NCBI RefSeq assembly: GCF_900215355.1
Contig: NZ_OBEA01000007.1
Location: 1 to 64,000 of the forward strand
Length of the DNA: 64,000 bases
Direction: 5' to 3'
DNA from: Pseudooceanicola antarcticus
GTDB lineage: Bacteria > Pseudomonadota > Alphaproteobacteria > Rhodobacterales > Rhodobacteraceae
Part shown: in pieces, positions 1-64,000 of the stretch
Layout: each line of letters opens with the position of its first letter
Numbering within the stretch: the stretch's first letter is position 1
Made by a program: the position numbers and the translations under genes
Notes under the pieces: model-generated
The model's input: the letters and a program-made list of their open reading frames with translations, nothing else
Told to the model about the DNA's origin: nothing
Databases searched by the model: none

Positions 1-788
1 GGGCTCACCCCGTGGGAGTATCACCAACGGTCAGTAGAGGACCAAACCCTGAACAGAGCGAACTAAAAAACGCGGACACTACGGGGAGCACGTCACCAGT
101 CAGGGCGGCACCGTAGGCCTTCAACTAAATCAGGCATTGAGCTTCTCGCTAAAGATGGCCGCCATTGGCGTAGCCGCAGGGAAGCAGTGTCTTGTCCCGC
201 ACTGTCACCTCTACCTCTCGGATCGCGCTGCAAAGCGCCACGAACCTCCGGCTTGCTCAGCCAAGCTGCTTCGGGGCGGCACTCCTCTCGCCGCGACTGG
301 CGATCATCCCCGCCCGGACCGGGACACCGGCGCAGGCCGGTGGACCGGAGCGCGCCTTCCTGACCCCTTTCGGGTCGCCTCGGAGACGGAAGGAACATAT
401 GCCGGGCTCGCCCGCCGCAGCACCTCTCACCCCCTGATTGTATAGGTTTTTCCAAACCTTCTGAGGCGCAGGACAAGCCCTTCCTATCGTGACCCAGCGT
501 ATATGAAGTTTTTCTTACTTTAAGGATTAGCATTTTCCACTTCCGCACAAAATTTCTTCATGTCATCCTGCGTCGCAGGAGGAGTTGGTTCGCCCTAGGG
601 CGGACAGATTTTACGCATCAGATCGAAAGTTGGCTCACCCTGCACGCAGGGCGGATCTGGCTGGCCGTCTCTCGCCCGACCGAAAATCTCGGCGGCAGCG
701 GGCCCGAACAGATTTGCCTGATCGTCGGAAGAGGCCCCCTTTTGCGGGGGTGAATACTCACGAGGAGGACAGCCCCAGAGGCTGGAAC
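1..788. other. Gene-poor leader region, no convincing gene
   Basis: I see no gene I can support here. Several overlapping open frames run on both strands, but none has a recognisable domain, a clear ribosome site or a plausible protein composition. The segment from about 430 to 560 is visibly more AT-rich than the rest of the window (for example around gtataggtttttcc), unlike its neighbours. A short inverted repeat (cctgcgtcgcagg) lies near 568-580. Near 740-760 there is a C5/G5 inverted repeat (cccccttttgcggggg) ahead of the metallo-hydrolase gene. The left part may be the end of an element that lies outside the window. Confidence 0.5.
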
Positions 789-1904
789 ATGACAATGAAA
801 ATTCAATCCAAACTGGCCCTTGCAACGGCAATCGCCGCTCTCTCCATGCAGGGCAGCTTCGCCCTGGCACAGGACAACTACCCGCCCTACCCCGAGCAGA
901 AGCCGCTGTCTCCTCAGCGCCAGGGCGCGGTCTGGGAAGGCCATGAGGACACCCCCAATGGCGGCCGCCCCGAGATCAACACGGTCGAGGAGATGGTCGA
1001 GATCAGCGGCTACTCCGCGCCCGCGGCTCTCGAATATGCCAGCCTCGCCGCCATCGCCGCAGACGGCAACTGGGGCCCGACCATGTTCTACCAGTGCAAG
1101 CACCCCCATGGTGGCACGGCGCTGAACGCCGACTACCCGGTGCCGCTGGAAGTCTTCGACAATGTCTACTCCGTCGGCAATGACGCCAACAACATCTGGG
1201 CGATAGACACCGGCGAAGGCATCATCCTGATCGACACGCTGCGCAGCGCAGAGCAGGCCGAGGGCTTCATCGTCGGGAACATGATGCGCATGGGTCTCGA
1301 CCCCAAGGACATCAAGATCATCATCATCTCGCATGGCCACTTCGATCACACCGGCGGTCTTGCCTACATGAAAGAGCTGACCGGCGCCGCTATCGGCATG
1401 TCGGAAGCCGACTACCAGATGGCGACGATCGCCGGCGAGATCCCCGAGCGTGCCGAGAATGACTTCGTCATCACCGATGGCATGGAGATCACCCTTGGCG
1501 ACACCACGCTGACCGCGCTGCTGACGCCCGGCCACACCCCCGGTACCGTCTCGCTGATGATCCCGCTGACCTGGCAGGGCGAAGAGTACATGGGCTCCTA
1601 CATGGGCGGCGTCGGCGCCCCCCGCGACATCGCCACCGTCAACCAGTGGCGCGAGTCGATCGACCGCATGGCCTATGTCTCTGAGCTCATGCAGGCCGAC
1701 GTGATCATGTCGAACCACACCATCGGGGACGACGGGCTGACGAAGATCGCCGAGATGGCGGCCGATCCTTCGACCAACCCCTATATCGTCGGCCACGAGG
1801 CGGTGCTTGGCTACTACAGCGCCTGGCGCAACTGCCTCTCCGCCGACGTGGCGCAGATGATCGCCAATGGTGCCGAGATCCCGGCCCTGCTCCCGAAGGA
1901 GTAA
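789..1904 (+). CDS. Exported metallo-beta-lactamase-fold hydrolase, subclass B3-like
   Basis: A 371-residue protein with an N-terminal signal peptide (cleavage probably after the Ala near residue 26, before QDNYP) and a metallo-beta-lactamase fold. The zinc ligands are visible: SHGHFDH gives His182, His184, Asp186 and His187, PGHTPG gives His249, and SNHTIG gives His310. The lack of a Cys ligand and the order of motifs resemble subclass B3, but the protein is about 80 residues longer than typical B3 enzymes. The extra length includes a segment ahead of the fold. An open frame extends upstream to 585, but ATG 789, or ATG 795 two codons later, is the only start that puts the signal peptide at the N-terminus. 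The next gene follows after 63 bases. The substrate is unknown: lactam, lactone and other hydrolases share these motifs, so resistance should not be assumed. Confidence 0.85.
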   Translation: MTMKIQSKLALATAIAALSMQGSFALAQDNYPPYPEQKPLSPQRQGAVWEGHEDTPNGGRPEINTVEEMVEISGYSAPAALEYASLAAIAADGNWGPTMFYQCKHPHGGTALNADYPVPLEVFDNVYSVGNDANNIWAIDTGEGIILIDTLRSAEQAEGFIVGNMMRMGLDPKDIKIIIISHGHFDHTGGLAYMKELTGAAIGMSEADYQMATIAGEIPERAENDFVITDGMEITLGDTTLTALLTPGHTPGTVSLMIPLTWQGEEYMGSYMGGVGAPRDIATVNQWRESIDRMAYVSELMQADVIMSNHTIGDDGLTKIAEMAADPSTNPYIVGHEAVLGYYSAWRNCLSADVAQMIANGAEIPALLPKE

Positions 1905-1913
1905 ACCAGGCAG

Positions 1914-1940
1914 CCCCGGCGCGAGCTTCTCGCGTCGGGG
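1914..1940 (+). promoter_or_regulatory. Intercistronic stem-loop
   Basis: A 12-bp stem (ccccggcgcgag paired with ctcgcgtcgggg, one G-T pair) closes a 3-base loop just after the metallo-hydrolase stop codon. No T-run follows, so it is more likely an RNA-stabilising or processing hairpin between two cotranscribed genes than a terminator. Confidence 0.5.
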
Positions 1941-1967
1941 CGCCAACTTTCCAGGTTCAGGATCAAG

Positions 1968-2492
1968 ATGACCTCTTCACTCGCCTCCCCCGCCTTCACC
2001 CGCCGCCGCATGCTGACGCTCGGCAGCGCGCTTGCGCTCGCCCCCCGCGTGGCCCTGGCCCAGTCCCCCCGGACCATCGCCTGGCGCGACTTGATCCCCG
2101 AGGGCGTCGACTACCCTGAGGTCGTGGCCGATGGCGAGATCGACGTCGAAGCCGATACCTGGAAGCCTGTCTGGGACGAGAACGCGCTGCAGCTGAACAC
2201 CCGCCTCGAAGGCGAGCTGATCCGCATGCCGGGCTTCATCATCCCGCTGGAAACGCGCGCCGGCGGGATCACCGAGTTCATCCTGGCCCCCTTTGTCGGC
2301 GCCTGCATCCACGTCCCCCCGCCGCCGCCGAACCAGCTGGTCTACATCAAGACCGACAAGCCGCTGCAGGGCACCGGCCTGTGGACCGCGATCTGGGTGA
2401 CCGGGCAGCTGGAGATCTCTGCCAGTTCGACCGAGCTTGCCGAGATCGGCTATCGGATGACCTCTCCCGAGATCGAGATCTACGAGCTCTGA
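1968..2492 (+). CDS. DUF3299 family exported protein
   Basis: A 174-residue protein. The first 32 residues form an export signal with adjacent arginines (TRRRML) before a hydrophobic stretch, compatible with the Tat pathway, although the motif is not a perfect SRRxFLK. The mature part matches the DUF3299 family: WRDLIPEG near the N-terminus, MPGFIIPLE in the middle, and the hallmark GACIHVPPPPPNQ, which carries one Cys and one His of a possible metal site. The function of the family is not established. It lies 63 bases after the metallo-hydrolase on the same strand, with a stem-loop between them, so the two exported proteins are probably cotranscribed. That suggests, but does not show, a shared periplasmic role. 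Confidence 0.85.
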   Translation: MTSSLASPAFTRRRMLTLGSALALAPRVALAQSPRTIAWRDLIPEGVDYPEVVADGEIDVEADTWKPVWDENALQLNTRLEGELIRMPGFIIPLETRAGGITEFILAPFVGACIHVPPPPPNQLVYIKTDKPLQGTGLWTAIWVTGQLEISASSTELAEIGYRMTSPEIEIYEL

Positions 2493-2653
2493 CCGCGCAG
2501 CGACAGCCCCCCCGGCGGGGTCCCGACAGCGCGCCCTGAACTGTCTGCATGCCCTTTGCGGCGCGTCCGTGCGCCCCATGGAAATCCCGTGCCACGCCAG
2601 CAGGCGGGCCCTGCCATGCTGGGCGCATGGCTCCTCGGGTTTTCCATAAGCGG

Positions 2654-3027
2654 CAGGATGTCCCCTTTCCCAGATCCCCCAATGGCACCCGAATTGCGGT
2701 GGCCTCGATGGGGCGCTGGTGCTGCGCGCGGCGCATTGGCTGAGCCATGTGTCGCGGGACGTCGAAAGCCCCATCTGGCACCCCTGGCTGACGCGCCTGA
2801 CCTAAGGCCAGCATCTGGTTCGCCATGGGCTGAGAGGGTGCGGCATGTCCGACAGGACCGTCCCGACAATCGGTTTCGACGCCTGGCTCAAGGACCTGGA
2901 AACCGTCGCCAATACGATTGGCGCGCCCTTCGTCCCGATGGGCATGTCGCAGGGGGCCGCCCTTGCCAACGCCCAGGCCGCAAAGCGCCCCGACAGGGTC
3001 TCTGCGCTGATCATCATCGGCGGCTAG
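2654..3027 (+). pseudogene. Decayed alpha/beta-hydrolase gene
   Basis: Remnant of an alpha/beta-hydrolase of the group often fused to a transcription-regulator or cyclase domain. One frame carries the first beta strands (NGTRIAVAS). A frameshift near 2710 moves the reading to another frame with RAAHWLSHVSRDVESPIW, a characteristic stretch of the family. That frame then meets a stop (TAA 2803-2805), resumes with HLVRHGLRGCGMSDR, reaches the nucleophile elbow GMSQG near 2941-2955, and ends at TAG 3025-3027. One frameshift and one internal stop before the elbow, plus loss of the rest of the domain, make an active enzyme very unlikely. A 60-codon frame (2845-3027) could still be read but would lack the catalytic Asp and His. 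Confidence 0.75.
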
Positions 3028-3236
3028 GGGCGCGGCCTGCTGGCCCGAGGCGCTGGCGATTTGCGGAATCACTCTCGTCAATCGCCTCCACACATCGACG
3101 ATCCGTGACGTATCCAAGGGGCTGGTGCTGCTCGATGCCCCGGCCGGTGCCTTCATGCCACGCGCCAGCCAAACACACGGGCGAGCAGAGGCGCATCACC
3201 TTTGCGGCGCGGCAGATCGAAGCTGAAGGGGAGTTA

Positions 3237-3313
3237 TGGTACCGCCTCCCTGGCTTGAACAGGGGACCTCTGGATCCACAATCCAGCGCTCTAACCAACT
3301 GAGCTAAGGCGGC
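3237..3313 (-). tRNA. tRNA-His (GTG anticodon)
   Basis: Reading the minus strand gives a complete cloverleaf: acceptor GCCGCCT/AGGCGGT, D arm with AGTTGGTTAGA, anticodon stem CTGGA/TCCAG around TTGTGGA with anticodon GTG, T arm CCCTG-TTCAAGC-CAGGG, and an encoded CCA end. The base before position 1 is T rather than the usual histidine-specific G, and the discriminator base is A. This is the unusual tRNA-His form known from many alphaproteobacteria, whose HisRS does not need G-1. Confidence 0.95.
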
Positions 3314-3400
3314 ACGTGGGGGGTCATCTACCCAGCCCGCCGGACGAATGCAAGAGGCGTTTGACAAGAAAATCATCCGCCGCGCCAACGCCCCGACGGA

Positions 3401-3440
3401 AAGGAAAACGCCACCTCCGGGAGAGCATCCGGAGGTGGCG
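3401..3440 (-). terminator. Rho-independent terminator, minus strand
   Basis: A perfect 12-bp stem (cgccacctccgg with ccggaggtggcg) encloses an 8-base loop. Read on the minus strand it is followed by gttttcctttcc, a T-rich tail. On the plus strand no T-run follows. No protein gene ends just upstream on the minus strand, because the nearest minus-strand gene stops at 3898 with a plus-strand gene in between. The terminator therefore seems to belong to a separate short transcript. Confidence 0.75.
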
Positions 3441-3520
3441 TCAGGGACAAGATCCGGGAACCCCCGGACTGCAAATCTTGGACACGCAGGTTTGCAGAGA
3501 TGCTGACGCTACCTGACGTC
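3401..3520 (-). ncRNA. Candidate small regulatory RNA
   Basis: On the minus strand three hairpins follow each other and end in the terminator at 3401-3440. The first pairs 3469-3478 with 3488-3497 (10 bp, one wobble, 9-base loop). The second pairs 3453-3458 with 3463-3468 (tccggg/cccgga, 4-base loop). The third is the 12-bp terminator stem. No convincing protein frame covers this stretch on the minus strand, and the flanking genes do not explain a terminator there. The 5' end cannot be fixed by eye and could lie anywhere from about 3500 to 3560. I do not recognise a known RNA family. Confidence 0.5.
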
Positions 3521-3557
3521 GACCTGCCGCGTTGAGACCCTTATTGAGCCAGATTAA

Positions 3558-3610
3558 GGCGGAAATGTGGCGAAACCGAAAGAAACCCCCTCTCAAGACT
3601 TATTTCCGCC
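3558..3610. repeat. Perfect 9-bp inverted repeat between sRNA candidate and DUF6324 gene
   Basis: ggcggaaat at 3558-3566 is the exact reverse complement of atttccgcc at 3602-3610, separated by 35 bases. It lies in the divergent region between the minus-strand RNA candidate and the plus-strand small gene. It could be an operator or the base of an mRNA leader hairpin. Confidence 0.4.
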
Positions 3611-3696
3611 GCAAAGCCCCCTGCCCCAATTCCGCTCCGGCCTTGTCAATCGCCCCGGCAGAGGGTACCGATCCGCAGCCATTTCCGGAGGTTTCC

Positions 3697-3894
3697 ATGG
3701 GTATCGACACCGAACGTGACATTGAAGCGAACCTGCAGATCGGTCCGACCGACAGCGGCATGGTGCGCCTTTTCGTCGAGGCCGGCTCGGTCGAGATCCC
3801 GATGGACTTCGAGCCCGAGGAAGCCATCGAGATCGCGGAAGAGATCCGCGCCGCGGCCCAGGCAGCCCAGTCTGTCGGCAAGAAGCGCCGCTGA
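3697..3894 (+). CDS. DUF6324 family small protein
   Basis: A 65-residue acidic protein matching the DUF6324 family, which is found in Rhodobacterales: it opens MGIDTERDIEANLQIGPTD, has the core MDFEPEEA, and ends in an alpha-helical EIAEEIRAAAQAA tail with a basic end. An open frame reaches back to 3532, but ATG 3697 has a strong ribosome site (ggaggt, 3687-3692) and matches the family length. No signal peptide or membrane segment is present. Its function is unknown. The stop codon lies only a few bases from the end of the convergent mmcB gene. Confidence 0.85.
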   Translation: MGIDTERDIEANLQIGPTDSGMVRLFVEAGSVEIPMDFEPEEAIEIAEEIRAAAQAAQSVGKKRR

Positions 3895-3897
3895 GCG

Positions 3898-4353
3898 CTA
3901 GAGCCGCGGATCGCGCAGCGCCTGCAGGCGCCGCGCGGAATCCCTGGCGAACTTCTGCAGGATCGACTTGCGCCGCGCCCCCGCCAGGCGGCTTTCTTCG
4001 GGCATGCGGACCAGCTCTCCGCCATAGGCATCGGCGATGATCAACCCGCTCTCTTCGGGCAGAAGCTCGACCGGGAAATCCTGGTCGACGGCCCAGAAGA
4101 AGCGGTCGCACCAGTCCAGGTAGCCCTGCCACTTGGCATCCGATGTGTAATCGGCCCGAGAGCTCTTGCACTCCACCACCCAGATCTCTCCCTTCGGGCC
4201 AAGCCCGATCACGTCGACGCGCTTGCCGCGCTCGGGCACGAACTCCTCCAGCGGCGCGAAGCCATGCGAGAGCAGCAGACGACAGACGCCACGGGCGATG
4301 AGCTGGCCGGGCTGTGGCGCGAGGGGCTCGGGAGAAAGCGGGGTCAGGGGCAT
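3898..4353 (-). CDS. mmcB: MmcB family DNA repair protein
   Basis: A 151-residue protein with a PD-(D/E)xK nuclease-like core: after an N-terminal helix (LIARGVCRLLLSHGF) comes KRVDVIGLG and then WVVECKSSRADY, giving the Asp and ExK positions of the fold. This matches MmcB, an alphaproteobacterial SOS protein needed for resistance to mitomycin C. The gene is monocistronic, convergent with the DUF6324 gene and divergent from the membrane protein at 4471. A LexA-type box lies only 12 bases ahead of the start codon, so repression by LexA and induction by DNA damage are expected. Confidence 0.9.
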   Translation of the reverse strand: MPLTPLSPEPLAPQPGQLIARGVCRLLLSHGFAPLEEFVPERGKRVDVIGLGPKGEIWVVECKSSRADYTSDAKWQGYLDWCDRFFWAVDQDFPVELLPEESGLIIADAYGGELVRMPEESRLAGARRKSILQKFARDSARRLQALRDPRL

Positions 4354-4364
4354 GCCGATATTCT

Positions 4365-4379
4365 GAACATTTCATGAAC
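4365..4379 (-). promoter_or_regulatory. LexA (SOS) box of mmcB
   Basis: GAACATTTCATGAAC on the plus strand reads GTTC-N7-GTTC on the minus strand, an exact match to the direct-repeat SOS box of alphaproteobacteria. It sits immediately upstream of the mmcB start. The divergent gene at 4471 could also be affected, since the box is about 90 bases from its start. Confidence 0.8.
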
Positions 4380-4470
4380 ATGCGCAAGCCCCTTTGGTCT
4401 CCCGCCGGGGTCCACCTATGTTGACCTGAAGGGCATCGCAACGGCCCCGACAAAGTGGCGAGGGACAAAA

Positions 4471-5751
4471 GTGAACGAAAAGACCGATGTACGGGACGCG
4501 GCCCAGCCCGATCCCCGCGCCCGCATGGTGCATGAGCTGGAAACCCACCTGGGCTTCCTCGACACCTTTACCGGCGCAGCACTTGGCGTTCTGGCGGTGG
4601 CCTCGGGGATCTACACCTACCTTGGCGTGCAATCTCTGCTGGATGGCGACGGTGCCATGCAGGCCTTTGCCGCGATTGCCTATTCGGTTGCGGTCTCGAC
4701 CGGCATTTTCGTCTTCTGGTCCTACCTGATGCGATTGTTTCCAGCCATGCGCTCGGCCCGCTCGCGCGCCGGCCTGCTTGGGGCCATGGGGCTTGGCTCG
4801 CTGGCGATCATCGCAATGTCCTCCTGGCTGAACGCCGCGGCGCTGGCGGGGGGCGCGGCGGTGGAACAGCACCTGGCCGTAACCGTGCAGGATTACCAGG
4901 CCGCGCTGGAGCGCGCGAACGAGAACGCCCTTGCCGCCCAGGGGCTTGAGCGCGACGTGGCGCGGGTCCAGCAAAGCTTCGCGGATCTGTCGGAACAGGA
5001 GGCCTCGGGTGGGCTCTCGGGTCTGGCCGGGCGTGGTGCGGTCTTCCGGGTCCTGCGCCAGAAATCCGAAGAGCTTGGCGCCCTGCAACAGCAGATCGCC
5101 GAGCAGTCGCCGCTTGTGGATGCGGCCTTCGCCGAGGGCAATGCGATCCTCAGCCGGATGCGCGCGCTGACAGTGGAACCCGGCCCGGTCGACATCCGGA
5201 CGGTGGAATTCTCCGAAGAGGCCGTGCAGCTTGCCGGTCTGATCGCGCGGCTGCGCCAGCTTTCGGTTGCCCCGCTGGTCGAGCGCGCCGCGCAGGATCT
5301 GACCGCCTCTGTCGTCCTGCCCGAGCTGGACGGCGGCAGCGAGGCCTCGCGCACCGCCCAGGGAACCACCATCGCCTCGGTGCTGGACGTGCTGGCCAAG
5401 CGCGCCACGACACTCGAGAGCGCGGCGGCCCAGGTCATCGCCCTGCCCGACCCGGAAGAGATCTCTTATACCCCGCTGTCGCCCGCAGACGCGGTGATCC
5501 GCTATGCCGGCAATTTCGTGCCCTCCTGGGCCGGGGCCATCGCCATCGACCTGCTTCCGGCGGTTCTGGTGCTGATCCTGACCGTGACCCAGGGAGCGAT
5601 CCGGTCGGGCCGCGAGGCGGTGCCCATCGAGGACCGGATGACGGTATCGGAACTGCGGGCCGCGCTGGCGGCGGCGCGCGACGTGGATGTGGCGCTGGCC
5701 AACGGGCGGGCCGAGGCGCACTCCGGTCGCAAGGACCTGCCAGATGTCTGA
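4471..5751 (+). CDS. Unassigned membrane protein with long periplasmic or cytoplasmic helical domain
   Basis: A 426-residue protein I do not recognise. Three membrane segments stand near residues 34-53, 65-87 and 100-120, and a fourth near 350-372. Between the third and fourth lies a region of about 225 residues rich in Ala, Glu, Gln and Leu that should form long helices or coiled coils. The C-terminal tail (about 50 residues) is charged. The start is GTG 4471 behind the purine-rich gcgaggga. The stop codon overlaps the start of the next gene by 8 bases, so the two are translationally coupled and their products probably act together. The coiled-coil loop between membrane segments suggests a scaffold or a partner for the protease-like protein downstream, which is inference. 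Confidence 0.8.
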   Translation: MNEKTDVRDAAQPDPRARMVHELETHLGFLDTFTGAALGVLAVASGIYTYLGVQSLLDGDGAMQAFAAIAYSVAVSTGIFVFWSYLMRLFPAMRSARSRAGLLGAMGLGSLAIIAMSSWLNAAALAGGAAVEQHLAVTVQDYQAALERANENALAAQGLERDVARVQQSFADLSEQEASGGLSGLAGRGAVFRVLRQKSEELGALQQQIAEQSPLVDAAFAEGNAILSRMRALTVEPGPVDIRTVEFSEEAVQLAGLIARLRQLSVAPLVERAAQDLTASVVLPELDGGSEASRTAQGTTIASVLDVLAKRATTLESAAAQVIALPDPEEISYTPLSPADAVIRYAGNFVPSWAGAIAIDLLPAVLVLILTVTQGAIRSGREAVPIEDRMTVSELRAALAAARDVDVALANGRAEAHSGRKDLPDV

Positions 5752-6499
5752 GCCAAATGAGGGAACGACCCTGCGCCGCGCCCTGATGGGCGTGCTAGGG
5801 TTCCAGGTACTGCTGGCGCTGCTGCTGTTTCTCGGAGACCTGGGCGAAGGTTTCAGCTTGCCGGGCCGGGGCGGCGATGCGCCGGGCCTTGAGCAGCCGA
5901 CCGCGCCGGGCGACCAGACCCGCCGCTTCGCGCCAACCCGGCCGGCGGCCCCCGGTGTCACGCCCTCGGGACCGATGCCCGAGCGTCTGGTGCTGACCGA
6001 GCGCGCGGGCGCCTGGCACCTGAGCGGCGCGATCGCAGAGGGTGACGGTGCCCGCGTCGCCCGCCAGATCGCAGCGCGCGAAGGGGAAGGCGCGCCGCAG
6101 ACGCTTTTCCTCGACAGTCCCGGCGGCTCGGTTCACGACGCGCTGGAGCTTGGCCGGGCGATCCGTTCGGCCGGGCTTGCGGTGAACATGGAGGCCGGGG
6201 CGATCTGCCTCTCGGCCTGCCCGTATCTGCTGGCCAGCGGGGTGACCCGCGCGGCCGATCCGGAGGCCTGGGTCGGCGTGCACCAGCACTACTTCGGAGA
6301 GAACACCCTTCTGCCCGCCTTTACCGCCGTGTCGGATATCCAGCGCGGCCAGGGGCTCGTGATGCGCTACCTCGAAGAGATGGGGGTCGACCCGCGCATG
6401 ATGGGCCCGGCCCTGATGACCCCACCGGATGAAATCTACATGCTGACCCGCGAGGAAATGCTGGAGTTCGCGCTGCTCACCGAAGAGCCCCGGACTTAA
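5744..6499 (+). CDS. Membrane-anchored periplasmic ClpP/crotonase-fold protein
   Basis: A 251-residue protein with one N-terminal hydrophobic segment (residues 16-31) that would anchor it with the rest in the periplasm, then a Pro-rich linker, then a ClpP/crotonase-like domain from about residue 80. The signature parts are FLDSPGGSVHDALELGRAIR and CLSACPYLLASG, where the Ser of SAC is the likely nucleophile, and HQHYFG further on may supply the His. These match the group of secreted ClpP-like proteins (COG3904-like) whose substrates are unknown. ATG 5744 overlaps the end of the upstream membrane-protein gene by 8 bases. The two-gene unit has no recognisable third member: the next plus-strand gene starts almost 770 bases later. 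Confidence 0.8.
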   Translation: MSEPNEGTTLRRALMGVLGFQVLLALLLFLGDLGEGFSLPGRGGDAPGLEQPTAPGDQTRRFAPTRPAAPGVTPSGPMPERLVLTERAGAWHLSGAIAEGDGARVARQIAAREGEGAPQTLFLDSPGGSVHDALELGRAIRSAGLAVNMEAGAICLSACPYLLASGVTRAADPEAWVGVHQHYFGENTLLPAFTAVSDIQRGQGLVMRYLEEMGVDPRMMGPALMTPPDEIYMLTREEMLEFALLTEEPRT

Positions 6500-6756
6500 A
6501 AACAGACGGGAAATGCAGCGATCCCCTTGCCGCAGCTGCAGCAAAGGCCTAGGTGGGGGATCGGCGGGTGCTGCCCTTCTCGTGTACGGTTACATTCCGG
6601 TGGCCTTAAGCAAATCCGAGGGAGCTGGCTCTGTCCGGGCCGTGGTCCGGTTACCTGGCGCCCACCTGATCATCAGGTCCTCGGGAATGCGTCAACCAAA
6701 CGGTTGCGTGCGGGCCCGCCACATATCCAACTACATCAGCAGCTTGAGCCAGGCGC

Positions 6757-7056
6757 TCAGCGCTTGCGCGCCTCGGCAGCGACCCGCACGGGACGGGCCG
6801 GCAGCGGCAGGCGCGTGCCGCCCCTGGGCTCGTCGTCGTCCTTGAGGCGCATCACCGAGATGCCGAATTGCACGCCGGCAAAGACGATCCCGTTCGAGAA
6901 GAAGATCAGGAAGGCGCCGAGAATCCCGTCCGAAGAGCCAAGGACAAGGCGCTGCAGCCCCATCACGTCGAAATAGATCAGCCCGGCGGTGAAAAGCGCC
7001 GAGATCCCGAAACCGACGAGGCATTGGGTGATGTAGAGACGGATGAGCTTGGGCAT
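6757..7056 (-). CDS. Small two-helix membrane protein, unknown function
   Basis: A 99-residue protein with two hydrophobic segments (about residues 9-30 and 43-67) and a charged C-terminal tail of about 30 residues. The N-terminal MPKLIRLYITQCLVGFG and the motif FSNGIVFAGVQFGISVM are typical of a small inner-membrane protein seen in Rhodobacterales genomes, but I know no function. It is alone on its strand, facing the ClpP-like gene across 257 bases in which I see nothing else. Confidence 0.7.
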   Translation of the reverse strand: MPKLIRLYITQCLVGFGISALFTAGLIYFDVMGLQRLVLGSSDGILGAFLIFFSNGIVFAGVQFGISVMRLKDDDEPRGGTRLPLPARPVRVAAEARKR

Positions 7057-7267
7057 GGCGGCCTCCGACGCGAAATGATGCCACCATTATAGCAGTTCCC
7101 GCCCCGGTTGTCAGTTCACCCGTCCGCGGCCCGGCGTCGCGGCCAGCCCCGCTGCGGCCCCGACTCAGGTGCAATTGCGGGATTGCACCCGGAGGCCGCC
7201 GCGAAGTTTGACTTATGCATACCACCTGAATACACGTGACGCCAAATAGCGACAGCGGGGGCGGAGA

Positions 7268-7882
7268 ATGAAGCGATTGACGGCATATCCATGCGCGACG
7301 ATGGCCTTTTTCCTGGCACTGCCCGCCGCTCAGGCCCATGCGGCCTCATCCTGTCCGGTCGAGCCGGTGAGCGTCACTCCGGTCGAGCTGACGCGGATGG
7401 ACAGCTACATCAGGAACACCCAATCCTGGGGCCCAAGCGGTTTCGTCACCACCTCCCTGTCAGAGCGCAGCGGCAAGCGGGTGACGACCACCTATCTCAC
7501 CCAGCACCCCCTGCTGCCGGGCAGCCTCAGCCGTGACGGCATGCGCATCGACCTCAGCTATGACAGCCCGCTCGAGGACATTCCCCGGCTGAAGACCATC
7601 AAGCGCTGGCGGTCCGGCTACACGGCGTCAATGGATGGGGAGGTGCTGGAACGCGGCACCTTCGAGCTGCGCTACAAGCACAGCACCTCGATCTATGTCG
7701 GGGCCTGTCGCTATATCGTCTGGGTGGTGCAGCAGCAGATGTCCCCGGAGGGTCGGCCCGGCGACATCTTTGAACAGCATTTCTCGCCCGAGCTTTCGAC
7801 GATCATCGGCACGATGAAGAAAAGCGCCGAGGGCAAGCGGCTGTCGGGGGTCTTTTTCGACCAGATCCGGGTGGTGGAGTGA
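7268..7882 (+). CDS. Secreted protein of unknown function
   Basis: A 204-residue protein with a clear signal peptide (basic MKRL, hydrophobic core, cleavage near AHAAS at residue 26). The mature part has two cysteines (in SSCPVEP and GACRY), which could form a disulfide, and is mostly predicted beta-strand. I recognise no domain. It is monocistronic and convergent with nusB. A small inverted repeat (caggcc-gcat-ggcctg, 7887-7902) follows the stop codon and may act as a weak transcription end for both sides. Confidence 0.7.
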   Translation: MKRLTAYPCATMAFFLALPAAQAHAASSCPVEPVSVTPVELTRMDSYIRNTQSWGPSGFVTTSLSERSGKRVTTTYLTQHPLLPGSLSRDGMRIDLSYDSPLEDIPRLKTIKRWRSGYTASMDGEVLERGTFELRYKHSTSIYVGACRYIVWVVQQQMSPEGRPGDIFEQHFSPELSTIIGTMKKSAEGKRLSGVFFDQIRVVE

Positions 7883-7915
7883 TCGCAGGCCGCATGGCCT
7901 GACACTCCCTGCAGC

Positions 7916-8413
7916 TCAGAACGCCTCGGGGCGTGCCTCGCGGGCCATGTGATCCAGCACGGCGTTGACGAACTTGGCTTCCTTGCCCTCGGCGAAGAAG
8001 GCCTTTGCCACGTCGACATATTCCACGATGACCACCTTGGGCGGGGCCTCGCCCTCGATCAGCTCGGCACCGGCGGCGCGGAAGAGCGCCCGCAGGGTGG
8101 TGTCGATCCGGCCCAGAGGCCATTTTGCCACCAGCGCGCGGTCGGTCATCTGGTCGATCTTGGCCTGCCAGTTCACCGCATCGCGCAGGGTGCGGCGGAA
8201 GAGCTCCACATCGCCTTCCTGGTAGTCGCCCTCTTCGTAGGAGGCACCGAAGCGGTGATCCTCGAATTCGACGATGACACGTTCCACGCTCTGGCCCGCC
8301 AGTTCCATCTGGTAGAGCGCCTGCACGGCATAGAGCCGGGATGCAGAGCGCATCTTGCGCTTCTGGTTCCCCGAAAGGGGGGCGGTTGCAGGGGTCGGGA
8401 TCTCGTCACTCAT
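7916..8413 (-). CDS. nusB: Transcription antitermination factor NusB
   Basis: A 165-residue all-helical protein matching NusB: SASRLYAVQALYQME near the N-terminus, and RALVAKWPLGRIDTTLRALFRAAGAEL followed by PKVVIVEYVDVAKAFF in the C-terminal half. NusB binds boxA RNA with NusE (S10) and lets RNA polymerase read through rRNA operons. It is the last gene of the riboflavin cluster, 24 bases after ribH, the arrangement common in proteobacteria. The N-terminal extension of about 20 residues before the first helix is typical of the alphaproteobacterial form. Confidence 0.95.
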   Translation of the reverse strand: MSDEIPTPATAPLSGNQKRKMRSASRLYAVQALYQMELAGQSVERVIVEFEDHRFGASYEEGDYQEGDVELFRRTLRDAVNWQAKIDQMTDRALVAKWPLGRIDTTLRALFRAAGAELIEGEAPPKVVIVEYVDVAKAFFAEGKEAKFVNAVLDHMAREARPEAF

Positions 8414-8437
8414 CTCGGGCGTCTTTTCTGCTGGCGA

Positions 8438-8971
8438 TCAGGCCTTACCTGTCAGGCTGGCCTCATCTGCGACGGGCAGGAATCCCACGCCGCTTTTAGA
8501 AGCGCCCCATTTGCGCGAAAGCGCGAGAAGATGCAAGGCCGCAGCCGCTGCACCACCGCCCTTATTCTGTTCGGCCACGCGGGCGCGGGCCAGTGCCTGG
8601 TCGCGGTTCTCGACCGTCAGGATGCCATTGCCGATGCTGAAGCCCTGCAGACCCAGCAGGGTGATCCCGCGCGAGCTGTCGTTGCAGACTGTGTCGTAAT
8701 GGGTGGTTTCCCCACGGATAACGCAGCCCAGGGCAACATAGGCGTCATAGTCGGACATGCGCCCGGCCATGGCGATCGCCGTCGGGATCTCCAGCGCGCC
8801 GGGCACCTCGATCACCTCGGGCGTGGCGCCCCAGGCCTCGATCTCGGCGGTGGCGCCGGCGATCAGCTCGTCGGCGATGTCCTTGTAGTAGGGCGCCACG
8901 ACGATCAGCACCTTGGTGGGCTTCGAGACGCTGCCGCGCGGCAGGGTGTAATGCTGTTCGGAACCGGCCAT
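8438..8971 (-). CDS. ribH: 6,7-dimethyl-8-ribityllumazine synthase
   Basis: A 177-residue lumazine synthase that condenses 5-amino-6-ribitylaminouracil with dihydroxybutanone phosphate. Recognisable parts are VPGALEIP, GCVIRGETTHYD with the catalytic His, CNDSSRGI, and NGILTVENRDQA followed by NKGGGAAAAAL. The length agrees with the usual 150-180 residues. It lies 15 bases after ribB and 24 before nusB, so it is in one operon with them. Confidence 0.96.
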   Translation of the reverse strand: MAGSEQHYTLPRGSVSKPTKVLIVVAPYYKDIADELIAGATAEIEAWGATPEVIEVPGALEIPTAIAMAGRMSDYDAYVALGCVIRGETTHYDTVCNDSSRGITLLGLQGFSIGNGILTVENRDQALARARVAEQNKGGGAAAAALHLLALSRKWGASKSGVGFLPVADEASLTGKA

Positions 8972-8986
8972 GGGGCCCTCCTGAGA

Positions 8987-10117
8987 TTAGTCGGCGATCC
9001 GGTGGGAGCCGGTGATTTCAAGCCCGTAGGCATCCAGGCCCACGACGTTGGGCTGCGGCGAGTTGCTGAGCAGCACCAGCTTCGACAGCCCGAGCGAGGT
9101 CAGGATCTGCGCGCCCAGGCCATATTGGCGCAGGGTCTGCGGAGAGGTCTCGTGGTCGCCGATCAGCTTCATCTGCAGATCGCGCAGCAGCACCACGACG
9201 CCGCGGCCCTCATTGTCGATGACGCGCATGGCATCGCGGAACTCGTCGGCGCGGCCGGCCGGGCCGACACCGGCCACGTCGCGCAGAGGGTCGAGCGCAT
9301 GCATCCGCACCATCACCGGCTCATCGCCCGAGATGTCACCCTTGATCAGGACGATATGTTCCGCACCCTGGGTTTCATCGACGTAGATCTTCAGCGCCCA
9401 TTCACCGGCAAATTCGGTCTGGACGATCTCTTCCTTTTCGACCCGCACCAGGTTGTCGTTGCGGCGGCGGTAGCTGATCAGGTCCGAGATCGTGCCGATC
9501 TTCAGGCCGTGACGCTGCGCGAAGGCCACCAGCTCGGGCAGGCGCGACATGGTGCCGTCCTCGTTCATGATCTCGCAGATCACGCCCGAGGGGTTGAGGC
9601 CGGCCAGGCGCGACACGTCCACGGCCGCCTCGGTATGGCCGGCGCGCACCAGCACGCCGCCGTCGCGGGCGCGCAGCGGGAAGACATGGCCCGGCGTGGC
9701 GATATCCTGGGCGCCCTTGCCCGCGTCGATGGCCACGGCCACGGTCCGCGCCCGGTCATGGGCGGAAATGCCGGTCGAGACGCCTTCGCGGGCCTCGATG
9801 GAAACGGTGAAATTGGTCTCGTGACGCGAGGAGTTCTGCGAGGCCATCAGCGGCAGGCCAAGCTGGTCGACGCGCTCTCCGGGAAGCGACAGGCAGATCA
9901 GGCCGCGCCCGTGGGTGGCCATGAAGTTGATCGCTTCGGGGGTGGCCATCTGGGCCGGGATCACCAGGTCGCCTTCGTTCTCGCGGTCCTCGTGATCGAC
10001 GAGGATGAACATGCGGCCATTGCGGGCGTCTTCGATGATCTCCTCGATGGAAGAGATCGCGTCGGACCAGTCCTGCTCAACCGGACCGGGTTTTTCATAG
10101 GCAGCGCTATCGGACAT
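8987..10117 (-). CDS. ribB: 3,4-dihydroxy-2-butanone-4-phosphate synthase with degenerate GTP cyclohydrolase II-like domain
   Basis: A 376-residue protein. The first 215 residues are a complete RibB domain (DHEDRENEGD at 41-50, RHETNFTVS, SAHDRART, TPGHVFPL, GHTEAAVD), which makes dihydroxybutanone phosphate from ribulose 5-phosphate. The remaining 160 residues have the fold of GTP cyclohydrolase II, but no cysteine occurs after about residue 220. The three zinc Cys of RibA are absent, and the corresponding stretch reads VMVRMHALDPLRDVAG. This fits the RibBX type, in which the second domain is not a cyclohydrolase. ATG 10117 has a good ribosome site (gaaggag); the open frame runs further upstream without a better start. 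A separate ribA is therefore required elsewhere in the genome. Confidence 0.92.
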   Translation of the reverse strand: MSDSAAYEKPGPVEQDWSDAISSIEEIIEDARNGRMFILVDHEDRENEGDLVIPAQMATPEAINFMATHGRGLICLSLPGERVDQLGLPLMASQNSSRHETNFTVSIEAREGVSTGISAHDRARTVAVAIDAGKGAQDIATPGHVFPLRARDGGVLVRAGHTEAAVDVSRLAGLNPSGVICEIMNEDGTMSRLPELVAFAQRHGLKIGTISDLISYRRRNDNLVRVEKEEIVQTEFAGEWALKIYVDETQGAEHIVLIKGDISGDEPVMVRMHALDPLRDVAGVGPAGRADEFRDAMRVIDNEGRGVVVLLRDLQMKLIGDHETSPQTLRQYGLGAQILTSLGLSKLVLLSNSPQPNVVGLDAYGLEITGSHRIAD

Positions 10118-10275
10118 GGGCGGCTCCTTCATTTGGCATGCAGATAACGCAGGAGGATGAACTTGACCAGAGACTGCGGCCGCACCGCGGCTGTGCATAT
10201 CCGCATTCCCTAGGGGCGGATGAGCCGCGGCACTGTGCAGAAAACGACCAAGAACGCCCCGCTCCCGTCGCCGGT

Positions 10276-10857
10276 TCAGCCGAAGAGCGCCTCGGCGGGC
10301 AGCGTGGCGCCAAGTCCACCGGCGGCAAGCCATTCCTGTTCCAGTCCGAGGGCGGTGACCGCCACCAGGCTGGCGGCGGGCAGCTGCCCCTGGGCACGGG
10401 ACAGCGCGGCGCGGATCTCGGCGAAGGTTCCCAGCAGCGGCGGCGCGGCGAAGGCCAGGTCGAGCCCCGCCACGCGCTCCAGCAGCAGGCGCGGATCGAG
10501 GGGCGGATGCGCCAGCCCGATGCGCAGCACGTGGCGCAGCGCCTGCAGCCGCTCGGTGATCCGGGGCTGAGGCGGGGCGGCGTTCGAGAAGACGCCGAGC
10601 GCATTGGAAGAGATCAGGAAGCCCGAGACATCGCGGCCGGAGCTGGCGCGGATACGGGCGTAGTCGGAATAGGCAAGGCCCAGCTCCCTGGCGCGGGCGA
10701 TGCGCATGCGGTGGATGGCCAGCGGCAGCTGCGCCTCGCGGTGGCTGGCCTGGGCCCGGCTCCAGCTGTAGAGCCGGAACTGGCGCCCGCCATCCATCGT
10801 CGGCCCCTGATTGTGGCCGATCGTGGCGCGGCTGTCAGTGGACCGGGGCTCGTTCAT
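10276..10857 (-). CDS. Unassigned protein translationally coupled to ribE
   Basis: A 193-residue protein I cannot assign. Its ATG overlaps the ribE stop codon in an ATGA arrangement (10854-10857), so it is translated with ribE. The N-terminus carries the short motif TIGHNQGP, seen at the start of many small alphaproteobacterial proteins. The rest is helical and rich in Arg and Ala (IHRMRIARARELGLAYSDYARIRAS). No membrane segment or signal peptide is visible. The position inside the riboflavin operon suggests a link with flavin metabolism, but nothing in the sequence shows an activity. Confidence 0.75.
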   Translation of the reverse strand: MNEPRSTDSRATIGHNQGPTMDGGRQFRLYSWSRAQASHREAQLPLAIHRMRIARARELGLAYSDYARIRASSGRDVSGFLISSNALGVFSNAAPPQPRITERLQALRHVLRIGLAHPPLDPRLLLERVAGLDLAFAAPPLLGTFAEIRAALSRAQGQLPAASLVAVTALGLEQEWLAAGGLGATLPAEALFG

Positions 10858-11441
10858 GCATATTCCTGCAGGCGGGCCACGTAGCGGGCCATGGTGTCGA
10901 CCTCGAGGTTGATCGCATCGCCCTCGGCGACCTTGCCCCAGGTGGTGACCGACTTGGTATGGGGGATCACGTTGACGCCGAAGGTGGCGCCGTCGACCTC
11001 GTTGACGGTCAGCGAGGTGCCGTTCAGCGCGATGGAGCCCTTGGGCGCAATGAACTTCGCCAGCGCCTCGGGGGCACGGAAGGTCATGCGGGTGCTGTCG
11101 CCCTCGTCGCGCAGGGAGATGAGCTCTGCCACCCCGTCGACGTGACCCGAGACGATATGGCCGCCCAGCTCGTCGCCCACCTTCAGGGCGCGTTCCAGGT
11201 TCACCGCCCGGCCCTCGACCCAATCGCCAAGGTTGGTCTTCGACAGGGACTCGGCGCTGATCTCGACGTCGAACCAATCTTCGCCCTTGGCGATCACCGT
11301 CAGGCAGACGCCATCACAGGCGATGGAGGCGCCCAGGTCGACGCCGTCCATGTCGTAGTGACAGCCGAGCCGCGCCAGCAGGTCGCCGCGATGCTCGAGT
11401 TTCAGGACCTTGCCCATGTCGGTAACGATGCCGGTGAACAT
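10854..11441 (-). CDS. ribE: Riboflavin synthase, alpha chain
   Basis: A 195-residue riboflavin synthase that converts two lumazine molecules to riboflavin and pyrimidinedione. The two internally repeated beta-barrel halves are visible: it begins MFTGIVTDMGKV with DGVCLTV in the first half, and has SGHVDGVAEL and LNGTSLTVNEV in the second. ATG 11441 follows the ribosome site gaaggag; a very long frame continues upstream, but it is the antisense of the capsule genes. It is the first gene of the minus-strand unit ribE-unknown-ribB-ribH-nusB, and the divergent kpsS starts 189 bases away. The usual partner ribD lies on the far side of the three capsule genes. Confidence 0.95.
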   Translation of the reverse strand: MFTGIVTDMGKVLKLEHRGDLLARLGCHYDMDGVDLGASIACDGVCLTVIAKGEDWFDVEISAESLSKTNLGDWVEGRAVNLERALKVGDELGGHIVSGHVDGVAELISLRDEGDSTRMTFRAPEALAKFIAPKGSIALNGTSLTVNEVDGATFGVNVIPHTKSVTTWGKVAEGDAINLEVDTMARYVARLQEYA

Positions 11442-11630
11442 GTCGATCTCCTTCTGCAGGGTCCCCGCCCCTTTCCAAGCGGCGTAGCGCGGCGCGGCGA
11501 AGGGCGCAAGAGCGCTGCCGGCAAAGGTCCCTCCCCCGCCCCGGCAGCGCCCAAATTCTGCCGGTTTGACGGCGCACCCATAACTCCGCAATATGAGGCG
11601 CCGGGCACGGGACATGCCCCGGAGGGACAG

Positions 11631-12923
11631 ATGCAAGACACGACACCGGACAGCCGGGTGTTCCTCTTTCTGCAGGGACCCCACGGCCCCTATTTCCACC
11701 AGCTTGCCCGTGCCGTGCGACAGGCGGGGGCTGCCTGCTGGCGCATCGGCTTCAACGCCGGCGATGCGGTCTTCTGGCCCGAGCGCGCCAGCTACCTGCC
11801 CTTCACCGATCCCCCCGAGACCTGGCCGCAGCACTTCGCCGCCACCTGCGACGAGAAACAGGTCACCGATATCGTGCTCTACGGCGACACCCGCCCGATC
11901 CACGCCCATGCGGTCTCGATCGCCCGCGCGCGCGGATTGCGCATCCATGTCTTTGAAGAGGGCTACATCCGCCCCTACTGGGTGACCTACGAACGCGGCG
12001 GCTCGAACGGTCATTCGCGGCTGATGCAGATGTCCGTCGACGAGATGCGCGCCGCGCTGGCGCTCTCGGACCTCGACGCCCCCCTGCCCCCCGCGCGCTG
12101 GGGCGACATGCGGGAACACGTCTTCTACGGCGCGCTCTACCATTGGTTCGTGATGTGCGCCAACCGGCGCTATCGCCAGTTCCGTCCGCATCGCAGCCTC
12201 AGCGTGGGGCAGGAATTCCGGCTCTACCTGAAGCGCCTGCTCACCATGCCCTTCACCGCGCTGGATCGCTGGCTGGCCTCGCGCCGCATCCGGCGCGGCG
12301 GCTTCCCCTACCACGTGGTGCTGCTGCAACTGGCCCACGATTCCTCTTTCCGGGAGCATTCGCCCTTCGGCTCGATGCAGGATTTCCTCGAGGTGGTGAT
12401 GCGCGGCTTCGCCGAGGGTGCCCCGCGCCACCATCACCTTGTCTTCAAGGCGCATCCGCTGGAAGACGGCCGGGTGCCGATCCGCGCGGAGCTGGGCCGG
12501 CTGGCGCGCAGCCTGGGCCTTGAGGGTCGCGTCCACTTCGTGCGCGGCGGCAAGCTGGCACAGCTTCTGGCCGATGCGCGCTCTGCGGTCACGGTCAACT
12601 CGACCGCGGCCCAGCAGGTGCTCTACCGGGGCATCCCGCTGAAAACATTCGGCAATGCGGTCTACAACAAGCCCGAGTTCACCTCGACCCTGCCGCTGCC
12701 CGAATTCTTCGCCGGGGCCCTGCGCCCCGATGGCGCGGCCTACAAGGACTACCGGCGCTTCCTGCTGGAAACCAGCCAGGTGGCGGGCGGTTTCTACGCC
12801 GCGCGCTCGCGCCGGCAGCTGATCCGGCAGGTGGTCGACATGATGCTGGACGAGGAAGACCCCTACGACGCCCTGCGATCCGGCACCGCGGCGCCGCGGC
12901 AACAGTTGCGGGCGGTCAGATGA
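11631..12923 (+). CDS. kpsS: Capsule beta-Kdo transferase, KpsS family
   Basis: A 430-residue capsule biosynthesis protein of the KpsS family. In group 2 capsules KpsS adds the first beta-Kdo to phosphatidylglycerol, starting the Kdo linker on which the capsule is built at the cytoplasmic face of the inner membrane. Family marks include FLQGPHGPYFHQLA at the start, HVFEEGYIRPYWVT, LLQLAHDSSFREHSPF, VFKAHPLEDGR and VTVNSTAAQQVLYRGIP. No signal peptide is present. ATG 11631 follows the ribosome site ggaggg. It is the first of three plus-strand capsule genes lying between ribE and ribD; 148 bases separate it from the OPX gene. Confidence 0.88.
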   Translation: MQDTTPDSRVFLFLQGPHGPYFHQLARAVRQAGAACWRIGFNAGDAVFWPERASYLPFTDPPETWPQHFAATCDEKQVTDIVLYGDTRPIHAHAVSIARARGLRIHVFEEGYIRPYWVTYERGGSNGHSRLMQMSVDEMRAALALSDLDAPLPPARWGDMREHVFYGALYHWFVMCANRRYRQFRPHRSLSVGQEFRLYLKRLLTMPFTALDRWLASRRIRRGGFPYHVVLLQLAHDSSFREHSPFGSMQDFLEVVMRGFAEGAPRHHHLVFKAHPLEDGRVPIRAELGRLARSLGLEGRVHFVRGGKLAQLLADARSAVTVNSTAAQQVLYRGIPLKTFGNAVYNKPEFTSTLPLPEFFAGALRPDGAAYKDYRRFLLETSQVAGGFYAARSRRQLIRQVVDMMLDEEDPYDALRSGTAAPRQQLRAVR

Positions 12924-13071
12924 CAGAGCGACGGCCAGGGCCGAGGAGACTGGCTTTTGCAGCCAAGCTCCTGTATCCTTTCCGGAAAAGAGGCAAACTG
13001 GCGGCAGATCCGGGCCAACTCGGGCGGTCGCGGCAGAGACAACGACCAGCGATAGGTCGAGGAGAAGAGCA

Positions 13072-14205
13072 GTGACATTCATCCCTTCCCGATGGGCCCG
13101 CCCCGTCGCGTTGATCGCGGCGCTTTGTGCTGTTTCCTCCTGCGCGGTGCTGCCCCGCAGCGGCCCCACCAAGCGAGAGATCTACGCCGGTTCGGTCCAG
13201 CGCGAGGGCGATGCCTTCGTCGTCGCCATCAACGACCGGGTGACACGGGCCACCGCCGTGATCCCGGCGCTCGGCTTCTCCGAGCAGTTCCTGCGCGCGG
13301 GCCCCGTCGGCTCGGACGTGATCCGCCCCGGCGATACGCTCTCGCTGACCATCTGGGAAAACGTCGACGAGGGGCTGCTGGCCTCGGAAGGGGTCAACTA
13401 TACCTCGCTGAGTGCGGTGCAGGTCGATGGCGCGGGCTTCATCTTCGTGCCCTACGCAGGCCGCATCCGCGCCGCGGGCAACTCCCCCGAGGCAATCCGC
13501 CGTATCATCACCGAGAAACTGGCCGACCAGACCCCCGACCCTCAGGTCGAGGTGGTGCGCGAAGCCGGTGACGGTGCCAGCGTCACCCTGATCGGCGCCA
13601 TCGGCGGCTCCGGCGTCTACCCGATCGAGCGGCCCACCCTGCGGCTCTCGGGCATGCTGGCGGCGGCGGGCGGCATCTCTGTCGCTCCGGAAAGCGCCCT
13701 GATCACCGTGGTGCGCGGCAACCAGCGCTCGACCATCTGGTTCCAGGACCTCTTCGACGATCCGCGCTACGACATCGCGCTGAGGAATGGTGACCGTATC
13801 CTGCTGGAAGAGGACACCCGCAGTTTCACCGTGCTGGGCGCCGCCGGCACCCAGAGCGTCATCGACTTTGAAAGCCAGACCCTTTCGGGGATCGAGGCCA
13901 TCGCCCAGGCAGGCGGTCTGCGGGCTAATTCCGCGGACCCCACCGGCGTCTTCGTCTTCCGCAACGAGGCCGAGGAGATCGCCGAGCAGGTCCTGGGCCG
14001 CTCTGATCTGACCGGCGCGCAGCGCATGGTCTACGTGCTGGACCTGACCCAACCCAACGGCATGTTCATGGCCCGCGACTTCCTCATCCGTGACGGCGAC
14101 CTGCTTTACGTTACCGAGGCGCCCTTCACCCAGTGGGACAAGACCATCGCGGCGCTGACAGGCTCCCTGGGGAGTGTGAACTCCCTCACGTCCCTGGGCG
14201 AGTAA
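13072..14205 (+). CDS. Polysaccharide export outer-membrane lipoprotein (OPX family)
   Basis: A 377-residue lipoprotein of the Wza/KpsD-type polysaccharide export family. The signal peptide ends in the lipobox VSSC, with Cys24 as the lipidated residue. After it come the Poly_export domain (VIRPGDTLSLTIWE, VDGAGFIFVPYAGRI with ITEKLADQTPDPQVEV) and two SLBB-like repeats (VTLIGAIGGSGVYPI and the region around FTVLGAAGTQSVIDF). It should form the outer-membrane channel for the capsule. The start is GTG 13072 after the purine-rich ggagaagag. It sits between kpsS and kpsC, with 6 bases to kpsC, so these two are one transcription unit. The inner-membrane exporter genes (KpsM, KpsT, KpsE) are not in the window. 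Confidence 0.9.
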   Translation: MTFIPSRWARPVALIAALCAVSSCAVLPRSGPTKREIYAGSVQREGDAFVVAINDRVTRATAVIPALGFSEQFLRAGPVGSDVIRPGDTLSLTIWENVDEGLLASEGVNYTSLSAVQVDGAGFIFVPYAGRIRAAGNSPEAIRRIITEKLADQTPDPQVEVVREAGDGASVTLIGAIGGSGVYPIERPTLRLSGMLAAAGGISVAPESALITVVRGNQRSTIWFQDLFDDPRYDIALRNGDRILLEEDTRSFTVLGAAGTQSVIDFESQTLSGIEAIAQAGGLRANSADPTGVFVFRNEAEEIAEQVLGRSDLTGAQRMVYVLDLTQPNGMFMARDFLIRDGDLLYVTEAPFTQWDKTIAALTGSLGSVNSLTSLGE

Positions 14206-14211
14206 CGCGCC

Positions 14212-16248
14212 ATGCAAGCGGATGCGGCGGACAGCTTCCAAGGAACCGAGGTCTCGCCGGATCACCCCCAGCCCCTACACTTCTACAACGCGGGCTTCCT
14301 GCGCCAGAAGCGGGTGCGCCGCATCCTCGAGCTTTCGGGCTACCAGTTGACCCTCGGCAAGCCGGGCCCGGACGGGTTGATCGGCGTCTGGGGGCATTCC
14401 CCCTACGCCGGCCGCGGAGAAGCCATGGCGGCCAAGACCGGCGCGGGCCTGCTGCGGATCGAGGACGCCTTCCTGCGCTCGCTGCACCCCGGCCGCGTGG
14501 GCGAGGCACCCATCGGGCTGACCCTGGATCGCAGCGGCTGCCACTTCGACGGCAGCCAGCCCTCGGACCTCGAAACGCTGCTGAAAACCCATCCCTTTGA
14601 CGATGCGCATCTCCTGAGCCGCACCCGCGGACTGGTCTCGCGCATGAAAGAGGCGGGGCTGTCGAAATACGCTGCAACCGATCCCTGGCTGCCGCTGCCC
14701 AAGCCGGGCTACGTGCTGGTCATCGACCAGGTGCGCGGCGATGCCTCGGTGCGCCTTGGTGGCGGCGATGCCAACAGCTTCCGCGAGATGCTTTACTGGG
14801 CGCAGGAGGACCACCCCGGCGCCCGCGTCGTGATCAAGACCCACCCCGAAACCGCCCGCGGCAAACGCAAGGGCTACTACGGCCCCGCCGATGTCGAGGC
14901 GGCAGCTCCGGGGCGGATCTCTCTGGTCGACGGGCCGGTCTGTCCCTGGGCCCTGATGGAGGGCGCGGTGGCGGTCTATACCGTCAGTTCGCAGCTTGGC
15001 TTCGAGGCCATCCTCGCGGGCCACCGCCCCCGTGTCTTCGGCCTGCCCTTCTACGCCGGCTGGGGGCTGAGCGACGACCGCCACCCGCTGCTGCCCGGCC
15101 CCTCGCGCCGGGGCCGCAACCTGACCACCACCCAGCTGGCTGCCGGGGCCCTGGTGCTCTACCCGCGCTGGTACGATCCCTACCACGACCGCCTGACCAG
15201 TGCCGAAGAGGCCTCCGAGGCGCTGATCGCCCAGGCCCGCGCCTGGCGCGAAGATCGCCGGGGCTGGCGGGCCGAGAATGTAAGGCTATGGAAACGCAAG
15301 CACTTCCAGGAGTTCTTCGGCCAGCAGAAAAGCGTGGTCTTCGGGGCCCAGAAGGGCAAGGAACGCCGCATGACCTGGGGACCGGCCCGCGATGGCGCGG
15401 TCGGGGTCGAGGATGGCTTCCTGCGCTCGCGCGGGTTGGGGGCCGAGCTGGTGCCCCCACTCTCTCTGACGCTGGATGACCTGGGCATCTACTACGATCC
15501 CCGGCGCGAGAGCCGGCTCGAGCACATGATCACCGCCCGCGCCCGGCTGCGCCCCGACCAGGCCGAACGTGCCGAACGGCTGATCGCCCGCATCCGCGAG
15601 GCGGGGCTGTCGAAATACAACACCGGCGGCACGGTGGAACTGCCGAAACTGCGCCCCGGTCGCCGGGTGCTGGTGCCGGGCCAGGTCGAGGACGATGCCT
15701 CGATCCAGCTGGGCGCCGGGCCGGTCAGCACCAACCTGGAACTCCTGCAGGCCGTGCGCCGGGTCGAGCCCGATGCGGTGCTGCTCTACAAGCCGCACCC
15801 GGACGTCGAACGAGGCCTGCGCCCCGGCAGGATCACACAGGACGAGGCCATGAAATATGCCGATGCGGTGCTGACAGAGACCGACCCGGCGGCGCTTCTA
15901 GGCCAGGTGGACGCGGTCTGGACCATGACCTCCCTGATGGGGTTCGAGGCGCTTCTGCGCGGGGTCGACGTGATCTGCACCGGGTTGCCCTTCTACGCCG
16001 GATGGGGCCTGACCCGCGACCTGGACCACGTGCCGCGCCGAAGGGTGCGGGTCTCGCTCGAGGGATTGGTGCATGCGGCGCTGATCGACTACCCGCGCTA
16101 CTTCGACCCGGTGACCCGGCAGCCCTGCCCGGTGGAAGTCGCTGTCGACCGGCTGCAAGACTCAGAGACCGGCCCGGCCCGACCGGCGTTGCGGATCCTG
16201 GCGAAGGCGCAGGGGCTGCTGGCCTCTCGCGCCGACCTCTGGCGCTAG
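14212..16248 (+). CDS. kpsC: Capsule beta-Kdo transferase, KpsC family, two catalytic modules
   Basis: A 678-residue protein with two tandem copies of the KpsC glycosyltransferase module. Module 1 (about residues 20-330) and module 2 (about 345-650) share motifs: VEDGFLRS in the second and RIEDAFLRS in the first, EAGLSKY in both, FEAILAG/FEALLRG, GLPFYAGWGL in both, and LYPRWYDP/DYPRYFDP. In characterised enzymes the two modules add alternating beta-2,4 and beta-2,7 Kdo residues to extend the linker begun by KpsS. It starts 6 bases after the OPX gene. Its stop codon overlaps the end of the convergent ribD by 4 bases. Confidence 0.92.
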   Translation: MQADAADSFQGTEVSPDHPQPLHFYNAGFLRQKRVRRILELSGYQLTLGKPGPDGLIGVWGHSPYAGRGEAMAAKTGAGLLRIEDAFLRSLHPGRVGEAPIGLTLDRSGCHFDGSQPSDLETLLKTHPFDDAHLLSRTRGLVSRMKEAGLSKYAATDPWLPLPKPGYVLVIDQVRGDASVRLGGGDANSFREMLYWAQEDHPGARVVIKTHPETARGKRKGYYGPADVEAAAPGRISLVDGPVCPWALMEGAVAVYTVSSQLGFEAILAGHRPRVFGLPFYAGWGLSDDRHPLLPGPSRRGRNLTTTQLAAGALVLYPRWYDPYHDRLTSAEEASEALIAQARAWREDRRGWRAENVRLWKRKHFQEFFGQQKSVVFGAQKGKERRMTWGPARDGAVGVEDGFLRSRGLGAELVPPLSLTLDDLGIYYDPRRESRLEHMITARARLRPDQAERAERLIARIREAGLSKYNTGGTVELPKLRPGRRVLVPGQVEDDASIQLGAGPVSTNLELLQAVRRVEPDAVLLYKPHPDVERGLRPGRITQDEAMKYADAVLTETDPAALLGQVDAVWTMTSLMGFEALLRGVDVICTGLPFYAGWGLTRDLDHVPRRRVRVSLEGLVHAALIDYPRYFDPVTRQPCPVEVAVDRLQDSETGPARPALRILAKAQGLLASRADLWR

Positions 16249-17351
16249 ACCTCGGGGCGACGCCAGCGCGACATGACATCGACGCCGACCTGGCGGGACT
16301 CGATGAGTTGCAGGCGCGGGCTCTCGGCCAGGCGCTCGATCCCCAGGGCGCCGATTCCGGGGCGCGCCTCGGCGCCCAGCAGAAGCCCTGCCGAGAAGGT
16401 GATCAGCTCATCCACCAGGTCCGCCGCCAGCAGGGTCGCCGCCAGCGCGCCGCCGCCCTCGCAGAAGATCCGCGTCAGGCCGGCCGCGCCAAGCTCTTGC
16501 AACACCGAGGAAATATCCAGCTGTCGCCCGGCCAGATCGCAGGCAAAGAGCCGTGCGCCCAGGCCTTCCCAGGCCTCGATCAGCGCCGGGTCGGCATCGC
16601 GGCCATGGCAGATCCAGACCGGCACGCCCTTGGCGGTACGGGCAAGCTGGCTCATCAATGGCAGGTCGAGACGACGCGAGACGACGATGCGGACAGGCTG
16701 ATAATCGAGCCCCATGTCTCGCACGGTCAGCGAAGGGTCATCGGCGCGCGCCGTGCCCGCGCCGACCATCACCGCATCGTGGCGCGCCCGCAGGGCATGG
16801 ACCTCGCGGCGTGCATCCGGGCCGGTGATCCACTTGCTTTCGCCCGTGGCGGTGGCGATGCGGCCATCCAAAGAAAGCGCCAGCTTCAGGGTCACGAAGG
16901 GCCGCCCCTGGGCCCGGTTGAGGAAGAAGCCGGCGTGATCGGCAAGCGCCTCTTCGGCCATCAGCCCGGTCGAGACCTCCACCCCGGCCTCGCGCAGCAT
17001 CGCAAAGCCGCGGCCATCGACATTGGCGTCGATATCCTCGATCGGGGCCACCAAGCGGGCAATCCCGGCGGCGATCAGCGCCTCGGCGCAGGGGGGTGTC
17101 TTGCCATGATGGGCGCAGGGCTCAAGAGAGACATAGGCCGTGGCGCCGCGCGCCGCCGCCCCCGCCTGAGCCAGGGCCACGGTTTCCGCATGAGGCCGGC
17201 CACCGGGCTGGGTCCAGCCGCGGCCAAGCACGCGCCCGTCCTTCACGATGACACAACCGACAGCCGGGTTCGGCCAGCACCGTCCCTGTCCGCGCCGGCC
17301 CAGCAACAGGGCCAGGGCCAGGAAGCGGGCGTCTTCTGCCCCCCGAGACAT
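16245..17351 (-). CDS. ribD: Bifunctional riboflavin deaminase/reductase
   Basis: A 368-residue RibD. The N-terminal zinc deaminase domain is marked by HAE (His54, Glu56) and PCAHHGKTPPC (Cys79, Cys88); the C-terminal reductase starts near residue 148 with FVTLKLALSLDGRIA and continues with GESKWITG, VGAGTARADDP and FCEGGGALAATLL. It carries out the second and third steps of the pathway after GTP cyclohydrolase II. ATG 17351 lies 7 bases after the nrdR stop, so nrdR and ribD form one unit. The C-terminus overlaps the end of kpsC by 4 bases, end to end. Confidence 0.95.
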   Translation of the reverse strand: MSRGAEDARFLALALLLGRRGQGRCWPNPAVGCVIVKDGRVLGRGWTQPGGRPHAETVALAQAGAAARGATAYVSLEPCAHHGKTPPCAEALIAAGIARLVAPIEDIDANVDGRGFAMLREAGVEVSTGLMAEEALADHAGFFLNRAQGRPFVTLKLALSLDGRIATATGESKWITGPDARREVHALRARHDAVMVGAGTARADDPSLTVRDMGLDYQPVRIVVSRRLDLPLMSQLARTAKGVPVWICHGRDADPALIEAWEGLGARLFACDLAGRQLDISSVLQELGAAGLTRIFCEGGGALAATLLAADLVDELITFSAGLLLGAEARPGIGALGIERLAESPRLQLIESRQVGVDVMSRWRRPEV

Positions 17352-17358
17352 CACCCCG

Positions 17359-17826
17359 TCACTCGTCGCGGGGCATGTTCGGGCGCAGCTCGCTGACGAA
17401 CTTGTCGAAATCGTCAGCCGCCTGGAAATTCTTGTAAACGCTGGCAAAACGCACGTAGGCAACGGTGTCGATCCGGGCCAGGGCTTCCATCACGATCTCG
17501 CCGATGACCTTCGATGGGATGTCGGTCTCGCCCATGCTTTCAAGCCGGCGCACTATACCAGAGATCATCTGGTCGATGCGCTCCTGCTCGACGGGGCGTT
17601 TCTGCATCGAGATGCGGATCGAGCGTTCCAGCTTGTCGCGGTCGAAATCCTCGCGCCGCCCGGTGGATTTGATCACCACCAGGTCGCGTAGCTGAACCCG
17701 TTCATAGGTGGTGAAACGTCCGCCACAGGCCGGGCAGAACCGCCGCCGCCGGATGGCTGCGTGATCCTCCGCGGGCCGGGAATCCTTCACCTGAGTGTCG
17801 ACATTTCCGCAAAACGGACAGCGCAT
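17359..17826 (-). CDS. nrdR: Transcriptional repressor NrdR
   Basis: A 155-residue NrdR, the zinc-ribbon plus ATP-cone repressor of ribonucleotide reductase genes. Cys3, Cys6, Cys31 and Cys34 (MRCPFCG, FCPACG) form the ribbon. The ATP-cone follows with [17 protein letters not shown] and ends in [14 protein letters not shown]. The chosen ATG at 17826 gives the conserved MRCPFCG start; an upstream in-frame start would add six residues. It is the first gene of the nrdR-ribD unit, the order usual in alphaproteobacteria. No nrd gene lies in this window. Confidence 0.95.
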
Positions 17827-17992
17827 CGCCCTCGGCTCCCACATCCTGCCCCCATTCTTGGGGGCTCCCCGGTTTTATCCACAGCGACTATAGGGGGTCC
17901 ACTGAGGATTGGGTAGGGTGCTTTTTTCATCACCAGATATGCTGCGCATTTGCCACTTTACCGGGCAGCGCGGGGATATTTCCGGTCCTGCG

Positions 17993-19045
17993 CTAGGGAG
18001 TTTGGGGCGGGTCTTCCGGAATGAAGAAGCGGTGTTGGGCGCGCCCTGCCTTCTTCGAGGCATAGAGCGCGCTATCCGCATCTGCCAGCAATTGCTCGGC
18101 CCTGGGCTGATCGTAGAAGGTCGATAGAGTGGTGCCCATCGAGCAGGAAACGCGGCAGGTCACCCCCTCGAAGCTGATCGGCGCCTCGAGCCGCTGGATC
18201 AGCCGGGCCGCGATCTCTTCGATCCGGGCGCGCCTGGTGAGATTGTGGAAGAGCAGGACAAACTCGTCCCCTCCGATCCGCGCCACGGTGTCGCCGCCAC
18301 GGGTCTCGTCGACCATCAGCCGGGCCACATGTTGCAGCACATAGTCCCCCGCCGCATGGCCGTGGCTGTCATTGACCTGCTTGAACCAGTCCAGGTCCAG
18401 GTGCATCAGCGCGAAGTCCTGCCCCGTCCGTACCAGCCGCGACAGGATATGATCCATGGCGCGACGGTTCTTCAGCCCGGTCAGCGTATCGGTATAGGCC
18501 TGCTCCTCGGCGGCGATCTTGGCCCCCTGCAGGCGCAGGTTCAGCGTGCGAGAGGCCTCCATCGCGGCGGTCTTGGCCTCGATCAGGTAGAGCATTTCGA
18601 TGGTCAAATCGGTGGGGGCGAAATCGCCCGAATGCAGCGTATAGGTCTGGATCGCATCGAGGATCGAGATCCCGAAAGAGAAATTGACCAGCGCCCCCGG
18701 AGCCGCTGCCCCCTCCCCCGCCAGGGGCACCAGCACGGCCTTCAGTGGCGTGCGCGGTTCATCCCGCAGGCGCAGGTGCAGCTTCATTCCCGCCGAGGCC
18801 AGCAGCGCGGGCATCGAGCTCACCGCGCGGGGGCGCGACATCTCGAAGATCTCCAGGAAGCGGCGCCCGGCCATGGGGCTGTCGGGGCGCAGCTTCTGCA
18901 TCGTCGGCCCGGCGTGGATCACATGGCCGGTCTCGTCCAGCACCAGGTGCATGGGCGAGAGCGCGTCCATGGAGCCAAGCGGCAGCGGCGGCAGCAACGC
19001 CGGGCCGGGGGAACCAGCGGCCGGGTGGACCTGGGCCGTGCTCAT
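17993..19045 (-). CDS. Diguanylate cyclase with HNOBA (H-NOX-associated) domain
   Basis: A 350-residue cytoplasmic protein. The N-terminal 170 residues match the HNOBA/PAS-like domain that partners H-NOX proteins (MHLVLDETGHVIHAGPTMQKL, GRRFLEIFEMSRPR). A helical linker near 160-180 leads to a full GGDEF domain (DTLTGLKNRRAMD, HLDLDWFKQVNDSHGHAAGD, RIGGDEF) that makes c-di-GMP. RGGD five residues before GGDEF is a product-inhibition I-site. The ATG overlaps the H-NOX stop in an ATGA arrangement, so the two are translated together and the H-NOX should control this cyclase. Comparable H-NOX/diguanylate cyclase pairs are known in Roseobacter relatives. Confidence 0.9.
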   Translation of the reverse strand: MSTAQVHPAAGSPGPALLPPLPLGSMDALSPMHLVLDETGHVIHAGPTMQKLRPDSPMAGRRFLEIFEMSRPRAVSSMPALLASAGMKLHLRLRDEPRTPLKAVLVPLAGEGAAAPGALVNFSFGISILDAIQTYTLHSGDFAPTDLTIEMLYLIEAKTAAMEASRTLNLRLQGAKIAAEEQAYTDTLTGLKNRRAMDHILSRLVRTGQDFALMHLDLDWFKQVNDSHGHAAGDYVLQHVARLMVDETRGGDTVARIGGDEFVLLFHNLTRRARIEEIAARLIQRLEAPISFEGVTCRVSCSMGTTLSTFYDQPRAEQLLADADSALYASKKAGRAQHRFFIPEDPPQTP

Positions 19046-19629
19046 CCGGTCTTCGCCCCCAGCTCGAAGGCGCGGCCCTCGGCGAAGGCGGGCTCGACCA
19101 GCGTCACTTCGATGGTTTCGACCTGATGGCGTTCGCCCAGGTAGTCGAGGATCACAAGCGCGCCGTAGTCATCGGCCATGGCGCGCAGGATACCGACCAG
19201 CACATGACCGAAGCCCGGCATCCCCGCATTGCAGGTGATCGAGAACCGGCTGGCCGAGTGCTGGCGCAGCTCCAGCTCCGGTAGTTCGAGATCGGAAACC
19301 GCCAGCCGCGTCCGGTCCGGCAGGTCATCCAGCGAATGCAGGAAATCCTCGTAAGAGAGCCCGGCGAAGCGCAGCAGGCGGCGCAACCCTTCGTTGTTGG
19401 GATGAGAAACAAGGTAGGTGCCGATATCCTCAAGCACCATGGCGCGGGACTTCTTCAGCGCCACCGCCGCGGCATCGAGCACCCGCCAGGTCAGCGCATC
19501 CTCGTAGGTCAGCATGGCCTCGAATTCATTCGACGGCAGATCGGCGGCGGCGGCCACGTCCAGCCAGAGTGGCACCCCGTAGGTATCCCGCAGGAAACAT
19601 TGTATCGACCTGTTGATCAAACCGTGCAT
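19042..19629 (-). CDS. H-NOX (haem NO-binding family) protein with altered haem site
   Basis: A 195-residue H-NOX-fold protein: it opens with the family signature MHGLINRSIQCFLRDTYG and keeps the expected length (180-195). By eye it aligns with the guanylate cyclase beta1 haem domain nearly without gaps around FLHSLDDLPDR. At the position of the proximal haem His (beta1 His105) it has Pro104; the nearest His is His98. The YxSxR motif that holds the haem propionates reads C133-x-A135-x-M137 in the same alignment; a weaker look-alike, HSASR, stands at 124-128. Classical haem binding is therefore doubtful. It is cotranslated with the HNOBA-GGDEF protein. ATG 19629 was chosen because it gives the conserved MxGxIN start. 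Confidence 0.85.
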   Translation of the reverse strand: MHGLINRSIQCFLRDTYGVPLWLDVAAAADLPSNEFEAMLTYEDALTWRVLDAAAVALKKSRAMVLEDIGTYLVSHPNNEGLRRLLRFAGLSYEDFLHSLDDLPDRTRLAVSDLELPELELRQHSASRFSITCNAGMPGFGHVLVGILRAMADDYGALVILDYLGERHQVETIEVTLVEPAFAEGRAFELGAKTG

Positions 19630-19701
19630 TGCCCGTCTGCCCGTCTTCCGCCCGCACAGCATGACCGCTGGGGCTTAAGATAGGCTCAACGGCGATCGGG
19701 A

Positions 19702-21282
19702 TCAGAAGTCTGTCGGCGCCCCGCCCTCCTGCTTGCGTTTCACCACGAAGTCCTCGAGCGCGGCTCGGTTGGCATCGGGCATGGGCGGCGGGGTGAAGTC
19801 CGCCAGGATGCGCTTCCAGGTGACATGGGCGCGCTCGGCGGTCCAGACCTCGCCCGCCTGCTGGAAGGCCTCGAAATTGCGCCAGTCCGACAGGAAGGGC
19901 TGGTAGAAGGCGGTCGAGTAGCGGTCCTGGGTGTGCTTGATGCCGAAGAAATGCCCGTCGTGGCGGACCTCGCGCATGGCCTCCAGCGCGAGGGAGCCCG
20001 CGTCCGTGGCGCAGATCTCGGGCTCGAGATAGCGCTGGATCTGCTGGATCACCTCGCAATCCATGACGAATTTCTCGGGGCTCGCGATCAGCCCGCCCTC
20101 AAGCCAGCCCGCCGCGTGATAGACGATATTGGCCCCCGACTGCACGGCGGACCAGAGCGCGTTGGAGGTCTCCCACATGGCCTGCCCGTCGGGGACATTG
20201 GCGGCGCAAGAGCCCGAGGCGCGCATCGGCAGACCGTAGTGGCGGCACATCTGGCCGGTCATCTGGGTAGCGCGCATGTACTCTGGCGTCCCGAAGGCCG
20301 GCGCACCCGACTTCATGTCGACGTTGGAGGTGAAGGTGCCGAAGGCGCAGGGGATGCCGGGGCGGATATATTGCGCCAGCGCGATGGCCGAGAGCCCCTC
20401 GGCCAGCGATTGCACCACCGCGCCCGCCATGGTCACCGGCGCCATGGCCCCCGCCAGCGTGAAGGGCGAGACGATCAGCCCCTGCCCCCGCCGCGCCATG
20501 CGCATCCAGCCATCCAGCATCGGGTAGTCGTGCTTCAGCGGCGAGGTGGAGTTGATGTTGGTATAGAGGTGGGGGCGCGAGGTGAAGGTCTCTTCATCCC
20601 AGCCCCCGGCGAGACGGACCATCTCCATCACGTCCTCGACCCGCTCGGCGCCCAGGGAATAGGCATGGGGCACCTTGTCGGTCAGGGTGAGCTTGTCGAA
20701 GAGCACATCCAGGTGGCGGACCGAGGCGTGCACGTCGACGGGCTCGACCGGGTAGCCGCCGGCGAAGTGGATGCAGTTGAAATACTGCGTCAGCCGCAAC
20801 AGGTTGGCGCAATGCTCGCGGGTGCCGGGGATCTTCTGCCCCAGGTCCATGTCCCAGTAGTTGGGCGGCGAAGAGACATTGCCGAAGAGGATATGCCTGC
20901 CGCCGATCGTCAAGTCATGGGCCGGGTTGCGCGCGTGCAGGGTCCATTCGGCGGGGGCATGGGCCAGCATCTCGGCGATGAAGTCACGGCCGAAGCGGAC
21001 GACCTCGGCCTCGACGATGCAACCCGCCTCAGCCAGGATGCCTCGGGCCTCGGGGTTCAGGAAGGCGACGCCAATCTCTTCCAGCACCACCATGGCGGCC
21101 TCGTGGATCGCCGCCACGCCCTCTTCGCCAAGCGGCTCTGTCGGGGCGTCGATGTTGACGGGAATGCGCCAGGGGCTTTGCGCGATGGCCGCCGAGCCGC
21201 GCCTGGCGGCAGAGCCCGCGCGCCCGCCTCCGCGCCGCTTGCGAGTCGGATTGCCGGTCTCGGCTTCAGAACCTTCGCCCAT
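19702..21282 (-). CDS. Non-pyrrolysine trimethylamine methyltransferase (MttB) family protein
   Basis: A 526-residue member of the MttB superfamily. Archaeal MttB demethylates trimethylamine with a pyrrolysine encoded by an in-frame amber codon; this frame has none and is read through in ordinary codons, so it belongs to the non-Pyl group. Characterised members of that group act on glycine betaine, carnitine or proline betaine and pass the methyl group to a corrinoid protein. Visible family parts are MVVLEEIGVAFLNPEA, FTLAGAMAPVTMAGAV, GTFTSNVDMKSGAPAFGTPEY and NIVYHAAGWLEGGL. The N-terminal 40 residues are basic and of low complexity. No corrinoid protein gene is adjacent, so its partner and substrate remain open. 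Confidence 0.88.
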   Translation of the reverse strand: MGEGSEAETGNPTRKRRGGGRAGSAARRGSAAIAQSPWRIPVNIDAPTEPLGEEGVAAIHEAAMVVLEEIGVAFLNPEARGILAEAGCIVEAEVVRFGRDFIAEMLAHAPAEWTLHARNPAHDLTIGGRHILFGNVSSPPNYWDMDLGQKIPGTREHCANLLRLTQYFNCIHFAGGYPVEPVDVHASVRHLDVLFDKLTLTDKVPHAYSLGAERVEDVMEMVRLAGGWDEETFTSRPHLYTNINSTSPLKHDYPMLDGWMRMARRGQGLIVSPFTLAGAMAPVTMAGAVVQSLAEGLSAIALAQYIRPGIPCAFGTFTSNVDMKSGAPAFGTPEYMRATQMTGQMCRHYGLPMRASGSCAANVPDGQAMWETSNALWSAVQSGANIVYHAAGWLEGGLIASPEKFVMDCEVIQQIQRYLEPEICATDAGSLALEAMREVRHDGHFFGIKHTQDRYSTAFYQPFLSDWRNFEAFQQAGEVWTAERAHVTWKRILADFTPPPMPDANRAALEDFVVKRKQEGGAPTDF

Positions 21283-21392
21283 GATCTGCCTCGCTTCCTT
21301 CCTGACGAAGTGAAGCGCGGCGCGCAGGCAGGACGCCTTGCCATTCACGACATGAGCTGTCGCTTTCGGACCCGCCGCAGCGGGCGTGCATC

Positions 21393-21424
21393 AGAAAGCC
21401 CCGCCCCGGTCCGCGGGACGGGGC
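21393..21424 (-). terminator. Possible terminator after the HAD phosphatase gene
   Basis: On the minus strand a GC-rich stem (gccccgtcc paired with ggac-c-ggggc, one bulge) is followed by ggggctttctg. The T-run is short, so this may be a weak terminator between the HAD gene and the MttB-family gene. Confidence 0.35.
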
Positions 21425-21452
21425 CAATTGCCCAAGTTTCAGGCGTCAGATC

Positions 21453-22145
21453 TCAGGATTGGGCCGACAGCCATTCCGGCAGGTGGCCGATATGCGGCAG
21501 GACCACATGGGCATAGGGGGCCAGGTCCTCGGCCTGGGCGAGGCCGGTCAGCACGCCGACGCAGATCATCCCCGCCGCGCGGCCGGCGATCAGGTCATGC
21601 GGGCTGTCGCCGATCATCGCCACCTGGGAGGCCGGCAACCCGGCGCTTGCGGCAAAGGCCAGCAGCGGGTCGGGGTCGGGCTTGGAGCCGAAGCCACTAT
21701 CGAAGCCGGCAATGAACGAGAAGAACTCGGTAATCCCCGCATCGCCCACCTGGTAACGGGCCGAGACCTCGGAGTCGTTGGTCATGACGCCCATGTGGAA
21801 GCCCCGCGAGCGCAGATCCCGCATCAGTGCGGTGAGGTCGGTGACCGGGACCACCGGTGCCTTGGCGGCCTCTTCGGTCAGGAAGTCCTCCAGCCCCTCC
21901 AGCGTCTGCTCGGGCAGATGGACCAAGAGCAGCTCGGCCAGTTCTCGATTGGTCTCGGCAACGGCAGGGCTGTCTGGTCGAAAGGCCTTGGTTTCAAGGT
22001 CGAACCGCAGTGATCGCGCCAGCGCCTGAAGCCTCTGTGGATCGCCCTGCGATAGATCGTCAAGGACCTGTCCTGCCCAGGCGTTCCAGGTGCCGCCAAA
22101 GTCAAAGAGCGTTCCGTCCTTGTCGAAAAGAAGTCCTTTCAGCAT
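21453..22145 (-). CDS. HAD-family phosphatase, phosphoglycolate phosphatase-like
   Basis: A 230-residue HAD hydrolase. Motif I is LFDKDGTLFD (nucleophile Asp8, general acid Asp10), motif II is the Thr of GVMTND, motif III is the Lys of GSKPDPDP, and motif IV is GDSPHD. The helical cap inserted after motif I makes it subfamily IA, like phosphoglycolate phosphatase (Gph), but the exact substrate cannot be read from sequence. ATG 22145 puts MLKGLLFDKDGT at the N-terminus; the frame also extends upstream, but with no family match. It is divergent from the MarR gene across 217 bases. Confidence 0.85.
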   Translation of the reverse strand: MLKGLLFDKDGTLFDFGGTWNAWAGQVLDDLSQGDPQRLQALARSLRFDLETKAFRPDSPAVAETNRELAELLLVHLPEQTLEGLEDFLTEEAAKAPVVPVTDLTALMRDLRSRGFHMGVMTNDSEVSARYQVGDAGITEFFSFIAGFDSGFGSKPDPDPLLAFAASAGLPASQVAMIGDSPHDLIAGRAAGMICVGVLTGLAQAEDLAPYAHVVLPHIGHLPEWLSAQS

Positions 22146-22362
22146 CGATATTTTTCCGTCCCCACACACATTTCCAGCGGGAAGCTGCGCGATTGCCGGA
22201 CCTGCCGCAAGGGCTCGTATCCCCATGGGATCAACATTTGCAATTGTGTGCTTGCAAATATGCAGCACTCTCGCCAGAGCTGTAAAATCCGCTCAGGAGA
22301 TTTGCAAAGCCGGGCCAAGTCCCGAAGCTTGACTTTCGCCCCTGCCCCTGTCTGATGGCCCC

Positions 22363-22821
22363 ATGAGTGGCGATATCCCCCCCTACAGGCTTCACCAATC
22401 CCTTGGCTACTGGCTCTCCGTGACGGCACGGCTGCAAGAGCGCCGCCTGGATGAGAAATTGCGCGACATCGGGCTGACCCGGATCACCTGGTGCATCCTG
22501 CTGGGCCTGGCCAACGAAGGGCTGACCCAGCCCTCGGAACTGGCCGATTTCGTCGGCATCGACCGCACCGCCACCTCGCGCGCCCTGCGCCAGCTCGAGC
22601 AGGCGGGACTGGTCTCACGCTCTTCGGGCACCGGCGACCGGCGGACCCGCAACATCGCCTTGACCGACGAGGGACAGGAGGCGGTGCGCATCGGCACCCC
22701 CTATGCCCGCGCCAATGGCAAGGTGATGAGCGACCGTCTGGGCGAGGAAGAGGCCGAGACCCTGCGCCAGCTGCTGCGCAAGCTCGCCGAGGGCGAAGAG
22801 GCCGGGCTGAGCCACCTCTGA
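22363..22821 (+). CDS. MarR family transcriptional regulator
   Basis: A 152-residue winged-helix regulator. The core is TRITWCILLGL, the recognition region ELADFVGIDRTATSRALRQLEQAGLV, and the wing RSSGTGDRRTRNIALTDEG, followed by a dimerisation helix. The wing RSSGTGDRR is typical of MarR proteins. Its regulon cannot be told. The divergent HAD phosphatase gene is the nearest candidate target. I see no clear palindrome in the 217-base gap. Confidence 0.88.
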   Translation: MSGDIPPYRLHQSLGYWLSVTARLQERRLDEKLRDIGLTRITWCILLGLANEGLTQPSELADFVGIDRTATSRALRQLEQAGLVSRSSGTGDRRTRNIALTDEGQEAVRIGTPYARANGKVMSDRLGEEEAETLRQLLRKLAEGEEAGLSHL

Positions 22822-22870
22822 GCAGCGGCCCCAACGCCGTGTTCTTCAGCTTTCGCTTACCCTCTTTGCC

Positions 22871-23155
22871 TCAGGTCCAATGCACCTGCTCCCCGCCCGG
22901 CAGCGCCTGCCGGGCCTGGTAGGGCACATCGTAGTCCAACCCCTGCGCCTGGCAGAAGCCCATGACCCAGGCGTCATCCATCAGCAGGAAATCCAGCACC
23001 GCGCCCAGAAAATGCGGGTCCTCCGCCGAGGCGCGCAGGTCCTCTGCCGCAACGCCGGAGGCGCCCATGAAGACCGGCAGCAGGTCCTCGTTCGCCGCCA
23101 GCCAGCCAAGGCAGGCCAGGGCGATCTCTTCGGCGCGGGTTTGCGACAGGCTCAT
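22871..23155 (-). CDS. DUF3572 family protein
   Basis: A 94-residue acidic, helical protein matching DUF3572: LGWLAANEDLLPVFMGASG, DLRASAEDPHFLGAVLDFLLMDDAWV and ALPGGEQVHWT at the end. The family has no known function. In alphaproteobacteria it is often found next to a PleD-like response regulator, as here, where the divergent GGDEF gene starts 137 bases away. ATG 23155 gives the family length; the frame extends 27 codons upstream without similarity. Confidence 0.85.
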   Translation of the reverse strand: MSLSQTRAEEIALACLGWLAANEDLLPVFMGASGVAAEDLRASAEDPHFLGAVLDFLLMDDAWVMGFCQAQGLDYDVPYQARQALPGGEQVHWT

Positions 23156-23292
23156 GGGGGCGGGTGTCTCCGGAAGCGGCGAAATGGTTTCTTTACCAAT
23201 TTCACCAATTGATGTCCTACGCAATATCGCCGCCATGGCTCTGCCCTGCCACTCGGGGTGGGCCTTGGCGGCCCGCAGGGAGCCCCGCCGAC

Positions 23293-24726
23293 ATGCCCGG
23301 ACGTATCCTCATCGTGGATGACAACGTGACGCGACGGATTTCGCTGGCCGCGCGTCTCTCGGGGGCCTTCTACGAAATCCAGGTGGCCTGCACGGCGCTC
23401 GAGGCGCTGGAGCTTCTGGATCACTGGCAACCCGGCATGATCCTGATCGCCGATGAGCTCGAGAGCATGCCGACCGGGCGCTTACTGCGCCGGCTCAGGG
23501 TCGACGCCCGCGCCGCCGAGGTCACGCTGCTGGTGGTCACCGCGCCGGGCGCTCACCTGGGACGCTCCGGCCTGCTGACCGCGGGCGCCGATGACGTGAT
23601 CGCGCGCAATGAACCGCAGGAGGTCTTCCGCGCAAGGATGCGCGCCCAGCAGAGGGCACGCGAGGTGATGAACACCCTCAAGCTGCGCGGCAACGACCTG
23701 CGCCTGCCCGGCCTGTCCGAAAGCCGCGCGCGGTTTCCGGGGGTGGCGCGGGCCAGTTTCATCGCCCCCGATGCCGCCACGGCGCGCGACTGGCGTCGCG
23801 CCTTCGAGGGGTTGCCGGGCTTCCGGCTGGAGTTCCTGGACATGGGCGAGCTGCGCGAGGGCTCGGGACGGGCGGCGCCACCGGGGCAGCCGGACCGCTC
23901 GGGCCTGCTGGTGCTGGGACTGGCACCGGACAATGAAGGCCGCGGGTTGCGTCTGCTGGCCGAGATGACCAATCGCTCGGACCGGCTGGAGCAGGAGATC
24001 CTGGTCCTCGCCCCCGGCGCCTCGCCCTACACCCAGGCCCAGGCCTATGACATCGGCGCCGGCGCGGTGATGCCGGGCCCCTTCGACGCGGCCGAGATCG
24101 CGGCGCGGATGCGGCTTCTGCAGGCGCGGCTGGCGCGGCGGCGCGCCCTGCGCCGGGCCCTGGCCGAGAGCCTGCGCGCCTCGGTCACCGACCCGCTGAC
24201 CGGCTTGCACAACCGCCGCTTCGCCCTGCCCCGGCTGGCCCAGATCTCGCAGGCTGCGGCGATGCGCGGCGAGGGCTTCGCGGTGCTGGTGGCCGATCTC
24301 GACCACTTCAAGGCGGTCAATGACCGCTATGGCCATGGCACCGGGGATATCGTGCTGCAATGGGTGGCGCAGATCCTGCGCCGCAACCTGCGCAACGAGG
24401 ATGTGCTGGCCCGTATCGGCGGAGAAGAGTTTCTGGCCATCCTGCCAGGCGTTGGCCCCGAGGCGGCGCGACAGATCGCGGGCGGGCTCTGCACCCGCCT
24501 GCGCGAGGCCCCCCTTGAGCTGCCAGAGCTCGAGGCCCCGCTGCCGCTGACGATCTCGGTCGGTCTGACAACGGGCGGCGCCGGGCGGCGCTGTCCCGAA
24601 GAGTTGATCGCGGATGCCGACCGCGCGCTCTATGCGGCCAAGCGGGCCGGGCGCGACCAGGTGGTCTGCCATCCGCCGCTCACCCCGCCACAGCCCGCCA
24701 TACGGCGGGCAGAGGCCAGGGGCTAG
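23293..24726 (+). CDS. pleD: PleD-like response regulator diguanylate cyclase
   Basis: A 477-residue protein with two receiver-like domains and a GGDEF domain, the layout of PleD. Receiver 1 (1-125) starts RILIVDDN, but the phosphorylation strand reads ILIADELESMPTG, with the Asp not at the usual distance from the MP, and the conserved Lys position reads Arg (DDVIARN). Receiver 2 (about 150-285) is a degenerate adaptor. The GGDEF domain is intact: DPLTGLHNRRFALP, VADLDHFKAVNDRYGH and GGEEF, with RNED five residues before as I-site. It should make c-di-GMP, but whether phosphorylation controls it is uncertain. The divergent DUF3572 gene may be linked to it. Confidence 0.88.
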   Translation: MPGRILIVDDNVTRRISLAARLSGAFYEIQVACTALEALELLDHWQPGMILIADELESMPTGRLLRRLRVDARAAEVTLLVVTAPGAHLGRSGLLTAGADDVIARNEPQEVFRARMRAQQRAREVMNTLKLRGNDLRLPGLSESRARFPGVARASFIAPDAATARDWRRAFEGLPGFRLEFLDMGELREGSGRAAPPGQPDRSGLLVLGLAPDNEGRGLRLLAEMTNRSDRLEQEILVLAPGASPYTQAQAYDIGAGAVMPGPFDAAEIAARMRLLQARLARRRALRRALAESLRASVTDPLTGLHNRRFALPRLAQISQAAAMRGEGFAVLVADLDHFKAVNDRYGHGTGDIVLQWVAQILRRNLRNEDVLARIGGEEFLAILPGVGPEAARQIAGGLCTRLREAPLELPELEAPLPLTISVGLTTGGAGRRCPEELIADADRALYAAKRAGRDQVVCHPPLTPPQPAIRRAEARG

Positions 24727-24805
24727 CAGGCGACCAGATGGGGCGAACACCCCGCCGGCTTACCCCCTTTCGGCAATGTAGCTGCTCAGAGAAACCGGCC
24801 CGCGA

Positions 24806-25342
24806 TCAATCGCGCGGCGGCGGATTGCGCGGCGGTTTCTCGTCGCGACGCTTCAGCCCCTGTTCCAGCCGGTCCGCGAAGGCGGCGCGCTCTTCGGGGC
24901 TCATTTGCAGGATACGGTCCATCAGCGCCCGCTGGCCCGCCACCTGCAGGCGCATCGCGGCCTGGCGTTGCAGCTCGAAGCTGCCCCGCAGGGCCTCGGG
25001 CTCGAAGGGCTCGGCGCGCAGGGCCGCCAGCACGGCAGCGTATTCGGCGCGGCGGGTCCGGTTCTCGTTCTCGCCCCGGCGCATGGCGCGGAAGACCTCA
25101 CGGCCGATGATGCGACGATCCTTCTCGGTGAGCGCGAAGGTCAGCGCCCCACCGACCTGATCAGGACGCGGCGGCGGGCGGAAGGGGGCACGGGTCAGGA
25201 AGCCGATGATCAGCCCCACCACCGCCAGGTTCAGCGCCAGGGAGGCAAAGAGCAGGATTCGCAGGCCAGCCCCGAGGCGCGCCCTCGGGGCGCCGGGCGG
25301 CGACGTTTCGGGGCCCGTTTCGGGGTTCTCGGGAGTGCTCAT
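24806..25342 (-). CDS. Periplasmic heavy-metal-sensor/CpxP-like protein
   Basis: A 178-residue protein: a Pro-rich cytoplasmic N-terminus, one membrane segment (residues 27-48, GLRILLFASLALNLAVVGLIIGF), then a periplasmic helical domain with the double LTxxQ-like pattern of the CpxP/CnrX-type family in degenerate form (ALRGSFELQRQAAMRLQVAGQRALMDRILQMSPEERAAFADRL). It is the third gene of the sigma-factor unit, 3 bases after the anti-sigma gene, and probably helps sense the envelope signal. ATG 25342 was chosen over a TTG one codon upstream. Confidence 0.8.
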   Translation of the reverse strand: MSTPENPETGPETSPPGAPRARLGAGLRILLFASLALNLAVVGLIIGFLTRAPFRPPPRPDQVGGALTFALTEKDRRIIGREVFRAMRRGENENRTRRAEYAAVLAALRAEPFEPEALRGSFELQRQAAMRLQVAGQRALMDRILQMSPEERAAFADRLEQGLKRRDEKPPRNPPPRD

Positions 25343-25345
25343 CAA

Positions 25346-25855
25346 TCAGCCCTCGCTGTCCAGGAAATCGAATGCGGTGGTACTGTCCACCAGGTAGGGA
25401 TTGCTGCTGACCGAGCTGCCCAGCAGGGTCTCGAGCGAGCTCTCCAGCGCGTCCGGGGGCATGACCCCGATCCAGAGCCCGGCCACCGCCACGGCGCCAA
25501 GGCCCGCCAGCGCCGGCAGCCCGCCAAGCGCACGGGAAAGCTGACCCCAGAAGCCGCCCCCCAGGCCAGAGAGCACGCCCTGCCCCATCCCTGCGCCCGC
25601 AGGCACCAGCCCGGCTGCGGCCAGCGGTGCCGAGCCTCCGGCCGTCGCCCGAAGCCGCTGGCGCCGGGCCGCTTCCTCGGCGGCGCGGTCAGACTGCAGC
25701 TGATCGGCATCGCCCAGGATTCGCGCCGAAAGTCCCGGCGGCAGCCCCAGGTCATCGGCCCCGGCAGCCTTCGGGGCCTCGACATCCCGCGCCTCGGCAA
25801 AGAGCGCTTCCAGCGCCGCGTCGGGCAGCATGTCCTTGTCCTCGCGATCAGTCAT
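25346..25855 (-). CDS. Probable membrane anti-sigma factor
   Basis: A 169-residue protein with a cytoplasmic N-terminal part (MLPDAALEALFAEARDVEAP, the likely sigma-binding helix), a Gly/Ala-rich middle and one membrane segment (about residues 112-132, LPALAGLGAVAVAGLWIGVMPP), then a short periplasmic tail. Its ATG overlaps the end of the ECF sigma gene by 8 bases, the classical arrangement for sigma/anti-sigma pairs. No ZAS zinc motif (HxxxCxxC) is visible, so it belongs to a group without that domain. Databases sometimes label relatives with unrelated enzyme names, which nothing here supports. Confidence 0.75.
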   Translation of the reverse strand: MTDREDKDMLPDAALEALFAEARDVEAPKAAGADDLGLPPGLSARILGDADQLQSDRAAEEAARRQRLRATAGGSAPLAAAGLVPAGAGMGQGVLSGLGGGFWGQLSRALGGLPALAGLGAVAVAGLWIGVMPPDALESSLETLLGSSVSSNPYLVDSTTAFDFLDSEG

Positions 25856-26438
25856 CGTGATACCCCAGTTCCTCGCGCCGCGCTGCCAGAAGGCGGCTCA
25901 GCGCCCGTTTGCCCCGTGCGGTCAGGCTCTCGACCGCCTCGGTGCTGATCTCCAGGATCTCGGCAATCTCAGGATTGCCCAACCCTTCCAGGTGGCGCAA
26001 GACCACCGCCTGCCGCTGCCGGTCCGGCAGCTGGTTCAGCGCCCGTTGCAACGCATCCAGTCGCGCCTGCGCCTGCAATGTCTCCTCGACCGGGGCCGAA
26101 GGATCCTCGGGCTCAGGCAGATCATCCAGACCCGCCCCGCCGCGCCTGCGCCGCAGCCGGTCGGTGCAGAGGTTCGCCGTCACCCGGTAGAGCCAGGTCG
26201 AGACCTTGGCCTCGCCCCGCCGCCAGTCGGGCGCGATGCGCCAGAGCCGCAACATCGCCTCCTGCGCCACGTCCTCGGCCTCGGCCCGGTCCCCCAGCAT
26301 CCGTTGCGCCTGGGACAGGACACGCGGCGCCAGCCGGGCGGTCAGCAGACGCGACGCCTGGCCGTCCCCGTTGGCATAGAGCACGAGGAGCGCATCGTCG
26401 GGTATGGCGTCTGGATCATCGAGTGCCATCTGCTGCAT
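25848..26438 (-). CDS. ECF-type RNA polymerase sigma factor
   Basis: A 196-residue ECF sigma factor. Region 2 is RAEAEDVAQEAMLRLWRIAPDW followed by STWLYRVTANLCTDRLRRRR; region 4 is LPDRQRQAVVLRHLEGLGNPEIAEIL with the recognition helix ISTEAVESLTARGKRAL. Regions 1.1 and 3 are absent, as expected. The start could be ATG 26438 or ATG 26429; neither has a strong ribosome site. The gene opens the operon sigma, anti-sigma and CpxP-like protein on the minus strand. Such sigma factors usually control their own operon, and the EF-hand gene upstream on the same strand is a plausible target. Confidence 0.9.
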   Translation of the reverse strand: MQQMALDDPDAIPDDALLVLYANGDGQASRLLTARLAPRVLSQAQRMLGDRAEAEDVAQEAMLRLWRIAPDWRRGEAKVSTWLYRVTANLCTDRLRRRRGGAGLDDLPEPEDPSAPVEETLQAQARLDALQRALNQLPDRQRQAVVLRHLEGLGNPEIAEILEISTEAVESLTARGKRALSRLLAARREELGYHDD

Positions 26439-26667
26439 GCCAGTCGGGCTATCCGTTTCCGCGTGGCCTGTCCACGCATGGGTCAGTCTCGGGGGCAGGA
26501 CGCCCCGGTTGCAGTGCCCGAGCCCGACGGAAGGGGGACGATCCTTCCGCCGGGCCCGGAGACACCCTCCGCGACTGGGGGACGCCGCGGATGTGCCCGA
26601 CGTAAGGGGGCGGCTCTGCACCGCTCACGACGGATCTGCCGCCCGGCCCGAGGGCCGGACGCGCTCC

Positions 26668-27261
26668 TCAGCCGGCGTCACGTCCGCCGAAGAAGTAGAA
26701 GAAGGGCGGGCGCTCGCCGCGGGGGCCACCGTCGTGCTGGCCCGGACCGCCCGGTTTGCCGAAGCGCGGGCCCTTGTCATGGCCTGCGGCCATCTTCTCG
26801 CGGGCGGCCTCGAACTCGGCCTCGCTGATCGCGCCATCCGCATCGGTGTCGAGCCGGGCGAACATGCGATCCCCGCCGCGCGGCGCGTCCGGGGTCAGCT
26901 CTTCCAGGGTCAGGCCGCCGTCCTGATCGGCATCGGCACGCTCGAACATCTTCAGGACCATGCGTTCCATGCGGTTCTTGCGCTGCGCCTCGGCCTGGGC
27001 CTCGAGCGCGGCGATCATCTCGTCAGAAGTCACCACCCCGTCGCCATCGGCATCGGCCAGGGCAAAGCGCTCGGCCATACGGGCCTGGCCCTGGGCCTGG
27101 ATCTCTTCCGCGGTCAGCTTGCCGTCGCCGTCGGCATCGGCCTGGGCGAAGTCAAGGACCGGACCTCGCGGCGGGACCGGGGCCTGGCCCGGATCTTGCG
27201 CAAGTGCAGAGGTGGCCAGTGCCGCGATGGTGAGACCGCCAAACAGGATCACGCGTTTCAT
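26668..27261 (-). CDS. Exported EF-hand calcium-binding protein
   Basis: A 197-residue protein with a signal peptide (MKRVILFGGLTIAALATSALA, cleavage near residue 21) and four EF-hand loops with complete Ca ligands: DADGDGKLTAEE (42-53), DADGDGVVTSDE (70-81), DADQDGGLTLEE (110-121) and DTDADGAISEAE (138-149). The C-terminus is rich in Gly, Pro and aromatic residues (PPFFYFFGG). It is likely a periplasmic calcium-binding or sensor protein. It lies 229 bases before the sigma-factor operon on the same strand. A functional link is inferred only from position. Confidence 0.88.
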   Translation of the reverse strand: MKRVILFGGLTIAALATSALAQDPGQAPVPPRGPVLDFAQADADGDGKLTAEEIQAQGQARMAERFALADADGDGVVTSDEMIAALEAQAEAQRKNRMERMVLKMFERADADQDGGLTLEELTPDAPRGGDRMFARLDTDADGAISEAEFEAAREKMAAGHDKGPRFGKPGGPGQHDGGPRGERPPFFYFFGGRDAG

Positions 27262-27561
27262 GTCGTCTTCTCCTCTTTCCCTTTTCGGGTTGATCGGGCG
27301 GGGGGCATCCCGTCCGCATCTGGAGGTAGAACGGCGCAGCCCCGCGTTTCCGTCGCACCCCAGGTCGCTTTTTTCCCGACACGGCCTAATTCATTCCGCA
27401 AGCGGCCCCATGGTCTTGCCCAAGGTTCTGAAAAGGCTTTGAAACCTGATAGCCTGCGCCAATCCGCGCAGGCGGCGCTTTGCCTCATGGCCGCGCGCCC
27501 CGCATTGAGGATGATGCGAAGAGCTGCCGAAAAGCCCGCCCGACCCCTGATGGAGCCCCCG

Positions 27562-27972
27562 ATGCAGGACAATGCCCAGACCCGGTCCCCCGTGGATGCC
27601 AAGAGCGCCGAGCGGCCGCTTGGCCCCGCCCTGCGGCGTGGCTGGCGGCGCAAATGTCCCAATTGCGGCTCGGGCCCGATGCTGAAGGGCTACCTGAAGG
27701 TGCGCGACCATTGTCCGGTCTGCCGGGAGGATCTTTTCCATCATCGCGCCGACGACGGGCCAGCCTACATGACCATCCTCATCGTCGGCCACCTTGCAGC
27801 GCCGCTTCTGGGCACCGTCTGGATGGCCTGGCAGCCCGAGCCGTTGGTGCTCTTCACCATCTTCGCTATTGGCACGGTGGCCCTGTCTCTCTACCTTCTG
27901 CCAAGGCTCAAGGGGGCGATGGTCGCCTTCCAATGGGCCCGCAGAATGCATGGGTTCGGCCGCGAGAGCTGA
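27562..27972 (+). CDS. DUF983 family membrane protein
   Basis: A 136-residue protein of the DUF983 family. Two CxxC pairs (KCPNCGSG and HCPVCRED) would bind zinc in the N-terminal part, followed by the conserved FHHRADDGPAYMTILIVGH and two membrane segments (about residues 74-90 and 95-115), and the ending QWARRMHGF. The family function is unknown. ATG 27562 has the ribosome site tggag. It is followed after 17 bases by the Nudix gene, so the two are probably cotranscribed. Confidence 0.88.
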   Translation: MQDNAQTRSPVDAKSAERPLGPALRRGWRRKCPNCGSGPMLKGYLKVRDHCPVCREDLFHHRADDGPAYMTILIVGHLAAPLLGTVWMAWQPEPLVLFTIFAIGTVALSLYLLPRLKGAMVAFQWARRMHGFGRES

Positions 27973-27989
27973 GCCCCGGAGAGACGCCG

Positions 27990-28703
27990 ATGCCCCAAAG
28001 CGCGCAAACGCCAGCCCGCGATGTGCCGATCCGTGACGCGGCAACGGTGATCGCACTGCGCGCGCGCAAGGGTCAGCGCGAAGTGCTGATGGGACAGCGT
28101 GGCGCCAAGGCCGCCTTCATGCCGATGAAATTCGTCTTCCCCGGCGGCGCCGTCGATCCGGAGGACGCCGAGGTTCCCCTGGCCGCTCCCCTGCCCCAGC
28201 CCTGCGCCCGCCGCCTGGCCGAGGATGCCCGACCAGAGCTCGTTCCTGCCCTGGCCGCCGCCGCGATCCGCGAGCTCTGGGAAGAGACCGGCCTGGTCCT
28301 GGGCCGCCCCGGCGCCTGGCCCGACGCCCCCGCCGACTGGCAGGGCTTTGCCGCAACCGGGCACCGCCCCGACCCTTCGGCCTTGCGTTTCGTCTTTCGC
28401 GCGGTGACGCCTCCGGGGCGGCCGCGCCGCTTTGACGCCCGTTTCTTCACCCTGGACGCCGATGCCGCGATCCGGGGCGACCTCGAGGACTTTTCGGCCG
28501 CCTGCGACGAGCTGAGCCACCTGCAATGGATACCCTTGCCCGAGGTGCGCGCCTTCGATCTGCCCTTCATCACCGAGGTCGTGCTGGCCGAGATCGCCGC
28601 AAGCGAGACCGGAGAAGCCCCGGCCTCGGTCCCCTATTTCGCCCAGGACGAGGAAGAACAGCTCTTCCGCAGGCTGGGCGGGCGCTCTCCGCTGGTCAGC
28701 TGA
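27990..28703 (+). CDS. Nudix hydrolase
   Basis: A 237-residue Nudix hydrolase, longer than the minimal fold. The Nudix box core is AAIRELWEETGLVLG, preceded by MKFVFPGGAVDPEDAE, so the REUxEExGU part is present. The strand RDAATVIALRARKGQREVLMGQRG begins the fold. The long insert between VDPED and the box resembles the CoA-pyrophosphatase/NUDT7-like and NUDT19-like groups, but the substrate is not settled. Its 3' end overlaps that of the convergent EamA gene by 8 bases. Confidence 0.85.
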   Translation: MPQSAQTPARDVPIRDAATVIALRARKGQREVLMGQRGAKAAFMPMKFVFPGGAVDPEDAEVPLAAPLPQPCARRLAEDARPELVPALAAAAIRELWEETGLVLGRPGAWPDAPADWQGFAATGHRPDPSALRFVFRAVTPPGRPRRFDARFFTLDADAAIRGDLEDFSAACDELSHLQWIPLPEVRAFDLPFITEVVLAEIAASETGEAPASVPYFAQDEEEQLFRRLGGRSPLVS

Positions 28704-29577
28704 CCGCGATCAGCGCCAGGACAGAGCCGGTGATCAGGGCGATGCCGCCCAGCTCCTTGCCCGAGACCTTCTCGCGGAAGAACAGAACCGAGGCGAGCAG
28801 CGAGAGCACGACCTCGAACTGGCCTACCGCGTAGACCAATGCGGCGTTCTGCAGGGTGAACCCGGCGAACCAGCAATAGGAGCCCGCGACCGAAGTCAGC
28901 CCGACCCAGATCGTACGCCGCCAGCCGCGGACGACGCGGGTGATCTCTCCGCCTTCGCGCAGCAGCAGCCAGGCGCCCAGGATCACCACCTGCGAGGTGA
29001 CCACCACGAGCAGGGTCAGCAGCGCCCGCGTCGCAGGTTCCGCCGGGATCAGCAGCGAGGCCCCGCGATAGGTGACCCCCGACAGCGCAAAGAAAAGCCC
29101 CGAGGCAAGGCCCAGTACCGCGGCCCGATTTGCGAGCCGTTGCAATCCCTTGCCGCCAGGAAGATCGGTCAAAAGCAGCACTCCGGCGAGGCCGGTGAGG
29201 ATGGCGGCAAGCGCCAGGGCGCTGATGCTCTCGCCCAGGATGGCCAGGCCCACGAAGGCGGTCAGCAGCACCTCGGTCTTTTTGAGCGTCACGCCGACGG
29301 CGAAGTTGCGGCTCTTGAAGAGGGCCACGACGCAGATGGTGGCCAGGATCTGGGTGATCCCGCCGACGATGGCGTAGAGCCAGAAGAGCGGTGGCACGGC
29401 CGGGAAGTTGCCGCCCTGCAGCGCGAAGGCCAGCCAGACCAGCGGCGCGGCCCAGAGGAACCGCGCGAAGGTGGCCCCGGCGGGGCTGAGCCCGCTGGAG
29501 GCGAGCTGCTTCTGCAACATGAAGCGCACGGTCTGGAAGACGACGGCGGCAAGGGTGAAGGCGATCCAGGGGGTCAT
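28696..29577 (-). CDS. EamA/DMT family transporter
   Basis: A 293-residue inner-membrane protein with ten hydrophobic segments in two EamA repeats. The first repeat has VALFKSRNFAVGVTLKKTEVLLTAFVGLAILGE; the second has FTLQNAALVYAVGQFEVVLSLLASVLFF and REKVSGKELGGIALITGSVL. Such proteins export or import small metabolites; the substrate is unknown. It lies 14 bases after the fatty acid desaturase gene on the same strand, so it may be in the same transcription unit. Confidence 0.88.
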   Translation of the reverse strand: MTPWIAFTLAAVVFQTVRFMLQKQLASSGLSPAGATFARFLWAAPLVWLAFALQGGNFPAVPPLFWLYAIVGGITQILATICVVALFKSRNFAVGVTLKKTEVLLTAFVGLAILGESISALALAAILTGLAGVLLLTDLPGGKGLQRLANRAAVLGLASGLFFALSGVTYRGASLLIPAEPATRALLTLLVVVTSQVVILGAWLLLREGGEITRVVRGWRRTIWVGLTSVAGSYCWFAGFTLQNAALVYAVGQFEVVLSLLASVLFFREKVSGKELGGIALITGSVLALIAVS

Positions 29578-29591
29578 GCTGCCCTAATGCG

Positions 29592-30497
29592 CTATTCCCC
29601 CGATCTCTGCCAGAGAGGATGCGGCACCGGGTCCTTGGCCTGGGCGAAGTAGCGTCGGAAGACCTCGGCGTAATTTGCGTAGCGGTAACCTTCGTTGCGT
29701 CGCAGGTAATGCTCTTTCCGCTTCGCGTAGAGGGCCGGCAGATCGTACCAGGGGCGGTTCGGGTGCATGTGATGCACCACGTGGAAATTGTTGTTGAGGA
29801 AGAGCAGTGCGAGCGGCCCGCGATCCTCGATGATCACCGTGCGGGCGCGGGCCTTCTCATGGGCCTGGTGTTCGAGAAAGGTGCGGATCTTCAGCAGGGA
29901 ATGCGACAGGTAGGTGCCCAGGGCGAAGGCCCAGAGCGGCATCGTCGCGACCTCTGTCAGCCAGAGCGCGACAAGCGCCAGCGCCGGCACATGCCAGAGC
30001 CAGCCGCGCAGGACCTGCGGGTCGCGCAGCGCCGTCTGCGCCTCGAGCGCGATGAAGCTGGCATTGCCCACCAGCGGGCCGATCAAGATCCGCCCCAGAA
30101 GCGTATTGTTGATGCGCAGCAAGAGCTTGCGCCAGGACGGCAGACGCGCCCAGACGCCGGGATCAAGGAAGTTCGACTCCGGATCATCATAGGGATCGGT
30201 CAGGATCTCGTCGTGGTGATGCGCCAGATGCGTGGCCTCGAAGCGCAGGTAGGGCACGGTGATCGAGAGCGCCGGAAAGACCAGCGCCAGGTTCAGCAGA
30301 CGATTGCGGAAGGGGTGCCCATGGATCACCTCGTGGCTGAGCGAGGAATGCAGCGCCGCGGTGATCGCAAGCACCACGATGGCCAGCGCGAGCGAGATCC
30401 CCGCAAGCCAGGTCGTCGCCGCGATCCAGCCTCCGTAGCAGAGCAGGAAGAGGCCCAGAGTAGGCCATTCCACGGCAGGCCCTCGGCGATCACGCAT
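29592..30497 (-). CDS. Fatty acid desaturase
   Basis: A 301-residue membrane desaturase with the three His clusters that bind the di-iron centre: HEVIHGH (residues 55-61), HLAHHH (90-95) and HVVHHMH in the C-terminal third. Four hydrophobic segments surround them (for example LALAIVVLAITAALHSS). It could act on fatty acids or on other lipids, including carotenoid-type substrates; the family alone does not decide. ATG 30497 overlaps the end of the DUF2061 gene by 8 bases, so they are translated together. Confidence 0.85.
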   Translation of the reverse strand: MRDRRGPAVEWPTLGLFLLCYGGWIAATTWLAGISLALAIVVLAITAALHSSLSHEVIHGHPFRNRLLNLALVFPALSITVPYLRFEATHLAHHHDEILTDPYDDPESNFLDPGVWARLPSWRKLLLRINNTLLGRILIGPLVGNASFIALEAQTALRDPQVLRGWLWHVPALALVALWLTEVATMPLWAFALGTYLSHSLLKIRTFLEHQAHEKARARTVIIEDRGPLALLFLNNNFHVVHHMHPNRPWYDLPALYAKRKEHYLRRNEGYRYANYAEVFRRYFAQAKDPVPHPLWQRSGE

Positions 30498-30696
30498 CGA
30501 GGCGCCCCCAACGGATGCGGGCCCAGATGCGCTCGTAGATGACATATGTGATCAGCCCCAGGGTAGCATTTATGAACGCCATGAGGCCGCCCGTGGTGAC
30601 CGAGCCGGTAAAGGCCAGACCCACGAGGCTCATTATGACGAATCCAAACAAGGTCCAGAGGATGCCCTTGAGAAGGCTCCGCGTCTTCGTTTCCAT
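30490..30696 (-). CDS. DUF2061 family small membrane protein
   Basis: A 68-residue protein with two membrane segments (ILWTLFGFVIMSLVGLAFTG and GLMAFINATLGLITYVIYERIWARI), matching the DUF2061 family. It begins METKTRSLLKGI after the ribosome site aggggac. The family is often found next to lipid or sulfur genes, and its function is unknown. Here it leads an operon with the fatty acid desaturase and perhaps the EamA transporter. Confidence 0.85.
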   Translation of the reverse strand: METKTRSLLKGILWTLFGFVIMSLVGLAFTGSVTTGGLMAFINATLGLITYVIYERIWARIRWGRLDA

Positions 30697-30774
30697 GATG
30701 TCCCCTTTTGACACCAAGGTAGGGGGGGCAGCGGCGGATCGGAACTCGGGATCTTGTTAACAAATCCAGCATTA

Positions 30775-30790
30775 TGTGATTTAATTCACA
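30775..30790 (+). promoter_or_regulatory. Perfect CRP-type palindrome TGTGA-N6-TCACA
   Basis: TGTGATTTAATTCACA ends two bases before the ATG of the XRE regulator. It has the exact half-sites of CRP/FNR-superfamily operators, and a second perfect palindrome (TTGTTAACAA) lies at 30754-30763. The position over the likely transcription or translation start suggests repression, perhaps by the regulator itself, rather than activation. Confidence 0.55.
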
Positions 30791-30792
30791 AT

Positions 30793-31650
30793 ATGATGGA
30801 TAAAGTCGACAAGAGAGAACGTGCTCACGCCTTCCGCCACCGCCTGCGCGAAGCCATGGGCGAGAAGGCGATGAGCCAAAGCGCCCTGGCGCGGCGCGTC
30901 GGCGTGGATCGCTCGACGATCTCGCAGCTACTTTCGGGCGATTCTCCGCGTTTGCCCAATGCGCAGGTGGTCGCAGAATGCGCCGCGGCGCTCGGCGTCT
31001 CTGCGGACTGGCTGCTGGCGCTTTCCGAACGGCCCGAGACTGCGGCGGATCTGCTGGCGGCTTCGTCGCGGATGACCGAGGCGCCGCGCGCCTTGATCGA
31101 CGAACAGATCTTCGCCTGGCACCAGGAAGCGGAAGGCTACAAGATCCGCCATGTGCCTGCTGCCCTGCCCGACATGTTGAAGGCCAACGCCTTGCTGGAA
31201 TGGGAATATTCACCGCACCTGGGTCGCACGACACAACAGGCCATCGGCGCCTCGGCCGACAAGCTGAGCTGGATGCGCAACGCCTCCTCGGATTACGAGA
31301 TCGCCCTGCCCCGGCACGAGATGATCGCCTTCGCCACCGCCACAGGCTACTACGCGGACGTTCCCGCCGATATCCGCGCCGAGCAGATCGACCGTTTCGC
31401 CGACCTGCTGGAAAGCCTTTATCCACGAATGCGCATGTATCTTTTCGATGCCCGGCGGCTTTATTCCTCTCCGGTCACCATTTTCGGTCCGCTCTTGTCG
31501 GTCCTCTATATCGGCCAGAACTACATCGCCTTCCGCGACACCGAACGCGTGCAGGCAATGACCGCGCATTTTGACTACCTGGTGCGCGAGGCCTCGGTGG
31601 CCTCCCGCGTGCTGCCGGAATACCTGCGAGAGCTGAAAGACTGGATCTGA
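30793..31650 (+). CDS. XRE-family transcriptional regulator
   Basis: A 285-residue protein. The N-terminal helix-turn-helix is complete (MSQSALARRVGVDRSTISQLLSG, then ALGVSADWLLALSE). The remaining 200 residues form a separate helical and beta domain (LLEWEYSPHLGRTTQQAIGA, MRMYLFDARRLYSSPVTIFG) with no IrrE-type metallopeptidase motif, probably a ligand or oligomerisation domain. ATG 30793 or the next codon, also ATG, is the start. The AT-rich upstream region holds two palindromes. The divergent DUF2061-desaturase operon starts about 95 bases away and is a natural target; this is inference. Confidence 0.85.
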   Translation: MMDKVDKRERAHAFRHRLREAMGEKAMSQSALARRVGVDRSTISQLLSGDSPRLPNAQVVAECAAALGVSADWLLALSERPETAADLLAASSRMTEAPRALIDEQIFAWHQEAEGYKIRHVPAALPDMLKANALLEWEYSPHLGRTTQQAIGASADKLSWMRNASSDYEIALPRHEMIAFATATGYYADVPADIRAEQIDRFADLLESLYPRMRMYLFDARRLYSSPVTIFGPLLSVLYIGQNYIAFRDTERVQAMTAHFDYLVREASVASRVLPEYLRELKDWI

Positions 31651-31653
31651 GCC

Positions 31654-33015
31654 TCAGGCGATCAGGTCCTGCGGGCCATCGGACACATCCTGCAGGGTCA
31701 ACCGGCGCAGCAGCGCCTCTCGCAGGGGGGGCGGCAGATTGCGCGCGGCACCATCCGAGAGCGCGGCAAGGCCAAGAGTTTCCCCAACCAAGGCAATCAC
31801 TTCTGATCCAAACTTCACGCGGTAGCTGAGTTGGATCGCCCCTTGTTCCACGGTCAGAAGCGCAACCTCCAGACGCAGGGGGCTGGCAGTCGGCAGTGCC
31901 ATCGGCTGGTCGATCCGCTGCGCGGCGAGGCGTATACGCAGGTCATGGGCAGCCAGCGCCCCGGATCCGCACCCCAGCTTTTCCAGGAAAGCATCCCGCA
32001 GGGGGGACAACAGGCGGGGTAGGCATTCGACCGGCGCATGTCCCATGGGATCAAGCCAGTCGAGCGGGATCACCCGCGTCACACCCAGCCCCGGCGGACC
32101 GGGCAGCGGCGCTCCTTCGATCCTGGCGAGACCTTCGGGCCGGTTGCGCAGGCCCGAGACAAGGGCCTTGTCTCGCCGCGCAGTCAGCCCCTCGAGCGAG
32201 AGCACCCCCTGCTCGTCCATCTGCTCGCGGAGCGCGCGCCCCAACTCGACGCTCGGTTCCTCGTTCCCGCATTCGTTTGGCCAGGGCACGGGCAGGGTCT
32301 CGCTACCTGCGGCAAGGCGCCCGCTTTGGAAAAGCCCCAGCTCGGCCCAGACCGGCCCCAGCCCATGGCGCAGCGCCATGTCGATCTCGGAGGTCACGGC
32401 TGCCCCGTCGCGCAGCAGGCCAAGCGCCTCGCGCCAGGTCGCCTCAGCCAGACGGCCGGCGATATGTCCGGCGCGTTCGGCACGCAGGCGCAGGGGGACC
32501 ATGCCGATGCCCTCCAGCACCTCTTCGGCGCGGGCGATCCGTGCCGCGCCATTGCGGGCGCTGACGCTCAATTCGACCAACGGCACGAGATAGACCGGAT
32601 CGAGCGGATGCGCGGTGACGATCTGATCAGGACGGTTCGAGAAAGCTTGCAGATCCGACACCGGGAACACCGAGCTCGAGGAGGCCAGGATCGCACCCGG
32701 ATCCATCTTCTCTTGCAGGGATTGGTAGACTTTCTGTTTCAGCTCAATGCGTTCCGGCAGGCTTTCCTGCACCCAGTCCGCCCCGTCCACGGCCTGGGAC
32801 ATCAGCGGAACCACTTCGAGACGACCCTCAGGCGGAAGCGCTTCGTCAAGAAGTCCCGGCAGGCTTGCGCGGGCGCGCTCCATGGTCTTGCGCAGAAGAT
32901 CTTCGGCTGCCGGATCAGGATCGAAGACCCGGACGTTCCATCCATGAAGACAGAAGCGCGCCGCCCAGCCTGCGCCGATACGACCGGCCCCTATGATCGC
33001 GACGACGGAGGGCAT
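31654..33015 (-). CDS. 3-hydroxyacyl-CoA dehydrogenase-family/thioesterase fusion, carnitine dehydrogenase-like
   Basis: A 453-residue protein. The N-terminal Rossmann domain (IGAGRIGAGWAARF) and the C-terminal dehydrogenase domain follow the 3-hydroxyacyl-CoA dehydrogenase layout: SSSSVFPVSDLQ, TAHPLDPVYLVPLVELS with the catalytic His, and ATWREALGLLRDGAAVTSEID. From about residue 325 a hotdog-like thioesterase domain follows (APVECLPRLLSPLRDAFLEKLG through FGSEVIALVGETLG). This fusion is the form known for L-carnitine 3-dehydrogenases of alphaproteobacteria. The typical carnitine neighbours (thioester or cleavage enzymes) are not seen, so the substrate remains an inference. Confidence 0.82.
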   Translation of the reverse strand: MPSVVAIIGAGRIGAGWAARFCLHGWNVRVFDPDPAAEDLLRKTMERARASLPGLLDEALPPEGRLEVVPLMSQAVDGADWVQESLPERIELKQKVYQSLQEKMDPGAILASSSSVFPVSDLQAFSNRPDQIVTAHPLDPVYLVPLVELSVSARNGAARIARAEEVLEGIGMVPLRLRAERAGHIAGRLAEATWREALGLLRDGAAVTSEIDMALRHGLGPVWAELGLFQSGRLAAGSETLPVPWPNECGNEEPSVELGRALREQMDEQGVLSLEGLTARRDKALVSGLRNRPEGLARIEGAPLPGPPGLGVTRVIPLDWLDPMGHAPVECLPRLLSPLRDAFLEKLGCGSGALAAHDLRIRLAAQRIDQPMALPTASPLRLEVALLTVEQGAIQLSYRVKFGSEVIALVGETLGLAALSDGAARNLPPPLREALLRRLTLQDVSDGPQDLIA

Positions 33016-33087
33016 CAGAAAACCTCTGTGCCGAGCCGCGCGACAGGCGGCAAGTCAGTCATATCCGATAGAAGAACCACGGCACCT

Positions 33088-33125
33088 CTCACCCCTTCCG
33101 CGTAGCAAACGCGGTCCGGGGTGAG
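33088..33125. promoter_or_regulatory. Long compound hairpin between two minus-strand genes
   Basis: ctcacccc (33088-33095) pairs with ggggtgag (33118-33125), and inside it ccgcgt pairs with acgcgg around a 5-base loop. Only a weak T-rich stretch (ggttcttct) follows on the minus strand. It lies 70 bases downstream of the aldo/keto reductase stop and 70 bases upstream of the dehydrogenase start, so it may be a partial terminator or a leader structure. Confidence 0.45.
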
Positions 33126-33194
33126 CGGACAAGGGCGCAATCGCCCTGCCCCGGCATTCGCGCAAGAGTGTTGCGCGGCCGACGCAAGCTCCCG

Positions 33195-34238
33195 CTAAAA
33201 GGGCATCGGATGTGCCTTGTAGACCGCGTCGAGATCCTTCAGCACCTCTTCCGAGAGCTCCAGGTCGACGCCATCGAGGATGCGTTGCAGCTGCTCCATG
33301 TCCGTGGCGCCGAAGATGACCGACGCGGTGAAGGGGCGCTGTGCGACCCAGGCCAGGCACATGGCGACCGTGTCGAGGTCATGCTTGAAGGCCACGTCGA
33401 TGTAGTCGTCGATCGCGGCGAAGGCACGCTTGGTAGCGCGGCCGCCCAGGTCGGGGTTCAGCGTGATGCGCGATCCCTTGGGCTTGGCCCGCCCCTGGTA
33501 CTTGCCCGTCAAAAGACCGGCGGCAAGAGGCGAATAGGCCATGAGGCCCACGTCTTCCATCAGGCACAGCTCTGCCAGATCGCTGTCGAAATGTCGGCAA
33601 AGCAGGGAATATTCGTTCTGGATGGTCACCGGGCGCAGGACGTCATCGCCGGCCATCCGCAGGTATTGCGCCATGCCCCAGGCGGTCTCATTGCTGAGCC
33701 CGAAGGCGCGGATCGTTCCACGTTTGCGTTCCTTTTCAAGCGCCTCCAGGCATTCATGAAAGTTCTCGAGCACCGCATCCCGGTGCAGGCCCGAAGGGTC
33801 GTAGCCCCAGATCTTGCGGAAGTGGTAGGAGCCGCGATTGGGCCAGTGGAACTGGTAGAGGTCGATGTAGTCGGTCTTCAGGCGGCGCAGCGATCCCTCG
33901 ATCGCCTCGTTGATCGTCTGGGCCGAGATCGGCTTGCCCTCGCGGATCATCATCTGGCCTTCGCCAGCGTGCTTTGTTGCAATCACCACCTCGGAGCGAT
34001 GACCGCGGCTTTTCTCCAGCCAGAGGCCGATGATCCGTTCGGTCCGACCGATCGTCTCTTCGCGCACGGGATTGACCGGATAGACCTCTGCCGTGTCGAT
34101 GAAGTTGATGCCGCGCTCGAGAGCTGCATCGATCTGCTGATGCGCCTCCTTGCTGCGTGTCTGATTGCCCCAGGTCATCGAACCGAGGCAGTAATTCGTC
34201 ACCTCGATCCCCGTGCGGCCAAGCTTTACCTTACGCAT
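33195..34238 (-). CDS. Aldo/keto reductase, Tas-like
   Basis: A 347-residue NADP(H)-dependent aldo/keto reductase with a complete catalytic tetrad: Asp48 and Tyr53 (NFIDTAEVYP), Lys89 (IATKH) and His131 (YQFHWP). The start MRKVKLGRTGIEVTNYCLGSMTWG and the segment TDYIDLYQFHWPNRG match the Tas/YghZ-type group rather than the shorter prostaglandin-synthase-like group. The physiological substrate is unknown. It is divergent from the SDR gene across 258 bases in which I see no further gene. Confidence 0.9.
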   Translation of the reverse strand: MRKVKLGRTGIEVTNYCLGSMTWGNQTRSKEAHQQIDAALERGINFIDTAEVYPVNPVREETIGRTERIIGLWLEKSRGHRSEVVIATKHAGEGQMMIREGKPISAQTINEAIEGSLRRLKTDYIDLYQFHWPNRGSYHFRKIWGYDPSGLHRDAVLENFHECLEALEKERKRGTIRAFGLSNETAWGMAQYLRMAGDDVLRPVTIQNEYSLLCRHFDSDLAELCLMEDVGLMAYSPLAAGLLTGKYQGRAKPKGSRITLNPDLGGRATKRAFAAIDDYIDVAFKHDLDTVAMCLAWVAQRPFTASVIFGATDMEQLQRILDGVDLELSEEVLKDLDAVYKAHPMPF

Positions 34239-34496
34239 GTCCCGTCCGTTCGCAGCTTTCTGATTGTCCTAAGGGCAGAAGGTTACGATTTTCCTTCGGG
34301 TTGCAAGGCGATTTCCGGCAATTGCGCCTATGCCCCTCCCCCGCTCCAGCTGTCTCCAAGTGGCCGTTTCGGCAGGACCCGCTGCGCGAAAATGCGCAGA
34401 CCGGGGGCTGTAACTCTTCAGGAAAAACGCCACATGGTAGTGTAGTGGACACGGTCAACTTGATTTCGACCCCACGCAGAATGAAAGGAACACCCC

Positions 34497-35252
34497 ATGG
34501 AACTGACATTTGACGGCAAGACCGCCATCGTCACCGGCGCGGCCTCTGGCATCGGCGCGGCGATTGCAGAGGCGCTGGCGGCTTCGGGCGCCACGGTCGT
34601 TGTGGCGGATCTGAAGGAAGAGGCCGCCGAGGCCGAAGTCGAGAAGATCGAGGCCGCTGGCGGCAAGGCGCTGACCTTCGTGGGCAACGTGGCCGATCCG
34701 GCCTCGGTCGAAGCCATGGTGAAGTTTGCAGAAGAAAAGACCGGCGCATTGCATCTGCTGGTCAACAACGCCGGTATCGGTGGCGCCGCGGCACCCGTCG
34801 GCGAATACCCGATCGACAGCTGGAAGCAGGTGATCGACGTCAACCTGAACGGCGTCTTCTACGGCATCCGCTTCGCGGTGCCGGCCATGAAGGCCGCCGG
34901 TGGTGGCGCCATCGTCAACATCGCCTCGGTTCTGGGCTCTGTCGGCATTGCCAATTCCTCGGCCTATGTGACCACGAAACACGCCGTCGTCGGGCTGACC
35001 AAGAACGCGGCGCTGGAGCATGCGGCCGACAACATCCGTGTCACCGCCGTGGGACCGGGCTTCATCCACACCCCGCTGGTGGACGCCAACCTCGACGAGG
35101 CCTCGCAGGAATTCCTGGCCAGCCAGCATGCCTTCAACCGCCTCGGCACCCCGGAAGAGGTCTCCTCGCTGGTGCTCTACCTGCTGTCGGACCAGGCAAG
35201 CTTCGTCACCGGCTCCTACCACCTGGTGGACGGCGGCTACGCGGCACGCTGA
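34497..35252 (+). CDS. SDR family oxidoreductase
   Basis: A 251-residue short-chain dehydrogenase. The cofactor site is TGAASGIG (13-20), followed by NNAG (90-93), and the catalytic residues are Ser144, Tyr157 and Lys161 (YVTTK). Acidic Asp38 after the second beta strand (VVVADLK) points to NAD rather than NADP. The end LVDGGYAAR is typical. The substrate is not known. A strong terminator follows 43 bases after the stop, so it is a single-gene unit. Confidence 0.92.
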   Translation: MELTFDGKTAIVTGAASGIGAAIAEALAASGATVVVADLKEEAAEAEVEKIEAAGGKALTFVGNVADPASVEAMVKFAEEKTGALHLLVNNAGIGGAAAPVGEYPIDSWKQVIDVNLNGVFYGIRFAVPAMKAAGGGAIVNIASVLGSVGIANSSAYVTTKHAVVGLTKNAALEHAADNIRVTAVGPGFIHTPLVDANLDEASQEFLASQHAFNRLGTPEEVSSLVLYLLSDQASFVTGSYHLVDGGYAAR

Positions 35253-35295
35253 CTGCTGCAGGGCCCCCGCCCCGGCACATTTCACCCAAGATCAA

Positions 35296-35321
35296 GGGCT
35301 GCCCTGCGGGCGGCCCTTTTT
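35296..35321 (+). terminator. Rho-independent terminator after the SDR gene
   Basis: A 9-bp stem (gggctgccc/gggcggccc, one wobble pair) with a 3-base loop is followed by five T. It ends the SDR transcript before metG. Confidence 0.85.
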
Positions 35322-35389
35322 ATTCGGCAGCGGGCGGGCTATGAGGCGGGTCAGCCCCTTCGGGGAAAGCAGCTTTCAAGGAGGCGTCC

Positions 35390-37102
35390 ATGGCGCGGCA
35401 TCTCATCACTTCGGCGATCCCCTACATCAACGGGATCAAGCACCTCGGCAACCTCGTGGGTTCTCAACTGCCCGCCGACCTCTACGCGCGCTACCTGCGC
35501 GGGCGCGGCAACGAGGTGCTCTTCCTCTGTGCAACCGACGAGCACGGCACCCCGGCAGAACTTGCCGCGGCCAAGGCCGGCAAGCCGGTGGACGAATACT
35601 GCGCCGAGATGCATGAGGTGCAATCGGGCATCGCCGAGGGTTTCCGGCTCAGCTTCGATCACTTCGGACGCTCGTCCTCGCAGCGCAACCAGGAACTGAC
35701 CCAGCATTTCGCCGGTGTCCTGGACGAGCAGGGCCTCATCCGAGAGGTCTCTGAAACGCAGATGTACAGCCCCACCGACGGGCGCTACCTGCCGGACCGC
35801 TACATCGAAGGCACCTGCCCCAATTGCGGGTTCGACAGCGCCCGTGGCGACCAATGTGACAATTGCACCAAGCAGCTGGACCCGGTCGACCTGATCAATC
35901 CGCATTCCACCATCTCGGGTGCCACCGACCTCGAGATGCGCGAGACCAAGCACCTTTACCTCTGCCAGTCGCAGATGAAGGACGAGCTGGAGGCCTGGAT
36001 CGACAGCAAGTCCGACTGGCCCGTGCTGACCACGTCGATCGCCAAGAAGTGGCTGAACGATGGCGATGGCCTGCAGGACCGGGGGATCACCCGCGACCTC
36101 GACTGGGGCGTGCCGGTCAAGAAGGGCACCGAGGATTGGCCCGGCATGGAGGGCAAGGTCTTCTACGTCTGGTTCGACGCGCCCATCGAGTATATCGCCT
36201 GTTCCCAGGAATGGGTCGATGCGGGCAAGGGCGAGGACTGGCAGCGCTGGTGGCGCACCGATGCCGGCGCCGAGGATGTGACCTACACCCAGTTCATGGG
36301 CAAGGATAACGTCCCCTTCCACACCCTCTCTTTCCCCGCCACCATCCTTGGCTCCGGCGAGCCCTGGAAGCTGGTCGATTACATCAAGAGCTTCAACTAC
36401 CTGAACTACGAGGGCGGCCAGTTCTCGACCTCGCGCGGGCGCGGGGTCTTCATGGACCAGGCGCTCGAGGTGCTGCCGTCGGATTACTGGCGCTGGTGGC
36501 TGCTGAGCCATGCCCCCGAGAGCTCTGACGCTGAGTTCACCTGGGAGAACTTCCAGGCCTCGGTGAACAAGGACCTGGCCGATGTGCTGGGCAATTTCGT
36601 CAGCCGCGTGACGAAGTTCTGCCGCTCGAAGTTCGGTGAAGTGGTGCCCGAAGGCGGCAGCTACGGCGCGGCGGAAGAGGCCCTGCTGGCAGAGCTGACC
36701 GAGCGGCTGCAGCGCTACGAGCAGATGATGGACGCCATGGAAGTGCGCAAGTCGGCGCAGGAGCTGCGGGCGATCTGGGCGGCTGGCAACGAATACCTGC
36801 AAAGCGCCGCCCCCTGGGCCGCCTTCAAGGAAGACCCCGAGCGCGCCGCCGCGATCGTGCGCCTGTCGCTGAACCTGATCCGGCTCTACGCCGTGCTCTC
36901 GGCCCCGTTCATCCCCGACACCTCCGCGGTGCTGAAAGAGGCCATGAAGCTGGACAGTCTCGACTGGCCCGGCGACCTGAACGAAGCGCTTTCGGCCCTG
37001 CCCGCAGGTGCCGAATTCACGGTCCCCGAGAACCTCTTCCGCAAGATCACCGACGACGAGCGCGAAGAATGGCAGCAACGTTTCAGCGGCAAGCGCGACT
37101 GA
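35390..37102 (+). CDS. metG: Methionyl-tRNA synthetase
   Basis: A 570-residue class I synthetase that charges tRNA-Met. The HIGH-type motif is HLGN in [14 protein letters not shown], the KMSKS-type motif is FSTSR, and the zinc knuckle is CPNC ... CDNC. The anticodon-binding helical domain follows ([18 protein letters not shown]). No C-terminal beta-barrel dimerisation domain (EMAPII-like) is present, a common form in alphaproteobacteria. It is flanked by terminators on both sides, so it is transcribed alone. Confidence 0.96.
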
Positions 37103-37145
37103 GCCCGCGGACCGAGGTTCAAGGACACCGCAATACGAGTTGAGG

Positions 37146-37181
37146 AAGAGGCGCCCCAGGTTCGGGCGCCTCTTCTGTTTT
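37146..37181 (+). terminator. Rho-independent terminator after metG
   Basis: An 11-bp perfect stem (aagaggcgccc/gggcgcctctt) with a 7-base loop is followed by ctgtttt. It ends the metG transcript and can also pair on the minus strand, where leftward transcription would meet it. Confidence 0.85.
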
Positions 37182-37290
37182 CGGCTCATGTCTCGCGGCA
37201 GCGTGCTCTCTGCAAGAACTTGCTCGCTCCGGGGAAGTCGCATCGAGGTCTGACCTGGTGAGGTCAGTTGGCGACAGGTTTCGCCTCAGC

Positions 37291-37530
37291 CTCCGGTATC
37301 GCGAATTCGGTCGGCAGAAGGTTCGGACGGCAGAAGGTCTGTGCTGTCCTTGCGGGGCCTTTCGGGGCACATTCTGTCGCCGCAAGATTGATCGACGCAA
37401 CGCGCCTCTTTGCAGGCTCTGTCGTTGCAGGATCTGTGGTCGCAACGGCCGCATGCGCGAGAACCACGGGCGCAGGGTCTGTCGTTGCAGGAACTGTCGG
37501 CAGAAAGGCGAACGCTGCAAGCGCCCGTAG
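37291..37530. repeat. 15-bp-periodic segment open in several reading frames
   Basis: From about 37380 to 37530 the sequence follows a degenerate 15-bp period of the type tgcaggatctgtcgt. The exact 15-mer tctgtcgttgcagga occurs at 37418-37432 and again at 37478-37492, 60 bases (four periods) apart. Because of this, several frames on both strands stay open. One minus-strand frame ending at 37264 encodes an Ala/Thr/Pro-rich peptide with the repeat ATTDPATTEPA and ends EAEAKPVAN. Another, ending at 37286, has a Cys every five residues (CNDRACKEARCVDQSC). I cannot decide which, if any, is translated: none has a clear ribosome site. The interval 37182-37677 otherwise holds no gene. Confidence 0.55.
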
Positions 37531-37677
37531 GTGCGAGGGCCCTCGCTGGAGGGACTGTCTTGTCAGGTGTCGCCAGCACGGGTCCTGTCTTCACCAGCCC
37601 TGCGGGATCAGGCCTATGCCAACCGCCCCGAGGCTGCCGACCCTGCCCGCGTGGCTCACGCAAGCTTCTGCAAGGGG

Positions 37678-40281
37678 TCAGAATTCCTCCCAGCTTGCGG
37701 CACCGGCCTCAGCGACCCGCGCGCTTTCCGACGGGGCACCAACCGCGCTTTTGCGCGGCATCGGCGCGACCGGGGCTTTCGTCCCCTTCTCCTTGCCGCG
37801 CTTGCGTCCTCCGGGGACCCGCACCTCGTCGACACGGAAACGGCTGGCGGCCTCGACGAGAGCATTGGCTTCGCTGGTCAGCGCATGGCTTGCGGCGGTT
37901 GTCTCCTCGAACATGGCGGCATTCTGCTGGGTGACCTGATCCAGGTCGTTCATGGCCGAGTTGATCTCGTTCAGGCCACTGGATTGCTCTCGTGCAGAGC
38001 TGGCGATGGAGGCTACACGGCTGGAGATATCGACCACGGAGGTGACGATCTCATCCAGCGCCTCGCCGGTACGATCCACCAGCTCGACCCCCGAGCGCAC
38101 GTGATTGCCGGAGCTGGAGATCAGCTGATTGATCTCGCGCGCGGCATCTGACGAGCGCTGTGCCAGGGCGCGCACCTCGGTGGCCACGACGGCAAAGCCA
38201 CGTCCCGCCTCCCCCGCCCTGGCCGCCTCGACGCCCGCGTTGAGGGCCAGCAGGTTGGTCTGGAAGGCGATGTCGTCGATGACCGAGGTGATCTTCGAGA
38301 TCTCCTTCGACGAGGATTTGATCGCATCCATCGCGGAAACCGCCTTCCGCGCGACTTCGCCGCCCGTCTCCGCCTTGCTCTGGGCAGTGGCGGCAATCTG
38401 GCTGGCCTCATCGGCCCCGGAAGCGGCGGATTTGACCGAGGCCGTGAGCTGGTCCAGCGCGGCGGCGGTCTCTTCCAGCGTGGCGGCCTGCTTCTCGGTT
38501 CGCCGGGCGAGGTCATCGGCGGCATTGCTGATCTCGCCGGCCTCGCCGCGGATGGACTCCGAGTTCTGGATCACCGCGCCCATGGCCACATGAAGCGCTT
38601 CCACCGCCTGGTTGAAATTGGTCCGCAGCTGTTCGTATTCAGCGCGGAACGGGTCGGGGATCGAGACGGTCAGGTCACCATCCGCCAGCTGCCGCAGCCC
38701 GACCTTCAGCTTGTCGACCACCAGCTGCTGCTGTTCGGCGGTCTCGCGGCGCTCGATCTCGGCATCGCGCATGGCGATGTGGCTATCGGTGATGTCGGAG
38801 CCGATGAAGACCATGCGCTCGATCTCGCCACGGCCATCGATCAGCGGGCTGACGCTGCCTTCGACGTAGATCTCACCCTGTCCCTTGCGCATCTTGAACT
38901 TGCCGCTGATCGCCTTGCCCTGTTTCAGCTTGCGCTGCTCCTCCTGGCGGTCGCTTTCGGTCACGCCGACCCATTGCATGAGATCCAGCGCAAAGACCCC
39001 CTGCAGCGCGGCAAGATCCGTGCCGAGAAGCTCAAGCAGGCGTGCGTTGCAGGCAGAGAGCCTCTGGTCGGCGTCGAAGTCGATCCGCAGCTGGTGGGAT
39101 TCGATGGAGCCCAGCACGGCCTCGTTCAGCTTCTCGGCAGAAATGTCGTTGAGCTCCAGCACGAAGCCGATCGGCTCTCCCTCCTCCGAGTCGACGCGGT
39201 TGATATAGACCGCGATCAACACATCGCCCCACCTGACATCGCCGGAATAGGGCAGGCCCTTGTGACCATTGGCAACGTCTTCGAGAATTGCGCCAATGCC
39301 CGGCAGCCGCCCTGCGGGTTGATCGACGATCCGGGTGGGATCGAAACCGGACCAGGCCTCTCGAATGCGTTTGGCAGAGCCTTCGAGGATGCGGGTGCAG
39401 GCGGGATTGGCGAAGGCGATCAGCTGCTCCTTGTCGAGCAACATCAGGGCCGAGCCGGAGGTATTCACCGCCGCGCTCTTGAAGGCATTCTCGCGCGCCG
39501 TGCCCTGCGCCGCGCCCAGCTCGTCGCGGAAACGCTGCAGACGGTAGGCGATACGGCCGATCTCGTCGCCGCGCCGGGTGCCGTGGATCTGGACGTCGTA
39601 GCGGCCAAGGGCCACTTCCCCCATCTGGTCGGCCACCCGTTGCAGCGGCCGCGAGATATAGCCGTAGAACATCACCGCCGCCGAGATCAGGGCGACCAGG
39701 AAAATGCCGAGACTGGCGAGACCGGCCATCAGCATCTCCTGCATTGCCGCAGCGATCCGCAACGCGGGCGTCCATTGCGAGACGAAACTGCCCACGACGG
39801 TCCCGTCAGGTCCGTAGAAGGCCGGCGAGGCCCAGAGGCCCGCCTCCCGGTCCGCAAGGAAGGTGCCGGTCGCCAGGGCCTCGGCCGCCAGGGCCTGCGC
39901 CGCCGCCGGGACGAAGCCCTCGATCCCGGTCTGGTAGAGCACTTCGCCGTCAGAGCGCAGCAGCATCGCCCCCAGCACATCGCCATTGAGCTCTGCGATG
40001 AAGCCTTCGAGCATGGGCGAGACGGCCTCTGTCCGGCCGAACTTTGCGGCACCCGAGAGGTTGCTGGCGAGGCCCTTGGTGGTTTCCACCGCGCGGATCT
40101 CGGTCCAGTCCTCGATGGTGCTGACCGTGTGCCGAATCCAGAGCACCTGCGAGAAGGCGACCACGATCAGGATGCAGACCGCAACGATGGCCGTGGCCCG
40201 GAAGAAGGTCGTGCGGAAGAAGGGTATCCTGCCCGAACTGCGAGAGCTGTCTGGCAAGCGGGCCGCGGCGGCGCTGGTCAT
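37678..40281 (-). CDS. Methyl-accepting chemotaxis protein with PAS domains
   Basis: An 867-residue transmembrane chemoreceptor. Membrane segments near 29-51 and 185-210 enclose a periplasmic sensor domain; a HAMP domain follows ([23 protein letters not shown]), then two PAS domains (around [21 protein letters not shown], and from [20 protein letters not shown]), and a second HAMP-like stretch ([17 protein letters not shown]). The signalling domain carries the hairpin tip [42 protein letters not shown]. The C-terminus ends SWEEF, a WxxF tether of the kind that recruits CheR/CheB. The gene is followed upstream by a periplasmic PDC protein in the same direction. Confidence 0.93.
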
Positions 40282-40328
40282 CTGCGATCCTTCCGTGATC
40301 TGGTCCCGTCAGGGAGTTCTGCGCAGGC

Positions 40329-40925
40329 TCAGTAGAGCATGTCCGCGTTCAGACCGATGGTCACCGCGCCGATCACCTCGCGCGTGTCGGGGTCCGTGAC
40401 CGAGACCGAGATCTGCCCCAGGTAGGCCTGGGTCGACTCGTCGAATTCGACGTCACCCACATGCACCGCACCCGGCCCGACCGAGAAGGTGTCCTGGAAC
40501 TTCGCCTCGTCCCCCTGCCAGTAGTCCGAGGTAGGGCCGGTGGCGGCGACGTTCAGGCCATTGGCATCCATCAGGAAAATCTCGCTGATGGCACCGGCGG
40601 ACTCGGTCGAGCGGGCGCGCAGGAAGTCCGAGGCCGGGTGCCCCAGCACCGCGTCGACCAGCGGCTGATCCCCGGTCCCAACTTCGGCCCGCCACTGCTG
40701 GTCGAGCGCGTCGATCTCGGCCTGCGGCATGGTCCCGTGACGGGCATTCTGGTCGCGGATCGCCTCTATGACGATCGGGTCGAAGACCCAGAGCAGCACT
40801 TCCGCCTCCAGGTAGTCGCGCATCGAGGCGTCATAGGGGTTGGCCTGGGCCCCCGTGCCGAAGCACAGGGTGAGGGACGAAAGGGCAATCGCCGAAGTGG
40901 CGAGAAACGAGCGAAGGGCGGTCAT
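40329..40925 (-). CDS. Periplasmic PDC/Cache-type sensor protein
   Basis: A 198-residue exported protein. After the signal peptide (cleavage near AQANPY, residue 28) comes a single PDC/Cache-like domain with the family marks EIFLMDANGLNVAATGPTSDYWQGDEAKF and ISVSVTDPDTREVIGAVTIGLNADML. It has no membrane or signalling domain of its own. The chemoreceptor gene follows 47 bases downstream on the same strand, so this protein probably binds a ligand in the periplasm and hands it to that receptor. ATG 40925 is preferred over a TTG two codons upstream. Confidence 0.85.
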   Translation of the reverse strand: MTALRSFLATSAIALSSLTLCFGTGAQANPYDASMRDYLEAEVLLWVFDPIVIEAIRDQNARHGTMPQAEIDALDQQWRAEVGTGDQPLVDAVLGHPASDFLRARSTESAGAISEIFLMDANGLNVAATGPTSDYWQGDEAKFQDTFSVGPGAVHVGDVEFDESTQAYLGQISVSVTDPDTREVIGAVTIGLNADMLY

Positions 40926-40978
40926 CTGCAATCCCCGATTGGCTGAATATCGGGCGGACCTTGGGGCAAAAGGCTTTC

Positions 40979-40997
40979 GGCGGGCTTAATTCCCGCC
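40979..40997 (-). terminator. Possible terminator after the phosphate transporter gene
   Basis: ggcggg and cccgcc form a 6-bp stem with a 7-base loop (aattaag); on the minus strand gaaagccttttgcc follows. The T-run is short and displaced, so termination strength is uncertain. Confidence 0.35.
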
Positions 40998-41060
40998 GCC
41001 CAACCTTCTCCCAGAGCACCAGTTTTGCAGAAAATACGCCGGATCTACCGGCGCCGGCAC

Positions 41061-42533
41061 CTAGCCGAGCCCCGCCACGAGGCGGATCACCGTGAAGACG
41101 AAGGCCGAGAGCAGCGCCGCGCAGGGCAGCGTCACCACCCAGGCCCCGATGATGGTCATGAAGTGCGACCGCCGCACCAGGCGCCGCCGGCGGCGTTCCT
41201 GCGCGGGGTAGCGGCGGCCGGGCTCGGGGCTGCGTGGCTGCATGAACCATTCACGGAAGAAGCCGACGCCGAAGACGCCTCCGATCGCGATATGGGTCGA
41301 CGATACCGGCAGGCCGAGGGCCGAGGCCAGGATCACGGTCACCGCGGCAGAGAGGGCGACGCAGAAGGCGCGGGTGGGGTTGAGGCGGGTGATCTCATGC
41401 CCGACCATGCGGATCAGGCGCGGCCCGAAGAGCATAAGCCCGACCGAGATCCCCGCCGCGCCGATCACCAGCACCCAGAAGGGCAGAGAGACGAACTCGG
41501 AGGGGACGCCTGCCCGCTGCGCCTCGACCAGCGCCGCGAGGGGCCCCACGGCATTGGCCACGTCGTTGGCCCCATGGGCGAAAGACAGCAGGGCGGCAGA
41601 GATCACCAGCGGCAGGCGGAAGAGCACCTTGAGAGAGGCACGGCGGTTCTCCAGCCCCTCGGCGCGGGCCCGGATCGCCGGGATCGACAGGCGCCAGGCC
41701 AGCGCGCCCGCGGCCAGCGCCATCGGAGCGATCGCCAGGGGCGTTGTCACCAGGCGGACCGGCAGCTTGAGCAGCAGGTAGGCGGTGAAGGCACCGGCCA
41801 TCAGCCCGATCAGGCGCGGCAGCCAGCGACGCGCCGCCGCGATCTTGTCCTCGGCATCTAGAATGCGCCACTTGATCAGCGCCAGCAGCAGCGCCGCGAC
41901 CAGCGCGCCAAGCAGCGGCGAGACCACCCAGCCGAGCGCCACCAGCCCCAGCGTGGGCCAGTTCATCGCCGAAAGCCCCCCCGCCGCCGCCGCCGCGCCG
42001 ATCATGCCGCCGATCACCGCCTGGGTGGTCGAGACGGGCGCCCCGATCCAGGTGGCGACATTGACCCAGATCGCCGCGCCGAGAAGCGCCGCGATCATGG
42101 CGATGGCGAAGCTCGAGGAGGTCGAGACGAGCTCGAATTGCAGGATGCCACGGGACAGGGTCTCGACCACATCCGAGCCCGCGACCAGCGCCCCCGCGCT
42201 TTCGCAGACCACCGCCAGGGCGATGGCCCAGGCCATGGGCAAGGCCCCCGATCCCACCGCGGGGCCCATGTTGTTGGCCACGTCGTTGGCGCCGATGTTC
42301 AGCGCCATGTAGGCCGCCAGCGCCGCCGCGGCGACGATCACCAGCATGCCGGGCTCGCGTCCCGTCACCAGCAGCGCGATCAGCATCGAGAGCACGATGA
42401 AGACCAGCGAGATCCCCGCCCCGAGGAGCGGGCGCGACAGGTGGATGGCTCCGGCCTCCAGGACCGAGACGCGCTCTAGGTCGCGGTCGAGACTGCGCCA
42501 TTCTCCGGGGCCGCGCCGTGCCGGTCCCTTCAT
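41061..42533 (-). CDS. pit: Inorganic phosphate transporter, Pit family
   Basis: A 490-residue membrane protein with ten or more hydrophobic segments. The two copies of the family signature are MALNIGANDVANNMGPAVG and FAHGANDVANAVGPLAAL, together with APVSTTQAVIGGMIG and LPVSSTHIAIGGVFG. Pit proteins carry metal-phosphate with a proton; some relatives carry sulfate or other anions. The basic loop near the C-terminus (RYPAQERRRRRLVRR) is cytoplasmic. ATG overlaps the stop of the upstream Nudix gene by 4 bases, so the two are translationally coupled. Confidence 0.93.
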   Translation of the reverse strand: MKGPARRGPGEWRSLDRDLERVSVLEAGAIHLSRPLLGAGISLVFIVLSMLIALLVTGREPGMLVIVAAAALAAYMALNIGANDVANNMGPAVGSGALPMAWAIALAVVCESAGALVAGSDVVETLSRGILQFELVSTSSSFAIAMIAALLGAAIWVNVATWIGAPVSTTQAVIGGMIGAAAAAGGLSAMNWPTLGLVALGWVVSPLLGALVAALLLALIKWRILDAEDKIAAARRWLPRLIGLMAGAFTAYLLLKLPVRLVTTPLAIAPMALAAGALAWRLSIPAIRARAEGLENRRASLKVLFRLPLVISAALLSFAHGANDVANAVGPLAALVEAQRAGVPSEFVSLPFWVLVIGAAGISVGLMLFGPRLIRMVGHEITRLNPTRAFCVALSAAVTVILASALGLPVSSTHIAIGGVFGVGFFREWFMQPRSPEPGRRYPAQERRRRRLVRRSHFMTIIGAWVVTLPCAALLSAFVFTVIRLVAGLG

Positions 42534-42994
42534 TGCCGCGCCTCGGCGGTGAACCCGGCCAGCAGCTCCGAGAGCTCGGGCTCATGCACCGCGGCGGCGG
42601 CATCGGCGGGGCTCATCCAGACGCGGTCGCGCTGGCCCTTCTCGGGATAATCGTCATGCAGGCCGGAAACGGGGATGGCGAACACCTCGACCCGCGTGGG
42701 CACCGGCAGGCCGCCGTCCAGCCGTTTCTGGTAGTGGTAGCGGCCAACCAGCCGGGGACGGCCCTGAGGCTTGATCCCGGCCTCCTCCCAGGCCTCTTCC
42801 AGCGCCGTGCCGCCGGCGTCATGGCCGCGCTTGGGCCAGCCCTTGGGCAGCACCCAGCGGCCGGTATCGCGCGAGGTGATGAGAAGAATGCGCGTGGAAC
42901 TTCCCTTGCCGCGATGGCACAGCGCCGCGACCTGGTAGCGCGCGGGTCGCACCATCAGGGGCACAAGAAAGGAGTTCCAGAATTGCCTCAACAT
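42530..42994 (-). CDS. Nudix hydrolase, diphosphoinositol-polyphosphate phosphohydrolase-like
   Basis: A 154-residue Nudix protein. It starts with VRPARYQVAALCHR, continues with SRDTGRWVLPKGWPKRGHDAGG, and has the Nudix core ALEEAWEEAGI in which the usual Arg is Glu. The combination WxLPKGWPxxG resembles diphosphoinositol-polyphosphate and diadenosine-polyphosphate hydrolases. It is cotranslated with the Pit transporter, which suggests a role in phosphate metabolism. The gene starts 83 bases from a perfect 12-bp palindrome (43077-43088). Confidence 0.87.
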   Translation of the reverse strand: MLRQFWNSFLVPLMVRPARYQVAALCHRGKGSSTRILLITSRDTGRWVLPKGWPKRGHDAGGTALEEAWEEAGIKPQGRPRLVGRYHYQKRLDGGLPVPTRVEVFAIPVSGLHDDYPEKGQRDRVWMSPADAAAAVHEPELSELLAGFTAEARQ

Positions 42995-43076
42995 TCCTCA
43001 CCTATCGCGGGCCTTGTGGCCCGTCTGGTCCTGCCATTCGGCCTCTACGTGCCGTTGGCCTTCTCCGGTGCGAACA

Positions 43077-43088
43077 ATTCGTACGAAT
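43077..43088. promoter_or_regulatory. Perfect 12-bp palindrome ahead of the Nudix-pit operon
   Basis: attcgtacgaat is a perfect palindrome located 83 bases upstream of the Nudix start in the 195-base gap before ldh. It could be an operator. It does not match the Pho box pattern I know. Confidence 0.3.
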
Positions 43089-43189
43089 GACGCTCGAAAA
43101 AGGATCGGGCTTGCTACCAGATCACCCGGCGATTGTGCAAGCCCCACGTAACACCCGGTTGACCGCCGGGCCCCTGCCCTGTTGCGGTT

Positions 43190-44522
<1,333 letters not shown>

Positions 44523-45872
44523 ATGGGACTGTGGGGACAGACACGACATTCGGCCATGTCCGACAACGAACGCGCCGTGCTGCGCGTCGTCGAAGAGACT
44601 CAAGCCGTCATCCACTTCGATGCGAATGGCATCATCCTTGACGCGAACCGCAATTTCCTGAGCGCGCTGGAATATTCCGCCGAAGAGGTGATCGGAAAGC
44701 ACCACCGCATCTTCGTCGAACAAAGCTACGCCGACAGCCCCGACTACCGCGATTTCTGGCACCGCCTGCAAGCCGGAGAGCCCATTGCCGACCAGTTCCC
44801 CCGCCGCACGCGCAGCGGCCGCCGGATCTGGATCCAGGCGACCTATGCCCCCGTGCGCGACAGCAACGGCAACGTGATCCGCATCACCAAGATCGCTACC
44901 GATGTCACCAAGCGCCGCAACACCATCGAACGGCTGGCCCAGGCGCTCGACAGCCTCAGCCAGGGCAATCTCACCGACCGCATCCCGCACAGCGGCATTC
45001 CCGATCTCGACGCCCTGGGCGCGGCCTATAACCACAGCATGCAGACCTTCTCGAACACCCTGTCGGAGGTGCAGACCTTCGCGGTGGACTTTGAAGCGCT
45101 CAGCCAGCAGATCGGCTCTTCGACCCACGACCTGTCACGGCGCACCGAAAGCCAGGCCGCCACGCTGGAGCAATCCGCGGCAGCGATCGAAGAGCTGGAC
45201 GCCAGCGCACGGGTCTCGGCCGAGAATGTCCAGCGCGTGTCGCAGGCCGCCGACGAGACCCGCAGCGCCGCCGAGACCAGCGGCGCGCTGGTGCAGGAGG
45301 TGACCCAAGCGATGGAAAAGATCGAGAGCTCTTCCAAGGCCATCGCGGATATCCTGTCGGTCATCAACGACATCGCCTTTCAGACCAATCTGCTGGCGCT
45401 CAATGCCGGTGTCGAGGCCGCGCGGGCGGGCGAAGCGGGCTACGGTTTCGCCGTGGTCGCCTCTGAGGTGCGCTCGCTGGCCAGCCGCACTGCAGATTCC
45501 GCGCGCGAGATCCGCGGGCTGATCGGCGAAAGCTCGACCCACGTTGCCCTTGGCACCAGCCTCGTGGCGCGCACCAGCACCGAGTTGAACGAGATCTTCG
45601 ACCGGGTCGATTCGGTGAATGTGCTGGTCAAGGAGGTGGCCCAGACGATCGAGCAGCAATCCACCACCATCGGAGAGATCAACAGCGCGGTCACCAGCCT
45701 CGACCAGGTCACGCAGCGCAATGCGGCGGTGGCCTATGACACCGCGGAGGCCACCCGCGACCTGGCGCAGAAGAGCGCGACCTTGAAGGATCGCACCGGG
45801 AATTTCGTCATCTCCAGGGGCAGCTCCTCCTGGGAGGTGCCACAAGGCGCGGCGGTTCTGCAGGCCTCCTGA
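44523..45872 (+). CDS. Soluble chemoreceptor with PAS domain
   Basis: A 449-residue methyl-accepting protein without membrane segments. A PAS domain covers residues 20-140 ([46 protein letters not shown], ending [12 protein letters not shown]), a short HAMP-like linker follows, and the signalling domain has the tip [43 protein letters not shown]. The C-terminus contains SSWEVPQG, which lacks the final aromatic residue of a CheR tether. It should sense an intracellular signal such as redox or energy state. ATG 44523 has a good ribosome site (gaaggag). Confidence 0.92.
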
Positions 45873-45931
45873 CCGCTGCAAGGTCAGGCCGGCAGCCCCT
45901 CGAAAACACCCCGGCGCTCTTCCGGAGGAAA

Positions 45932-46018
45932 TGGTGCGGGCGACGGGACTCGAACCCGTAAGCCATTTAAGGCGCAAGATTTTAAGTCTCGTGCGTATAC
46001 CAATTTCGCCACGCCCGC
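45932..46018 (-). tRNA. tRNA-Leu (TAA anticodon)
   Basis: A class II tRNA with an encoded CCA: acceptor GCGGGCG/CGCCCGC, D arm with AAATTGGTATACGC, anticodon stem CGAGA/TCTTG around CTTAAAA (anticodon TAA), a long variable arm, and the T arm ACGGG-TTCGAGT-CCCGT. The discriminator base is A, the leucine identity element. Confidence 0.95.
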
Positions 46019-46499
46019 CGCATCGACAGATTTGGCATGAACCGCGGGGCAATTCAAATACTGCCGTGCATTGCGGGTGTTTTTCCTGAAGGAAAGAATT
46101 CCGGCTCCGATTGCATCCCCCGCGCGCTATCGCCGCGCATCGGAGCCGGGGTCCATTCCAATGCCAGCACCCCCGCTGCCAATGCGCGCCCGGCTCTCGG
46201 GGGAAATGGCTTTTTCCGTCTAACTTGCGGTTCCAACCGCGGCTCCGGCAGGCACGGCCACTGGCGCGCGCTGAGCGGCGTGGGAAACAGGGCCTTGGTG
46301 GAACCTCGGCCCCGCCGCGGGACAGCATCAAGGCCAGCCACTCGGCTGCGCCTGACCCTCGGGCCGGGACCCGCGCCGCGCTGGTGCCCCGCCTGCCCCC
46401 TGCCCTTATTGAGGCCACCGCCCTGCCAGGGACCTCACCTTGCCGACAGCGCCCGAATTTGCGCTTGACCTGCGCCGCGCGGCACCCCAGCTATTCGCC
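46019..46499. other. Intergenic region with a long inverted repeat
   Basis: No gene is visible. ccggctccgat (46101-46111) and atcggagccgg (46139-46149) form a perfect 11-bp stem around 27 bases that hold a smaller GC stem. It lies about 80 bases upstream of the tRNA-Leu gene on the minus strand and about 350 bases before the rhomboid gene. Confidence 0.5.
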
Positions 46500-47315
46500 A
46501 TGTTTCCATTGCGCGATCACAACCCCTCAGAGGGGACACCCTTCGTCACCTACCTGCTGATCGCGGCCAATGTGCTGATCTTCCTGTCCTATTCGGGATT
46601 GATGGCCGATCCGCGGGCCCTCGGCGCCTTCTTCGGTGAATATGCCATGATCCCCGCGCGGGTCGCATCGGGCGATGGCAGCTACACGCTGATCACCTCG
46701 ATGTTCCTGCATGGCGGCGTCATGCACCTGGCGGGCAACATGCTGTTCCTGTGGATCTTCGGCGACAACCTGGAAGACGAGATGGGCTTCCTGGCCTTCT
46801 ACCTGGCCTCGGGCGTGGGCGCGGCGCTGGCCCATCTGGGCTTCTCGGCGGGCTCGACCGTGCCGACCGTCGGCGCCTCGGGGGCCATTGCCGGGGTGCT
46901 GGGGGGCTACCTGCTGCTCTACCCCAGGGCCAAGGTGGATATCCTCTTCATCATCGTGGTGATCTTCCGGGTGGTGCCGGTGCCCGCCTGGCTGATGCTG
47001 GGCCTGTGGTTCGCCATGCAGGTCTTCAATGGCGTCGGTGCCGATCCGACCACCGGCGGCGTGGCCTACTGGGCCCATGCGGGCGGCTTCGTGGTGGGCT
47101 TCGTGCTGACCCTTCCTGTCTTCCTGAAGCGTGGCGGCCCGGCCTATTGGAACCGCACCCTCGGCCGTCCGCCCAACCCCGAAGCGACCTACAGCTTCTC
47201 GCGCTCCAGCGTGCCGACGGTGCCCCGCCGCCCCAAACGAAAAGACGCCCCGGCCGGTAGCCAGAGCGTCATTCCTCGCGTCCGCAAACGCAGGCCGCGC
47301 GATCCCTGGGGCTGA
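46500..47315 (+). CDS. Rhomboid family intramembrane serine protease
   Basis: A 271-residue membrane protease with six hydrophobic segments. The catalytic dyad is Ser128 (GASGAIAG) and His193 (AHAGGF), with Asn80 in MHLAGNMLFLWIFGDN completing the oxyanion site. The C-terminal tail of about 60 residues is basic and cytoplasmic (PRRPKRKDAP). It cleaves within membranes; its substrate is unknown. ATG 46500 gives MFPLRDHNPS, the usual start of this group, though no ribosome site is obvious; a frame extends 20 codons upstream. Confidence 0.9.
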   Translation: MFPLRDHNPSEGTPFVTYLLIAANVLIFLSYSGLMADPRALGAFFGEYAMIPARVASGDGSYTLITSMFLHGGVMHLAGNMLFLWIFGDNLEDEMGFLAFYLASGVGAALAHLGFSAGSTVPTVGASGAIAGVLGGYLLLYPRAKVDILFIIVVIFRVVPVPAWLMLGLWFAMQVFNGVGADPTTGGVAYWAHAGGFVVGFVLTLPVFLKRGGPAYWNRTLGRPPNPEATYSFSRSSVPTVPRRPKRKDAPAGSQSVIPRVRKRRPRDPWG

Positions 47316-47339
47316 GACCCCGGGCCGCGCCGGCCGCGA

Positions 47340-48128
47340 TCACTCGTCGCGGATGATCTTGGAGAACTTGTCGAAGAGCGGCTCGTTGGCGCAGAGCACC
47401 GTGCCATCGGCCAGGATGTCGCCCTCGGGGTTCACCGGCTGGATGAAACCACCGGCCTCACGCACGATGACCAGGCCGGCCGCCAGGTCCCAGGGCTTCA
47501 GGCCACGCTCCCAGAAGCCGTCGTAGCGGCCCGCGGCCACATAGGCCAGATCGAGAGAGGCAGCCCCCCAGCGACGCACACCCGCACAGGCCGGCATCAG
47601 CCGGGCCAGGTCCTTCAGGGTGGCGGGCAGGTTGCGCGAGGCGGCGAAGGGCACGCCGGTGGCAAAGACGGCCTCGATCATCCGGATGCGGCCCGAGACG
47701 CGGATACGCATGTCGTTCATCCAGGCGCCTTCGCCCTTCTCGGCCACGTACATCTCGTCCTTGGCGGGGTCATAGATGACACCGGCGACGATCTGTCCCT
47801 TGTGCTCGAGCGCGATCGAGATCGCCCAATGCGGCATGCCATGCAGGAAATTGGTGGTGCCATCCAGAGGATCGACGATCCAGCGGCGGGTCGGGTCTTC
47901 ACCCTCTTCCTCGCCGCCCTCTTCGGCCAGCCAGCCATAGTTGGGGCGGGCTCCCATCAGCTCTTCCTTCAGGATCGCCTCGGCGGCGATATCGGCGCGG
48001 CTGACGAAGTCTCCGGCCCCCTTGACCGACACCTGCAGGTTCTCGACCTCGCGGAAATCCTTCACGAGGGAGCGACCCGCTTTGCGGGCGGCTTTCATCA
48101 TGATGTTGAGATTGGCGCTGAAGGACAT
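47340..48128 (-). CDS. suhB: Inositol-1-monophosphatase family protein
   Basis: A 262-residue magnesium-dependent phosphatase. The metal site is DPLDGTTNFLHGMP, followed by WGAASLDLAYVAAGRYDGFWE and the final WDLAAGLVIVREAGG. EEGGEEE in the middle gives the first acidic ligand region. SuhB proteins hydrolyse inositol phosphates and in Escherichia coli also act in rRNA antitermination; whether this one does cannot be told. It is convergent with the rhomboid gene and leads no visible operon. Confidence 0.92.
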   Translation of the reverse strand: MSFSANLNIMMKAARKAGRSLVKDFREVENLQVSVKGAGDFVSRADIAAEAILKEELMGARPNYGWLAEEGGEEEGEDPTRRWIVDPLDGTTNFLHGMPHWAISIALEHKGQIVAGVIYDPAKDEMYVAEKGEGAWMNDMRIRVSGRIRMIEAVFATGVPFAASRNLPATLKDLARLMPACAGVRRWGAASLDLAYVAAGRYDGFWERGLKPWDLAAGLVIVREAGGFIQPVNPEGDILADGTVLCANEPLFDKFSKIIRDE

Positions 48129-48188
48129 GGGGTTGGCTCCGTTATACGAGTGGCGCGTATAGACGCCCCCGCGCCACTTGCCAAGGCC

Positions 48189-48743
48189 TCATGACCCTTG
48201 CATTTCAGGCAATATGCCCCGCGGCTCGGGAACGTGGTAGCGCGATTGCACCAGTCCCGAGGGCCAGGAGCGGGTCGCCTCATGGGTGAGTGTCAGGTCC
48301 CCGTCCAGCGCCCCGAAGAGCGGCAGCCCCGCGCCAAGCAGCACCGGGACCCGCGTCAGCACGATCTCTTCGATCAATCCGGCGGCCAGGAAATCGCGGA
48401 TCACGGCGCCGCCATCGACATAGGCGCGCTCCCATCCACGGCTGGCCAGCTCGGCCATGACCTGCTCGGGCGGCGCCGAAAGCACCTCGGCGGTGGTCCC
48501 CTCCACCGGGCCCGGCGGCAGGGTATGAGAGAGCACGATCACCGGCAGCTCATAGGGCCAGTCCCCGAAGCCCCGCACGGTTTCGTAGCTGGCGCGGCCC
48601 ATGACGATGCCATCCATGCGGGCGATGAAGTCGGCGTAGCCGTAATCCTCGGCCCCGCCCTGGGGCAGCCAGTCGAGCGCGCCGTCGGGGCGTGCGATGA
48701 ACCCATCAAGGCTGGTGGCGATGAAAACATGTCCGCTGGTCAT
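48189..48743 (-). CDS. Dihydrofolate reductase family (RibD C-terminal-like) protein
   Basis: A 184-residue protein of the DHFR-like fold: VFIATSLDGFIARPDGALDWLP, MDGIVMGRASYETV, LPVIVLSHTLPPG and AYVDGGAVIRDFLAAGLIEEIVLTRVPVLLG. This matches the YyaP/YwjB group related to the RibD reductase domain, not the folate-pathway FolA. The substrate is unknown. ATG 48743 follows a good ribosome site (gggagag). Confidence 0.87.
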   Translation of the reverse strand: MTSGHVFIATSLDGFIARPDGALDWLPQGGAEDYGYADFIARMDGIVMGRASYETVRGFGDWPYELPVIVLSHTLPPGPVEGTTAEVLSAPPEQVMAELASRGWERAYVDGGAVIRDFLAAGLIEEIVLTRVPVLLGAGLPLFGALDGDLTLTHEATRSWPSGLVQSRYHVPEPRGILPEMQGS

Positions 48744-48819
48744 GAGCCTCTCCCTTTGCCCCAGCAAAGCCGCGGGCTGCGGCTTGTGCAAGTACCCTGC
48801 TGACCGGGGATGTCAGCAC

Positions 48820-49734
48820 TCAGCGTCCCTTGTTGCCCTGCAGCTTCACCGCCTCGGTGCGGGCCAGCTTGGTGAAATGGGCCATGAAGGGCTTTACCGC
48901 GTCCTCGCTGCGGCAGGCGGCATACATGCGCCGCTTAAGCTTGCCGTCACCAATGGGCTTGGTCACGTAGTCGGGATGATAGCGCACTTCGCGCATCACC
49001 CAGTCGGGCAGCACCGCCACGCCGCGCCCGGAAGCCACCAGCAGCAGGATGACTTCGGTCAGCTCGACCTTGCGCTGCTGTGCGGGCTCGACGCCGGCGG
49101 GGGCGAGCAGCATCTTGAAGACATCCAGCTTGGCCCGGTCCACCGGATAGGTCAGCAGGGTCTGATCGGCCAGGTCCTCGGCGGTGATCAGCTTCTTGGA
49201 GGCCAGCGGATGGCTGGCGGCGGCGACGAAGACCGGCGAATAGTCGAAGAGCGGCGCGAAGGTGATGCCGGGCATGTCGGCGGGATCAGAGGTGATCACC
49301 ACGTCGACCTGCTCGCGCTCAAGCGCCTCCATGGCGTTGAAGGCCAGGCCGGGGCGGATATCCACGTCGACTTCCGTCCAGGCGCGGCGGAAATGTTCCA
49401 GCACCGGCAGCAGCCAGTCGTAGCAGGCATGGCATTCCAGGGTGATGTGCAGCCGTCCCGCGCTGCCGTCGCGCAGGTGGTCGAACTCGGCTTCCAGAGC
49501 CTCGATCTCTTCCAGCACCCGCTCGGCCACGCGCAGCATCCGCATGCCGGCGGAGGACAGGCGCATCGGCTTGGTGCGGCGCACGAAAAGCTCCATCCCC
49601 GCCTGATCCTCCAACCCCTTGATCTGGTGTGACAGCGCGGACTGGGTGATGTGAAGGCTCTCTGCCGCCTTCTGCAATCCGCCGGTCTCGTGGATCGCGC
49701 GGATCGTCCGCAGATGTCTCAGCTCAAGATGCAT
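48820..49734 (-). CDS. metR: LysR-family regulator, MetR-like
   Basis: A 304-residue LysR-type regulator. The helix-turn-helix is LRTIRAIHETGGLQKAAESLHITQSALSHQIKGLED, and the effector domain starts near residue 90 with RLHITLECHACYDWLLPVLEHF, a stretch typical of MetR. MetR uses homocysteine as coinducer to control methionine genes. It is divergent from metF across 93 bases, which is the classical layout for a MetR target. ATG 49734 is preferred over a TTG two codons upstream. Confidence 0.9.
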   Translation of the reverse strand: MHLELRHLRTIRAIHETGGLQKAAESLHITQSALSHQIKGLEDQAGMELFVRRTKPMRLSSAGMRMLRVAERVLEEIEALEAEFDHLRDGSAGRLHITLECHACYDWLLPVLEHFRRAWTEVDVDIRPGLAFNAMEALEREQVDVVITSDPADMPGITFAPLFDYSPVFVAAASHPLASKKLITAEDLADQTLLTYPVDRAKLDVFKMLLAPAGVEPAQQRKVELTEVILLLVASGRGVAVLPDWVMREVRYHPDYVTKPIGDGKLKRRMYAACRSEDAVKPFMAHFTKLARTEAVKLQGNKGR

Positions 49735-49758
49735 ACCCAACCGACCTCATGATTATCG

Positions 49759-49780
49759 TGAGAATTATGAAGTTGTCTCA
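49759..49780. promoter_or_regulatory. Candidate MetR operator between metR and metF
   Basis: TGAGA and TCTCA form an inverted repeat with a 12-base spacer. Overlapping it, TGAA-N5-CTCA (49768-49780) is one base from the MetR consensus TGAA-N5-TTCA. The position in the 93-base divergent gap supports control of both genes. Confidence 0.5.
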
Positions 49781-49827
49781 TTTTCAGCGATGCGCGACAA
49801 GAGCACAGTTCTACTCAGGAGAGATCC

Positions 49828-50694
49828 ATGACCGTCCCCGCCGTTTCCTTCGAATTCTTCCCCCCGAAGAACCTCGAGGCCTCGTTCCGCCTCTGGGATA
49901 CCGTGCAGGTACTCTCTCCGCTCATGCCGCGCTTCGTCTCGGTGACCTATGGCGCGGGCGGCACCACGCGCGAGCTGACCCGCGATGCGGTCGGCACGCT
50001 GCACAAGAACACCGGGCTCAATGTCGCCGCCCACCTGACCTGCGTGAATGCCACGCGGGACGAGACGATGCAGATCGTCGAGGGCTTCGCCAAGGCCGGC
50101 GTCACCGATATCGTCGCCCTGCGCGGCGACCCGCCCAAGGGCGAGGGCCAGTTCACCCCCACCCCCGGCGGTTTCGCCAACTCGGTCGAGCTGATCGAGG
50201 CGCTCTCGGCCACCGGCCAGTTCACCCTGCGCGTCGGCGCCTACCCCGAGAAGCACCCCGAGGCCGCCGACAGCGATGCCGATATCGCCTGGCTGAAGCG
50301 CAAGATCGACGCCGGGGCCGCCGAGGCGCTGACGCAGTTCTTCTTCGAGCCTGAGACCTTCCTGCGCTTCCGTGACCGCTGCGCCAAGGCCGGGATCGAG
50401 GCGCCCATCGTGCCCGGCATCCTGCCGATCGAGAACTGGCCGGGCCTGCGCCGCTTCGCCCAGGCCTGCGGCACCGCCATCCCCGCCTGGCTGGACGATG
50501 CCTTCGACAAGGCGATCCGCGACGGCCGTCAGGACCTGCTGGCCACCGCGCTCTGCACCGAGATGTGTGACACGCTGCTCTCGGAAGGGGTCGAGAAGCT
50601 GCATTTCTACACGCTCAACAAGCCCGAGCTGACCCGCGATGTCTGCCACGCCCTGGGCGTGACGCCCCGCGCCAAGCTGGAAAAAGTCGCCTGA
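49828..50694 (+). CDS. metF: Methylenetetrahydrofolate reductase
   Basis: A 288-residue flavoprotein that reduces methylene- to methyltetrahydrofolate for methionine synthesis. Family marks are VSFEFFPPKN, FVSVTYGAGGTTRE, HLTCVNATRDE, ALRGDPPKGEG and ALTQFFFEPETFLRF, ending KLHFYTLNKPELT. The length fits the bacterial single-domain enzyme. It is divergent from metR and followed by a terminator, so it is transcribed alone. Methionine synthase is not in the window. Confidence 0.95.
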   Translation: MTVPAVSFEFFPPKNLEASFRLWDTVQVLSPLMPRFVSVTYGAGGTTRELTRDAVGTLHKNTGLNVAAHLTCVNATRDETMQIVEGFAKAGVTDIVALRGDPPKGEGQFTPTPGGFANSVELIEALSATGQFTLRVGAYPEKHPEAADSDADIAWLKRKIDAGAAEALTQFFFEPETFLRFRDRCAKAGIEAPIVPGILPIENWPGLRRFAQACGTAIPAWLDDAFDKAIRDGRQDLLATALCTEMCDTLLSEGVEKLHFYTLNKPELTRDVCHALGVTPRAKLEKVA

Positions 50695-50720
50695 GTCCCC
50701 CCCCTTCTCACGCGCCATGG

Positions 50721-50760
50721 AAACGCCCGGCCTTCACGGTCCGGGCGTTTTCTTTTCTGT
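50721..50760 (+). terminator. Rho-independent terminator after metF
   Basis: aaacgcccgg and ccgggcgttt form a perfect 10-bp stem with a 10-base loop, followed by tcttttctgt. It ends the metF transcript. Confidence 0.85.
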
Positions 50761-50840
50761 CGCCCGCCGGCCAGTATATGTCCGCATAGCAGTTGCGCCT
50801 GCCGCGATGCGGGATTAGCCTTCCCGCGGGAGGACCAGAC

Positions 50841-51314
50841 ATGGCAGAACAGGCAGAAGCGCAGCGGGCAGAGATGACGGGGCTCGAGGCGCTGCAGGCG
50901 ATCATATCCGGCAAGCGCGACGGGCCCGCGATCTCCAGGGTGCTGAACTTCCGCATGGAAAGCGCGGCAGAGGGAGAGGTCTCGTTCCTTGGCACGCCGA
51001 TGCCCGATTTCGCCAATCCGGCCAATACCGTCCACGGCGGATGGTACGGCACGATCCTGGACAGCTGCATGACCTGCTGCGTGCTCTCGCGCCTGCCCGC
51101 CGGGCGCGGCTGCACCACCCTGGAATTCAAGGTCAACATCCTGCGCCCGGTCCCCTATGGCATGCAGGTCCGCGCCACGGGCCGCACGCAGCACGTCGGC
51201 CGTCGCACCGGCGTCGCGGTCGGAGAGCTGATCGGCGTCGAGGACGGGCGGCTCTACGCCACCGGCTCGACCACCTGCGCGGTGCTGGAACTGCCCAAGG
51301 GCCAGAGCTTCTGA
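50841..51314 (+). CDS. PaaI-family thioesterase
   Basis: A 157-residue hotdog-fold thioesterase. The core is NPANTVHGGWYGTILDSCMTCCVLSRLP, with the HGG motif typical of the family, followed by LEFKVNILRPV and GRTQHVGRRTGVAVGEL. It should hydrolyse acyl-CoA thioesters; relatives act on phenylacetyl- and other aryl-CoA, but no paa genes are near. ATG 50841 has the ribosome site gggagga. Confidence 0.88.
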   Translation: MAEQAEAQRAEMTGLEALQAIISGKRDGPAISRVLNFRMESAAEGEVSFLGTPMPDFANPANTVHGGWYGTILDSCMTCCVLSRLPAGRGCTTLEFKVNILRPVPYGMQVRATGRTQHVGRRTGVAVGELIGVEDGRLYATGSTTCAVLELPKGQSF

Positions 51315-51356
51315 GCCAAGGCCGCCCTCAGCCGCACCACGCCCCGCACATCACCA

Positions 51357-51390
51357 GGCTGAAAATACTCCCGCCGGAGGCGGTCGGGTC
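51357..51390. repeat. REP-like intergenic element, short copy
   Basis: ggctgaaaatact (51357-51369) is identical to 60034-60046. It is followed by a small hairpin (cccgcc-ggag-gcggtcggg). It lies between the convergent thioesterase and DUF2235 genes. Confidence 0.45.
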
Positions 51391-51402
51391 GCTGGCGCTC
51401 TG

Positions 51403-52473
51403 TCAGGGATGATGCGCCAGCTGCGGGCCGGTCGGATAGGTACCACGGGCCAGGGCGGAATCATGCAGCCGCTCTGACGGGTCCGCGCCCACCACCCGCA
51501 CCTTGCGCAGCAGGAAGAGCTTGGCCAGGCCGCGCCATTGCCCGACCGAGGGCGCATGCAGATCCGTGGGGAAGCGCGCGCGCCAGTTCGGCGGCAGCGG
51601 CAGCCCCCGGAACTCGGCCTGCCCCAGCATCCAGACCAGCGGCAGGTTCGACAGCCCGCGCGCCTCGTTGAAGCCGCCCAGCTGGCCGCCCACGTCGCCA
51701 TGGGTGCCGGGAAACCAGACCTGCTCGAGCCGGCCCTGCCAGTTAGGATCGCTCTTCCACATCACCGGCGCATAGACCTGACGGGTTTCCTCCAGCGCCA
51801 GGGCATGGAAGCCCGACTTCACGCAGTCCGAGAGCGCATGGTTGTGGAAGGCGTGTTTCGCCTCTGCCAGCCGCCAGAGCAGCGGCAGCCGCAGCCCGAG
51901 GCTTTTCACCGTGTCGAAGGCACCGATCATCTCGATGTCGACCTTCGGGTGGCAATTCTTGTCATGGAAGGCGCGGATCGCCTCGGCGCTGCCGCCCTCC
52001 TGGTAAAGCCTGTAGGCTTGGCGCACGTTGCGTTCGGTGGCGCGGGGGCTGCGCACCAGCCCGACCTGGTCGATCACGCCCGCCAGCGAGCGCACCGCAT
52101 AGGCGCCACGGGAATAGCCGAAGAAATAGACCTTGTCTCCGGGCCGGTAGCGCGAGGCGAGGTAGCCATAGGCGGCGCGGATCTTGCGATTGATGCCCCG
52201 TCCCAGCAGCACGTCTATGGTATTGCGCCAACTGTCCCACTGGATGCCCGCCTCGTAGTAGACCGACAGCGTCGAGCTGGCCTGCCCGGCGAGCAGGGAA
52301 TAAATCAGCCCGACATTGCTTTCCTGCCCCTCCTCGAGAGAGGACATGGTGCCGTCAAGGATGACCACATGGGTGACCGGGCCACGCCCCGGCGCACCTG
52401 CGGCCCGGCGCTGACGCCGGAACCATCCGCCCGGCCGAAGCCGGGCGACAAGACGTTCAAGCGGCCGCTTCAC
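51403..52473 (-). CDS. DUF2235 alpha/beta-hydrolase
   Basis: A 356-residue DUF2235 protein. The catalytic triad is visible: Ser121 (FFGYSRGAYAVR), Asp187 (MIGAFDTVKSLG) and His259 (WFPGTHGDVGGQ), and the start VVILDGTMSSLEE corresponds to the conserved DGT strand. Relatives include Tle1 phospholipases of type VI secretion, but no T6SS gene is near and the size fits the stand-alone group. The start is GTG 52473. It overlaps the end of the upstream CoxL-like gene by 17 bases, which suggests one transcript. Confidence 0.85.
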   Translation of the reverse strand: MKRPLERLVARLRPGGWFRRQRRAAGAPGRGPVTHVVILDGTMSSLEEGQESNVGLIYSLLAGQASSTLSVYYEAGIQWDSWRNTIDVLLGRGINRKIRAAYGYLASRYRPGDKVYFFGYSRGAYAVRSLAGVIDQVGLVRSPRATERNVRQAYRLYQEGGSAEAIRAFHDKNCHPKVDIEMIGAFDTVKSLGLRLPLLWRLAEAKHAFHNHALSDCVKSGFHALALEETRQVYAPVMWKSDPNWQGRLEQVWFPGTHGDVGGQLGGFNEARGLSNLPLVWMLGQAEFRGLPLPPNWRARFPTDLHAPSVGQWRGLAKLFLLRKVRVVGADPSERLHDSALARGTYPTGPQLAHHP

Positions 52474-54763
52474 TGCCCTCTGCAGCCTCCCTCAGCGCCA
52501 CCCAGACCCTCTCGGGCGTGAAGGGCATGTCGGCGCGCGTCACCCCGCGCGAGGCCAGCGCATCCATCACCGCGTTCGAGGCCGAGGCCATCGAGCCCAC
52601 GGTGCCGGCCTCGCCACAGCCCTTCATCCCCATGGGATTGCGGGTCGAGGGCACGGGCTCGGTCGAGAAGGCGATCATCGGCACGTCGGCGGCACGCGGC
52701 ATGGCGTAATCCATGAAGGTGGCCGTCAGAAGCTGGCCGTCCTCGTCATAGGTGACGTTCTCCATCAGTGCCTGGCCGATGCCCTGCACGACACCGCCAT
52801 GCACCTGGCCCTCGGCCAGCATCGGGTTGATCAGGTTGCCGAAATCATCGACCACCGTATAGGCCTCGAGCGTCACGCGGCCGGTCTCGGGGTCCACCTC
52901 GACCTCGGCCACATGGGCGCCGTTCGGGTAGGAGCGGCCCGGCAGCGCCGCCTTTTCCTCGTGCACCAGCAGCTCGGGGCGGCTCGCCTCGCGGGCCATC
53001 TCGGCCACGTCGATCATCGTCGGCGCGGCGTTCGAGCCCTTGATGCGGAAGCTCTCGTCGTCGAAGCTGACGTCTTCGACCGCGACCTCCATCTTCTCGG
53101 CCAGGAAGGTGGTGAACTTCTCGATCATGGTCGAGGTCACCGCCAGCGTGGCATTGGACTGCGTCGTCACCGAGCGCGAGCCCCCGGTGCCGCCGCCGGT
53201 GGCGATGCGGTCGCTGTCGCCCTGCACCACGCGGATCAGATCCATCGGGATGCCCGTTTGATCAGAGAGGAATTTCGCATAGACCGTCTCGTGCCCCTGG
53301 CCGTTGGACTGGGTGCCCACGTAGATGTTCACCGTGCCATCGGCGTTGAATTCGACCTTCGCGGTTTCGGAAGGGTCCCCCAGAATGGACTCGATGTAAT
53401 AACAAAGTCCCAAGCCGCGCAGTTTTCCACGGCTTTCGGATTCCATCCGCCGCCCCTCGAAGCCCGCACGGTCGGCGGCCTGGGCCACGGCATCCAGCAG
53501 GCGGGGGAAGTCGCCGACGTCGTAGTTCTCGCCCGAGACGGTCTCGTAGGGGAACTGGTCCCGGCCAATGAAGTTCTTGCGGCGCAGCTCCCAGCCGTCG
53601 ACACCCATGTCGCGGGCGGCGTAATCCATCATGCGTTCCAGCAGATAGTTCGCCTCGGGGCGGCCCGCGCCGCGATAGGCGTCCGTCTGGGCGGTGTTGG
53701 TGTAGAAGCCCTCGGCCTCCAGCAGCGCGGTCTGGATGTCGTAGACGCCGGTCAGCACGCGGGCGAAGAGGTGGCTCTGGATCAGCTGGCCGAAGTTCGA
53801 GTTGTAGGCACCGAGGTTGTACTTGGTCTTCACGTGATAGGCGGTGATCTTGTGATCCGCGTCGAAGCCAAGGGCGACCTCGTGGGTCAGGTCACGGGCG
53901 CCATTGTCGGTCAGCATGGATTCGGTGCGGTCCGCGGTCCAGCGCACCGGGCGGCCAAGCGCCCGCGATGCGAAGGCGCAGGCCACGTATTCGGGATAGG
54001 TCTTGGCCTTCATGCCGAAGCCGCCGCCCACGTCGGGGTGGGTCACGCGAACATTCTCGGGCGCGAGGCCGAAGAGCTCGGACAGCTCCTTCTTGGCCCC
54101 CCAGACCCCCTGGCCGCCGAAGCACAGGTGCAGCTTGTCGCCGGCCCATTCGGCATAGCAGCCGCGCGGCTCCATCGAGACCACCATGACGCGGTTGTCC
54201 GAAACCTCGGCGCGCACCACGTGGGCCGAGGCCTTGAGCGCGGCGTCCACCGCCTCGGCATCACCAAGCGCGTAATCGACGCCACGGTTGCCCGGCACGT
54301 TGTCATGCAGATCCGCAACCTGCGGGGCCAGGAAGGTCTGCACCGGCAGCTCGTCATAATCGAGCATGATCATCTCGGCGGCATCCTTGGCCTCGGCCAG
54401 GCTGTCGGCCACGATCAGCGCCACGGCCTCGCCGACAAAGCGCAGCTTGTCCTCGGCCAGGATCGGGTGGCGCACCTCGGCATTCTTGCTGCCGTCGCGC
54501 CCCGGAGCCAGCGCCGCCGAGAGGCCTCCGGTCAGGCCGCCCTCGTGCAGGTCGGCACTGGAGATCACCATGTGCACCCCCGGCGCCTCGCGCGCATCGG
54601 CCAGGTCGAGCTCGGTGATCACCCCATGGGCGACAGGAGAGCGGAAGACATAGGCAAAGAGCGCATCTTTCGGCGCGACATCATCGACATAGCCGCCCGC
54701 GCCGGTGACGAAACGCACATCCTCGACCCGCGTGACCGGCTGGCTTTTACCGAACTTTTCCAT
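52457..54763 (-). CDS. Molybdopterin-binding hydroxylase large subunit, CoxL form II-like
   Basis: A 768-residue member of the xanthine oxidase/CO dehydrogenase large-subunit family. AYRGAGRPEA marks the form II sequence, in contrast to AYRCSFR of true CO dehydrogenase, so CO oxidation is not supported. Other marks are RFVTGAGGYVDDV, GGGFGMKAKTYPEY, QSNGQGHETVYAKFL, GGGTGGSRS and GCGEAGTVG with the catalytic Glu. The enzyme normally needs a FAD subunit (CoxM) and an iron-sulfur subunit (CoxS), but neither gene is adjacent, which is unusual. It is followed by DUF2235 with a 17-base overlap. Confidence 0.9.
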   Translation of the reverse strand: MEKFGKSQPVTRVEDVRFVTGAGGYVDDVAPKDALFAYVFRSPVAHGVITELDLADAREAPGVHMVISSADLHEGGLTGGLSAALAPGRDGSKNAEVRHPILAEDKLRFVGEAVALIVADSLAEAKDAAEMIMLDYDELPVQTFLAPQVADLHDNVPGNRGVDYALGDAEAVDAALKASAHVVRAEVSDNRVMVVSMEPRGCYAEWAGDKLHLCFGGQGVWGAKKELSELFGLAPENVRVTHPDVGGGFGMKAKTYPEYVACAFASRALGRPVRWTADRTESMLTDNGARDLTHEVALGFDADHKITAYHVKTKYNLGAYNSNFGQLIQSHLFARVLTGVYDIQTALLEAEGFYTNTAQTDAYRGAGRPEANYLLERMMDYAARDMGVDGWELRRKNFIGRDQFPYETVSGENYDVGDFPRLLDAVAQAADRAGFEGRRMESESRGKLRGLGLCYYIESILGDPSETAKVEFNADGTVNIYVGTQSNGQGHETVYAKFLSDQTGIPMDLIRVVQGDSDRIATGGGTGGSRSVTTQSNATLAVTSTMIEKFTTFLAEKMEVAVEDVSFDDESFRIKGSNAAPTMIDVAEMAREASRPELLVHEEKAALPGRSYPNGAHVAEVEVDPETGRVTLEAYTVVDDFGNLINPMLAEGQVHGGVVQGIGQALMENVTYDEDGQLLTATFMDYAMPRAADVPMIAFSTEPVPSTRNPMGMKGCGEAGTVGSMASASNAVMDALASRGVTRADMPFTPERVWVALREAAEGSEAAA

Positions 54764-55137
54764 GAGCCTGCTCCCCTTCCCGGTTGCTTCGGCCCGAAGG
54801 GCCCTCGGTGGCGAGACTATCTTTTCAGACCGTATAGTCCATAGCCACGGAAGGGTTTTTCTGCGTCACGCGAAAGCTGGCCCATGCCGCGCCGCACCGG
54901 GGGCCGGCGGGCCTGGCCCGGCATGCCGCGCCCCTCTCTGCCCCGCCCCTCCATCCGGCACCGGAACGGCCCGCCGGGGCCCCTGCCCCCGCGCCAGGGG
55001 GTGCCGCGTGCCATGGCAGCGGTGGCCTGCGGGCAGGCAACTGCCCCGTCCGGGGCGGCAGGGCTTCACCTTCACCGCCCCTTGCGCTATCCCCTCGGGC
55101 CAGAACAGACGCCCTCAGTCATACGGGATACAGCCAG
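54764..55137. other. Divergent intergenic region, no gene
   Basis: Between the CoxL-like gene and valS the GC-rich sequence gives several open frames of Arg/Ala/Pro-rich composition, none with a domain or a start signal. I see no riboswitch or T-box feature and no strong terminator. Confidence 0.5.
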
Positions 55138-58100
55138 ATGGCCATGGAAAAGACCTTCGACGCCGCAGCCGCGGAACCGCGCATCTCTGCCGCCTGGGAA
55201 GAGGCCGGCGCCTTCAAGGCCGGGGCCAATGCCAAGCCCGGCGCAGAGAGCTTCTGCGTGATGATCCCGCCGCCCAACGTGACCGGCGCGCTGCACGTGG
55301 GCCATGCCTTCAACAACACCCTGCAGGACATCCTGACCCGCTGGCACCGGATGCGCGGCTTCGACGTGCTCTGGCAGCCCGGCCAGGACCACGCCGGCAT
55401 CGCCACCCAGCTGCAGGTCGAAAAGATGCTGGCCGCCGAGGGCAACGCTGGCCGCCGCGAGCTGGGCCGCGAGAAATTCCTCGAGAAGGTCTGGGAATGG
55501 AAGGGCCAGTATGGCTCGACCATCATCAGCCAGCTGAAGCGCCTGGGCTCGTCCTGCGACTGGTCGCGCAACGCCTTCACCATGGCAGGCGCGCCGGGCG
55601 ATCCGCGCACCGGCCACGAGAACTCGCCCAATTTCCACGACGCCGTGATCAAGGTCTTCGTGGACATGTACAACAAGGGCCTGATCTATCGCGGCAAGCG
55701 ACTGGTCAACTGGGACCCGCATTTCGAGACCGCGATCTCTGACCTGGAAGTCGAGAACATCGAGGTCGCGGGCCACATGTGGCACTTCAAGTACAAGCTG
55801 GCCGGCGGCGAGACCTATACCTACGTCGAGAAGGACGAGGACGGGAACGTCACCTTCTCGGAAGAGCGCGATTACATCTCCATCGCCACCACCCGCCCCG
55901 AAACCATGCTGGGCGACGGCGCCGTGGCCGTGCATCCCGATGACGAGCGCTATGCGCCCATCGTCGGCAAGATGGTGCACCTGCCGCTCTGTGATCGCCT
56001 GATCCCGATCGTGACGGATGAATACCCCGATGCCTCCTTCGGCTCGGGCGCGGTGAAGATCACCGGCGCGCATGACTTCAACGACTACATGGTCGCCAAG
56101 CGCTGCGGCCTGCCGATGTACCGCCTGATGGACATGGCCGGCAACATGCGCGCCGATGGCAACGCCTACGAGACCTGCGTGGCCCGTGCCCGGCAGATTG
56201 CCGAAGGCGCCGAGGCCACCGAGATGGAGATCGACACGCTCAACCTGGTGCCCGAGAAATACCGCGGCATGGACCGCTTCGAGGCGCGCGAGGCCGTTGT
56301 GGCCGACATCACCGAGGCCGGCCTGGCCGTGATGACCACCGCGTCGGACCCCCGCCTCGGCGGCAAGCGCCCGGACGGCGAAGAGGGCGAAGAGATCGTG
56401 CCGCTGGTCGAGGCCAAGCCGATCATGCAGCCCTTCGGCGACCGCTCGAAGGTGGTGATCGAGCCGATGCTGACCGACCAGTGGTTCGTCGACAGCGCCC
56501 AGATCGTGAAGCCCGCGCTGGATGCCGTCCGCGAAGGCCGCACCAAGATCATGCCCGAGAGCGGCGAGAAGACCTATTACCACTGGCTCGAGAACATCGA
56601 ACCCTGGTGCATCTCGCGCCAGCTCTGGTGGGGCCACCAGATCCCGGTCTGGTACGGCATCGACCTGGGCACGCTGAAATCCGGCGGCGAAGGCGATCTC
56701 GACCTGGTCGACATGCTGAAGCTCTTCATCGACGAGCACATGGTCCACATGGGCGATGTCGAGGCCTGCGGTGCCGAGGTGGATGACGTGCTGTCGCGCT
56801 TCCAGGACCTGAACGCCGACCTGCCCTCTCCGCTGTCCCACGCCCGCATCGTCGAGGTCGAGGACAAGAAGGCCGCCCAGCATGCGCTGGCCGAAAGCCT
56901 GGCCGAATACACCGCCACCCAGGACCCCACCAAGCTGGTCTACCCGATCTGGCGCGATGCGGATGTGCTGGACACCTGGTTCTCGTCCGGCCTCTGGCCG
57001 ATTGGCACCCTGGGCTGGCCGCAGCAGACGCCCGAGCTGGACAAGTACTTCCCCACCTCCGTGCTGATCACCGGCGAGGACATCCTCTTCTTCTGGGTCG
57101 CCCGGATGATGATGATGCAGCTCGCCGTGGTCGAGCAGGAGCCCTTCCATACCGTCTACCTGCACCAGCTCGTCCGCGACGAGAAGGGCAAGAAGATGTC
57201 GAAGACCACCGGCAACGTCATCGACCCGCTGGAGATCATCGACGAATACGGTGCCGACGCGCTGCGCATGACCAATGCCTCGATGGCGGCCATCGGCGGC
57301 GTGCTGAAGCTCTCGGAAGAGCGCATCAAGGGCTATCGGAACTTCGGCACCAAGCTGTGGAACGCCACCCGCTTTGCCGAGATGAACGGCGTCTTCGCGG
57401 CCGGCGCGCCCTCGAAGGAGGTCCCCGTGGCCACCGCGACGGTCAACAAGTGGATCATCGGCGAGACCGCCAAGATCCGCGAAACCGTCGATGCCGCGCT
57501 TGATGCCTACCGCTTCAACGAGGCCGCCCTTGGCCTTTACGCCTTCGTCTGGGGCAAGGTCTGCGACTGGTATGTCGAGCTCTCCAAGCCCCTGCTGGCC
57601 GAGGACGCGCCCGAGCTGGCCGAGACCCGCGCCACCATGGGCTGGGTCATCGACCAGTGCCTGACCATGCTGCACCCGATCATGCCCTTCATCACCGAAG
57701 AGCTCTGGTCGACCACCGCGCAGCGCGACGGGCTGCTGGCGCACAACGACTGGCCCACCTATGGCGCCGAGCTCATCGACCCCGCCGCCGATGCCGAGAT
57801 GAACTGGGTCATCGCGCTGATCGAGAGCATCCGTTCGGCCCGCGCCCAGATGCATGTGCCCGCAGGCCTCTACGTGCCGCTGGTGGTCACCGGCTTCTCG
57901 GACAGCGCCCGCGCCGCATGGGAAAACAACGAGACCCTGATCAAGCGTCTTGCCCGCGTCGGTGATCTTGAGGTGGTCGAGAGCTTCCCCAAGGGCACGA
58001 TCACCCTTCCGGCAGAGGGCGCGACCTTCGGCCTGCCGCTGGCCGACGTGATCGACGTGGCCGAAGAGAAGGCGCGGCTGGAGAAGTCGCTGCAGAAGCT

Positions 58101-58263
58101 CGCCAAGGAGATCGGCGGCCTCGCCGGGCGCCTGAAGAACCCCAAGTTCGCCGAAAGCGCCCCCGCCGAAGTGGTGGCCGAGACCCAGGCCAACCTCGAC
58201 GCCCGCCAAGGCGAAGAGGCCAAGCTCAAGGCGGCGCTGGAGCGGATGAACGAACTGGGCTGA
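55138..58263 (+). CDS. valS: Valyl-tRNA synthetase
   Basis: A 1041-residue class I synthetase. The HIGH motif is HVGHAFNNT, the KMSKS motif is KMSKTTGN, and the large editing domain lies between them ([23 protein letters not shown]). The C-terminal coiled-coil arm of ValRS is present ([21 protein letters not shown], then the ending [14 protein letters not shown]). ATG 55138 is used; ATG 55144 would remove two residues. A terminator follows the stop codon. Confidence 0.96.
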
Positions 58264-58283
58264 TCCCGGACATCAGACAGCAG

Positions 58284-58319
58284 AAGGGCCCGCTGGCAAC
58301 AGCGGGCCCTTTCTCTTTC
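58284..58319 (+). terminator. Rho-independent terminator after valS
   Basis: aagggcccgctg and cagcgggccctt form a perfect 12-bp stem with a gcaa tetraloop, followed by tctctttcg. It separates valS from the convergent transporter gene and may work in both directions. Confidence 0.85.
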
Positions 58320-58386
58320 GGGACGCGGCGAAAGCCTGTCTGGCGCCCGGTCCAGCGGTACACCAGTCTGCGGGAACTGACCGCGC

Positions 58387-59616
58387 TCAGTCGATCTGCG
58401 GCGCCTTCGGCACATCGGTGCGGATGATGCCCCGCTCCTGCTCCAGCCGCACCAGCCAGAGCGCCGCCAGCAGACCGATCACCGCCACCGAGAGCATGCC
58501 CACCAGGAGCACCTCCATGGCGATCACCGGCAGCAGCACCAGCCCCACGGCGAAGGTGGCCAGGGCCCCGGCGAACTGGATCATCGCCGAGCTCAGCCCC
58601 GAGGCGGCCCCCGCCAGATGCGGGCGTACCGCCATCACGCCGCTGGCCGCATTGGGCGCGGTCAGCCCGTTGCCAAGGCCATTGGCGACCATGGAAGCGA
58701 CCAGCAGCGGTACGCTCAGCAGGCCGATCTCGTAGGCCACAAGCGCCACGACGATCCCGATGGCCGCCGCCAGGCGCCCGATGATCAGCAGGCGCGTCAG
58801 CGGCCAGTCGACCCGTTTCGCCACCTGGCCCGAGATATAGCTGCCCAGCATGAAGCCCACGGACATGGTGCCCATGCAGATGCCGAGCTGCCCTGCGGTC
58901 ATGCCGAAGGCGGTGCTGAGGGCCAGCGGCGCCACCGAAACGAAGACGTGGAACGTGGCGATGGAGAAGCTCCAGCACAGCGCGTAGCCCCAGAAGCGCG
59001 GCGAGCGAAAGAGCTCGGGCCAGGCGCGGAACTGGTCCGCAAAGCTGCCGCCTCGGGTCTTGCTGGTCTCGCCCAGGTCGCGCCAGGTCAGGACCAGCAC
59101 CGCCAGGCCCATCAGGGTGTAGAAGGCGAAGTTGCCGCGCCAGCCCAGCCACTCGTCGATGAAGCCGCCAAGCGCCGGTCCCAGCAGCGGGCCGAGCGCC
59201 ATGACCATCGAGACGGTGGACATCTTCTGGGCGATCTCGCGCGGCTCGTATTGGTCGCGCAGCACCGCTCGGCTCAGCGCCACGCCGACCGCCGAGGCCG
59301 CCTGCAACATGCGGCCGATCCAGAACAGGGTGATATCGCTGGTCAGGGCGCAGATCAGCGAGCCGATGGTGAAGACCGCCATGCCGCCCAGCATCACCGG
59401 GCGCCGGCCCACGACATCCGAGATCGGGCCGAAGACCAGCTGCATGATCGCGGTGACCAGCAGGTAGGCGCCGACAACCATGCTCATCTCGGCGTAGTCG
59501 ACGCCGAATTCCACCGCCATGCCGGGCAGCGAGGGGACGAACATGTTGATGGTCAGGACCGCACTGCCGGTCAGGATGATGAGCGTCGCCAGATGCGGCG
59601 GGGTGCGGCTGGACAA
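58387..59616 (-). CDS. Bcr/CflA-type MFS drug exporter
   Basis: A 409-residue MFS protein with about 12 membrane segments. The group is recognised by FGPISDVVGRRPVMLGGMAVFTIGS with the signature GRRP, and by GRMLQAASAVGVALSRAVLRD in segments 4-5. It resembles Bcr/CflA exporters, which pump drugs or metabolites out with protons; the substrate is not predictable. The start is probably TTG 59616, preceded by the ribosome site aagga; no ATG in front of the first membrane segment fits. Confidence 0.88.
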   Translation of the reverse strand: MSSRTPPHLATLIILTGSAVLTINMFVPSLPGMAVEFGVDYAEMSMVVGAYLLVTAIMQLVFGPISDVVGRRPVMLGGMAVFTIGSLICALTSDITLFWIGRMLQAASAVGVALSRAVLRDQYEPREIAQKMSTVSMVMALGPLLGPALGGFIDEWLGWRGNFAFYTLMGLAVLVLTWRDLGETSKTRGGSFADQFRAWPELFRSPRFWGYALCWSFSIATFHVFVSVAPLALSTAFGMTAGQLGICMGTMSVGFMLGSYISGQVAKRVDWPLTRLLIIGRLAAAIGIVVALVAYEIGLLSVPLLVASMVANGLGNGLTAPNAASGVMAVRPHLAGAASGLSSAMIQFAGALATFAVGLVLLPVIAMEVLLVGMLSVAVIGLLAALWLVRLEQERGIIRTDVPKAPQID

Positions 59617-59655
59617 GGTGAATTCCTTCAGCGGGATATCGGGTGCGGGCCGTCC

Positions 59656-59904
59656 CTACGCCTCTTCGCCGGGCTCCGCATCCTCTTTCGGCGCATCGGG
59701 GTCGGCCTGGCCGATACCCCGGAAGATCATCTTCAGCGGGAAGGCCCAGAGCACACCGAGACCGATATAGACCAGCAGCTCGACCAGGATCGGCGGGCGG
59801 CCGAGCCAGTTCATCACGGTGACACAGGCCACGATGTAAAGCGGCAGGCCAATGACCAGGACCACCAGGGACCAGCGCCTGCGCGCCTTGTAACTAAGTG
59901 CCAT
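59656..59904 (-). CDS. DUF2842 family small membrane protein
   Basis: An 82-residue protein with two membrane segments (SLVVLVIGLPLYIVACVTVMNWLG and LLVYIGLGVLWAFPLKMIFRGIG) and an acidic tail, matching DUF2842. Function unknown. It lies 39 bases before the start of the MFS gene on the same strand, so the two may be cotranscribed. Confidence 0.85.
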   Translation of the reverse strand: MALSYKARRRWSLVVLVIGLPLYIVACVTVMNWLGRPPILVELLVYIGLGVLWAFPLKMIFRGIGQADPDAPKEDAEPGEEA

Positions 59905-59945
59905 GATCCACTCCTACTTGCCTCGGGCTCGCCTCGGGGCGGTGG

Positions 59946-60139
59946 TGGGGGCTCCGCCCCCCGCGCCTGCGGCGCTCCCCCCGCAGTATTTGTGGCCATC
60001 GGATGAAGGCAGAAGGCTCTTTCTCCATCCGACGGCTGAAAATACTGCGGGGGAGTCCCGGCTTGCCGGGACGGGGGCAGAGCCCCCTACCTCTTTTCAT
60101 TGTCGCCATCCGGCGACCGGGGGGAGCAGAGCCCCCTCC
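59946..60139. repeat. REP-like cluster of hairpins between purA and the DUF2842 gene
   Basis: A stack of inverted repeats: gggggctccgccccc (59946-59960); cccccgcagtattt (59978-59991) paired with aaatactgcggggg (60040-60053); gtcccggcttgccgggac (60055-60072); and gggggcagagccccc just after it, with a related gggg/cccc repeat near 60120-60139. The aaaatact core matches the element at 51357-51369. Both flanking genes read leftward, so it lies in the purA 3' region and may also stop transcription. Confidence 0.65.
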
Positions 60140-60148
60140 CCTGTCAGA

Positions 60149-61441
60149 TCAATCCGCGAAGGGATCGGTGACCAGGATCGTGTCTTCCCGCTCCGGGCTG
60201 GTCGAGAGCAGCGCCACCGGGCATTCGATCAGCTCTTCCACGCGACGCACGTACTTGATCGCATTGGCCGGCAGATCGGCCCAGCTGCGGGCGCCTTCGG
60301 TGGATTCGCTCCAGCCGGGCATTTCCTCGTAGATGGGCTTGCAGCGCGCCTGGGCCTCGGAGGCGGTCGGCAGGTAGTCGACGCGTGCCCCGTCCAGCTC
60401 GTAGCCGACGCAGATCTTCAGGGTCTCGAAACCGTCCAGCACGTCGAGCTTGGTCAGCGCGATGCCGTTCATCCCCGAGGTGGCGCAGGTCTGGCGCAGC
60501 AGGGCGGCGTCGAACCAGCCACAGCGGCGCTTGCGGCCGGTGGTGGTGCCGAACTCGTGGCCGCGCTCGCCCAGGCGCTGGCCGTCATCGTCCAGCAGCT
60601 CGGTCGGGAAGGGACCTTCGCCGACACGGGTGGTGTAGGCCTTGACGATGCCCAGCACGAAATCCACCGCGCCCGGCCCCATGCCGACGCCCGTGGCCGC
60701 CTGGCCCGCGATGACGTTCGAGGAGGTCACGAAGGGATAGGTGCCGAAGTCGATGTCCAGCAGCGCGCCCTGGGCACCCTCGAAGAGGATACGCTTGCCA
60801 GCCTTGCGCTTCTCGTTCAGCACCTTCCAGACCGGGGCTGCGAAGGGCAGGATCTCTGCGGCCACCTGCGCCAGCTTCTCGAGCAGCGCGTCGCGGTCGA
60901 TGGGCTCGATGCCGAGGCCGCTGCGCAGGGCGTTGTGATGCACCAGCGCGCGGTCGACGCGGGCTTCCAGCGTGGCCTGGTCGGCCAGGTCCGCGACGCG
61001 GATGGCGCGGCGGCCCACCTTGTCTTCATAGCAGGGGCCGATGCCGCGGCCGGTGGTGCCGATCTTGGCCACGTTGTTGGCCGCCTCGCGGGCGCGGTCC
61101 AGCTCTCCGTGGAAGGGCAGGATCAGCGGTGTGTTCTCGGCGATCATCAGGGTCTCGGGGGTGATCTCGACACCCTGGGCGCGGATCGTGGCGATCTCGC
61201 TGACCAGGTGCCAGGGATCCAGCACCACGCCATTGCCGATGACCGACAGCTTGCCGCCGCGCACCACACCCGAGGGCAGCGCATGCAGCTTGTAGACCTC
61301 GCCGTCGATGACGAGCGTATGGCCGGCGTTATGACCTCCCTGGAAGCGCGCGATCACATCGGCACGCTCCGAGAGCCAGTCCACGATCTTGCCTTTCCCC
61401 TCGTCGCCCCACTGGGCGCCGACTACGACGACATTGGCCAT
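60149..61441 (-). CDS. purA: Adenylosuccinate synthetase
   Basis: A 430-residue enzyme joining IMP and aspartate with GTP. The start [80 protein letters not shown] and [13 protein letters not shown] match PurA throughout. ATG 61441 gives the conserved N-terminus; the frame continues 53 codons upstream without similarity. No other purine gene is adjacent. Confidence 0.96.
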
Positions 61442-61817
61442 GTCCGGTCCTTTCTGACTTGGCAGCGTAACGGGCGCGCGCAAAAGCGCGGGGCCCAAAC
61501 CCGCGCCGGTATAGCGAAGCGTCTGGCCGGAAGAAACCCGAATCTGCGTCCCCGCCCGACGGCGCGCGCAGCACCGCCGGGGCGCGGCGCCTCCCGGCAC
61601 TCCCCCGGTTCAGGGGGAATGCGCTGCCTGTCGCCGCGCCCCGGCGAAAGCGGCAGTGCTTGCAGGGCGCGACAAAGGCGGCGAAGCCGGTCGTGGGCGC
61701 TGGACAGGGCAGGCCTAAACAGGCACATCTGCGCCACTCATAACGCCGACTTTATAAACCGAACCCGGAACAACCGGGCGGGGACATTTGCCAGAACCAT
61801 ATTCAAGGGGGACATTG
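61442..61817. other. Divergent intergenic region, no gene
   Basis: Between purA and the DUF6524 gene the sequence holds no supported gene. An AT-richer stretch (ataacgccgactttataaacc, near 61740) may carry the promoter of the DUF6524 gene. Confidence 0.5.
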
Positions 61818-62219
61818 ATGGGGTTCTTGACGCGCTGGATCGTGGCCTTCTTCCTGATCGCCGCCACCTACAACCCGACGCCTTACAACTACGTCACCTG
61901 GGTGATGACCAACTGGCCCGACCTCATGTCGGTGACCGTGCTCTTCGGACTTCTGCTCTTCGTGGGCTACGTGATCTACCTGCGCGCCACGCTGCGCTCG
62001 ATCGGGGTCTTCGGCATGGGACTGGTGCTGGCCATCGCCGCGGCGATGATCTGGGTGCTCTCGGATCTCGGCCTGCTGGGGCTCGAGAATCGCAATTCGC
62101 TGCTCTGGATCGGCATCATCTCCCTGTCGCTGGTGCTGGGCATCGGGCTCAGCTGGTCGCTGATCCGCCGGCGCCTCTCGGGCCAGGTCGATATCGACGA
62201 CGTGGACGAGAACGACTGA
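61818..62219 (+). CDS. DUF6524 family membrane protein
   Basis: A 133-residue protein with four membrane segments and an acidic tail (DIDDVDEND), matching the DUF6524 family: MGFLTRWIVAFFLIAATYNPTPYNYV at the start and VLSDLGLLGLENRNSLLWIGI in the middle. Function unknown. ATG 61818 has an aaggggga site; the frame could start ten codons earlier. It is 212 bases before secG and may be transcribed separately. Confidence 0.85.
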   Translation: MGFLTRWIVAFFLIAATYNPTPYNYVTWVMTNWPDLMSVTVLFGLLLFVGYVIYLRATLRSIGVFGMGLVLAIAAAMIWVLSDLGLLGLENRNSLLWIGIISLSLVLGIGLSWSLIRRRLSGQVDIDDVDEND

Positions 62220-62431
62220 CATCCCTGCCAGCCGCTGCCCCGCTGTTGCCGATAGGCCAGCCGCGCCTGTGCAGGCAGGGCGGCAACAGCTGCCTCGGGC
62301 CATTCGGGGTTGCGGCGCGAGGCTCGGTGGCTTAGATAGCCGCCGAATGGCGCGATGGCGCCCGAAGACCCCAGACATCCCGGCGCCGACCCCCGGTTGC
62401 GCGCGCCCCTCGACCGAAACGAGCTGTGTAT

Positions 62432-62797
62432 ATGGAAAACGTCGTCCTGATCGTTCACCTGATCCTCGCGCTGGCGCTGATCGGCGTGGTGCTGCTGCAA
62501 CGCTCGGAAGGCGGCGGCCTGGGCATGGGCGGCGGCGGCGGGACCCAAGGTCGTGCCGCGGCCACCGCGCTCGGCAAGGTCACCTGGGTGCTGGCGGGTG
62601 CCTTCATCGTCACCTCGCTGGCCCTGACCATCGTCGCGGCCGAGAAATCCTCGGGCTCGTCGGTCCTCGACCGTCTGGCCCCCGCCCCCGAAGTGCAGGA
62701 GGGTGCCGAGGAGGCGCCCGCCGCAGAAGGTGGCGACCTGCTGCCCCCGCCCTCGGGCGCCTCGGGCACCGACAACCTGACCCCCTCGGCCGACTGA
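62432..62797 (+). CDS. secG: Preprotein translocase subunit SecG
   Basis: A 121-residue SecG with two membrane segments (VVLIVHLILALALIGVVLLQ and VTWVLAGAFIVTSLALTIVA) and the conserved Gly-rich loop between them (SEGGGLGMGGGGG). The C-terminal tail is Glu/Pro/Ala-rich, longer than in Escherichia coli, as is common in alphaproteobacteria. It assists SecYE-mediated export. ATG 62432 is chosen over a GTG two codons upstream. The next gene is pyrG, a conserved neighbour in this group. Confidence 0.93.
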   Translation: MENVVLIVHLILALALIGVVLLQRSEGGGLGMGGGGGTQGRAAATALGKVTWVLAGAFIVTSLALTIVAAEKSSGSSVLDRLAPAPEVQEGAEEAPAAEGGDLLPPPSGASGTDNLTPSAD

Positions 62798-62827
62798 CGG
62801 ATCCGAGGCAGAACCGGAATGACACGT

Positions 62828-62848
62828 CCGGGCGCCCCCCGCGCCCGG
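62828..62848. promoter_or_regulatory. Hairpins between secG and pyrG
   Basis: ccgggcgc and gcgcccgg form an 8-bp stem with a 5-base loop 30 bases after the secG stop; only aaaacttcccc follows, so a terminator is doubtful. A second small hairpin (agtgac-gtgaa-gtcact) lies at 62888-62904. The 242-base gap probably carries the pyrG promoter. Confidence 0.4.
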
Positions 62849-63039
62849 TACGAAAACTTCCCCCCAGAACCCACAACACCTTGATGTAGTGACGTGAAGT
62901 CACTCAGCATCTAGCGGCTGGCTGTTGCCAGATCCGAGCGAATCTGCTATCGCTCAAATCCCGTGATGCTGCGGCCTTTTGGCCGTCAGGGTGATCTATT
63001 GCGCGTTCGCGCTGAGTAATCCACGGGAGCCCCAGATCC

Positions 63040-64000
63040 ATGGCGAGATATGTTTTCATTACCGGCGGTGTTGTGTCGTCGCTTGGCAAGGGGCTGGCCT
63101 CTGCCGCCCTTGGCGCGCTGCTTCAGGCGCGTGGTTTCTCGGTGCGCCTGCGCAAGCTGGACCCCTACCTGAACGTCGATCCGGGCACCATGTCGCCCTT
63201 CGAGCACGGCGAGGTCTTCGTGACCGATGACGGCGCCGAGACCGACCTGGACCTTGGCCACTACGAGCGCTTCACCGGCGTTGCCGCGCGCAACACCGAC
63301 AGCGTTTCCTCGGGCCGGATCTATTCCAACGTGCTCGAGAAGGAGCGCCGCGGCGACTACCTGGGCAAGACCATCCAGGTGGTTCCCCACGTCACCAACG
63401 AGATCAAGGATTTCCTTGCCGTCGGTGACGACGAGGTGGACTTCATGCTCTGCGAGATCGGCGGCACCGTCGGCGATATCGAAGGCCTGCCCTTCTTCGA
63501 GGCGATCCGCCAGTTCAGCCACGACAAGCCGCGCGGCGAATGCATCTTCATGCACCTGACCCTGCTGCCCTACCTGGCCGCAAGCGGAGAGCTGAAGACC
63601 AAGCCGACGCAGCACTCGGTCAAGGAGCTGCAGTCGATCGGCATCGCGCCCGATATACTGGTCTGCCGTTCCGAGCAGCCGATCCCCGAGAAGGAGCGCG
63701 AGAAGATCGCCCTCTTCTGCAACGTGCGCAAGGAAGCGGTCGTGGCCGCCTATGACCTGGGCTCGATCTACGAGGCGCCGCTGGCCTACCACCGCGAGGG
63801 TCTCGACCAGGCGGTCCTGGATGCCTTCCAGATCTCGCCCGCGCCCAAGCCCGACCTGACCACCTGGCAGGACGTGCAGGACCGCATCCACAAGACCGAC
63901 GGCGCGGTGAAGATCGCCATCGTCGGCAAGTACGTTCAGCTCGAAGACGCCTACAAGTCGATCAAGGAAGCCCTAGTGCACGGTGGCATGGCCAACCGCA
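63040..64000 (+). CDS. pyrG: CTP synthase, 5' part (cut by window end)
   Basis: The first 320 residues of CTP synthase, which aminates UTP to CTP. The synthetase domain is recognised by [75 protein letters not shown] and VPHVTNEIK. The start of the glutaminase part begins with [16 protein letters not shown] near residue 290. The gene continues past the window; nothing suggests truncation. ATG 63040 follows gggag. Confidence 0.96.

Follow-up and report, generated by a model that had tools for sequence, protein, structure and literature searches.

The window analysed here, a stretch of 64,000 nucleotides from Pseudooceanicola antarcticus (contig NZ_OBEA01000007.1), carries on its minus strand a gene for a 195-aa H-NOX (HNOB) protein, P0001 (19042..19629), recognized by profile, by alignments and by a structural model. 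P0001 scored 77.4 bits against Pfam HNOB (PF07700, curated cut-off 25.5), matched Nostoc Alr2278 in phmmer with an E-value of 1.9e-14 and retained the H-NOX fold in the predicted structure, in which residues 184-195 had a pLDDT below 50. An ATG is also present upstream of 19629, which we take as the likely start because a Met-His-Gly start is common to P0001 and its relatives. The H-NOX stop overlaps, in the sequence ATGA, the start of a gene for a 350-aa diguanylate cyclase (17993..19045, minus strand) with an N-terminal HNOBA-type domain, then a GGDEF domain (139.5 bits) and an RxxD inhibitory-site motif. The HNOBA-type domain scored 24.0 bits, against a cut-off of 23.4, when the N-terminal 175 aa were searched alone, and 21.6 bits, just below the cut-off, when the whole protein was used. 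Upstream of the H-NOX gene, and on the same strand, lie genes for a trimethylamine methyltransferase-family (MTTB) protein (19702..21348), a HAD-family hydrolase (21453..22268) and a DUF3572 protein (22871..23236). These neighbours recurred on the same strand in the 71 named loci with full flanks (MTTB in 59, HAD in 63 and DUF3572 in 63), and in 31 of the 71 no more than 1 kb separated the end of the MTTB gene from the H-NOX start; we know of no link between an MTTB-family gene and c-di-GMP. The same genes (DUF3572, HAD and trimethylamine methyltransferase) also flank an H-NOX/GGDEF pair on a 120-kb plasmid of Phaeobacter sp. G2 (L346:4001-5607). The plus strand also encodes, about 3.5 kb away from P0001 (23164-24726), another diguanylate cyclase, which carries a receiver domain. 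In 32 of the 71 named relatives a receiver region like this one lies upstream on the opposite strand, and therefore two c-di-GMP synthase genes often lie close together.

In H-NOX domains His105 is the haem ligand and the YxSxR motif is the propionate anchor. An earlier note on this DNA had placed Pro104 at the position of His105 and Cys-x-Ala-x-Met (133-137) at that of YxSxR, and both placements were borne out by phmmer, MAFFT and hhalign. In the phmmer alignment with Alr2278, LDDLP stood opposite LDNLH and CNAGM opposite YQSTR. Pro104 fell again in the haem-His column of a MAFFT alignment of 293 distinct H-NOX proteins, and the columns agreed when 60 relatives of P0001 were compared with seven canonical H-NOX proteins by hhalign (probability 99.8%, no gap until about residue 170), with Pro104 at the haem His and Cys133-x-Ala135-x-Met137 at YxSxR. 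The column of the proximal His of helix F (Alr2278 His105) is thus occupied in all three alignments by codon 104, CCG for Pro (19318..19320, minus strand), and the YxSxR column by residues 133-137, Cys-Asn-Ala-Gly-Met (19219..19233, minus strand). The alignments confirm that P0001 has neither the canonical haem ligand nor the anchor for the propionates.

To place P0001 among its relatives we searched 394 genomes (393 genera) of the window's family and obtained a match at an E-value of 0.001 or less in 287 genomes, representing 286 of the 393 genera; a few of these 287 were weak canonical H-NOX matches or fragments. From 311 loci we obtained 309 H-NOX frames, which included fragments and repeats of a gene already counted, and these gave 293 distinct proteins. 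Clade A, whose members reached their higher score with the profile built from P0001's relatives, comprised 263 of the 293; the other 30 were canonical and, being the best-scoring loci, do not form a random sample. The earlier note had called for a comparison with homologues, and among the 263 clade members the haem-His column held Pro in 193 and His in 19, followed by Ser (11), Gln (9), Ala (9), Arg (7), Asn (6), Gly (3), Glu (2) and one each of Thr, Tyr, Asp and a gap. All 30 canonical proteins had His. A smaller sample of 193 proteins, from which the named loci and fragments were left out and which held mostly one protein per genus, had Pro in 139 and His in 17. Within this family a missing haem ligand is the normal condition. 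The YxSxR column, placed by an ungapped count from the conserved Gly146, could be assigned in 260 of the 263 clade members, and in none of these 260 were Tyr, Ser and Arg found together; Tyr was in place in 1 and Arg in 12, and the Cys133 column held Cys in 157. Trp stood at the Ser position of YxSxR in 20 of the 260, among them Dinoroseobacter shibae (L142, C-x-W-x-R).

Clade A was confined to the window's family in a class-level sample of 385 genomes. Nine of these matched P0001, five within the family (including the window's own genome, and G294, whose protein is canonical) and four outside it, the last with 64-94 bits and with both the His and YxSxR kept. At the level of the order, 161 of 196 genomes matched. 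A tree of 112 rows, 13 canonical and 99 from the clade (the non-Pro proteins of the genus sample plus 45 Pro ones, window included), separated clade from canonical proteins by one branch with an SH-aLRT of 99. His-bearing clade members lay near the base and scattered elsewhere, with 13 changes; the pattern is compatible with an early loss of YxSxR and repeated losses of His, although the support of the inner branches is weak.

The earlier note had also tied the gene to the adjacent HNOBA-GGDEF cyclase gene, and this association held throughout the clade. At least 1.3 kb of downstream sequence was available for 273 of the 279 clade matches, and a GGDEF frame was found downstream in 273 of 273, beginning no more than about 70 nt from the H-NOX stop in 271 and farther away in two. 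Among the 275 partners extracted, the GGDEF motif was exact in 274, RxxD was present in 271, and in 195 the cyclase gene began 4 nt before the H-NOX gene ended. A downstream GGDEF gene occurred in 2 of the 30 canonical loci, and the partners of two canonical loci, L003 and L006, appear from their sequences to be histidine kinases. G294 (L002:1498-2043) encodes an H-NOX protein with intact His and YxSxR and, after it, an HNOBA-like GGDEF protein that reaches at least about 480 aa and continues past the GGDEF domain. This haem-competent version of the H-NOX/GGDEF pair would be useful as a control.

The P0001 gene is under purifying selection. Comparison with the nearest relative, Oceanicola sp. 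S124 (L062, 91% identical), gave a dN of 0.061, a dS of 0.660 and a ratio of 0.09, and ratios for three further near relatives were 0.16-0.29. Pro was encoded at column 104 in 193 of 261 clade genes, with all four Pro codons in use. A sequencing slip at codon 104 was considered and rejected, since Pro is found there in four near relatives as well (L062-L065, codons CCG and CCC) and the dN/dS against the nearest is so low. In the 193-protein sample 42 columns were conserved at 90% or more, and the clade is constrained at residues other than the haem-binding ones: E67 (98%), D68 (97%), R83 (98%), R84 (99%) and R87 (100%) were near-invariant, and A152-D-D-Y-G156 was conserved at 96-99%. F188 (99%) and L190 (98%) were conserved even though they lie inside the low-pLDDT tail, which may become ordered on a partner. 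Leu occupied column 73 in 95% of the sample, where Alr2278 has a Trp of the distal haem pocket.

The best explanation, which we consider moderately probable, is that P0001 is a Rhodobacteraceae Group 5 H-NOX protein that has lost the haem ligand and anchor and acts as a regulatory subunit dedicated to the diguanylate cyclase whose gene overlaps its own. P0001 would keep the H-NOX fold, with the haem-iron ligand changed from His to Pro and the anchor from YxSxR to CxAxM; it would serve the cyclase of the downstream gene, most likely by binding its HNOBA domain, and would alter how much c-di-GMP is made by a route other than the canonical Fe-His NO switch. To judge from a single relative, Paracoccus denitrificans, where the effect was itself deduced, the change would apparently be towards lower c-di-GMP. 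Its residues suggest that P0001 is haem-free, and against this explanation stands the fact that a protein without this His can still bind haem.

A broader reading, tentative and clearly less probable, is that the whole Rhodobacteraceae clade is a retooled H-NOX whose sensing site has moved from the haem pocket to the almost invariant charged residues (E67/D68, R83/R84/R87 and D153/D154/Y155) and to a tail with a conserved GRxFxL that orders on the cyclase, so that a non-gas signal or the state of the cyclase sets c-di-GMP. We think it rather unlikely that the vacated pocket holds a different, probably hydrophobic, ligand, which would make P0001 a one-component sensor that links a non-gas signal to c-di-GMP. 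It also appears unlikely that P0001 continues to bind haem and to sense NO, with a different axial ligand (His98 or the conserved His2) or with none. In favour of this, the predicted fold is retained, 241 of the 263 clade members have His at position 2 and 262 retain the Pro of Alr2278 column 118, NO responses are reported for D. shibae, which belongs to the clade (PMC7232146, PMC8846402), and the authors of PMC5588039 propose NO action via the His-less H-NOX of P. denitrificans. However, YxSxR is missing from every clade member placed, column 73 has Leu instead of Trp in 95% of the 193-protein sample, and D. shibae itself belongs to the 19 clade members that have His. His98, which the earlier note had offered as a substitute ligand, fares poorly in that role: the column is His in just 173 of 263, and P. 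denitrificans has Glu there and D. shibae Asp. A thiol or zinc redox sensor comparable to the haem-free H-NOX of Vibrio cholerae is very improbable; haem-free H-NOX proteins can signal via oxidized zinc-site cysteines (PMC7108781; related case PMC12329717), but P0001 has only two cysteines, Cys11 and Cys133, no Cys column reached 80% in the 193-protein sample, the Cys133 column is variable, and PMC8738867, in its account of Group 5, likewise finds no conserved Cys. A decaying relic kept only through translational coupling to the cyclase gene is hardly credible, for although the haem-binding residues have gone, their positions vary and a stop lies within the matched frame in four genomes (G271, G176, G196 and, in a fragment, G360), the dN/dS, the 42 conserved columns, the occurrence in 286 of 393 genera and the phenotype of an hnoX deletion in P. 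denitrificans (PMC5588039) all argue against it.

Among known systems, P0001 differs from Nostoc Alr2278 and the sGC beta1 H-NOX in lacking equivalents of the His and of YxSxR, and its clade differs from Alr2278 in the Leu of column 73. The sGC alpha H-NOX differs in being fused into a eukaryotic cyclase, whereas P0001 is a separate protein with a GGDEF enzyme as its partner. It is described as a haem-less H-NOX domain in a regulator of a nucleotide cyclase (PMC6839917), a role that P0001 would share. The zinc-Cys redox H-NOX proteins of V. cholerae and S. oneidensis have three conserved zinc-ligating Cys, one more than the total in P0001.

Related pairs have been described in P. denitrificans and D. 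shibae. An H-NOX without the His was published for P. denitrificans in 2017 (PMC5588039), with R. sphaeroides H-NOX said there to be likewise without it. As in the window, the P. denitrificans gene (Pden_3719) overlaps that of a GGDEF protein, dgcA (Pden_3720) (PMC5588039). Because the hnoX mutant underproduced biofilm, the authors suggested that H-NOX inhibits DgcA and that NO enhances the inhibition, and they proposed that NO acts via H-NOX as well as by an H-NOX-independent route despite the missing His (PMC5588039), a proposal that counts against our preferred explanation. The P. denitrificans HAMBI_2443 record has Pro in the haem-His column, as does P0001; it differs in reading A-x-S-x-Q rather than C-x-A-x-M, in the Glu at position 98 and in being 41.6% identical. 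For D. shibae, the NO-bound H-NOX is reported to inhibit Dgc1 (PMC7232146), which also weighs against our preferred explanation, but this protein bears the His. Our genome G035 is D. shibae (100% match to a plasmid record) and has one HNOB match, with the His kept and C-x-W-x-R at the anchor; since D. shibae has a single H-NOX gene (PMC6473078), this match is Dshi_2815. The Dshi_2815/Dgc1 pair resembles that of P0001 in clade and in the GGDEF gene downstream, and differs in that the proximal His and, within YxSxR, the Arg are still present, so the NO response of D. shibae need not hold for P0001. The NO evidence from D. shibae, as the census shows, stems from a His-bearing exception in the clade, and the label of NO sensor should not be copied onto these genes.

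The P0001 clade corresponds, as judged from the description in PMC8738867, to the Group 5 H-NOX cluster, a 'very large' cluster seeded from the P. denitrificans H-NOX and published in 2022. Group 5 is described there as having the proximal His in less than 10%, Pro in most and no conserved Cys; P0001 has Pro, its clade has the proportions of Pro and His given above, and no Cys column reached 80%. P0001 matched the seed protein in tblastn with 41.6% identity over 97% (E 7e-37), and the neighbour families named over all groups of PMC8738867 include GGDEF, MTTB and HAD, which the window fits. Compared by published description, no difference was found between Group 5 and the clade. The earlier note's suggestion of a new type of sensor does not stand, as the mostly-Pro group and the His-less P. 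denitrificans protein were already in print; P0001 is an instance of the described Group 5, and its loss of the His is of a kind already published. The present analysis contributes the count across the family, the pairing of the two genes, the evidence against His98, the newly constrained residues and the recognition that D. shibae, the source of the NO evidence, is a His-bearing exception. How Group 5 proteins sense anything is a question posed by PMC8738867 itself, and the census helps to make what they sense testable.
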